The notes: generated by a model not told the origin, from the letters alone. Positions 1-40,112 are shown, counted from the first letter of the stretch. The stretch: DNA of 40,112 bases from Polaromonas sp. YR568 (GCA_945860515.1 CAMARI010000005.1:1-40112), one strand, 5' to 3'. Program-made: numbers and translations.

Positions 1-1407
1 TTAGAGAAAGGGTGCGTCATTGCATTCATGTGTATCTTGGCGCACTGGACGGATATTGGCGGGCGATACGTTGGATCGTCTGCATCTAACGATACGACCG
101 ATATTTTTCAAGAGGGCATTCAATTTCGAACTGTTCGATTGAGAGCCAATGGTCAACCTGTTGCTGAAATCTATCGAATGATTGAATACAACACACGTTT
201 TCCTGAAATGGTCATGGGTGATTTAGAGGCTCAACTAGCGGGATGTATCAAAGGTGCGGCTTTATTTAAGGGCATCGCAGAAAAATTTGGTGCACAAGTG
301 ACTTTGAACGCCATTTATACTATGTGGAGACAGTCGGAAGAATTGGTAAGACAAGCGGTTAAAAATATTCCAGATGGTGTTTATCACGCCGAATCTTTTT
401 TAGATAATGACGGCGTGGAATTGAATAAAAAAATTGTTTGCCCAATTTCTGTTCGAATTGAAGGTGAGCGTTTTATTGTTGATTTTTCGGACATCAATCC
501 ACAGGTGAAGGGGCCGTTTAATTCAGGCCGTGAAGGCGGTGGAATTACCGCAGCTAGGATTGCATTTAAATACTTAACATCACCCGATGAATTTACTAAT
601 GAAGGCAGTTTTGCACCACTCGAAGTGATATTGCCCGATGGTAAATTTTTGAGTGCCAGCGCAACTGCTGCAATGGCCAGATACAGCACACCTTTGGCAA
701 CCGTGATTGACACCATTATTCGATCGGTTGCAGACGCTGTTCCCGATAGAGTGGCTGGCGGCCATCATGCATCAATGGGCTCTCATCGATTTCAAGGCAA
801 CAATCCACATACGGGGCGATTATTCACACACTTGGATACAGCTCACGGTGGCTGGGGCGGATCTAAGGGTAAGGATGGCGCGGGTCCATTTAAAACCCTA
901 GCGCATGGAGATACATTGGATGTGCCTATAGAAGTTCAAGAAGCGCTGTATGGATTACAAGTGGACTCGTTTGAATTTCGAGCGAACTCCTGTGGTGCTG
1001 GACAGTTTAGAGGTGGAGTGGGTTTAAATAAGTCATACACAATTCAGCATCCCGTTAAACTAACATTAACATTTGAACGGCATGGTTGTCCACCATGGGG
1101 ATTGTTGGGGGGGATGGATGGTGAGCCAGGTTATGTTGAGATTGAAAAAAAAGGACAAGCCAAAAAAATGTTCTTAAAAGCAACGGATATACCGCTTGAA
1201 CCTGGTGATCGTGTATTTATTCATACTGGTGGGGGTGGTGGCTATGGATCACCCGATCAACGTGAGATTCAGTCAGTTGTAAACGATGTGCAAAAAGGTT
1301 ATGTCACTGTTGATGTGGCGAGAGATGCTTATCGCGTGGTTTTCGATGACACATTAAAAGTCGACTTGAAAGCGACAAACAATTTAAGACAAATGGGGAC
1401 TGCATGA
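1..1407 (+). CDS. hyuB: N-methylhydantoinase B / acetone carboxylase alpha-like (HyuB family), 5' truncated by window edge
   Basis: Frame 1 is open from base 1 (LEKGCVIAFMCILAHWTDIGG...), so the ATG at 28 is probably internal. HyuB-type motifs: AHWTDIGG, FNSGREGGG, GGHHASMGSHRFQG, GAGQFRGGVG, GGGGGYGSP. Confidence 0.85.
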   Translation, partial: LEKGCVIAFMCILAHWTDIGGRYVGSSASNDTTDIFQEGIQFRTVRLRANGQPVAEIYRMIEYNTRFPEMVMGDLEAQLAGCIKGAALFKGIAEKFGAQVTLNAIYTMWRQSEELVRQAVKNIPDGVYHAESFLDNDGVELNKKIVCPISVRIEGERFIVDFSDINPQVKGPFNSGREGGGITAARIAFKYLTSPDEFTNEGSFAPLEVILPDGKFLSASATAAMARYSTPLATVIDTIIRSVADAVPDRVAGGHHASMGSHRFQGNNPHTGRLFTHLDTAHGGWGGSKGKDGAGPFKTLAHGDTLDVPIEVQEALYGLQVDSFEFRANSCGAGQFRGGVGLNKSYTIQHPVKLTLTFERHGCPPWGLLGGMDGEPGYVEIEKKGQAKKMFLKATDIPLEPGDRVFIHTGGGGGYGSPDQREIQSVVNDVQKGYVTVDVARDAYRVVFDDTLKVDLKATNNLRQMGTA

Positions 1408-2339
1408 AGATCGGTCGTTATTTTTTAAATGAACAGGAACGATTGGCCGCTGTGATCAAGGTTGGCGGCGTTGACAAAGCAATCGATGTTGCAAAAGTTG
1501 CCCAAGCGCTTCAGATTCAATTGCCATTTGTCACCATGGTGGCGCTGATTGCCAGTGGCTTGTCAGGTCTCGACAAACTAAATGCGATGCTCCAAAAAGC
1601 TACGCAGATTGCCGACCCCAAATGGTGTCTTGAAATTGATGATGTACCTTGGGATATTCCAGTTCAAGCACGTTCTGTTTTTTGTGCGGGTCGGAATTTT
1701 GGCCGTCACAAAGACGAGAGTATGAAGTATTGGACGCAGCAAGGTACAACAGGTATTCACTTTGACTTTCCCACCGGATTTATCAAATTAGCTCATACGT
1801 TAGTGCCGCATTGCGCGTCTGTTGCGCGACCTGCTGATGTGCTTGAATTTGATTATGAGATTGAAGTCGTTGCCATCTTGTCAAAGCCAACATTCAATGT
1901 TTCAGAGAAAGACGCCTTGTCTCATGTGTTTGGTTATACGGTGTTCAATGATTTATCGGCTAGAGAGTGGCAAAAGAAAGAAATGCGCAATCAGATGATT
2001 CTGATCGGTAAAAATTTTCCAGGCTTTGGTCCGATTGGACCTTGGATTTTGACAGCAGACGAAGTGCCTGATCCTTCACGCTTGGTCATTGATTTGAAGG
2101 TGAATGGTCAAACAGTTCAACACGAATCTTGTTCGGACATGATTTTTAATTTTCAACAATTAATTTCATTTTGGTCGAAGTCGGGTTTGACAGCAGGAGA
2201 TATGATTGCATCAGGAACGCCAGAGGGTGTAGCCATGCATAGAAAACCCGATCCGTTTGCTTTTTATCTCAAGCCTGGCGATGTGATACATGCATCAGTG
2301 GAAGGTATTGGCGTGTTGGAAACTCGAATTCCATCTTGA
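1404..2339 (+). CDS. Fumarylacetoacetate hydrolase (FAH) family protein
   Basis: FAH fold signatures: CAGRNFGRH, FDYEIEVVAIL, VFGYTVFNDLSARE, GKNFPGFGPIGPWI, ASGTPEGV, GDVIHASVEGIGVLETRI. Overlaps the preceding stop by 4 nt. Confidence 0.85.
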   Translation: MKIGRYFLNEQERLAAVIKVGGVDKAIDVAKVAQALQIQLPFVTMVALIASGLSGLDKLNAMLQKATQIADPKWCLEIDDVPWDIPVQARSVFCAGRNFGRHKDESMKYWTQQGTTGIHFDFPTGFIKLAHTLVPHCASVARPADVLEFDYEIEVVAILSKPTFNVSEKDALSHVFGYTVFNDLSAREWQKKEMRNQMILIGKNFPGFGPIGPWILTADEVPDPSRLVIDLKVNGQTVQHESCSDMIFNFQQLISFWSKSGLTAGDMIASGTPEGVAMHRKPDPFAFYLKPGDVIHASVEGIGVLETRIPS

Positions 2340-2344
2340 AATGA

Positions 2345-3157
2345 ATGCAAAGCAATAAATTCATGAATACTGTTAATCCAACGACAACTTTATTGTCGGT
2401 TAGAAATCTGTTTAAAAAATACCAGACAAAAGCGGGGGAGACAGTCGATGCGTTAACCCATATTCATGTTGACCTGATGGACGGTGAGTTTGTGAGTATT
2501 CTGGGCCCATCAGGATGTGGAAAAACGACCTTGTTAAAAATTCTTGCAGGCATCGTACATCATTCAAGTGGTGAGGTGATGTTTAAAGGACAGGCCATTT
2601 CAGATTCAAAAAATGTCATGGGCGTTGTATTTCAATCACCGGTGCTCTTGCCGTGGCTCACTGTCCTTGAAAATGTCTTGCTTCCCATACGTGTGCTTGG
2701 TATGAATCGGACTGAATACTTGGCCTCTGCCATTTCGTTGATTGAATTGGTTGGTCTAGATGGATTTGAAAATAAATACCCTAATGAATTATCGGGCGGT
2801 ATGCAGCAACGCGTGTCGATTGTGAGGGCATTGATTCATGACCCCGGTATTTTGTTGATGGATGAACCTTTTGGCGCCTTGGACTCACTCACACGTGAGC
2901 GAATGAATTCAGAGCTGCAAAAAATATGGATGGTTAAGAAGAAAACTGTATTTTTTATCACTCACAGCATATCTGAAGCTGTCTTTTTATCTGATCGTGT
3001 GCTAGTCATGTCTGCAAGACCTGGAAAAATCATTGAAGAAATTCGCATCGATTTTCCACGGCCACGGCATATTGATTTAACTAGCACCCAAGAGTTTGGT
3101 GATATTGCTAAGCATTTACGTGGCTGTCTGGGTAGTTATGAGGCGGGGCAGGAATGA
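2345..3157 (+). CDS. ABC transporter ATP-binding protein (nitrate/sulfonate/taurine type, SsuB/TauB-like)
   Basis: Walker A GPSGCGKTT, signature LSGGMQQRV, Walker B ILLMDEPFGALD, H-loop FFITHS. A later ATG near 2363 may be the true start. Confidence 0.9.
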   Translation: MQSNKFMNTVNPTTTLLSVRNLFKKYQTKAGETVDALTHIHVDLMDGEFVSILGPSGCGKTTLLKILAGIVHHSSGEVMFKGQAISDSKNVMGVVFQSPVLLPWLTVLENVLLPIRVLGMNRTEYLASAISLIELVGLDGFENKYPNELSGGMQQRVSIVRALIHDPGILLMDEPFGALDSLTRERMNSELQKIWMVKKKTVFFITHSISEAVFLSDRVLVMSARPGKIIEEIRIDFPRPRHIDLTSTQEFGDIAKHLRGCLGSYEAGQE

Positions 3158-3191
3158 TAAGAGTTCTAAACGCACGTGTTGGGGACTTAAA

Positions 3192-3995
3192 ATGAAAAAC
3201 TTTTTTCAGCGATTCATTCAATCGTTTCCTTTTATCTTTAGCATCTGTATTGGATTTATGATTTGGCATTACAGCGTTATTTTTTTCGATATGCCTAGTT
3301 ATATTTTACCTAAACCTGCTTTGGTATGGAACGCTCTTTACGATGGTTTAAGTCAAGATCCATTTGCAAGATCTAGTTTTTGGTTTCACTTAGCCGATAC
3401 CCTCAATGCAACCTTGATGGGTTTTGTTATTGGTGGATTGGTTGGTTTGGTAGGGGCTGCAATGATGGCTGAATCCAAAATGATCGAAACCGCCTTGTTG
3501 CCCTACGTGGTTGGATTACAAAGTCTTCCTAAAGTGGCTATTGCTCCATTGCTGGTTATTTGGTTTGGATACGGAATTGAGTCAAAGGTAGCGATGGCCT
3601 TTGTTTTAACACTATTCCCTGTGCTCATTAATTCATTATCGGGTTTTCGATCTTTTCCAAGAGAGAGAATTGAGTTGATGATTTCACTGAAGGCAACGCG
3701 TTGGACTACTTTTCGTTTAATTAAATTTCCCAGTGCAATGCCTATGGTTTTTTCTGGATTGAATATTGGGATTGTTTATGCAATGCTAGGAACGTTGGTT
3801 TCTGAATTTAGCGGTGGTCAAAAAGGTATGGGTGTTATCATGATGCAAATGCAGGCGGTTTCGGACACTGCTGGTGTATTTGCTGCGATGGTTGTTTTGG
3901 GTTTTACGGGATATATGTTGATTAGTCTGATGCGCCAACTTCAAAAGTATTTGGTTTTTTGGATGGAAGAAGCCGAACAAGGTTTAGGTGTTTAA
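3192..3995 (+). CDS. ABC transporter permease (SsuC/TauC-like)
   Basis: Multiple hydrophobic segments and an EAA-like loop (LKATRWTTFRLIKFPSAMPMVFSGLNIGI). ATG at 3192 preferred over the upstream start at 3096, which overlaps the ATPase. Confidence 0.85.
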   Translation: MKNFFQRFIQSFPFIFSICIGFMIWHYSVIFFDMPSYILPKPALVWNALYDGLSQDPFARSSFWFHLADTLNATLMGFVIGGLVGLVGAAMMAESKMIETALLPYVVGLQSLPKVAIAPLLVIWFGYGIESKVAMAFVLTLFPVLINSLSGFRSFPRERIELMISLKATRWTTFRLIKFPSAMPMVFSGLNIGIVYAMLGTLVSEFSGGQKGMGVIMMQMQAVSDTAGVFAAMVVLGFTGYMLISLMRQLQKYLVFWMEEAEQGLGV

Positions 3996-4019
3996 AATTT
4001 TTAATTCAAAGAGGACAAA

Positions 4020-5111
4020 ATGAAAAATTTAATGTGTGCCATATTTTCAAAATGTTTGGCCGTTGTCGTTTTACCATTCTTGCTCATCAGTAATAGTCAT
4101 TCACAAACACTTGAAAAAATAAAATTTGGTTTTGCACAAAACTCGATTTCTCCGATTGTGATTAATTTTATCGTCCCTCAATTTTTGGGCTATTACAAAG
4201 AGGAAGGTATTGATGTTGAGTTGGTGACGCTGGGAACAAATGCTGCAGTCATGGCTAATTTGGATCAAAAGCATATTGAATTTGGCGTCGGTGTTCCTTC
4301 TTTTCAGTTGCCGTTGGCCGCCAAGGGTGAGCGTGTGCCTGGAATTAATTTTTATGAATACACCTATCCCTTCAAATGGGCCATTGCTGTTAAGCCAGAA
4401 AGCACTTACAAAACAGTTTCTGATCTCAAAGGAGAAACTATTGGAGTTTCTAGTTTTGGAGTTACAGACTTTCCGATAGGCAAAGCGATTGTTCGTTTAA
4501 ACAAAATGGATCCTGAAAAAGATGTCAAGTGGCTCGCTGTGGGTGAGGGTGTGACTGCGGGTCTAGCGGTCATCAGAAATGCTGTTTCAAGTTTGGTGTA
4601 TTTTGATACCGGCTTTGGTCAAATCGAAGCCGCTGGAATTAAATTACGGTATTTAACACTTCCAGATAATGTGCCAAAGGTTGGTGGTTTGTATATTTCC
4701 GCTTCAAAAGAAACGTTGGAGAAAAAACGCAAAGTGGCAGTTGGTTTTGCGCGTGCAGTTGCAAAAGCCAGTTATTTCATTCAATCCAATCCAGAAGCTG
4801 CAGCCTACATGTTCATTAAACTATATCCCGAAGCTGCGCCTCGTGGAATACCACTCGCAGAACAAATCAAAGCGGTCAGTATTCCAATTAAAAAAAGAAT
4901 GGCGCTCTATACGCACTACGATAAATCCATATCAGAAATAGGGAAAACAACAGCTGCTGAATGGGCGGATGAGATTGAGTTTTTGGGATTGAAGGAAAAA
5001 ATTAAAGACACGTCACCTTTTTACACCAATGATTTAATCGCTGAGATAAACAAATTTGATCCTAAAAAAATCATGGAAGATGGTAAAAATTTCAAAATCC
5101 CATCTCAGTAA
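4020..5111 (+). CDS. ABC transporter substrate-binding protein (NMT1/THI5/SsuA-like)
   Basis: N-terminal signal peptide; KIKFGFAQNSISPIVINFIVPQFLGYYKEEGIDVELVTLG; follows the ATPase and permease. Confidence 0.85.
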   Translation: MKNLMCAIFSKCLAVVVLPFLLISNSHSQTLEKIKFGFAQNSISPIVINFIVPQFLGYYKEEGIDVELVTLGTNAAVMANLDQKHIEFGVGVPSFQLPLAAKGERVPGINFYEYTYPFKWAIAVKPESTYKTVSDLKGETIGVSSFGVTDFPIGKAIVRLNKMDPEKDVKWLAVGEGVTAGLAVIRNAVSSLVYFDTGFGQIEAAGIKLRYLTLPDNVPKVGGLYISASKETLEKKRKVAVGFARAVAKASYFIQSNPEAAAYMFIKLYPEAAPRGIPLAEQIKAVSIPIKKRMALYTHYDKSISEIGKTTAAEWADEIEFLGLKEKIKDTSPFYTNDLIAEINKFDPKKIMEDGKNFKIPSQ

Positions 5112-5130
5112 TAAAATAGATGAGATCGTT

Positions 5131-5293
5131 TTATCGCCCACCCGCCACGTCCAATATGCTTCCATGCACATAGGATGCGCCGTCACTGGCTAACCGAACA
5201 ACGGCTTTAGCCACCTCATCAGGTCCACCTGCGCGACCCATTGGAACGACGTTTTTAGGGTTGTGTCGCAATAGCCGCCTCATGGCTGGAGCC
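5131..5293 (-). pseudogene. C-terminal remnant of a short-chain dehydrogenase/reductase (SDR)
   Basis: [43 protein letters not shown] is an SDR C-terminus. The Rossmann/catalytic portion is absent and the ORF continues into non-SDR sequence (5294-5409) at a direct repeat. Confidence 0.75.
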
Positions 5294-5329
5294 CCCGAGT
5301 TCGACACCAACTGACGTAAGTTGTTGATT
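5294..5329 (+). repeat. 36-bp direct repeat copy 1 (CCCGAGTTCGACA-N5-TGACGTAAGT-N3-TGATT)
   Basis: cccgagttcgacaccaactgacgtaagttgttgatt; same spacing and conserved blocks as 5428-5463. Confidence 0.8.
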
Positions 5330-5380
5330 CGTAAGCGATCAATAAACCCCGTCCTATCTTTCTGAGCCAATTTCCCAGAA

Positions 5381-5413
5381 GCTTGTGTCCACATAAACAA
5401 CGTGGACACAAGC
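5381..5413. repeat. Perfect 12-bp inverted repeat with 9-nt loop
   Basis: GCTTGTGTCCAC-ATAAACAAC-GTGGACACAAGC. Confidence 0.85.
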
Positions 5414-5427
5414 GAGGTTCTGTCGCA

Positions 5428-5463
5428 CCCGAGTTCGACAGTTAATGACGTAAGTACCTGATT
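5428..5463 (+). repeat. 36-bp direct repeat copy 2
   Basis: cccgagttcgacagttaatgacgtaagtacctgatt; same orientation as copy 1, 134 bp downstream. Confidence 0.8.
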
Positions 5464-5940
5464 TCATTGACCATGAACTCAAAACGTGCCCGCCGTGGTC
5501 ATCGGCTGCGCTGTAGTTACGGTCTGGTTGTTCTTGCCCAGTATGCTGCCCAAGTTGCCTTTAACCTTCCTTTAAACCTAGAAACCGCAGTTGATCGCTG
5601 ACAAGTGCTGGCCGCGCCGCCTAGCCACTCACTTTCGCACCCACGAACTGCTTCACCCTTGGGGCGATAGCGCTACCACCCGATTGAACAGCCATGGCGG
5701 GCGCGCAAGCGCTGAACTACTTCCCCCTGCGGCCTGCAGCTTGTCCGGCAAGTAGGTCACTAATTAATCCACACCATTGTTGATTGCCTACCGAAGCCAA
5801 ACGTTTTATGCACTGCCGCGAAATAAGGGGGGGGGCTAAAAAGTTCAACGGTTTGTCATGCTTGAAACCACACGGGATGTCACGCAGAGAAAAAATTCCC
5901 CGTGGCGAAAACAATCAAAATAAAACGGGGTAGCAGCAGC

Positions 5941-5978
5941 AAAGCGGGGGAACAAACGGGGGAACAAGTGCCCGCTTT
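5941..5978. repeat. 8-bp inverted repeat enclosing a tandem GGGGGAACAA motif
   Basis: AAAGCGGG-ggaacaaacgggggaacaagtg-CCCGCTTT. Confidence 0.6.
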
Positions 5979-6052
5979 AAACTCTGAAACCTAGTCTTAA
6001 TGCGGGTTTCAAGCTGATATTCAATTGACCCCAGCCCACCATACCGCATGAC

Positions 6053-6089
6053 AAAGGCCGCTAACGACATACAGTTAGCGGCCTTTTTT
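6053..6089 (+). terminator. Strong Rho-independent terminator
   Basis: AAAGGCCGCTAAC-gacataca-GTTAGCGGCCTTT followed by TTT; perfect 13-bp stem. Confidence 0.85.
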
Positions 6090-6205
6090 CATGGGCTCTA
6101 CGCCCAGCAACTGCGCCAATTCCGCTTAAGGCTTGTGGACGCGGCTTTTTCAAAGTTTCATTTTTTGCCCTCAGAAGCTGATTTTCTCTAAGTTTTCTCT
6201 GTTTA

Positions 6206-6226
6206 CTTGTGGACGCCGTCCATAAG
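6206..6226. repeat. 21-bp near-perfect palindrome CTTGTGGACG-C-CGTCCATAAG
   Basis: 9 of 10 arm positions pair; its left arm also occurs at 6132 (cttgtggacgc). Confidence 0.6.
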
Positions 6227-6401
6227 CAAACCTAGGATCCATGGGGGTTCCAGGGCGATGGTATTACCTAGTCAATGAGGGGCATGGTTGACGGCCTCTT
6301 TTTTGGAGGCAATATTTTTCCCAGTATGGGTGGGCATTCGCTCATAGCCCGCATCATCTCAGGATCGCAAGGCGGTAGAACAAGGCAGACCACTGTTGGT
6401 G

Positions 6402-6435
6402 TTGATCCACGGGAATCAAGTGTCTACAATGTAGA
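6402..6435 (+). promoter_or_regulatory. Putative sigma70 promoter with operator palindrome for mazEF
   Basis: TTGATC (6402-6407), 17-nt spacer, TACAAT (6425-6430). TCTACA-A-TGTAGA palindrome (6423-6435) overlaps the -10. Confidence 0.55.
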
Positions 6436-6455
6436 TACGTTCAAGGAGAATTTCT

Positions 6456-6698
6456 ATGGAAGCTGTTATCCGTAAATGGGGCAATAGTCCAGCACTGCGC
6501 CTACCCAGCGCGGCATTGAAGGCCGCTGGTTACGCTCTCGAGCAAAAAGTGGAGCTGGTTGTTTCACGAGGGCGCATTGTGATCCAGCCCTCAGAAAATG
6601 TGACTTACAGCTTAGATAACCTGCTGGCAGGCATCACGTCGGGGAACGCGCACAGCGAATTCAGCTTTGGCAAGCCGGTTGGCAAAGAGGCTTTGTAA
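6456..6698 (+). CDS. mazE: AbrB/MazE-family antitoxin
   Basis: MEAVIRKWGNSPALRLPSAALKAAG...VELVVSRGRIVIQP is the SpoVT/AbrB-MazE fold; overlaps the toxin start. Confidence 0.9.
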   Translation: MEAVIRKWGNSPALRLPSAALKAAGYALEQKVELVVSRGRIVIQPSENVTYSLDNLLAGITSGNAHSEFSFGKPVGKEAL

Positions 6699-7042
6699 TG
6701 GCCGCACGCGGCTATGTTCCCGATGCCAGTGACGTGGTCTGGCTGGCGTTTGATCCCCAAGCCGGGCATGAGCAAGCAGGCCATCGCCCTGCGCTGGTGG
6801 TCAGTCCGGCCAGTTACAACGGTAAAACGGGTCTGATGGTTTGCTGTCCCATGACCACCAAAATCAAAGGCCACCCGTTTGAGGTGGTGACCCAGGTTGA
6901 CGGTGTTGACTGCGCCGTGTTGTCAGATCAAGTCAAATCCTTGGATTGGAAAGTGCGTCAGGCGAAGAAAAAGGCCGTCGTACCGGGGGACGTGATGTTG
7001 CACGTCAGGGCCAAGATGAAAGCCCTGCTCATGATTTCCTGA
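6698..7042 (+). CDS. mazF: MazF/ChpB-family endoribonuclease toxin
   Basis: GYVPDASDVVWLAFDPQAGHEQAGHRPALVVSPASYNGKTGLMVCCPMTTKIKGHPFEV...AVLSDQVKSLDW. Confidence 0.92.
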   Translation: MAARGYVPDASDVVWLAFDPQAGHEQAGHRPALVVSPASYNGKTGLMVCCPMTTKIKGHPFEVVTQVDGVDCAVLSDQVKSLDWKVRQAKKKAVVPGDVMLHVRAKMKALLMIS

Positions 7043-7053
7043 GGACCTCAACT

Positions 7054-7233
7054 ATGGCAAAAAAACTCGATGACATCATGGCGACATTGCCAGCACAGCG
7101 CCGCGCCCGGATTGAGGGCCGTGCCATGAAATTGGTCACACCTAAAGTCGTTCGTAAGGTCGTTGAGGCGTACCGAAAAGATTTGTCTGCTGTATTTGAC
7201 GTTGTTCCAAACGCCATTTCAAGCTCGAAATAG
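7054..7233 (+). pseudogene. Fragment resembling the N-terminus of an XRE/HigA-type antitoxin
   Basis: MAKKLDDIMATLPAQRRARIEGRAMKL matches the usual XRE-antitoxin lead-in; no helix-turn-helix follows and the ORF is only 59 aa. Confidence 0.45.
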
Positions 7234-7305
7234 CGTTGGCATCTGAATAGGTCCTCGGCTCGACTTTTTCATCCCCCAAATGGATCATCTGTTCCATGAC
7301 TGCCT

Positions 7306-7710
7306 CTATTTACCTGCTGCCGCAAAAGCGGTGGCGGCAATCCGGACCATACTAGGATGCAGAGTTCCGAGTTTTGGGATTTGGCCGTATGGCGCATACG
7401 GTGGGACCGAGAAGTAGGCGTCGTTGAACGGGAGCTTAAGAACGTTTCTCAGGTCGAATTTGGTGTCGTAGCTCAAACCGGTGCTGGTATATGCACTGGG
7501 TTGCTCGCTTTTTGCGATTCTGAATTCCCCGCTCTTGAGACGGTCCGTCTTTTGGCTGGTCCCATACGCCACGCTCACAAAAATCATGCCTTCATCGTCT
7601 TCCTTGGTCGAAACCATGAGGCCGGGGCGTGGCTTTGGTTTGGGGTGAATGTTGTCAGGGAAATGGCACCAGACGATTTCGCCAGCCGTGGGTTCGGGCC
7701 ACCAGCGCAT
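7306..7710 (-). CDS. PemK/MazF-like type II toxin (divergent)
   Basis: GEIVWCHFPDNIHPKPKPRPGLMVSTKEDDEGMIFVSVAYGTSQ has MazF/PemK barrel features; its ATG overlaps the stop of the upstream small ORF. Confidence 0.7.
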   Translation of the reverse strand: MRWWPEPTAGEIVWCHFPDNIHPKPKPRPGLMVSTKEDDEGMIFVSVAYGTSQKTDRLKSGEFRIAKSEQPSAYTSTGLSYDTKFDLRNVLKLPFNDAYFSVPPYAPYGQIPKLGTLHPSMVRIAATAFAAAGK

Positions 7711-7991
7711 CAGGCGTTTTCTAATTCAAAAAGACTGCTGCGGACAGTGCCGCCTTTGGCCTTGGGGGCTGATTTTTTAACCTGATTGAGTTGGGCTTTG
7801 GTTAAAGCTCCCTCATCTGCCTCGTATTGAGGCAGGAACTTGGTGGCCAGCTCATGCAGCGCCAAGTGAATCACTTGTGTTTCGTCAACACCCAATACAT
7901 CAGCCAGACGTTTGGTCGTTGTGCGGGTCACGCCAGTTGCGCTGTCTTGCGGGCGATAACGGAAGGCGATCTGGGCTGCTGCAGCCTTCAT
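7710..7991 (-). CDS. Small putative antitoxin (ribbon-helix-helix-like) paired with the PemK-like toxin
   Basis: KRLADVLGVDETQVIHLALHELA reads as RHH-like. AAAGGAGCC RBS precedes the ATG at 7991; stop overlaps the downstream toxin start. Confidence 0.6.
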   Translation of the reverse strand: MKAAAAQIAFRYRPQDSATGVTRTTTKRLADVLGVDETQVIHLALHELATKFLPQYEADEGALTKAQLNQVKKSAPKAKGGTVRSSLFELENA

Positions 7992-8260
7992 TTCTGGCTC
8001 CTTTGAAGTTAGATATCTTTGAGACATCAGAAGAGCCGGGTGTTGTCAACAAGGTGGGGGAGTCCGCCCGGGAGTGATGTTGTGATTAAGGAGCTGGAGA
8101 TATCGCCAAAGTTCCTTGATCTGTTCCCCATTGATTTTCTGAGATAACCGCGTTGTCATGCAAGCAATTGATCAAAGCCGCGCCGTTCATGAAGAAAGTC
8201 AGCCCCCGACCCACTCCCGAACGCGTTTGAGAGTGGCCATATTGCCGTAGCTGTCTTAGC

Positions 8261-9340
8261 TTACATTGCGAACGACATCAAGGGACCCAGATGCAGTAGG
8301 GTTCCAGCGCCACTTTGTGAAATGGCAAAAACTTCTATCAACGATGGGCCTTGATCGGCGCCTGAGGAAGTAAATGAAGTTCGCCAACCAGAGTTTGAGA
8401 ATTCGGGCCTGCTTAAAACACTAGCTACATCGGAGCGCAACAACTCGGGCTTAACCGACGCGACTAAACAGTGGTTCACATAAATCTGAACCATCGCCAC
8501 ATCCAAGCCAGCATTGGGGTTACCAGCCCACCCGCTGACTTCAAAAACTCCTTCGCCGTGGCTGATGATGCCCTCGCAATAACCCATTAACGGTGAGAAG
8601 TATGCGAGCGAAGAATAATCTATATCCGCATCTTTCGAAACCAAGTAAACGTCATGGGCGCCGCAAAGCGCATGAGGTAGACGGTGGTACTTCCACTCCA
8701 TTTTTGTTGCCTTTTCGATGGCACTTTTGACATAGGCTTCCGTCGTGATGTTGGTGCCGTACTCCGCCTTATCAAGTGACCCTGACTCACTCTCGGCACG
8801 AAAGAGGATGCCGGAAGCTGGTATTTTTTCGCTGGGAGCCAATGCTTGGTCGTGTACGCTAAACGCCAGGACCCCTTTGGCAGATAGCAGCGAAAATAGC
8901 CGCTTTAGCCACGCCTCAAAGCGTGGAGGAGGCAAGTGCGTGAACAAGGACGCCACAAAAATGAAGTCATAGCCGGTTTCGCACACTAATTGGTCAGGAT
9001 CGGTCTTCGACACGATACCGTGCACGCCAAAAGTTTCTTTTTGAAAATCTACTGCGTCGGAATATATGTCTGACACCCAGATCTTGGATGCGGCTAGTTC
9101 GCGCACAAGAAATCGGGTTGACCTACCAAATCCACAAGCAAATTCAAGATACTTCGAGATTTGCGACATCTCGTGAAAGCGCCAATGCGCGATCTGACTA
9201 ATCGTTTCATGTATCTGTGAGCCCTGTCGAAAATACTCGACTCTTGCCGCACTCTCCCTTTGGAAAGTTTGCCGAGCAACTTTTAACATTTCGTCGTTAG
9301 GGTGAATGTCCGCTCGCAATGGTGGTAGTGTTGTGTTCAA
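8261..9340 (-). CDS. Class I SAM-dependent methyltransferase with extra C-terminal domain
   Basis: YLEFACGFGRSTRFLVREL (motif I), DFIFVASLFTHLPPPRFEAWLKRLFSLLSAKGVLAFSVH. Confidence 0.8.
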   Translation of the reverse strand: MNTTLPPLRADIHPNDEMLKVARQTFQRESAARVEYFRQGSQIHETISQIAHWRFHEMSQISKYLEFACGFGRSTRFLVRELAASKIWVSDIYSDAVDFQKETFGVHGIVSKTDPDQLVCETGYDFIFVASLFTHLPPPRFEAWLKRLFSLLSAKGVLAFSVHDQALAPSEKIPASGILFRAESESGSLDKAEYGTNITTEAYVKSAIEKATKMEWKYHRLPHALCGAHDVYLVSKDADIDYSSLAYFSPLMGYCEGIISHGEGVFEVSGWAGNPNAGLDVAMVQIYVNHCLVASVKPELLRSDVASVLSRPEFSNSGWRTSFTSSGADQGPSLIEVFAISQSGAGTLLHLGPLMSFAM

Positions 9341-9412
9341 TGTTTGGGCTCAGTAAGAGTGATTCTCTATGGTAACGATGTTTCGGGCGGCAATAGGCAC
9401 CGATGCTGCAGC

Positions 9413-9462
9413 AGCCAACGACTAGCCTACGGCTAGTAGCCTTAAGGCTTGGGTTGTTGGGT
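9413..9462. repeat. Inverted-repeat cluster (AGCCAAC...GTTGGGT) with internal hairpins
   Basis: Internal ACTAGCC-TAC-GGCTAGT and AGCCTTAAGGCT palindromes. Confidence 0.5.
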
Positions 9463-9489
9463 CCGCACTGTTCCAAATGGTGTGGTGGG

Positions 9490-9557
9490 CGACCTAAAAC
9501 CTGCCAGCAGGGGGGAGCTGTTATTGTCCGCCCCCCAAATAGCCGATAGTTAGGTCG
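9490..9557. repeat. Nested inverted repeats CGACCTAA...TTAGGTCG with inner GGGGGG/CCCCCC
   Basis: Perfect 8-bp outer arms (9490-9497/9550-9557) and 6-bp inner arms (9510-9515/9531-9536). Confidence 0.7.
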
Positions 9558-9581
9558 GTGAATAACCCGCAACTGCCGACA

Positions 9582-9917
9582 ATGAACAGCAGCCAGGCTG
9601 ACACCGGGTTACGCCAGGGCAGGTTCACCACCATTGAAAACGGTACCGTTTTCAGGATTCTTGACTTTCATCCCGGCGTCCAGCAGCGGGTTCACCGCAC
9701 AGATTCCATCGATTACATCGTGGTGATGTCAGGAGAAATCGACATGGAACTGGAAATCGGTGTGGAGGTTCACCTCAAGGCAGGTGATGTGATGGTGCAA
9801 CGCGGCACAGTCCATAACTGGATCAACCGCGGCAAGGTGTCTTGCGTCATGGCGGTAATCTTGATTCACGCCAACTCGGTTCAAGTTGGCGACCAGAAGC
9901 TTGGCCCCTTTGGTTGA
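9582..9917 (+). CDS. Cupin domain-containing protein
   Basis: DFHPGVQQRVHRTDSIDYIVVMSGEIDMELEIGVEVHLKAGDVMVQRGTVHNWINRG has cupin motifs 1 and 2. The ORF track starts at GTG 9558; ATG at 9582 is the alternative. Confidence 0.85.
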   Translation: MNSSQADTGLRQGRFTTIENGTVFRILDFHPGVQQRVHRTDSIDYIVVMSGEIDMELEIGVEVHLKAGDVMVQRGTVHNWINRGKVSCVMAVILIHANSVQVGDQKLGPFG

Positions 9918-10113
9918 GCCTTGAAAGAGGCGGGTGTGTGTCCCTCGTTCAAGCCCCGTTGCAAGGCACGGACTGCAGCCCGCCGTACGAATCATGTTTC
10001 CCCGGTCGGCCTGTGCGTTGGTATGTGGTTCAACTTGTGAGGTGTACAGAACGACGGGGTGATTGCCAGTGATATCGCGGAGGCTGCTGATTTGATTTCA
10101 GCTGAGAATGACT

Positions 10114-10251
10114 ATGACGCCTTTTATTAAAGGGCAGGTCCTGGCGATTTCCATAGCCATGGATGATGTCAACAAAGATCAGATCATTCCCTCCAAATAC
10201 ATCAAAGACTTGTCACCGAGGAGCGGGTTGATAGGGAAAACGTTAGCCTGA
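10114..10251 (+). pseudogene. Truncated N-terminus of a 3-isopropylmalate dehydratase small-subunit (LeuD)-like protein
   Basis: Own translation: MTPFIKGQVLAISIAMDDVNKDQIIPSKYIKDLSPRSGLIGKTLA*. Resembles LeuD DxxNVDTDxIIPxxFLK; only 45 aa. Confidence 0.6.
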
Positions 10252-10318
10252 AAAAGGCTGACCGTCGATAGCATCTGACAAGCTAATCAGGTTATTTCTT
10301 ATTTTTGCAGGAGAAGTC

Positions 10319-10798
10319 ATGCCCAACTATTCCCTAAACGTGGACGGCGTCCAGCAGACCGTTCAAGCCGAGCTTGATGAGCCTTTGCTGTATGCCTTGA
10401 CTGACAAACTCAAACTCAAAGGTCCCAAGTTCGGCTGCGGATTAGCGCAGTGCGGCACCTGCACGGTGCTGGTCGATGGCAAGCCTATGCGCTCGTGTGT
10501 CACGCCAACGAGTGTGATGGTGGGTAAGCGCATTCGTACCCTGGATGGTTTGGCTACCAACGGCCAGTTGCACCCGGTGCAAGAAGCTTTTGTGCACGAG
10601 CAAGCGGCGCAATGCGGCTTTTGCTCCAACGGTTGGGTCATGCACAGCGTTGCTTTGCTAGAAAAAACACCCAAGCCGACGCCTGAGCAAATCAAGCAGG
10701 CATTTGCCAATGTGCAATGCCGCTGCGGCACTCAAATCGCCATCATGCGTGCCGTCAAACGCGCCAGCGACACCATGTCACCCAGCGCCAAAGCCTGA
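10319..10798 (+). CDS. (2Fe-2S)-binding subunit of a xanthine oxidase-family molybdenum hydroxylase (IorA-like)
   Basis: Two 2Fe-2S clusters: KFGCGLAQCGTCTVLVDGKPMRSC and QCGFCSNGWVMHS...VQCRCGT. Confidence 0.92.
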   Translation: MPNYSLNVDGVQQTVQAELDEPLLYALTDKLKLKGPKFGCGLAQCGTCTVLVDGKPMRSCVTPTSVMVGKRIRTLDGLATNGQLHPVQEAFVHEQAAQCGFCSNGWVMHSVALLEKTPKPTPEQIKQAFANVQCRCGTQIAIMRAVKRASDTMSPSAKA

Positions 10799-10808
10799 AG
10801 GAGCCACC

Positions 10809-13103
10809 ATGAACACCCCTAAGCTTTCTCGTCGTGAATTCATTCAGACCCAAGGTGCGCTCATAGTCGGTGCCACTGGCTCCGTCTTTGTGGGCGATGC
10901 ACTGGCCCAAGCCGCAGCCCCGGTGGTGATTGGCCCGCAGCCCACGGCTCTTGATACATGGATTCGCATTGCGACCAACGGACATGTGACGGCTAACTTT
11001 GGCAAGATGGATTGCGGCCAAGGATTGGACACAGCGATCGCTCAAATCGTGGCGGAAGAATTAGACGTGTCGATGGACGCTGTGACGGTGGTGATGGGCG
11101 ACACACGCCTGACACCCAACCAGGGTGGCGGCAGCGGCAGCACGGGCTTGCGCATGGGGGCCAACCCCTTGCGCAATGCGGCCGCTGAAGCGCGACGCTT
11201 GCTGGTCGATGCGGCGTCAGCACGATTGGGCGTGTCAGCCAGCGATCTGGCGACCGAAAACGGACGCGTGTTTGTCAAAGCGAACCCCACACAAGCGGTG
11301 AGCTACGCTGATTTGATTGGTGGCAAAGACTTTGGTGCTTCCTTGAAGTGGAATAACGCTATCGGTAACGGCATGAATGCCCAAGGCATGGCCAAGCCTA
11401 AAGATGTGTCGCAGTACAAAATCGTGGGTCAAGGCGTCAAGCGCAAAGACATTGCTGACAAAGTGAGTGCTACGGAGCATTACACCGCGCACATTCGACC
11501 TGAAAACCTGTTGCATGCGCGGCCGGTTCGTCCGCCTGTGGCGGGGGCGATGCCACTGTCCGTCGATGCATCGTCGATTGCGAAGATTGCAGGAGCCAAA
11601 CATTTTGTCAAAGGTGGCTTCGTGGCTGTGTTGGCCGACACCGAGTGGAATGCAGTGCGTGCGGCGCGGCAGCTCAAGGTCACGTGGTCCGACGTCCAAG
11701 GGCCACTGGGTGGTGGCGAGAACACCGTGTTTGAGCACATCCGCTCGGCACCTGTGACGGCTTCTAACGCCATCCCCATCTTTGGCGGCAAGAAAGCCTA
11801 TGACGCCAAACCCACCCTGGATGCATTGGCCTCGTCCAAGCGCGTGATTGAAGCCGAATACGAGTGCGCATTTCAAATGCACGCGCGTATCTCTCCGTCA
11901 TGTGGTGTGGTCGATGTCAAGGGTGATCAAGTCCAGGTGTGGGCCGATGTACAAAAGCCGCATTTCTTGCGCGAAGGCATTGCCAAGTTCTTGGGATTGC
12001 CGACTGCGAATGTGCAAGTCAAGTGGATGCATGGCGCCGGCTCTTATGGTCGCAGCGATGCCGATGAGGCCCCCTATGAAGCTGCCTTGCTGTCGAAAGA
12101 GTTTGGCAGACCTGTACGCATGCAATGGTCGCGCGAAGATGGAATGGTGTGGGCTCCCAAAGCGCCTGCGTCTGTGATCACCATGAAAGCGGGCTTGGAT
12201 GAGTCCAACAACGTCACAGGCTGGCTGCTCAAGGCCAAAGGCTTCAACGGCTGGGACGTCAAGTTCAACGCCGAGAGCCCCGAGCACACCTTGGTCGGCA
12301 TGCAAACTGGACACAAAAAGTGGAACGCGCACAACTTCAACGTGCCCGAAGAAAGCTACAAGTTCAACAACCATGTGCACTGGTGGGAGACCATTCCGCC
12401 CTATTTGGAACAAGCCTCTCCCATGCGCACCGCCCACCTGCGTGCGCCACAAGAAATGCAAACCCGCTTTGGTCAAGAGTGCTTCATTGATGAAGTGGCG
12501 CAGGCGGCTGGCATGGATCCAATTGCATTTCGGATGAAGCACATGCAAGACCCGCGTGAGGCCGATGTGGTGAAAGCTGCCGCAGAAAAACTGGGTTGGA
12601 CCCAGAATAGCAAAGCAGGTCGTTCATCCAAGGCCAAAGTGATGACAGGTCGAGGTATCGCCTTGCATGCGGGTTATCAGTCTTATGCTGCTGTGGCGTG
12701 TGAGGTGCAAGTGCATCGCGATACAGGACGCATTTGGGTCAAGAAACTGGTGGTTGCCAGCGACTGTGGCCTGATCGTCAACCCGATCGGCGTGCGTGCG
12801 GCGCTGGAAGGCCAAATCATGCAAGGCATCAGCCGGGCGCTGTATGAGGAGGTTCATTTCGACAAGAACCGGGTCACAAGTGTGGACTGGAACAGCTACC
12901 GCATTGCCAATTTGGATGACTTGCCAGGTCAAGTCGAGATTGTGCTGCTCAATCGTCCTGACAAGCCGATTGGCGGTGCGGGTGAGCCGGCCATCGTTTG
13001 CTTCCCCGCGGCGATTGCCAATGCGGTGTTCGATGCAACGGGTGTTCGTATTCGTCGCTATCCACTGTTGCCATCGCGTGTGAAAAAGGCCTTGACGGCC
13101 TGA
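10809..13103 (+). CDS. Molybdopterin-binding large subunit, isoquinoline 1-oxidoreductase beta-like, Tat-exported
   Basis: Tat-type leader SRREFIQTQGALIVGATGSVFVGDALAQA; GKMDCGQGLDTAIAQIVAEELDV; GGSGSTGLRMGANPLRNAAAEAR; GGAGEPAIVCFPAAIANAVFDATGVR. Confidence 0.9.
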   Translation: MNTPKLSRREFIQTQGALIVGATGSVFVGDALAQAAAPVVIGPQPTALDTWIRIATNGHVTANFGKMDCGQGLDTAIAQIVAEELDVSMDAVTVVMGDTRLTPNQGGGSGSTGLRMGANPLRNAAAEARRLLVDAASARLGVSASDLATENGRVFVKANPTQAVSYADLIGGKDFGASLKWNNAIGNGMNAQGMAKPKDVSQYKIVGQGVKRKDIADKVSATEHYTAHIRPENLLHARPVRPPVAGAMPLSVDASSIAKIAGAKHFVKGGFVAVLADTEWNAVRAARQLKVTWSDVQGPLGGGENTVFEHIRSAPVTASNAIPIFGGKKAYDAKPTLDALASSKRVIEAEYECAFQMHARISPSCGVVDVKGDQVQVWADVQKPHFLREGIAKFLGLPTANVQVKWMHGAGSYGRSDADEAPYEAALLSKEFGRPVRMQWSREDGMVWAPKAPASVITMKAGLDESNNVTGWLLKAKGFNGWDVKFNAESPEHTLVGMQTGHKKWNAHNFNVPEESYKFNNHVHWWETIPPYLEQASPMRTAHLRAPQEMQTRFGQECFIDEVAQAAGMDPIAFRMKHMQDPREADVVKAAAEKLGWTQNSKAGRSSKAKVMTGRGIALHAGYQSYAAVACEVQVHRDTGRIWVKKLVVASDCGLIVNPIGVRAALEGQIMQGISRALYEEVHFDKNRVTSVDWNSYRIANLDDLPGQVEIVLLNRPDKPIGGAGEPAIVCFPAAIANAVFDATGVRIRRYPLLPSRVKKALTA

Positions 13104-13163
13104 GTCTCTAAAGCTTGGGCAAGCAGTTCCTGAAATAGTAGCAAACCATCCAAGCTTCCAATT

Positions 13164-14267
13164 TTATTGCTTCGCGCCCAAAGCCAGCGCCGCAGCTTTT
13201 GATGCTGCCAGCGCTTGCAGATCCGGCTCGGCCTGCGTGGACCAGCCTGACAGGTGCTGCGCGCTGATGGCTGCCAGTGCTGTGATCCAGGCCGGGCTGT
13301 CGTTCAGGCAGTGGATGTAGCTGAATTTTTCGCCGCCCGCGTGTAAAAAGGTTTCGCGCGCTTCCATGTTGATTTCTTCCAGCGTTTCCAGGCAGTCACC
13401 GGTAAAACCAGGGCAGACGAGGTCAACGCTTTTGGTGCCTTCTTCGGCCAGCTTGATCAGCGTCGGCTCGGTGTACGGCTCCAGCCATTTGGCTTTGCCA
13501 AAGCGGGACTGAAAAGTGACCTGGTAGCGGTCTTTGGTCAAGCCCAGCTTTTCGGTCACCAGGCGGGCAGTTTTGTAGCATTCGCAGTGGTAAGGGTCGC
13601 CCAGATGCAGGGTGCGTTCGGGCACGCCATGAAAGCTCATCACCAATTTGTCGGCCTGGCCGTTGGCCTGCCAGTGAGCTTGGATCGACTCGGCCAGGGC
13701 AGCGATGTAGCCGGGGTTGTCGTGGTAGTGGTTGACGAACCGGAATTCAGGCAACCTGCGAACTTTGGCAGCCCATGTGTAGACCGCATCAAACACACTG
13801 GCCGTGGTGGTGGCGCTGTACTGGGGGTAGGCCGGCATGATCAGCACGCGGGTCACGCCCTGTTCTTTGAGCTGCTCCAGCTGCGACGCAATCGACGGGT
13901 TGCCGTAGCGCATGGCGTAGCGTACCTGCAGGTGGTGGCCTTGCGCTGCCAGCTCGCTGCCAAGAAGTTGGGCCTGTTTTTGCGTCCAGACTTTCAGCGG
14001 CGAGCCCTCTGGCATCCAGATGCTGGCATATTTGGCGGCTGATTTTTTCGGGCGAGTTCGCAAAATGATGCCGTGCAAAATGGCCAGCCAGAGCAATCGG
14101 GGAATTTCCACCACCCGCTGGTCGCTCAAAAATTCGGCCAGATAGCGGCGCAGAGCCGGGGCGGTGGGTTCGTCGGGCGTTCCGAGGTTGCAAAACAACA
14201 CCGCTGTGGTGGAAGTTGCTTGAACTGCGGCGCCATGCTCAAAAACGGGTTCAGTGGTGAAAGGCAT
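13164..14267 (-). CDS. hemH: Ferrochelatase
   Basis: VLFCNLGTPDEPTAPALRRYLAEFLSDQRVVEIP...; LVMSFHGVPERT; VTFQSRFGKAKWLEPYTEPTL; CPGFTGDCLETLEEI. Confidence 0.95.
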   Translation of the reverse strand: MPFTTEPVFEHGAAVQATSTTAVLFCNLGTPDEPTAPALRRYLAEFLSDQRVVEIPRLLWLAILHGIILRTRPKKSAAKYASIWMPEGSPLKVWTQKQAQLLGSELAAQGHHLQVRYAMRYGNPSIASQLEQLKEQGVTRVLIMPAYPQYSATTTASVFDAVYTWAAKVRRLPEFRFVNHYHDNPGYIAALAESIQAHWQANGQADKLVMSFHGVPERTLHLGDPYHCECYKTARLVTEKLGLTKDRYQVTFQSRFGKAKWLEPYTEPTLIKLAEEGTKSVDLVCPGFTGDCLETLEEINMEARETFLHAGGEKFSYIHCLNDSPAWITALAAISAQHLSGWSTQAEPDLQALAASKAAALALGAKQ

Positions 14268-14301
14268 GGGTTATTCTCGCGCACCTGCACTTTGTTTACC
14301 C

Positions 14302-15015
14302 ATGCTCAACTTAAAAATAGTCAAAGCCATCACTTTGGACCTGGACGACACCCTGTGGCCCGTCTGGCCCACCATTCAAAGGGCTGAAAAAGCGCTTGAA
14401 CACTGGCTCAAGCAGCACGCCCCCGCGACGGCCGTCTTGTTTGCCAACGCCTCGGTGCGTGACGAGATTCGCAGCCAGCTGGTCAGCACTCGTCCTGAGC
14501 TCAAGCACAACCTGAGCGCGCTTCGGCGTGAGTCGATTCGGATGGCCTTGCAGCGGTCCAAAGAAAACCCCTTGCTGGCCGAGCAGGCCTTTGATGTGTT
14601 TTTTGCCGAAAGAAACCGGGTGGTGCTGTTTGACGATGCCATACTGGCGCTGGCGTTTCTGGCTGCACGCTTTCCGGTGGTGGCCTTGTCCAATGGCAAT
14701 GCCGACATCAAAACCATTGGCATTGCCGCTTATTTCCGGGCCAGCGTCAGCGCGCAAGCGTTTGGCGTGGCCAAGCCCGATGCGCGGATTTTTCATGCAG
14801 CGGCGGGCGCGGTGGATGTTTCCCCCGAACATGTTCTGCACATTGGCGACGACCCTGGGCTGGATGTGCTGGGTGCCCTCAATGCGGGCATGCAGACCGT
14901 GTGGCTGAATCGCCCGGACCATGCCTGGATGCACGAAAGTAAGCCCCATTTGAGCGTGACCAGCTTGAAGCAGCTGTGTGACCACATAGAAGCTGACAAG
15001 CAACTTTTGGCCTGA
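14302..15015 (+). CDS. HAD family hydrolase
   Basis: ITLDLDDTLWPVWP (motif I), VALSNGNADIK, FGVAKPDARIFHAA, LHIGDDPGLDVLGALNAGMQTVWLNR. Confidence 0.88.
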   Translation: MLNLKIVKAITLDLDDTLWPVWPTIQRAEKALEHWLKQHAPATAVLFANASVRDEIRSQLVSTRPELKHNLSALRRESIRMALQRSKENPLLAEQAFDVFFAERNRVVLFDDAILALAFLAARFPVVALSNGNADIKTIGIAAYFRASVSAQAFGVAKPDARIFHAAAGAVDVSPEHVLHIGDDPGLDVLGALNAGMQTVWLNRPDHAWMHESKPHLSVTSLKQLCDHIEADKQLLA

Positions 15016-15642
15016 TCAAGGGTAAGCAGCTCTGAATTGAATAGCGTTTGCAGTCACCGCGTCTGCCGCCATGCCGGGTTTGTACAGCGCTGACCCAATC
15101 CCAAAACCGTTTGCTCCGGCATTCAGGTAAGCCGCCATGCTCTCTGGCGTGATGCCGCCCACCGGCAACACCACGGTGCTGGCCGGCAAGACAGCTCGCA
15201 GCGCCTTGATGACAGCAGGTGTTGCCATCTCAGCCGGAAACATCTTCAAGCCTGCCGCCCCAGCATCGAGCGCTGCAAATGCCTCGGTGGCCGTCATCAC
15301 CCCCGGCAGGCAGACCAAGCCCAGGCGCACCGCTTCGCGCACCACGGCGGGGTTGAAGTGGGGAGAAACGATGAGCTGCCCGCCAGCGGCATGAACGTTA
15401 CGCACGTCGCTTGGCGTCAACACGGTTCCAGCGCCCACCATGGCTTGCGGGAAGGCCTCCACCATCGCAGCGATGCTGTCAAGCGGCTGGGGCGAGTTAA
15501 GGGGTACCTCGATCAGCACCCAGCCCGTGCTGACAAGCGCCTGCCCGATGGGTAAAGCCTCTGCAGGTGTTACGCCTCGCAAAATGGCGATCAGCGGCAA
15601 TGCGCTGAGCGCCGTGTTGAATTTTTGATGCAAGTTGGTCAT
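15016..15642 (-). CDS. dgoA: 2-dehydro-3-deoxy-6-phosphogalactonate aldolase (KDPGal aldolase)
   Basis: PLIAILRGVTPAEALPIGQALVSTGWVLIEVPLNSPQPLDSI...VGAGTVLTPSDV...GLKMFPAEM...VLPVGGITPESMAAYLNAGANGFGIGSALYKPG. Confidence 0.92.
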   Translation of the reverse strand: MTNLHQKFNTALSALPLIAILRGVTPAEALPIGQALVSTGWVLIEVPLNSPQPLDSIAAMVEAFPQAMVGAGTVLTPSDVRNVHAAGGQLIVSPHFNPAVVREAVRLGLVCLPGVMTATEAFAALDAGAAGLKMFPAEMATPAVIKALRAVLPASTVVLPVGGITPESMAAYLNAGANGFGIGSALYKPGMAADAVTANAIQFRAAYP

Positions 15643-16544
15643 GGTGCGTGCAGCGTATCAGCGATTTTGCGCAGCCCGTGCCAGGTAGCCTGGTGACCGA
15701 CGCAGCGGGTCGCGACGCCAAGCTGGCTCAAGGCGCGTTCGTATTTTGTGGTCAAGCTGTCAGCGCCCACCAGCACCACACTGTCGCCGCGCTGGAGCTG
15801 CTGGCATTTGATTTCTTCACCAATTACCAGGCCAGACAAATAGCTCGGCAATGCTTCTGTAGCCATGCGCTTGAACAGCGACAGCGTGCGGGTGCTAAAG
15901 GCGGTGTGCAGCAGGCCATCGCCATGCAGCGCGCAGGCCACGCCTTGTTCAAAAGCGGCGTCGTTGTGCGGGGTGTCACCCGAAGGCAGTGTGCGCGCCA
16001 GGATGGAATGCTGGCGCAGCAAGGCGTAAAACTCGCCCGTCATCCAGGTTGAAAAACCAGTCACACGCCGGTCCGACACGGTGACCCATTTGCTGTGCGT
16101 GCCGGGCAGCACCAGGCACGCATGCTGCAAGGCCAACAATTCAAGTGCACCAAACGCTTGGGTTTCTTCGCCCCGCATCACATCGGGCACGCCGTCTTTG
16201 TCGATGCTCAGGCCCGGAACAATCGCGATACGACCCGGCCCATTGAAAGTGACCCAAGCCAGATGACCGGCTATATCGGCAAACCCAGCCGGGCAAGGGC
16301 AGTAGGGCGCTTCCAGCCAGCCCTGCTGGCTGCCCGCCATACCGGCGATCAGGCACAGCCCGCCGGGTTGCATCCAGTCGCCAAAGCAGCTGTCAAACAC
16401 CGCTGCAAAACCGCCTTGCCCCGCCGCCCTGTCAACCGTCAGAATCCCCCGCGCAAACGTGCGCTCTTCAAGCACGCGACCATCTTCTGCAATCAAAGCG
16501 CCGCGCAATGACGATGTGCCCCAGTCGAGGGCCACAAGATGCAT
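15639..16544 (-). CDS. dgoK: 2-dehydro-3-deoxygalactonokinase
   Basis: MHLVALDWGTSSLRGALI...GMAGSQQGWLEAPYCPCPAG...LPGTHSKWV...FSTWMTGEFYALLRQHSIL. Start at 16544 overlaps the upstream stop. Confidence 0.9.
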   Translation of the reverse strand: MHLVALDWGTSSLRGALIAEDGRVLEERTFARGILTVDRAAGQGGFAAVFDSCFGDWMQPGGLCLIAGMAGSQQGWLEAPYCPCPAGFADIAGHLAWVTFNGPGRIAIVPGLSIDKDGVPDVMRGEETQAFGALELLALQHACLVLPGTHSKWVTVSDRRVTGFSTWMTGEFYALLRQHSILARTLPSGDTPHNDAAFEQGVACALHGDGLLHTAFSTRTLSLFKRMATEALPSYLSGLVIGEEIKCQQLQRGDSVVLVGADSLTTKYERALSQLGVATRCVGHQATWHGLRKIADTLHAP

Positions 16545-16545
16545 G

Positions 16546-18288
16546 TTAGTGGTTGTCCCGTGGTACGGCAGACCCACGCTTGCCCACCAGAAAGTCCATG
16601 TCCACGCCTTCATCGGCTTGCAGCACGTGGTCGATGTAAAGCTTGTAGTAGCCCGATGCCATGGCCGGCTCGGGTGCCTTCCAGGCGGCGCGGCGCTTGG
16701 CCAACTCGTCGTCGCTCACATGCAAATGCAGCAGGCGCTTGGGCACATTCAGCTCAATCAGGTCGCCGTTTTGCACCAGGGCCAGCGGCCCGCCGGCGGC
16801 GGCTTCTGGTGCGGTGTGCAGCACCACAGTACCGTAAGCCGTGCCGCTCATGCGGGCATCGCTGATGCGCACCATGTCGGTGATGCCTTTTTTCAGCACC
16901 TTGGGCGGCAGCGGCATATTGCCCACCTCTGCCATGCCGGGGTAGCCCTTGGGGCCGCAGTTTTTCAGCACCATCACGCAGTTCTCGTCAATGTCGAGGT
17001 TGTCGTCATCAATGCGTGCGTGAAAGTCTTCAATGTTTTCAAACACCACGGCGCGGCCGGTGTGCACCATCAGCGCAGGGGTGGCGGCGCTGGGCTTGAT
17101 GACCGCACCGCGTGGCGACAAGTTACCGCGCAGCACGGCAATGCCAGCTTTGTCTTTGAAGGGCTCGCTCAGCGGCTTGATGACTTCGGTGTTGTAGTTT
17201 TGCGCGTCCGCTATGTTCTGGCCCATCGTTTGGCCGTTGGCGGTGATGGCGTCCAAGTGCAGATGCTGTGCGATTTCTTTCATCACCACCGGCAGGCCGC
17301 CCGCATAGCAAAAATCTTCCATTAAGAATTTGCCGGACGGTTGCAGGTTCACCAGGCAAGGCAGCTCGCTGGCCAGGCGGTCAAAGTCATCGAGTTCCAG
17401 TTTGACGCCAATACGACCAGCCATGGCAATCAAATGAATCACCGCATTGGTGGAGCCGCCAATGGCCGCCAGCGTTTTGATGGCGTTTTCAAACGCCTGG
17501 CGCGTCAAGATTTTTGAAAGCACCAGGTCTTCGTGCACCATCGCAACGGCACGTCGCCCGGCCATCCGGGCCAGTACATTGCGCCTGCCGTCGACTGCCG
17601 GGTAAGCGGCGTTACCCGGCAGACCAATGCCAAGCGCCTCGACCATGCTGGCCATGGTGCTGGCGGTGCCCATCGTCATGCAGTGGCCGTGGCTGCGGTG
17701 CATGCAGCTTTCGGCTTCAAAAAAATCAGCCAGCTTGAGCGTGCCCGCACGTACCTGCTCGCTCATGCTCCACACGCCGGTGCCGCTGCCCAGCTCTTGG
17801 CCGCGCCATTTGCCGCTCAGCATCGGCCCGCCGCTCACGCCCACAGTTGGCAGGTCGACGCTGGCTGCCCCCATCACCAGCGATGGTGTAGTTTTGTCGC
17901 AGCCCATCAGCAGCACCACACCGTCAATCGGGTTGCCGCGAATGCTTTCTTCAACGTCCATGCTGGCCAGGTTGCGGTACAGCATGGCGGTGGGCCGCAA
18001 GAGCGTTTCACCCAGCGACATGACCGGAAACTCCAGCGGAAAGCCGCCCGCTTCGTAGACGCCGATCTTGACTTGTTCGGCAATCGTGCGGAAGTGGCTG
18101 TTGCACGGCGTCAGCTCGCTGAAGGTATTGCAAATGCCAATCACGGGACGGCCATCAAACTGGTCGTGCGGCACGCCCTTGCCCTTGACCCAGCTCCGGT
18201 AGGCAAAACCGTCACGGTCTTGCCGGCCAAACCACTGCTGGCTGCGCAGGTCTTCAGGCTTTTTTTTTGGCGTTATCTTGTCGGTCAT
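16546..18288 (-). CDS. IlvD/Edd family dehydratase (probable sugar-acid dehydratase, e.g. L-arabinonate-type)
   Basis: GCDKTTPSLVMGAAS; CMTMGTASTMA; GGSTNAVIHLIAMAGR; KNCGPKGYPGMAEVGNMPLPPKVL; RISDARMSGTAYGTVVLHTAPEAAAGGPLA; sits with dgoA/dgoK. Confidence 0.88.
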   Translation of the reverse strand: MTDKITPKKKPEDLRSQQWFGRQDRDGFAYRSWVKGKGVPHDQFDGRPVIGICNTFSELTPCNSHFRTIAEQVKIGVYEAGGFPLEFPVMSLGETLLRPTAMLYRNLASMDVEESIRGNPIDGVVLLMGCDKTTPSLVMGAASVDLPTVGVSGGPMLSGKWRGQELGSGTGVWSMSEQVRAGTLKLADFFEAESCMHRSHGHCMTMGTASTMASMVEALGIGLPGNAAYPAVDGRRNVLARMAGRRAVAMVHEDLVLSKILTRQAFENAIKTLAAIGGSTNAVIHLIAMAGRIGVKLELDDFDRLASELPCLVNLQPSGKFLMEDFCYAGGLPVVMKEIAQHLHLDAITANGQTMGQNIADAQNYNTEVIKPLSEPFKDKAGIAVLRGNLSPRGAVIKPSAATPALMVHTGRAVVFENIEDFHARIDDDNLDIDENCVMVLKNCGPKGYPGMAEVGNMPLPPKVLKKGITDMVRISDARMSGTAYGTVVLHTAPEAAAGGPLALVQNGDLIELNVPKRLLHLHVSDDELAKRRAAWKAPEPAMASGYYKLYIDHVLQADEGVDMDFLVGKRGSAVPRDNH

Positions 18289-18305
18289 AGGGAAAATCCT
18301 TAATT

Positions 18306-18320
18306 GATAAACATATTATC
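18306..18320. promoter_or_regulatory. Candidate operator palindrome GATAA-N5-TTATC in the divergent intergenic region
   Basis: GATAA-ACATA-TTATC between the dehydratase start (18288) and the regulator ATG (18355). Confidence 0.4.
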
Positions 18321-18354
18321 GTCATACCATTGCCCCGCCACCCTAGTAGTAACC

Positions 18355-19098
18355 ATGATCAAAAACGTCCACGGCAATACAGTTGACCATCTCGGAGAAG
18401 CCATCGTGGCGGGCCGCTACGGTGTGGGCGCGTCGATTCCGCCCGAGCCGGTGCTGTGCCTTGAACTGGGTGTCAGCCGCACGGTGGTGCGCGAGGCTGT
18501 CAAGTCACTGATTGCCAAGGGGTTGATGACCACCGGCCCCAAAGTCGGCACCCGTGTGTTGCCCCCAGAGCACTGGAACTGGTTTGACCCGGACGTGATT
18601 ACCTGGCAATCCCAGGCCGGTTTGACGCCAGAGTTTTTGCGCGATCTGCAAGACCTGCGCCGCGTGGTGGAGCCCGCAGCCGTGCGCTTGACGGCTGAAC
18701 GCGCAACCGCAGAAGATATTGCGCAGATTGAAGACGCTTACGCAGGCATGAAGCGCGCCGTCGACAGTGGTGGCGACTACGTGACCTTTGACCTGCGCTT
18801 TCACCAGGGCTTGCTGCGTGCTTGTGGCAACCGCATGCTGGTGCAAATGAGCAAGGCGCTGGGTGCACTGTTGCGCACCAGTTTCGAAATTTCGACACGC
18901 CGCAAAGACGGCCCGCGCAGCTCATTGCCGATGCACCGTGAGGTGCTGGACGCCGTCATTGCGCATGACCCGGACCGCGCAGAAAAAGCCATTCGCGTAT
19001 TGATTGACGGTGCGCGCAAAGATATCGAAGAAGTGCTGGCGTCGCGGCGCCGTTTGCCACGCTTGAACGAGCCTGCGCGAATGTTGAAAGTTGCGTGA
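18355..19098 (+). CDS. FadR/GntR-family transcriptional regulator (FCD domain)
   Basis: PEPVLCLELGVSRTVVREAVKSLIAKGLMTTGPKVGTRVLP (wHTH); DLQDLRRVVEPAAVRLTAERAT...FDLRFHQGLLRACGNRML (FCD). Confidence 0.9.
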   Translation: MIKNVHGNTVDHLGEAIVAGRYGVGASIPPEPVLCLELGVSRTVVREAVKSLIAKGLMTTGPKVGTRVLPPEHWNWFDPDVITWQSQAGLTPEFLRDLQDLRRVVEPAAVRLTAERATAEDIAQIEDAYAGMKRAVDSGGDYVTFDLRFHQGLLRACGNRMLVQMSKALGALLRTSFEISTRRKDGPRSSLPMHREVLDAVIAHDPDRAEKAIRVLIDGARKDIEEVLASRRRLPRLNEPARMLKVA

Positions 19099-19108
19099 AA
19101 AAAACAAG

Positions 19109-19666
19109 ATGCAAAAAATATCAGACGCAACTATTCACTGGTTTTTCAAAGGCCTCGAATTGCTCATTGTGCTGTGCATGCTGGGCATGGTGGTCATGGT
19201 GTTTGGCAATGTGGTGCTGCGCTACGCTTTCAATACAGGCATCACGATTTCAGACGAAATGTCGCGCTACTGTTTTATCTGGCTGACCTACATCGGCGCG
19301 ATGGTGGCGATGCACGAAAAGGGGCATTTGGGCGTTGACACCCTGGTCAAGCACCTGGGTTTGACGGGCAAAAAAATCTGCCTGTTGTTGAGCGAAACCA
19401 TCATGCTGGGCTGCAATGCCCTGTTTTTTGTCGGCACCTTCAAGATGCATGATCTGCAGGTGACCAATATATCGCCGGTTGTCGGCATGTCGATGATCTG
19501 GGTCTTCGGCATTGGCTACATCGTCGCTATCGTGATGGGCATCATGAATGTGAATGTCATCTACCGCTTGCTGACCGGGCAGTTGTCTGAAGCCGAACTG
19601 GTGCAGGTGATTGAAACCGAGGGCTTGGCGGACGCCCAGAAGCAGCTTCATGGAGCCAAGCCATGA
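19109..19666 (+). CDS. TRAP transporter small permease (DctQ)
   Basis: Four-TM protein; FGNVVLRYAFNTGITISDEMSRYCFIWLTYIGAMVAMHEKGHLGVD. Confidence 0.92.
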   Translation: MQKISDATIHWFFKGLELLIVLCMLGMVVMVFGNVVLRYAFNTGITISDEMSRYCFIWLTYIGAMVAMHEKGHLGVDTLVKHLGLTGKKICLLLSETIMLGCNALFFVGTFKMHDLQVTNISPVVGMSMIWVFGIGYIVAIVMGIMNVNVIYRLLTGQLSEAELVQVIETEGLADAQKQLHGAKP

Positions 19667-20961
19667 CCGTCACGGTTTTCATTGTTAGCCTGCTGGCAGC
19701 CATGGCCATTGGCATGCCAATTGCCTATGCGCTGCTGGTGTGCGGCTTGAGCCTGATGGCCTTCCTGTCGATGACCAGCGGGCTGGTGACGTTTGACAGC
19801 CAGATCCTGGCCCAGCGTTTTGTCGAAGGCGCTGACAATTTTCCGCTGCTGGCCGTGCCCTTCTTTTTACTGGCCGGAGAGTTCATGAACGCGGGTGGCC
19901 TGAGCCGCCGCATTGTGAACCTGGCGATGGCGTGGGTCGGGCATTTTCGGGGCGGGCTGGGTTATGTCACGGTGATTGCTGCCGTCATCATGGCCTCACT
20001 GTCGGGCTCGGCGGTGGCTGACACGGCTGCGCTGGCCGCGCTGTTGATCCCCATGATGCGGGCTGCGGGCTACAACATTGGCCGTGCTTCGGGTTTGATC
20101 GCTTCCGGCGGCATCATCGCGCCTGTCATACCGCCATCGATTGGCATGATTATTTTTGGTGTCGCAGGTAATGTGTCGATCACCAAATTGTTTTTGGCCG
20201 GTATTGTGCCGGGCCTGTTGATGGGCGTGGCCATAGGCCTGACCTGGTGGTGGGTCGCCAAGCGAGAAAACGTGCAGCCAGCACCCAGGCTGGCCATGCC
20301 CGAGCGCTTGCGCATCACCGCCGAAGGTGGCTTCGCGCTGGCTCTGCCGGTGGTGATCATCGGCGGCATGAAGTTTGGTGTGTTCACGCCGACTGAAGCG
20401 GCGGTGGTGGCAGCGGTGTACAGCTTTGCGGTGGGCATGTTTATTTATCGTGAGCTGAAATGGTCAGCGCTGTATGGGCTGATATTGGCCGCTGGCAAGA
20501 CGACTGCCGTAGTGATGTTTTTGGTGGCCGCCGCCATGGTCAGCGCCTGGCTGATCACAGTGGCCAACATACCGACTGAAGTCGCCAAAATGATGGAGCC
20601 CTTCATGGGCAACAAGATGCTGCTGATGTTCATCATGATGGTGCTGGTGGTGATTGTCGGTACCGCGCTTGACTTCACGCCTACCGTGCTCATCTTGACC
20701 CCGGTACTGATGCCGCTGGTTTTAAAAGCTGGCATTGACCCCGTTTATTTTGGTGTGTTGTTTATCATGAATAATGCGATTGGCTTGATCACGCCGCCTG
20801 TGGGCACAGTGCTCAATGTTGTTTGCGGTGTCGCGAAAATCAGCATGGACGATGCCTTCAAAGGAGTGCTGCCCTTTTTGCTGGCCCAGCTCGCCGTCTT
20901 GTTTTTATTGATTGCTTTCCCTTCAATCGTCCTCGTTCCACTTCAATGGATGATGCGTTAG
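19663..20961 (+). CDS. TRAP transporter large permease (DctM)
   Basis: LAVPFFLLAGEFMNAGGLSRRIV; GSAVADTAALAALLIPMMRAAGY; IIAPVIPPSIGMIIFGVAG; GLITPPVGTVLNVV. Confidence 0.94.
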   Translation: MTVTVFIVSLLAAMAIGMPIAYALLVCGLSLMAFLSMTSGLVTFDSQILAQRFVEGADNFPLLAVPFFLLAGEFMNAGGLSRRIVNLAMAWVGHFRGGLGYVTVIAAVIMASLSGSAVADTAALAALLIPMMRAAGYNIGRASGLIASGGIIAPVIPPSIGMIIFGVAGNVSITKLFLAGIVPGLLMGVAIGLTWWWVAKRENVQPAPRLAMPERLRITAEGGFALALPVVIIGGMKFGVFTPTEAAVVAAVYSFAVGMFIYRELKWSALYGLILAAGKTTAVVMFLVAAAMVSAWLITVANIPTEVAKMMEPFMGNKMLLMFIMMVLVVIVGTALDFTPTVLILTPVLMPLVLKAGIDPVYFGVLFIMNNAIGLITPPVGTVLNVVCGVAKISMDDAFKGVLPFLLAQLAVLFLLIAFPSIVLVPLQWMMR

Positions 20962-21000
20962 TTTTTTTCAGTGCTTTATTTTTATCAACAGGAGACAACC

Positions 21001-22020
21001 ATGTTTAAACGTAGAACTTTCAATCAGCTGGCACAGGCTCTGGCCATCGGCTCACTGCTCATCACCACCTCGGCGATGGCGCAATTTGCAGACCGCACCA
21101 TCAAGTTCACCAATGGCGTGAATGAAGACCACCCGGTCGGTGTGGGCGTCAAGAAGATGCAGGAAGTTTTGGCTGCCAAGACCGGCGGCAAGATGAAGAT
21201 CAACGCCTTTTGGGGTGGTTCGGCCGGCGGTGACTTGCCTGCTACCCAGGCCCTGCGTGCCGGCACGCAAGAGATGGTTTGCACATCCTCATCACCCCTG
21301 GTGGGCATTGTGAAAGAACTCGGCGCCTTTGACTTGCCTTTTCTTTTCGCGAATGAAAAAGAAGCCGATGCCGTGCTCGATGGCCCCGCTGGCGCCTACT
21401 TCAACAAGAAGCTTGAAGACGCAGGGCTGGTTAATCTGGCTTACTGGGAAAACGGTTTTAGAAACCTGACCAACAGCAAGCGTGCTGTGGCCAGGGCGGA
21501 AGATTTTGACGGCGTCAAGGTTCGCGTGATGCAAAACAATATTTTTCTTGACACCTTCAAAACCCTGGGCACCAATGCCGTGCCAATGGCCTTTGGTGAA
21601 GTCTTCACTGCACTGGAGACCAAAACCATTGACGGCCAGGAAAACCCGTTCGTCACGATTGAAACGTCCAAGTTCAATGAAGTGCAAAAGTTCTTGAGCG
21701 TGACACGCCATGCCTACACACCGTTTTTGATTTTGTACAGCAAAAAACTGTGGGACCAGCTCAGCCCGCAAGAGCAGGGCGTGCTGCGTGAAGCTGCGAT
21801 GGAAGGCCAAAAAGTACAACGTGCAGCCAACCGTTCATTGAACGAAAAGTCATTGACCAGCCTGAAAACCAAAGGCATGCAGGTCAATGAAGTCAGCCCG
21901 GCCGAGCAGCGCCGCATGTTCGAAAAAGTCAGGCCTGTGTATGACCGCAATGTGCCCACCATCGGTGCTGAAGCCGTGACGACGGTCTTGGACGCACTGA
22001 AGAGAGCACGCGGCGGCTAA
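21001..22020 (+). CDS. TRAP transporter substrate-binding protein (DctP)
   Basis: Signal peptide; GLVNLAYWENGFRNLTNSKRAV; GVKVRVMQNNIFLDTFKTLGTNAVPMAFGEVFTALETKTIDGQENP. Confidence 0.94.
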   Translation: MFKRRTFNQLAQALAIGSLLITTSAMAQFADRTIKFTNGVNEDHPVGVGVKKMQEVLAAKTGGKMKINAFWGGSAGGDLPATQALRAGTQEMVCTSSSPLVGIVKELGAFDLPFLFANEKEADAVLDGPAGAYFNKKLEDAGLVNLAYWENGFRNLTNSKRAVARAEDFDGVKVRVMQNNIFLDTFKTLGTNAVPMAFGEVFTALETKTIDGQENPFVTIETSKFNEVQKFLSVTRHAYTPFLILYSKKLWDQLSPQEQGVLREAAMEGQKVQRAANRSLNEKSLTSLKTKGMQVNEVSPAEQRRMFEKVRPVYDRNVPTIGAEAVTTVLDALKRARGG

Positions 22021-22040
22021 TTTGCTGAGGCGTTGATCAG

Positions 22041-22074
22041 AAAGCCGCGTGGAGTCATCCGCGCGGCTTTTTTT
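22041..22074 (+). terminator. Rho-independent terminator after dctP
   Basis: AAAGCCGCG...CGCGGCTTT followed by TTTT. Confidence 0.75.
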
Positions 22075-22085
22075 AGGAGCAAAAC

Positions 22086-23291
22086 TTGAAAATCACGCAA
22101 CTCGAAACCATACGGCTGGGCGAATTCCCGAACATTATTTGGGTGCGCCTGCACACCGACGAAGGTTTGACTGGCTTGGGCGAAACCTTCATGGGCGCGG
22201 CCGCTGTTGAGGCCTACTTGCATGAATGGGCCGCGCCAAAACTGCTCGGCCAAGACCCGCTGGCCATCGAGTCCCGCAACCGCGACATCACCGGTTACCT
22301 GGGCTGGCGCGGCTCGGGTGTCGAAACACGCGGCAACTCGGCCATCGACATTGCGCTGTGGGACATTTTTGGCAAAGCCGCCAACATGCCTGTGCACACC
22401 GCATTGGGTGGCAAAAGCCGTGACAGCATTCGTATTTACAACACCTGCGCTGGCTACCAGTATGTGCGTAGCGCGACCAACCAAACAACGTCCAATTGGG
22501 GATTGGGCAATGTGAGCAAAAACCAAGGGCCGTATGAAGACCTTCAGGGCTTTTTGAACAACGCAGGCGAGCTGGCGCAGTCGCTGCTGTCTGAAGGCAT
22601 CACCGCGATGAAGATCTGGCCTTTCGACATGGCCGCTGAAAAAAGCCATGGTCAGTACATCAGCCATGCTGATCTTGACGCGGCGCTGGAACCCTTCAAA
22701 AAAATCCGCGATGCTGTTGGCGACCAGATGGACATCATGGTCGAGTTTCACAGCCTGTGGCGCTTGCCGATGGCACAAAAAATCGCCCGTGCGCTCAAAC
22801 CGTTCAACACCTTCTGGCATGAAGACGCCATCCGCATGGACTCGCTCGATTTGCTCAAACAGTACGCGGTGGACTGCGAGGCATTGATCTGCGCCAGCGA
22901 AACCCTGAGCTACAAATGGGGCTTCAAAGACTACCTGCAAACCGGCGTGGCAGGGGTGGCCATGTTGGACCTGAGCTGGTGCGGCGGCCTGTCTGAGGCC
23001 CGCAAAATAGCCGCCATGGCCGACGCCTGGCAACTGCCCGTCGCCCCGCACGACTGCACCGGCCCGGTGGTGTGGGCCGCCTCCACCCACTTGTCGCTGC
23101 ACGCGCCCAACGCTCTGGTGCAAGAAAGCGTGCGTGCTTTTTTTACCGGTTGGTACAAAGAGCTGGTCACTGAGTTACCAGTGGTTGAAAACGGCATGAT
23201 CAGCCTGAACAACAAGCCCGGCTTGGGTCTGGAGCTGCTGCCCGACTTGCACAAGCGGGCAGATGCGGTGGTGCGAATCAGTAAAAGTTGA
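22086..23291 (+). CDS. Mandelate racemase/muconate lactonizing (enolase superfamily) enzyme, probable sugar-acid dehydratase
   Basis: GNSAIDIALWDIFGKAANMPVHTALGG; AMKIWPFD; DIMVEFHSLWRLPMAQKIARAL; FWHEDAIR; ICASETL; PVAPHDCTGPVVWAASTHLS. Confidence 0.88.
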   Translation: MKITQLETIRLGEFPNIIWVRLHTDEGLTGLGETFMGAAAVEAYLHEWAAPKLLGQDPLAIESRNRDITGYLGWRGSGVETRGNSAIDIALWDIFGKAANMPVHTALGGKSRDSIRIYNTCAGYQYVRSATNQTTSNWGLGNVSKNQGPYEDLQGFLNNAGELAQSLLSEGITAMKIWPFDMAAEKSHGQYISHADLDAALEPFKKIRDAVGDQMDIMVEFHSLWRLPMAQKIARALKPFNTFWHEDAIRMDSLDLLKQYAVDCEALICASETLSYKWGFKDYLQTGVAGVAMLDLSWCGGLSEARKIAAMADAWQLPVAPHDCTGPVVWAASTHLSLHAPNALVQESVRAFFTGWYKELVTELPVVENGMISLNNKPGLGLELLPDLHKRADAVVRISKS

Positions 23292-23324
23292 TCAAACGTC
23301 AATCCCACACGAAAGAACTGCATC

Positions 23325-24437
23325 ATGAAAATCAAATCAGTCACTCCTTTCATTTTGCATGTGCCTGTCACGGGCGGGCAAATCGCCGACAGCACCCACA
23401 CTGTTTCAAACTGGGGCGTGGTGGGCGCGCAAATTCAAACAGAAAGCGGTATCACTGGCTATGGCTTCACCGGCACGCACGCGCACTTGCCAAGCGACCA
23501 GCTGATCACCCGCTGCATTGAAACCTGCCATGCGCCGTTGCTGATAGGTGAGGATGCCAGTGACATCAACCGCCTGTGGCACAAGCTGGCACGCAACCCG
23601 GCTTTGCAGTGGGTGGGGCGTGCAGGCATCACCACGCTGGCGCATGCCGCCATTGACGTGGCGCTGTGGGACATCAAGGCCAAGGCCGCAGCACAACCGC
23701 TTTGGAAGTTGCTCGGCGGCCAGGTGCGTGACAAGGTCAGGGCCTACAACACGGACATCGGCTGGCTCAGTATTCCTGATGCGCAACTGGTGGCGGGTGC
23801 ACAACGCGCGGTTGCTGATGGTTTTACAGGCATCAAAATCAAAGTCGGCTCAACCGTCGAGCGTGACCTGCGCCGGCTGGCTCTGGTACGCCAGGCCATT
23901 GGCCCAGACGTGACGCTGGCCATCGACGGCAACGGCAAATGGAACCTGGCAACTTGCCAGCGCTTTTGCCGCGCGGCAGAAGCGTTAGATGTTTATTGGT
24001 TTGAAGAGCCGCTGTGGTATGACGATGTCAAAGGCCACGCGCAGCTTGCGCGCGTCACGTCCATCCCCGTGGCGTTGGGTGAGCAGCTTTACACCACTGA
24101 TGCGTTCGCTGAATTTTTTGCACAACAGGCGATCGCGTGGGTCCAGCCCGATGTCACGCGCATGGCAGGCATCACCGAGGTGCTGCGCGTGTGTGATACG
24201 GCCCACTCGTTTCGCCTGCCGGTTGCCCCACACGCAGGCGACATGAGTCAGGTGCATGTGCACCTAGCGTACGCCCACCCGGCCTGCGAAGTGCTGGAAT
24301 ACATACCGTGGATCAAAGACTGCTTTACCGAACCTGCGGACGTGGTGGACGGGCACTTCAAGCTGCCGCAATTGCCTGGGGCGGGGACGACGCCTACAGC
24401 TTCTGCTTGGGAGAAGTATCGGCAGGTGACGGCTTAA
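23325..24437 (+). CDS. Second enolase-superfamily enzyme (mandelate racemase subgroup, probable sugar-acid dehydratase)
   Basis: [33 protein letters not shown] (KxK); [48 protein letters not shown]. Confidence 0.88.
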
Positions 24438-25602
24438 ACGCTGCAACGCCATAACGCGTCCCTCGCCCCTGCCCAGACTTCAGCAGCAGTCCCAAGCTAA
24501 CTAGCACCGTTAACTCTCGATAAGCGGTAGCGCGCGACAAACCAGTGATGGCAACGTATTTCTCGGTGCTAATGCCATCGCTAAAAGCCTCTTTCGTATC
24601 AAGCAGCTTGGCCAGCACCTTTTGCTGCCCCGCGCTGATGCCAGGGTGAATACTTCGCACCTGCTGCCAAATGCGTGTTTTGCTTACAGCGCCTTGCATT
24701 TGCTGAATGCTGTGCTCACATGCGCCTTGCAGGCGCTGTATAAACCATTGCACCCAAGCTGTCACATTCAGGTTGCCTTTGCTTGTAGCGGCTTGCAGTT
24801 GGTCGTAGTAGTCGCTGCGGTGCGCCAGCAACTGGTGTGACAGGCTGAACAGGTGCTGGCTGCTTTGCGCGTCTTGTGCCAGTGCCAGGTCACTTAGCGC
24901 CCGGCCTATGCGGCCGTTGCCGTCTTCAAACGGGTGAATGGCCTCCAGCCACAGGTGCGCGACGGCTGCTCTGGCAATGCCGTCTATCTGGCCCTGGCTG
25001 CTGTTAAACCACGCCACCAGTTGCTGCATGTGCGCGGCTACGTCTTTGGATGGCAGCGCTTCGTAGTGAATGATGTCGTTTTTACCAAGCTGCGGCGTGA
25101 CGATCTGCATCGGCTCATCGTGGCTGCGGTACACACCAACAGTAAACCGATTCATTCGCCCAGGGAACAAAGACGCGTGCCAGCCAAGTAACTGCGCTTC
25201 ACTCAGCGGCTGCTGGTACTGGCTGACGGCCGCCTGAATCACGTCCAGTGTGGCTTCTTCACGCAGTGGGGCAGCGTTGTCAATTTTGAAGTTCTTGCGC
25301 GCTGGCTTGGCGCTGGGTATGGCGGCTTTTGTAGTGGTTTTGGCAGCGGTAGCCAAGCCCAGCCGCCGCGCTGCCGACTGGCGCACCGACTGCGGGTGCA
25401 ACATCTCACCTTCAATTTGCGCTGTGGCCAGTGCCTCAAATGCCAGACCCTCGATCGTCAAGTCTGCCAGGTCAACCAGTTGCAACTGACTGGCCATGCC
25501 CAGCATGCGGCCCTGCGCAATGCGCGCGCTTGTTACGGCAGGCTGCAAAGCCTGCGCGTCAAACTCAAAATTGGGCCATTTTTTGGCTTGCCATATCCAC
25601 AT
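24394..25602 (-). CDS. Fic family protein (DUF4172-like N-terminus, class II Fic, C-terminal wHTH-like region)
   Basis: Fic motif [15 protein letters not shown]-terminal inhibitory-type motif TAQIEG ([S/T]xxxE[G/N]); C-terminus [41 protein letters not shown]. Confidence 0.9.
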
Positions 25603-25603
25603 A

Positions 25604-25667
25604 ATGAAGCGTATTTTAGGGCAATACGCTTCAAAAATGAAGCGTAATTCTGAAATTTACGCTTCAT
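25604..25667. promoter_or_regulatory. Two tandem operator-like palindromes (TGAAGCGTA...TACGCTTCA) directly upstream of fic
   Basis: TGAAGCGTATT-N8-AATACGCTTCA then TGAAGCGTAA-N9-TTACGCTTCA, just outside the fic start codon (coordinates +/-1). Confidence 0.75.
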
Positions 25668-25873
25668 GGTGATTTGAAGTGGCACTCAAGTTGCTACTTA
25701 TTTGGGAGCTGCTTCCCTACGTATTCATTAGTCTAAATGCCTAAATGATAGGTGAAAAACAGAAAAAACAGCCTGAAGCTGAAGTTGGCGTTAGGCCATT
25801 GTCCAATTTCTCGCAGCCCAGCAGCGTGGTGCGCGAGCATGAGCTGGGTAATGAGGCCTCAAAACGGTGGTGA

Positions 25874-26647
25874 TCAGCTTTTGGCCGCTTTGAATGGCGC
25901 TCGATACAGCCATACTGGGCGATCAGGGCTGGCATCAAACACGGCGTCGGGCTGCAGTGCCGAGGCGACAAATTCCAGACTGACCAGCCAAGCGCCGGGT
26001 TTCAGCTCGATTTGCGCCTTGGCTTGCGCCCTCGCCATGGTCTCGGGCCGCTGAAACACATACACCATGTCATAAGTGCTCCAGTCGGCCAGCCACATGT
26101 CGCCATGCATCACCTTCGCCCACGGGCAACGCAGCGTGGCTATCCAGCACAAAGGCCGGCTAAATTCAATGCCGACCCAACGCGCTTTGGGGTAGGCAAG
26201 CCGCAAGGCCTTGAGGCCGTCGCCAGCACCACAGCCAGCGTCGAGGATCCGGGCATTGGAAGGCAAGGGCGCGTGGCCGGGCAGCGCTCGCAAGGCTTGC
26301 AAGGGTGTTGGGAAAACCGGTGCATCGCGCCACGCGTGGATCGGGTAGATGAGCAATCCCAGCGCCAGGGTCAACAGCCAGACCCAAGGCGCCATGCTGG
26401 CGGAACCCGACAGCCACAAAGAAACCGGGAAACCCAGCACCAACGCAAACAATCTGGCTTTGGAGTGTCCGAGCCTCCAGGCCACAGCGCCAGCAACCAC
26501 GCCCGCCAGCGAAGACAGCAGCATGGCGCGTTCTGGCGTCCAGCTTTGGCGCAACAAGAAGCTGTAAAAAAACCAGGCCAATGCCCAGACGACCAAAGCC
26601 GACAGAGGCCAGCCGAGCAGACGGGCCGTGCTGCTTGATGTTTTCAT
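25874..26647 (-). CDS. Membrane-anchored class I SAM-dependent methyltransferase
   Basis: Several N-terminal hydrophobic helices, then ARILDAGCGAGDGLKALRLAYPKARWVGIEFSRPLCWIATLRCPWAKVMHGDMW. Confidence 0.75.
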   Translation of the reverse strand: MKTSSSTARLLGWPLSALVVWALAWFFYSFLLRQSWTPERAMLLSSLAGVVAGAVAWRLGHSKARLFALVLGFPVSLWLSGSASMAPWVWLLTLALGLLIYPIHAWRDAPVFPTPLQALRALPGHAPLPSNARILDAGCGAGDGLKALRLAYPKARWVGIEFSRPLCWIATLRCPWAKVMHGDMWLADWSTYDMVYVFQRPETMARAQAKAQIELKPGAWLVSLEFVASALQPDAVFDASPDRPVWLYRAPFKAAKS

Positions 26648-26688
26648 GTCCAGTTCAGCGCTGGAGAAAGGGTGTCGGTGGCAGGCGG

Positions 26689-27267
26689 TTAAAACAGCAG
26701 GAAAAACCCATTCACTGTCGAGACAGTGCCGAAGATTCCAAGCAAAGTGCCCACCACATAGAGTGTCGGTATGCTGCCTAAAATTGAGACGGAGAGCAAG
26801 ACAATCGCGATTTGAAGCATGCCTTCGGCGTAATCAAACCAAGGGTCTTGTCGCATCGCGTAGTCCCGGATTTTTTCATGTTCTTTGGCACGCATGAGCA
26901 ATTCTTTTTTCCCCTCTTTGGTATCCGGCTCTGACTCGTAGCGGTCACTGGTTTTTTTGTAGTCATCGATTCTTTTCTGAATCACTTCTCTGGTGCTGGC
27001 CGGCATAGCCACGGCACTCAACAGCTGAATTTCCAGATCGGTTGCCGCAATTTTCACGCTGGTTTGGCGTATGGCTTTGGCTTGGTAGAAAGAATAAGTG
27101 TTGGCTGCCAAAATGTTCTGGTGGGTGGCCTCTTTCATCGCGTTGGATCCCCCCAAGCTGGCCATCGCCAGCACCATGGCAAAAACCGAGATGGTCAATG
27201 CGGTACGGTTTTTTGATTTGTCACCGCCCTGGTGTTCAATCAATTCCGATGTTTCCTGGGCTTCCAT
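26689..27267 (-). CDS. DUF4337-like membrane protein
   Basis: MEAQETSELIEHQGGDKSKNRTALTISVFAMVLAMASLGGSNAMKEATHQNILAANTYSFYQAKAIRQTSVKIAATDLEI with C-terminal TM segments. Start at internal Met 27267. Confidence 0.75.
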   Translation of the reverse strand: MEAQETSELIEHQGGDKSKNRTALTISVFAMVLAMASLGGSNAMKEATHQNILAANTYSFYQAKAIRQTSVKIAATDLEIQLLSAVAMPASTREVIQKRIDDYKKTSDRYESEPDTKEGKKELLMRAKEHEKIRDYAMRQDPWFDYAEGMLQIAIVLLSVSILGSIPTLYVVGTLLGIFGTVSTVNGFFLLF

Positions 27268-27290
27268 TTTTTTACCTTGCTGATACGCGT

Positions 27291-28931
27291 TTAAGATTTG
27301 CCTTGGATTTGCTGCCACAAGGCCCACTCGCTGGCAGAAAGTCTGTCCTTGGAGACAGCTACTTTTTCGAACATAACAGGGTCAGTGAGCAGTGTCAATT
27401 GCCTGATCGTGCTCAGCAATGATTTGAAATGTTCAACGGCGTGTTCCGGGTTGCCAGCAATCGTATGAATCGGCATGGCACTGAAGTTGGTTTTGTCTTC
27501 AAGCTCTTTTTGCACTTGCTTTATCAGCGTGTTGATTTCGCTCACATCCAAATGCAGGCGTTTGGATTCGGTGCGGATAAAGACCATTTCTTCCGGATCA
27601 ATCATTCCATCGAACAAGATGTCGTGGATTTTGGTTTTCAATGCAACCCGCTCTTTCACCAGTTCATCGCTGAAGGCCGAAGACAACAGCGCCGCGGGAA
27701 TGGCAAAGATACCAATACCAATCAAAGCCAAGACAATGGTCATCACGCGACCGGCTGTGGTGACGGGCGAGATATCGCCATAGCCCACCGATGCGAGCGT
27801 GATCACCGCCCAGTAAATCGAGTTGGGAATGTTGTCAAATTTTTCTGGCTGCGCCTCATGCTCAAACAAGTAGCCCAGTGAGGCGGTCAGCACCACCAGC
27901 AGCATCATGATGAAGCCAGCGGCGGCGATGATCGGCCATTCCCGCTTGATCACACGCCCCAAGGTGGCGCTTGCACCATTGTCCCGGGTCAGTTTGAGCA
28001 ATCGCACCAGCCGGAACACGCGCAGAAAACGCAAGTCGATCAGGTGGTGCAAAAGAACTTCCAAAAAGAACGGGAGAATCGCCAGCAAATCAATCACCGA
28101 CGACATTTGTTTGGCTTGTTTGATGCGGCCAGTCACAGCACGGTTAAAGCGCGGCTCCTCCACGCAGCAGTAAAGTCGCATGCAATATTCAATCGTGAAG
28201 ATAGCGACTGCGACAGCGTCCAAAATCACGAATTCGAGATGCAGGATGTAGGAGACGCTGTGCACCGACTCCATCACCACGGCAAACACCGAAATCAATA
28301 CCCAAATACCGATGAAGGTGTGAAAAAAGTCGTGTAACTTTCCACCAAAAGGGCTGACAAACATCAGTGCATGCACTCTTTGACGAAAGCTTCGACCCTG
28401 GTTGAGCAGAACAAACTCCTGGTAAGCAGGTATCAGTACCCGAAACAACTTCAAAATTCTCAGCAACCTAAGAAACCTCAGCACCCGCAGATCGATGGGG
28501 ATGAAAGCCTGCAGATAAAACGGCGCGACTGCCAAAAAATCGATGATGGCAAAGGGACTGCTGACATAGCTTGCGCGCGGATTTGACTTGTTTTTGAACT
28601 CCTCATCTTCTGGCGCCAAGTACAGTCGCAGCAAATACTCCAGGGTAAAGACCCCCACAGAAAAAATATCGAAATAGTGAAAAAATTGTTTATTGGCTTC
28701 ATAAACCGCCGGAACGTGCTCAAACACCAGGGCAAACAGATTCACCACAATCAGGATGCCGATCCAGCGATCAAATCCTTTTTGGTGGTTGCCGGGAATG
28801 TTCGGGTCTAGCAGCCAGGCGTGTAGCCATTTGCGCAGCGGCAAATCGCTAGAGATTTGGGCCTCGGGTTGGTCGTCCACGATGTCGGCGACATTTAACT
28901 CTTCGATGGAGATGGCTTTTTCGCTTTTCAT
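27291..28931 (-). CDS. Voltage-gated-like K+ channel with two tandem voltage-sensor domains and one pore
   Basis: Two S2 motifs (FTLEYLLRLY, FTIEYCMRLY), two S4 segments (DLRVLRFLRLLRILKLFR, DLRFLRVFRLVRLLKLTR), one pore with selectivity filter TLASVGYGD and S6. Confidence 0.92.
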   Translation of the reverse strand: MKSEKAISIEELNVADIVDDQPEAQISSDLPLRKWLHAWLLDPNIPGNHQKGFDRWIGILIVVNLFALVFEHVPAVYEANKQFFHYFDIFSVGVFTLEYLLRLYLAPEDEEFKNKSNPRASYVSSPFAIIDFLAVAPFYLQAFIPIDLRVLRFLRLLRILKLFRVLIPAYQEFVLLNQGRSFRQRVHALMFVSPFGGKLHDFFHTFIGIWVLISVFAVVMESVHSVSYILHLEFVILDAVAVAIFTIEYCMRLYCCVEEPRFNRAVTGRIKQAKQMSSVIDLLAILPFFLEVLLHHLIDLRFLRVFRLVRLLKLTRDNGASATLGRVIKREWPIIAAAGFIMMLLVVLTASLGYLFEHEAQPEKFDNIPNSIYWAVITLASVGYGDISPVTTAGRVMTIVLALIGIGIFAIPAALLSSAFSDELVKERVALKTKIHDILFDGMIDPEEMVFIRTESKRLHLDVSEINTLIKQVQKELEDKTNFSAMPIHTIAGNPEHAVEHFKSLLSTIRQLTLLTDPVMFEKVAVSKDRLSASEWALWQQIQGKS

Positions 28932-28939
28932 GGGGCACC

Positions 28940-29602
28940 TCAGAATTCAACGTCAGAAATTTTGATCGGATAGCCGCCCTTGTCACACACGGTGATAGTG
29001 AGCTGCAGCTTTTCTTTGATCGAATCGGTCGGTGTCAAATTTGATTTGACAAACGCAACGGCGGACCCGGCCGGCGTTGCGATCGATTTGTCAATGTCGA
29101 TATCACCGGCTAATTTGATGTTTGAAGCCGCACAGGTTTCAATCAGCCGAGGTGGCTTCCCGGTAAAAGCGTTGTTTTGGTTTTTTAAACTGCTGCTTAG
29201 CATCAATTGCTCCAGGCAGCCGCCCCAGGTGCCGGCTGCCGATGCGGCCGCAACTGGCGCTGCGGTCGCACTGGCTTTGGCCTCGGGCAATCCGGCTGCA
29301 GCAGGCAGTGCTGGTGCAGCATTTTCGGCTTTAGCCGTGTCACCACCGGCACAGGCCGGGAAAGCGTAGTTGGCTTCAAAGCGCTTCTTGCTCTCGTCCT
29401 TGAACCAAGCCACCCAAGCTTCACCGTTGGCTTTGGCGGTTTCAGTCTTTAATGCTTCCTGACGGGAAAAAATGCCCAGCCAAGTGACAAGACCGAGCAC
29501 CACGGCAATGAGAACTAAAAACATGCCGTCGTAGACGGTAAAGAAAGCTGGCGGCGGCACCGCTGGTGGTGCCTCTGGTTTGGGTTCGGCTACAGTTTCC
29601 AT
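28940..29602 (-). CDS. Uncharacterised single-TM protein with Ala/Pro-rich linker and C-terminal domain
   Basis: N-terminal TM (DGMFLVLIAVVLGLVTWLGIF), Ala-rich linker, C-terminal domain ending ITVCDKGGYPIKISDVEF; 8 nt before the channel start. Confidence 0.7.
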   Translation of the reverse strand: METVAEPKPEAPPAVPPPAFFTVYDGMFLVLIAVVLGLVTWLGIFSRQEALKTETAKANGEAWVAWFKDESKKRFEANYAFPACAGGDTAKAENAAPALPAAAGLPEAKASATAAPVAAASAAGTWGGCLEQLMLSSSLKNQNNAFTGKPPRLIETCAASNIKLAGDIDIDKSIATPAGSAVAFVKSNLTPTDSIKEKLQLTITVCDKGGYPIKISDVEF

Positions 29603-29665
29603 GGTGAATCCTTCGTGGCAAGGGAAAAAAAGTTAAAGCATCCGTAGGCAGTGAATCGCCGATTA

Positions 29666-30190
29666 TTAAAAAGGCGCTTTGATGTATTTGGCGCAAACGC
29701 CCTTGATCATGTGGCGCTGCGTGCCATCGTTGAAAGTCAGGGTCTGTACAAATGCACCATTCTTCAAGTCCAGGCTGAACTCTTCCTGAGTGATCATTTT
29801 TCCAAACCGTTCGAACATGGCGGGGCGGCTGACAAAGGCTTTCGAGCCTTCCATCCGCAGCGCACCCTTGCGCGATTCCGAGATCGAGTACTCACCTTGA
29901 TACCAGCCCGTTTTCCCCTCGAGATCAAGTCCGGCAACCAGATATTCAGAGTGCACCTTTGGCTCAGACCGCAGCTCGGCTTTCGGCGTCGAAACGGTCA
30001 CTTCACAAAAAAAACTCACCGGCGTTTTGCCTAATTTCGGCAGCTGGCTGTCAAGTTCCTTGTCGCGGTCAGCCACTTGGGGCGTGGCGATATGAATCCA
30101 GCCTTGTGTGTTGGCAACCCAGCCCAGCGCCCCCAACGCTGAAGTCGTCAATAAAGCGGTCGACAAGATGGCAGTCCAGTTTTTACTCAT
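29666..30190 (-). CDS. Uncharacterised exported/membrane-anchored protein
   Basis: MSKNWTAILSTALLTTSALGALGWVANTQGW signal/TM, then a soluble domain; collinear with its neighbours. Confidence 0.65.
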   Translation of the reverse strand: MSKNWTAILSTALLTTSALGALGWVANTQGWIHIATPQVADRDKELDSQLPKLGKTPVSFFCEVTVSTPKAELRSEPKVHSEYLVAGLDLEGKTGWYQGEYSISESRKGALRMEGSKAFVSRPAMFERFGKMITQEEFSLDLKNGAFVQTLTFNDGTQRHMIKGVCAKYIKAPF

Positions 30191-30232
30191 GGTCGTTCCG
30201 GTAGTGGGGTGGCGTGCACAGTTTGAAAGCCA

Positions 30233-31537
30233 TCAGTTCATCACGATTTCCCGGCCATTGCGGGGCTGCACCGGGCGTGCGTTGTTCTTGAACGGAAATG
30301 CGGTGACTTGAGCGCTTGACACGTTGACTGGCGTCCGCAGAATAAAGAAGCTGACGCTCTCGGTGCAAGGCGGGGTGGTGAGCGAGCCCTCATAGCTGTA
30401 AAACTCGAATTCACGGGGCAGCAGGCTAGCGGGGTTAAATTTGATGCCTTCAGGGCTGGACTCAGCGTCTTGCTCCGTCGGCAGATTGTCCCAAAGCGTT
30501 TTTATGGCCGGGTTTTCGTTGCCTTCTTTGAGCAACACACCCAGCACCGCCAGTTTGCCGGCCGCGTTTTTGTGAACAAAATGGATCACCATGGCCATCG
30601 GAACCCTATTGATTTTTTCTTCGCTCGGGCGATGAAAGTGGAACTGAAGCAGCTCATGCGGTACGCTGTCAACTCGCAATTTGCTGCCAGGGTTCACGTT
30701 AACCTGAATGGTGTGTCCGTTGTTGATGATTTTGAGCGGACCTTCCTTGTAGTCCGCGCTAACACTGGTGCGTGCCTTGACAAAAGGCCCCTGAATGTCC
30801 AAGGGTGCTTGCGATTTGCCCTTGGCGCAGGTCGGGAACTCCGTGCCCCAGCGCTCTGGCCCCATGAGCCCGTCGTAGCCCCATTTTGTTTTAGATTGAA
30901 GGCCAGCTTTTTTGTCGGACTTGTCGGCTTTCCCGGCTTTGTCGGTCGATTCAGCCTTGGCGTCGGCGCCACCTTTTTCGGCTGGCTCGGCTTTTGACTC
31001 CTTGCCTTCGGCAGCCGCAGGCGGGGCCTTGCATTCAGGCAATAAATCGACTTTCTCGCCCCCGGCGATCAAAGCCATTTGAGCCGCACAAATGGTATTT
31101 TTTCGGTTTCCTAAATCCGATGTTTTAAGCGTGGCGCGAAAGGCTTCTAGTGTGGCGGGGTCATTGCTGCCTTTGGTCAGCAGCAGCACAGCCGCCAAGC
31201 CGACTTGTTGCTCGTCAGATAATTTCTTTTTTGTTTTGTAGGCCGCTTGCAAGTCGGCCAAGGTGGCTCCGCTGGTCAAGCCCGCTTTGACCGCCGCCAG
31301 TTCCTGCAGCTGGGCCTCCATAGGCGTTAGTTGTTGTTGCAGCGCCACGGCTTTTTCTTCAGCAGCTTTGACCGACTCGCCCGAGGCCTGGAGCGATTTG
31401 GCGGCCTCATCCGCAGCGGTTTGCAAGACTTTCAGCTGGCTCGAACTTTTTTGATTTTGTTGCCAGTTCAGCCAACCAAAAACACCAGCACCGACAAGTG
31501 CCAGAGCTAAAAAGACTTCAATAAGTGTTCTTTTCAT
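30233..31537 (-). CDS. Alpha-class carbonic anhydrase with N-terminal membrane anchor and coiled-coil extension
   Basis: CA domain: WGYDGLMGPERWGTEFPTCAKGKSQAPLDI, LLQFHFHRPSEE, VIHFVHKN, YEGSLTTPPCTESVSFFIL. N-terminal TM + coiled coil + KAD/E-rich linker. Start at internal Met 31537. Confidence 0.88.
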   Translation of the reverse strand: MKRTLIEVFLALALVGAGVFGWLNWQQNQKSSSQLKVLQTAADEAAKSLQASGESVKAAEEKAVALQQQLTPMEAQLQELAAVKAGLTSGATLADLQAAYKTKKKLSDEQQVGLAAVLLLTKGSNDPATLEAFRATLKTSDLGNRKNTICAAQMALIAGGEKVDLLPECKAPPAAAEGKESKAEPAEKGGADAKAESTDKAGKADKSDKKAGLQSKTKWGYDGLMGPERWGTEFPTCAKGKSQAPLDIQGPFVKARTSVSADYKEGPLKIINNGHTIQVNVNPGSKLRVDSVPHELLQFHFHRPSEEKINRVPMAMVIHFVHKNAAGKLAVLGVLLKEGNENPAIKTLWDNLPTEQDAESSPEGIKFNPASLLPREFEFYSYEGSLTTPPCTESVSFFILRTPVNVSSAQVTAFPFKNNARPVQPRNGREIVMN

Positions 31538-31608
31538 GATGTTTTTACACAAGACTGGTTAGTACAAGGCGACTTGCCGCAACACGTGAACCGATAGCTG
31601 CCAAGCTT

Positions 31609-31637
31609 AACTTACGGGAATCGGATGGAATTGTCAA
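31609..31637 (-). promoter_or_regulatory. Candidate sigma70 promoter for the carbonic anhydrase/channel operon
   Basis: On the minus strand TTGACA, 17-nt spacer, TAAGTT (weak -10), about 70 nt upstream of ATG 31537. Confidence 0.35.
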
Positions 31638-31698
31638 AACTTGAGTCACGATCGATCGCCTTGTCTTAACTCAGTGCCAGACCGTTTCATGTCGGTTG

Positions 31699-32418
31699 TC
31701 ATGGGGCAATCCATCCTGCTTGCAACCAGTGGCTGTAGTTGGGGGCGTAAGGCCAGGCAATGTGGTGGACGGGTGTGCCGCGCGGGAAAAGGTTCGCTGT
31801 CAGGTGGTCAAGCCACTCACCCCGGGCATTGAACTGGGCGCTGAATTGGGCAATTTCCGGGTTTTGGGCTGGGCTGGGGTGCGCGACCCGTACGCTGGGA
31901 TGGCCGCGCGGTGCGCCAGCGGCCGGCCTTGCGGGGTAGACCGGTCCCGAATAGGCGTCGTGCACGCTGCCCCATTCCCGCGCGCGCATGCTGCGGCTTA
32001 TTTTGTCGATCTGCGCGCTGGCCAGGTCGATCGAGGGCTGCTGAAAGCGCAGTTGCCCCAGCACGTTGTCAAACAGAACGGCCGCTTTCGGGTGCGCACG
32101 CAAAACCGCGTCAAGCGGCGTCAAAGCATCGCTGGTGCAGCACGTCAACTCGGTTCCTGAGGCTTGCAACTGGCGACCATGACGCCATCGAAAAAGGGGT
32201 GCGGCCCAGCTGTCAATATCAAAGGTGGTGATTTTTTTAAAGCCCTGCAGCCACCGGACTGGCATCATCCAGCCGGCACTCGCGCCAATGATCAGCAGCT
32301 CTTGGCGGACGGGCTGGACTTGATCCAGCCATTGGCCGATGTCGTCACATGCACCCTGCCATTGGCTTTGCCGCTGCCATGCGCGCCAATGCCAAAGCAG
32401 GCCGCCGGTGCGGTTCAT
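31699..32418 (-). CDS. Uncharacterised protein with SAM-methyltransferase-like N-terminal fold, downstream of fliJ
   Basis: ELLIIGASAGWMMPVRWLQGFKKITTFDIDSWAAPLF resembles a Rossmann GxxxG/acidic arrangement; overlaps the fliJ stop by 4 nt. Confidence 0.6.
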   Translation of the reverse strand: MNRTGGLLWHWRAWQRQSQWQGACDDIGQWLDQVQPVRQELLIIGASAGWMMPVRWLQGFKKITTFDIDSWAAPLFRWRHGRQLQASGTELTCCTSDALTPLDAVLRAHPKAAVLFDNVLGQLRFQQPSIDLASAQIDKISRSMRAREWGSVHDAYSGPVYPARPAAGAPRGHPSVRVAHPSPAQNPEIAQFSAQFNARGEWLDHLTANLFPRGTPVHHIAWPYAPNYSHWLQAGWIAP

Positions 32419-32858
32419 GCGGCCTTTGATTGGTTGAACTGCATCACGCCCAGCGCGTCCATGCCTGCCTGTTCACGCAGCTGATGGTATTTTTGTACCG
32501 CTTTGAGATCGCTTTCTTTCAGTGACTGCATTTTGAGGAGATCTTCCTGAGCCCTGCGGGTGCGTTCCTTCAGGCTGGCCAAGTGGCTGCTGGCTGTCGC
32601 CAGGTCCTGTTCCACACGTTCGCGTAGGAGTACCAACCGCGTCATGAACTGACGGTGGTTGAGGGCGGCCGACATGCCGGTAGAGCTGCTTGGGCCGACG
32701 GTTTGCGCCTGGTACTCCTGCAGCATTTGGGCCAGCCGTTGCCGGCTACCGAGCAGCGACTCGCGCACCCGCAGCGCTTGTCCGGTATCAGCCTGAAGCT
32801 GCGCCAGGCGTTTCTCCACTCTGTTTTCCAGCACTGCCCAGCAGCTACGAACTTTCAT
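32415..32858 (-). CDS. fliJ: Flagellar export protein FliJ
   Basis: Small coiled-coil protein immediately downstream of fliI in the canonical fliHIJ order. Confidence 0.82.
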   Translation of the reverse strand: MKVRSCWAVLENRVEKRLAQLQADTGQALRVRESLLGSRQRLAQMLQEYQAQTVGPSSSTGMSAALNHRQFMTRLVLLRERVEQDLATASSHLASLKERTRRAQEDLLKMQSLKESDLKAVQKYHQLREQAGMDALGVMQFNQSKAA

Positions 32859-32868
32859 GGGGTGATCC

Positions 32869-34197
32869 TTAGAGTTCCATCATGATGCGCAAGTCAGTCC
32901 GGGTCTTGGCCTCGTCTACACCTGACAGCCGGTCCTGACGCAGAAAGGTTTCCATCGTCTCGCGCAGCTCGATGGCCTCGTCAATGTCAACGTTGCTGCC
33001 CGCCTGGTAGGCCCCGACCTGGATCAAATCCACATTTTGCTGGTACAGCGACCAGAGGCGTCGAAAGCGATTGGCCATTTTCAGTTCTGTTGGCGAAAGC
33101 AGGTTTTGCATCACCCGCGAGATCGATCCATTGAGCTCAATGGCCGGGTAATGGGCCGCATCGGCGAGCTGGCGTGACAGCATGACCTGGCCATCGAGCG
33201 AGGCCCGGGCGATGTCGACAACCGGGTCATTGGCGTCGTCGCCTTCGGCCAGCACGGTATAAATCGCCGTGATGGAGCCGTGGCCATGCCGCCCGACGCC
33301 AGCGCGTTCAATCAACTTGGGTAACAACGCAAATACCGACGGCGGATAGCCCTTGGACGTCGGGGGTTCGCCAATGGCCAGGCCGATTTCGCGCTGCGCG
33401 TGTGCCACCCGGGTCAAGCTGTCGACCAGCAGCAGCACATCTTTGCCCTGGTCTCGAAAGTATTCCGCCACCACATGCGACAGACTGGCCGCTTTCAGGC
33501 GCAATACCGGAGAGACATTGGCCGGCGCGGCAATCACCACGGATTTGGCCAGGCCATCAGGCCCCAGCGTCTCGTTGATGAAGGCCTGGACTTCGCGGCC
33601 GCGCTCGCCAATCAGGCCAATCACGACGATGTCGGCCTTGGTAAATCGCGTGATCATCCCGAGCAGCTCACTTTTGCCAACCCCTGAACCGGCAACCAGG
33701 CCCACGCGCTGACCCCGACCGAGGGTCAAAAGACCGTTGATGGCCTTGACGCCAACGTCCAGGATGCGGTCAATCGGGCCGCGGTCCATCGGGTTAATCG
33801 GCAAGCCCAGCAGGCCCACTTGGGTGCTGTAAAGAGGTTTTGGTTTTCCGTCCAGCGGTTCGCCTTGGGCATCAATCACCCGCCCCAACAGTGCATCGCC
33901 CAACTGGGCATGACCGCTGTAACTGCGCACCCGTACCGCGGCGCCCGGTGCAATACCGGTGGGTTCGGAAAGCGGCATCAGGTACAGGGTTTGGTCAGAA
34001 AACCCGACCACCTCCGCATCGATCCGGCTGCCGTCTTGTGCCCGTACGTCGCACAAGGCGCCGATGGGCGCCATGATGCCGCGCGCCTCCAGGCGCAGGC
34101 CCACCAGGCGGACCAAGGTGCCGCTGCGAACGGGTCGCTGCCGCGGCAGTTCAAGCGTGCTGATGGCTTGGTCGACAACCGACTCAAAGTCAGACAT
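32869..34197 (-). CDS. fliI: Flagellar protein export ATPase FliI
   Basis: Walker A GLVAGSGVGKSELLGMI; GERGREVQAFINETLG; VLLLVDSLTRVAHAQREIGLAIGEPPTSKGYPPSVFALLPKLIERAG. Confidence 0.95.
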   Translation of the reverse strand: MSDFESVVDQAISTLELPRQRPVRSGTLVRLVGLRLEARGIMAPIGALCDVRAQDGSRIDAEVVGFSDQTLYLMPLSEPTGIAPGAAVRVRSYSGHAQLGDALLGRVIDAQGEPLDGKPKPLYSTQVGLLGLPINPMDRGPIDRILDVGVKAINGLLTLGRGQRVGLVAGSGVGKSELLGMITRFTKADIVVIGLIGERGREVQAFINETLGPDGLAKSVVIAAPANVSPVLRLKAASLSHVVAEYFRDQGKDVLLLVDSLTRVAHAQREIGLAIGEPPTSKGYPPSVFALLPKLIERAGVGRHGHGSITAIYTVLAEGDDANDPVVDIARASLDGQVMLSRQLADAAHYPAIELNGSISRVMQNLLSPTELKMANRFRRLWSLYQQNVDLIQVGAYQAGSNVDIDEAIELRETMETFLRQDRLSGVDEAKTRTDLRIMMEL

Positions 34198-35218
34198 CGG
34201 GCTTAACCTCAAGAACAGCTTTGTCGCTCGGGACAGCCACCAGGCTGTCCAGCGGGTTGGAACTGGCATCGGTCAGCGCTGGCGTCGAATCCAGCGGTAC
34301 GTGATGTGGGGGCTGCTGTTGTTGCGGCTGCTGTGTCGGTGTCGCTCGCTTGCTGGCTTCGCGGTCGGGATTGAACGCCGAGTTGTCGCGCCAACGCTGC
34401 ACATTCAGCCCCAGCTCAGTGGCCAGGCCAGCGAGTCGATCGGCGATCAAATCTTCGACCTGTGTGTGATTGGCGCTGGCACGGACACTGCCCTGGGCCA
34501 GCGCGTCATTGGCCTGAAGTTGCAAGCCTGCCGCGCCTTTGATGCCATTGCGCTGGCGCAAGTCTTCCCAGGCAGCCAGGTCGTTGGGATGCAGTTCTAC
34601 CTGAATCACCGACTTATCGCTGGCGGACAGTTCATCGATACAGGCCTGCACCAAGCGTTCAATCGCATGGCCATCCAGATTCAGCTCGGCCGACACCAGT
34701 TGTTCGGCCAAATGCAAGGCCAGACGTTTGAGTGGCTCAAAATAAATGTTGGGGCTTTGCTGTAGCACCGCCAGGGCTGCCTGAATCGACGCCAACAGGG
34801 ACTGGTCGCTGGCCAAGCGGGTTTCGAGCGCCTGTTCCATTTCAGCTTGCATCGCCGCGCGGGTTTCTGCAACCCCCTGTGCATGACCCTCAAGGTGGGC
34901 CTGCGCCACAGCTTCTGCCGTGGCAGCGGCCAGCGGGTCTGAAAGGGCGGCAGCGGCGTTCATGTCCGGCCCGGCCTGGGTAGCGTCCGGGCTGCTGTCG
35001 CTTGGGGCAAGCGCCGGGTCGGGCTCGTTTTCGTCGGTCAAACGCGAAAAGTCCGTGGCGTCAAACAAAGTAGCACGGTTGGCGTTCCAGGCGTTTGCCT
35101 CAAATTTACTTGCTGCAAGCTGGGGTTGCAGCAAATCGTGCGCCTGCCAGACCCGGGCTGGACGCGGTCTAGCGGGTCGCGCAGCGGCCCCTGGCGGGGC
35201 GCTCTGCGCATCAGACAT
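34190..35218 (-). CDS. fliH: Flagellar assembly protein FliH
   Basis: Position between fliG and fliI; LALHLAEQLVSAELNLDGHAIERLVQACIDEL...VIQVELHPNDLAAWEDL. Confidence 0.85.
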   Translation of the reverse strand: MSDAQSAPPGAAARPARPRPARVWQAHDLLQPQLAASKFEANAWNANRATLFDATDFSRLTDENEPDPALAPSDSSPDATQAGPDMNAAAALSDPLAAATAEAVAQAHLEGHAQGVAETRAAMQAEMEQALETRLASDQSLLASIQAALAVLQQSPNIYFEPLKRLALHLAEQLVSAELNLDGHAIERLVQACIDELSASDKSVIQVELHPNDLAAWEDLRQRNGIKGAAGLQLQANDALAQGSVRASANHTQVEDLIADRLAGLATELGLNVQRWRDNSAFNPDREASKRATPTQQPQQQQPPHHVPLDSTPALTDASSNPLDSLVAVPSDKAVLEVKPDV

Positions 35219-36281
35219 AGTCTGCCCCGCCCCCTAAGACGAGATCGCCCGCATCGGCCAGCTTGCGCGCCGTTCGCATGATGATTTTTTGAGCTTCTTC
35301 GACATCCGACAAACGCATCGGACCCTTGGCCTCCATGTCGTCTTTGAACATGCCCCGGGCGCGTTCAGACATATTGCTGAAGAATTTTTCTTTGACATCG
35401 TCGCTGCCGCCCTTCAGAGCCACCATCATCAGGTCAGGGTCAACATTGCGCATGATGACCTGGATGCCCTTGTTATCGACCGTGACGAGGTTCTCAAAGG
35501 TGAACATATTGTCTTGAATCTTCTGCATCAGCTCCGGGTCCAGCGTGCGCAGCCCGCCCATCACCGCGGTCTCCAGTGCTGTTTTGGTCAGATTCAAAAT
35601 ATTGGCCGCAGCCTTGATTCCGCCGAAGCTCGAGGACTTGGCTGAGGAGTTGCTGGAGAACTGTTTTTTCATGATGCCTTCCAGCTCCTCCATGGCCGAA
35701 GGCTGGACGGTCTCCAGACTGGCGACGCGTTGCATCACCTCGGCGCGGGACTCAGGCGGGAGAAAATTGAGAACTTCAGCGGCTACCCCATTGTCGAGAA
35801 CTGACAAAATAATGGCCACCATCTGGGGATGTTCTGCCTGGATCATGTCGGCAATCGAGCGCGCGTCCATCCAGCTCAAAATCTCCAATCCCTTGCTGGC
35901 GGCGCCAGGGTTGATGCGGCCCAGCACAGAGGCAGCCTTGTCCTCGCCCAAAGCGCGCTTGAAGACCTTTTCGACATAGTCTGAACTTCCCAAGCCCAAA
36001 CTGGTCTGGCGTTTGATGGTTGCCAGAAAATCATTCAGCACGCTATTGACGGCTTCTTGCGACAGCTCGGCCACCTGCACCATCGCCATGCCCAGCGCCT
36101 GGACTTCCTTGGGATTGAGGAAACGAATGATGTCGGAGGCCTGCTCTTCACCCAACAGCAGCATCAACACCGCAGCGCGCTGGGTGCCGGTCAATCCGTC
36201 GAGCTCTTTGCGCAGGACCTCATTGAGCGAGTCATTCGGTTCGCTGCTGGGAGGGGTAGCGGGTGTTGCTTGTGTTGCCAT
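35211..36281 (-). CDS. fliG: Flagellar motor switch protein FliG
   Basis: GTQRAAVLMLLLGEEQASDIIRFLNPKEVQALGMAM; EHPQMVAIILSVLD; MFTFENLVTVDNKGIQVIMRNVD. Confidence 0.95.
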   Translation of the reverse strand: MATQATPATPPSSEPNDSLNEVLRKELDGLTGTQRAAVLMLLLGEEQASDIIRFLNPKEVQALGMAMVQVAELSQEAVNSVLNDFLATIKRQTSLGLGSSDYVEKVFKRALGEDKAASVLGRINPGAASKGLEILSWMDARSIADMIQAEHPQMVAIILSVLDNGVAAEVLNFLPPESRAEVMQRVASLETVQPSAMEELEGIMKKQFSSNSSAKSSSFGGIKAAANILNLTKTALETAVMGGLRTLDPELMQKIQDNMFTFENLVTVDNKGIQVIMRNVDPDLMMVALKGGSDDVKEKFFSNMSERARGMFKDDMEAKGPMRLSDVEEAQKIIMRTARKLADAGDLVLGGGADYV

Positions 36282-36303
36282 CTTGTTGTCTTCCCAGGCC
36301 GCC

Positions 36304-38196
36304 TCAGCCTGGCCGGATCATGTTCTTCAGCACGCTGGCGACCCGTGCTGAATCGTCGGAAACGATCATTCGAATCAGCGCGACCTTGTCGTCGTAAGTA
36401 TTCGCAGTGTCAAGCATTTCGGCTGAAATATTGGATTTCTTCTGTTTCATTTTTGCCTTCATGTCTTCCAGCGTTTCTGACGCAGAGAGTTCCTTGGGCG
36501 CATCCTCCTCACCGTCGGCGGCGTTTTCAAGCCCCAGGGCTGCTGCGTTGGCCAGTTGCAAGGAGGTGGCTGCGGCTTCGGCCGCTTCTTTGTCGCGTTT
36601 CATCATGTGCTTGATCACTGGGCTCACCACAAGCAGCAAGAATGCCACAAACAGCAGACCCAGAAACCCGCTTTTGATATTGGCCATCACCGCCTCGTCT
36701 TTGTGCCAGGCAACCGACAGGTCGACAGGCGCTTCAACTTCAAATTTGGCCTGGATCACACTCACCACGTCTTTGCGGGTTTCGTCAAAGCCGACCACGC
36801 CGCGAACCAACTCCTGCATGCGCGCGACCTCTTCAGTGCTAAACGGGTTGGGTTTGGCGGGCTGCGCTTCGCCTTTGTCGTTTTTTGGCTGCGCTGTGGG
36901 CGCGCGTTCGTTGATCACCACCGCCACGCTCATGCGCTGGACGTTACCGGTGGCGCTCTTGGTGTGGCGTACCGAGCGGTCTATTTCGTAATTGAGGGTG
37001 CTGCGACTTGCCACCGAGGAGCGATCATCGGCTGCTGCGCCGGCTGTCGTCGCGCTGGTGCTGGTGGTGGCGACTGGCGCAGTCGGGGCGGTGTTAGACA
37101 AGGCGCCCGGAACGCCGCCGGCATCTTTGGCGCTGCTTCGGTCTTCGCTCTTGGTTTCTGAGCGGGTTTTGCTTCCCTTGCCCTGGTTGTCAAAGTCTTC
37201 TACTGTGATTTCAGTCTGGCTGAAGTCCAGCGCCAGATTGACTTGTGAGCGCACATTGCCTTCGCCCACGATAGGCGACAGGATCTGAATCACGCGCTGG
37301 CGATACAACTCCTCCATGGCTTGTTTGTGCTTGGTCTGGCCCGCATTCATACCCATGGAACGGTCAGACTCAGCGTCCGTCATCAACTTGCCAACGTTGT
37401 CCACCACCACCACGTTGTCCGGCGTCAGCGAGGGCACGCTGGAGGCGACCAAATGGACGATGGCCTGGACTTGCGTGGGGCTGACACTGCGCCCGATGTG
37501 CGGCGTCACCACAACTGACGCTTTGGGCGGCGTGCGGTCACGCACAAACACCGACGGTTTGGTGGTCGCCAAATGGACACGGGCGCTTTGAATCGAATCG
37601 ATTTTCAGAATGCTGCGCGCCAGTTCTTGTTCCATGACAGCGTTGTAGCGCGCCTGTTCCATAAACTGACTGCTGGTCAAGGACGACTGGTCTTTGAATG
37701 TGTCCAAACTTCCCGCTGCGGTTTTTGGCAAGCCCTTGGACGCTAAAAAGATCCGCGCTTCATGGTAGCGGCTGCTCGGCACGGTGATTTGGCCACTACC
37801 CGCGTCGATCAAGGGTTTGAACTCACCGGCCTTCAAGGCCTCCAGCACGGCTTGCTGGTCGCCCTCGGTAACACCCGTGACCACCGGGCGGTAGCTCGGT
37901 GCATTGATCAAAGAATAGACCAGTGCGAAGCTCAGCAGTGCCAGCGCCACCAACATCAGGGGCAACGCTTTTTTGACGGTGGGTTGCGCCATCACTTGCC
38001 TGATGGGCCCGAACAGACCCTGGTCAGCTGAAGCCATCGGGTTGCTGCCGTTGTACCGCGTGGTCAGGCCGGTCTGGTCTGGCGCCTGGCCGCCACCAGC
38101 TGCGCGCCTGTCGGCCACGCCGCTGCGTACCATCTGGCTGCCAGCGTCGGCGGTGGCGGGTAAAAACGTTTCAGCTTGTGCGGTAGCAGTTGCCAT
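36304..38196 (-). CDS. fliF: Flagellar MS-ring protein FliF
   Basis: ITVPSSRYHEARIFLASKGLPKTAAGSLDTFKDQSSLTSSQFMEQARYNAVMEQELARSI; ARVHLATTKPSVFVRDRTPPKASVVV. Confidence 0.95.
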   Translation of the reverse strand: MATATAQAETFLPATADAGSQMVRSGVADRRAAGGGQAPDQTGLTTRYNGSNPMASADQGLFGPIRQVMAQPTVKKALPLMLVALALLSFALVYSLINAPSYRPVVTGVTEGDQQAVLEALKAGEFKPLIDAGSGQITVPSSRYHEARIFLASKGLPKTAAGSLDTFKDQSSLTSSQFMEQARYNAVMEQELARSILKIDSIQSARVHLATTKPSVFVRDRTPPKASVVVTPHIGRSVSPTQVQAIVHLVASSVPSLTPDNVVVVDNVGKLMTDAESDRSMGMNAGQTKHKQAMEELYRQRVIQILSPIVGEGNVRSQVNLALDFSQTEITVEDFDNQGKGSKTRSETKSEDRSSAKDAGGVPGALSNTAPTAPVATTSTSATTAGAAADDRSSVASRSTLNYEIDRSVRHTKSATGNVQRMSVAVVINERAPTAQPKNDKGEAQPAKPNPFSTEEVARMQELVRGVVGFDETRKDVVSVIQAKFEVEAPVDLSVAWHKDEAVMANIKSGFLGLLFVAFLLLVVSPVIKHMMKRDKEAAEAAATSLQLANAAALGLENAADGEEDAPKELSASETLEDMKAKMKQKKSNISAEMLDTANTYDDKVALIRMIVSDDSARVASVLKNMIRPG

Positions 38197-38245
38197 GAGC
38201 AGGATCTTTCAGCGCGGTAGGGGTGGTCGTTTGCCAGCGAGGGTC

Positions 38246-38584
38246 TTAAACAGGCATGTTCATGACGTCTTCATAGGCCTTTAGCACCTTGTTTCTGACT
38301 TGCAAGGTGGCCTCAAAAGACAGTGACGCTTTTTGCATCTTGAGCACGACATCCGTCAGGGGAACGGTTTCGCCGCGCTCGAAGGCCTGGGTGGTCTCTT
38401 GCGAATTGAGTTGAGCCTGATTGGTTTGACCAATGGCCTGACGGATCAGGTCAGAAAAATCGGTTGCGGGGGCTGCGACGCCGGCTGCCGCGCCTTGCCC
38501 CTGGCCACTGGCTTGCGCCGCGTGGGATTGCAAAGTCTTGAGCATGGCGGCTATGCTGCTGGCAGAGGTGGCTGATTCAATCAT
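38246..38584 (-). CDS. fliE: Flagellar hook-basal body complex protein FliE
   Basis: DFSDLIRQAIGQTNQAQLNSQETTQAFERGETVPLTDVVLKMQKASLSFEATLQVRNKVLKAYEDVMNMPV. Confidence 0.93.
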   Translation of the reverse strand: MIESATSASSIAAMLKTLQSHAAQASGQGQGAAAGVAAPATDFSDLIRQAIGQTNQAQLNSQETTQAFERGETVPLTDVVLKMQKASLSFEATLQVRNKVLKAYEDVMNMPV

Positions 38585-38607
38585 GGTGGCTTTCCTGACA
38601 GGGCGGT

Positions 38608-40112
38608 TTAATGGCTAAGGGTTTCTAAACTGAGAGCGGACGCAGAATGGGTGTCGCGCAAACGGGCCAGTTTGTAGCGCAGGGTGCGCGGACTGATGCC
38701 AAGCTTGTGAGCCGCTTCGATCCGGCTGTCAGAGCTTTCAAGGGCGGTTCGTATCAAATGCTGCTCGTTGTGCTTGACGGCGGCTTGCAGCGGTTTGCTG
38801 GAGCTCAGTGCTTCGTCGCTTGGTACCGACAGCTCTGGGCTGTAGGCAGTTGCTAGCGGGCTTGGCAGCAGTTCGGCCCAGCCAGAGGCCACCGACCCGG
38901 CGCCCAGCTGTAGCTCGCCGGTGTCGTCAAACATCAGGTGCTGGGTGTCAATTTTCTGGTCAGAGCACAGCACCATGGCGCGTTGCACCACGTTTTCCAG
39001 CTCGCGCACATTGCCCGGCCAGGCATAAGCCAGCAGCTGGGCCTGCGCGGCGGCACTGACCTGCCAACCTGAGGCAGGGCTGACGCCGCTCGGCTGATAG
39101 CGCGCCAACAGCCGTGACACCAGCGGGAAGATGTCGCCCTTGCGCTCGGTCAGCGCTGGAATACGCAACTTGAAAGTGCTCAGCCGGAAGTACAAATCTT
39201 CGCGAAACTCGCGCCGCGTGATGGCCTGACGCAAGTCTTTGTTGGTGGCGGCGATCACCCGCAGCGACAGCGCAATGCTGCGTTCGCCGCCCAGTCGGGT
39301 CAGGCTGCGTTCTTGCAATACCCGCAGCAGCTTGGCCTGCAAGGGCAGGGCCAGCTCGGCAATTTCGTCTAAAAACAAGGTTCCACCCTGAGCCTGCTCA
39401 AACAAGCCCCGGTGCTCTTTGAGCGCGCCCGTGAAGGCGCCCTTTTCGTGTCCAAACAACATGTCCTCAATCATGTGCTCGGGCATGGCGGCGCAGTTCA
39501 GGCCAATAAAAGGGCCAGCAGCAGCGGGCGATGATTCGTGCAACACCCGCGCCAACACTTCTTTGCCAGAGCCCGTGGGGCCCTCTACCAATACCGTCAC
39601 ATTGGCTTGGGCCACTCTTTGGGCCAACGCCAGCAAATTGCGGCTGACCGGGTCCACATACACCACACTGCGCACGGCGGCTTCAGGCTCGGCCCGGGCG
39701 GCAGGGGCGCTTGCCAACTTGGCATGGCGCGCGGGCTCGGTGCTCTTGGTGTCGGTGGGCAGGCTGCCGCTGGTGGCGCAACTCAGGGCTGACTCCCAGT
39801 TTTTGGCAGTCCAGTCGTCTGCGGCCAAAACATGGCAGGCGCCGTGCCGGATCGCGCTGACCGCCAGCTCCAGGTGGCGTCGGTCCACCCGGCAAATGAC
39901 CGGCAGGCTTGACGCCTCCTCCATCAGCTGCAGGCTGTCAACCAGCAACGAGACATCGCTGCCCAGTCCCAATACCAGTACCGCAGCGCGCTCTTGCGCC
40001 AGTTCGGCTTGCAGCTCATCCATTGTGCGAACCACGCCAACCAATAGACCGGCCTGCGCCAGCTGCGCCTGCTCAGTCGGCGCGAGCGGGTGAAAGGGGT
40101 CTAACCACAAAA
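38608..40112 (-). CDS. Sigma-54-dependent flagellar transcriptional regulator (FleQ/FlrC/FlgR-like), start truncated by window edge
   Basis: AAA+ domain: GPTGSGKEVLARVLHESS, GAFTGA, GGTLFLDEIAELALPLQAKLLRVLQE; C-terminal Fis-type HTH. Only a TTG start is visible at the window edge. Confidence 0.9.
   Translation of the reverse strand, partial: LWLDPFHPLAPTEQAQLAQAGLLVGVVRTMDELQAELAQERAAVLVLGLGSDVSLLVDSLQLMEEASSLPVICRVDRRHLELAVSAIRHGACHVLAADDWTAKNWESALSCATSGSLPTDTKSTEPARHAKLASAPAARAEPEAAVRSVVYVDPVSRNLLALAQRVAQANVTVLVEGPTGSGKEVLARVLHESSPAAAGPFIGLNCAAMPEHMIEDMLFGHEKGAFTGALKEHRGLFEQAQGGTLFLDEIAELALPLQAKLLRVLQERSLTRLGGERSIALSLRVIAATNKDLRQAITRREFREDLYFRLSTFKLRIPALTERKGDIFPLVSRLLARYQPSGVSPASGWQVSAAAQAQLLAYAWPGNVRELENVVQRAMVLCSDQKIDTQHLMFDDTGELQLGAGSVASGWAELLPSPLATAYSPELSVPSDEALSSSKPLQAAVKHNEQHLIRTALESSDSRIEAAHKLGISPRTLRYKLARLRDTHSASALSLETLSH

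Follow-up and report, generated by a model that had tools for sequence, protein, structure and literature searches.

A putative potassium channel, in which two voltage sensors (VSDs) stand in tandem ahead of a single pore, is encoded together with a dedicated partner protein in a stretch of 40,112 nucleotides from Polaromonas sp. YR568 (hereafter referred to as the window). As judged from the sequences, the combination appears to be new, and it is recurrently placed with flagellar and with urea/ureide genes. The two proteins, P0003 and P0004, are the conserved core of a five-gene block which the initial annotation had proposed to be a single system. Synteny in the relatives speaks against one five-gene system; the set is a patchwork that splits into three units, namely the P0003-P0004 core, an alpha-carbonic anhydrase (CA) found with flagellar genes, and P0002 found with motA-motB.

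Organisation of the gene block

Five ORFs were confirmed, all on the minus strand and spanning 31537-26689, with gaps of 42, 63, 8 and 23 nt that agree exactly with the initial annotation. Their reading frames are preserved in three relatives at protein identities of 60-98%, and the five ORFs are therefore regarded as genes. The features of the block and of the region immediately upstream are as follows.

32415..34269, minus strand: fliJ and fliI, directly upstream of the block; FliJ 1.9e-06, ATP-synt_ab 4.9e-79 with T3SS_ATPase_C
31699..32418, minus strand: 239-aa protein between fliJ and the CA gene, possibly methyltransferase-like as read by eye
31621..31644, minus strand: sigma28(FliA)-like element TCAAGTTT-N12-CCGA, upstream of the CA gene
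30233..31537, minus strand: P0001, alpha-CA, 434 aa; Pfam Carb_anhydrase 1.4e-40
29666..30190, minus strand: P0002, no Pfam family, 174 aa
28940..29602, minus strand: P0003, no Pfam family, 220 aa
27291..28931, minus strand: P0004, dual-VSD channel, 546 aa; Ion_trans 3.1e-47 (two stretches), Ion_trans_2 2.8e-18
26689..27267, minus strand: P0005, DUF4337 membrane protein, 192 aa; Pfam DUF4337 6.9e-41

Each of the five proteins carries an N-terminal hydrophobic segment or multiple transmembrane (TM) segments, in line with the envelope character earlier attributed to the whole block. The flagellar run upstream reads fliF-fliG-fliH-fliI-fliJ, and the gene for the 239-aa protein (F23) moves together with the CA gene, the order at another locus (L175) being fliJ-F23-CA. 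A methyltransferase-like gene (25874-26647) lies about 41 nt downstream of the block.

Promoter-like and terminator-like sites within the block occur at chance level. The sigma28-like element upstream of the CA gene is the sole exact match in the genome (86% complete) and is kept in four loci (the window, L038, L039 and L046), which hints at flagellar control; since the same search found no further flagellar promoters in this 86% complete genome, sigma28 control of the CA operon is treated here as a lead only. In Limnohabitans, a sigma28-like motif ahead of P0003 is more plausibly a sigma70 promoter, as only that part is retained at locus L098.

A channel with two voltage sensors

P0004 is predicted to be a 10-TM subunit comprising VSD1 (approx. 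aa 50-165), VSD2 (approx. aa 200-317) and a single K+ pore with the filter ASVGYGD at aa 380-386, followed by a conserved cytoplasmic C-terminus of about 120 aa. It has only one filter and one S5-P-S6, and a linker of 35-40 residues joins S4 of VSD1 to S1 of VSD2. Six basic S4 positions, an S2 Glu and an S3 Asp are present in each of the two VSDs. Those of VSD2 (S4 301/304/307/310/313/316, E248 and D281) are kept in all the 67 P0004-type proteins compared, and the equivalent charge positions of VSD1 in 58-67 of them, the countercharges of both VSDs being invariant and the S4 charges nearly all so; the filter, of the canonical SVGYGD type, is likewise found in 67/67. The earlier reading of the protein as a dual-VSD K+ channel is upheld in that both VSDs are genuine, and the possibility that VSD1 is a degenerate relic is ruled out by the conservation of its sensor charges and countercharges across the 67 proteins.

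The region comprising VSD2 and the pore aligns over its full length with KCNQ2 (5.6e-24) and also matches Kv4, and VSD1 alone matches BacNav (Nav) and Kv sensors in the PDB (best 3.9e-06). An AlphaFold2 model of moderate quality (pLDDT 74.8, poorest at the filter) places two helical bundles ahead of the pore; the PDB fold matches of P0004, Kv4, KCNQ and similar channels, all have one sensor per subunit. VSD1, VSD2 and the single-VSD channels (A and B) that neighbour the pair at other loci form separate clades in a tree of sensor domains, so that neither a recent internal duplication nor a fusion of neighbouring single-VSD channels is supported as the origin of the dual-VSD channel.

Compared with the Kv channels (KCNQ, Kv4 and KvAP type; Ion_trans), VSD2 and the pore of P0004 are alike in the S4 arginines and the GYGD filter, and the defining features of the superfamily, an S1-S4 sensor with S4 Arg/Lys and S2/S3 countercharges and a GYG filter, are present. 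However, a further complete VSD is fused ahead of this unit without an intervening pore, giving two sensors and 10 TM in place of one sensor and six TM per subunit, and P0004 therefore represents a variant architecture rather than an ordinary Kv channel. The two-repeat (2 x 6TM) tandem channels resemble P0004 in having two sensors per chain, but they have two pores, whereas the two VSDs of P0004 share one. The two-pore channels (TPC) also have two VSDs per chain; they carry two pores per chain and assemble as dimers, and P0004 lacks the second pore of either group. No natural channel with one pore fed by two complete voltage sensors was described in the open papers searched, and none of these papers matched tandem VSDs.

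The partner protein P0003

P0003 is predicted to be bitopic, with a short cytoplasmic tail, a TM helix at about aa 23-45 and a periplasmic alpha+beta domain containing four invariant Cys (84, 129, 157 and 206). Its AlphaFold2 model is good (mean pLDDT 86.8), and it has no match in Pfam, in PDB sequences or among PDB folds. Its description, along with that of P0002, as an uncharacterised protein with an N-terminal hydrophobic segment still holds, as neither matched any Pfam family. A pilin-like identity, considered on account of the long helix with a sheet and the Cys pairs, was rejected, as the searches matched neither a PDB fold (E<=0.001) nor a pilin.

The genes for P0003 and P0004 adjoin each other in 57 loci, where the gap is usually 8-13 nt and nearly all pairs overlap or are separated by <=13 nt, and in five more (L079 and the hand-read L125, L126, L127 and L129). 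A separate search for P0003, covering 301 genomes of the family and 399 of the phylum, recovered it from six of about 700 genomes (that of the window and five others), always beside a dual-VSD channel and once in a broken frame; all convincing copies adjoin such a channel. The constancy of the pairing suggests that P0003 is a probable auxiliary subunit of P0004. A weak P0003 match without a channel, in genome G715 (E 8.7e-4), was taken as chance.

Conservation of the block across genomes

P0004 was used to scan one genome per species for 84,980 species, and the loci obtained were compared in six frames. Besides the window, the complete five-gene order was found only in two close relatives (L038 and L039). 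Locus L046 has four of the five genes, DUF4337 being absent, and the majority of the other loci are reduced to P0003 and P0004, with P0003 immediately ahead of P0004. Conserved co-occurrence of the five families, on which the initial annotation had made its proposal depend, was mostly not observed, all five being together only in the window, L038 and L039. The part of that proposal which stands is the P0003-P0004 pairing and the association of a DUF4337 subfamily with it; the CA and P0002 travel with flagellar genes instead.

P0001 consists of a TM segment, a coiled-coil stalk and an alpha-CA domain, consistent with the membrane-anchored enzyme originally annotated. The zinc ligands His 300, 302 and 319 and the shuttle His275 are intact, and the domain matches bacterial alpha-CAs (for example 6im0 and 4xz5) at 5.8e-50; P0001 shares with these the CA domain and the zinc ligands, but differs by the fusion to a TM segment and stalk and by the link to flagellar genes. 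Only in the window, L038, L039 and L046 does the CA gene adjoin the channel block. A homologue with stalk and CA domain in genome G153 occurs in the order fliF-fliG-fliH-fliI-fliJ-F23-CA with no channel, and those in G141 and G245 lie close to genes that were taken, by eye, to be fliL, fliM and fliN, the channel being about 170 kb away in G141 and on a separate contig in G245. The alpha-CA goes with flagellar genes (fliJ, fliLM) and is not part of the core of the channel module. In the CA domain of G153 (L175) the shuttle His and two of the zinc His are lost, and the P0001 homologue in L085 has no CA domain, so that catalysis is not a constant part of the P0001 family. No paper matching a flagella-linked CA was found among the open papers searched.

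An N-terminal TM segment is followed in P0002 by a periplasmic domain, in which one pair of Cys (62,166) is invariant. P0002 comes after motA-motB in genomes G325 and G148, where the channel is distant or absent, and is a flagellar-locus neighbour linked to motA-motB and outside the channel module. The alpha-CA and P0002 may help the motor, for example through fast proton exchange at its periplasmic face.

The presence of a DUF4337 membrane protein is borne out by a full-length match of P0005 to PF14235 (140.5 bits against a curated cut-off of 27). Among the 301 family genomes, close copies (56-58% identity, 199-205 bits) were found only in G141 and G245, all the remaining DUF4337 proteins having <=35% identity to P0005 and about 45 bits or less. 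Both close copies lie beside the channel module in the ureide setting, the setting in the window being flagellar; the P0005-type subfamily was seen only beside the channel module, in both contexts. The open papers searched included none matching DUF4337.

Genomic settings of the P0003-P0004 pair

The settings of 73 loci were classified; those of L129 (flagellar) and of L125 and L126 (ureide) were assigned by hand. Clusters for ureide/urea catabolism accounted for 29 of the 73 loci, in several clades of the channel tree, with the order OHCU decarboxylase, HIUase, urate oxidase, NitT-type ABC transporter, P0003-P0004, ureD and urea ABC transporter. A flagellar setting was found for 12 loci in five separate clades with differing arrangements: fliFGHIJ; motA-motB-P0003-P0004-P0002; facing motB-motA; fliFGHI (L085); and motAB-flhB (L129, from another family). 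The ureide/urea clades carrying the pair are other than the flagellar ones. On the assumption that about 3% of a genome is flagellar neighbourhood, a rough hand estimate gives a probability of the order of 1e-4 for five such placements among about 17 independent ones. Both the flagellar and the ureide/urea settings had been overlooked in the initial annotation.

The single-VSD channels A and B come directly after the pair in many of the ureide loci; their filters, TSGYGN and ISGWGN, are one residue shorter than the normal K+ filter. In L052, L063 and L126/G245 the module has sodium channels of the BacNav type (NavAb 4e-69, filter TLESW) as neighbours. Many holders of the ureide setting are Limnohabitans, generally described as non-motile, and the flagellar link is therefore not universal.

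Proposed role and alternative explanations

The window may be understood as a two-gene electrical module with a DUF4337 companion, which closes a flagellar fliFGHIJ-CA-P0002 block. Most likely, P0004 would assemble as a tetramer into a K+ channel that has eight voltage sensors for its one pore and is opened by depolarisation, and P0003 would be anchored next to it in a complex, modulating the channel from the periplasm through its disulphide-braced domain. K+ flow through the channel would restore or clamp the membrane potential next to machines that put a load on the proton-motive force, namely the flagellar stators in some genomes and ureide/urea uptake with ammonia-producing catabolism in others. 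We give about an even chance to this explanation, that is, to a voltage-gated K+ channel module with P0003 as the auxiliary protein, which resets the membrane potential beside machines loading the proton-motive force. It is drawn from the pairing of the two genes, the intact sensors and filter, the recurring settings and the BacNav neighbours at some loci. Against it stand the 17 loci that lie in neither setting, the many Limnohabitans holders, the second dual-VSD channels of G141 and G245, which have no adjoining P0003, and the moderate quality of the P0004 model.

The module could instead be an ammonium/pH safety valve, passing NH4+ or K+ against the charge moved in ureide/urea breakdown, with the flagellar placement incidental. 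The 29 ureide/urea loci, where the pair often stands directly between the NitT-type ABC transporter and ureD, and the frequent succession of the pair by two channels with shortened filters are in accord with such a role, but the flagellar placement arose in five clades and the canonical-type filter is present in every one of the P0004 proteins, and we consider the safety valve unlikely. It is also doubtful that the positions of the pair are genomic happenstance, the pair being a cassette of mobile or selfish-like nature that often settles in intergenic sites where flagellar and nitrogen clusters tolerate it. Its patchy distribution (5/301 family genomes) and its several unrelated settings, with sister clades differing in context, agree with a cassette of this kind; however, separate clades show the same two functional themes in differing gene arrangements, and no integrase or repeats were noticed at the pair in an unsystematic look. 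The five-protein pH/CO2-responsive module of the initial annotation, in which periplasmic CO2/HCO3-/H+ chemistry of the anchored alpha-CA gates or feeds the K+ channel, is very unlikely, for despite the single strand, the short gaps and the identical order in the window, L038 and L039, the intact CA active site in the window and the presence of both genes, at different places, in G141 and G245, more than 50 loci have no CA beside the channel, the CA sits with fliJ or fliLM instead, and its homologues in L085 and L175 lack the CA domain or its ligands.

A wider form of the preferred explanation, the voltage-gated K+ channel module, may also be conceived, in which an eight-sensor K+ channel with a periplasmic beta-type subunit would serve as an electrical module for both the flagellar motor and nitrogen catabolism, with pulses of potential fired and reset, in some genomes beside voltage-gated Na+ and atypical-filter channels; this we hold to be improbable. 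A precedent for a channel tied to flagellar motility is found in alkaliphilic Bacillus, whose voltage-gated Nav (NavBP/NsvBa), along with the MotPS stators, sustains both motility and pH homeostasis (PMC4225499). That channel is, however, a Na+ or non-selective BacNav with one VSD, whereas P0004 has two VSDs, a filter of the K+ type and a partner protein dedicated to it.

P0004 would offer a new test object for sensor-to-pore coupling, its PDB matches being channels with one sensor per pore, and P0003 would be a candidate for a Kv auxiliary subunit of bacterial origin. The links of the pair to the flagellar motor and to urea/ureide genes make testable the question of why bacteria carry voltage-gated channels.

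Channels accompanying the dual-VSD channel

In many of the loci where P0004, the dual-VSD K+ channel, and its partner P0003 are placed among ureide and urea catabolism genes, P0004 is followed by a tandem of two single-VSD channels. Their filters are conserved as TSGYGN and ISGWGN (22 and 20 copies counted), each shorter than TVGYGD by one residue, and the two proteins are possibly non-K+ or silent subunits. Genomes G141 and G245 encode an additional dual-VSD channel that is divergent, sharing about 52% identity with its closest relative, and has no P0003 next to it. BacNav channels (NavAb-like, TLESW) adjoin the dual-VSD channel in three loci, in two of which (L052 and L063) a pair of small transporter halves, judged ChrA-like by eye, lies between two BacNavs.

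L040:9751-11600, tandem single-VSD pair
L057:9583-11543, tandem single-VSD pair
L125:3799-5671, tandem single-VSD pair
L125:1308-2912, second dual-VSD channel
L167:8174-9766, second dual-VSD channel
L052:1907-5033, BacNav region
L063:1976-5254, BacNav region
L126:763-1623, BacNav

Other neighbouring genes

A cyclic-nucleotide-binding domain fused to a ZIP-transporter-like protein occurs between the channels and ureD. A regulator resembling a sigma54 activator, read by eye, adjoins the channel or P0002 (the motA-motB-linked periplasmic-domain protein) in flagellar contexts. The Burkholderiales-type ureide/channel locus L061 lies in a record titled Rickettsia typhi, almost certainly a mislabelled MAG.

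L095:2828-4213 and similar, ZIP-transporter-like/cyclic-nucleotide-binding fusion
L085:9679-10281, YLATT (PF20303) protein, three TM, between channel and P0002
L164:6371-7615, sigma54-activator-like regulator
L165:8674-9927, sigma54-activator-like regulator
L085:6202-7350, sigma54-activator-like regulator
window:24394-25602, Fic protein carrying DUF4172, located downstream of the five-gene block
L175:418-1719, alpha-carbonic anhydrase homologue beside fliJ

Two of the zinc His, together with the shuttle His, have been lost from the flagella-linked homologue in L175, which is likely to be a dead carbonic anhydrase retained next to fliJ.
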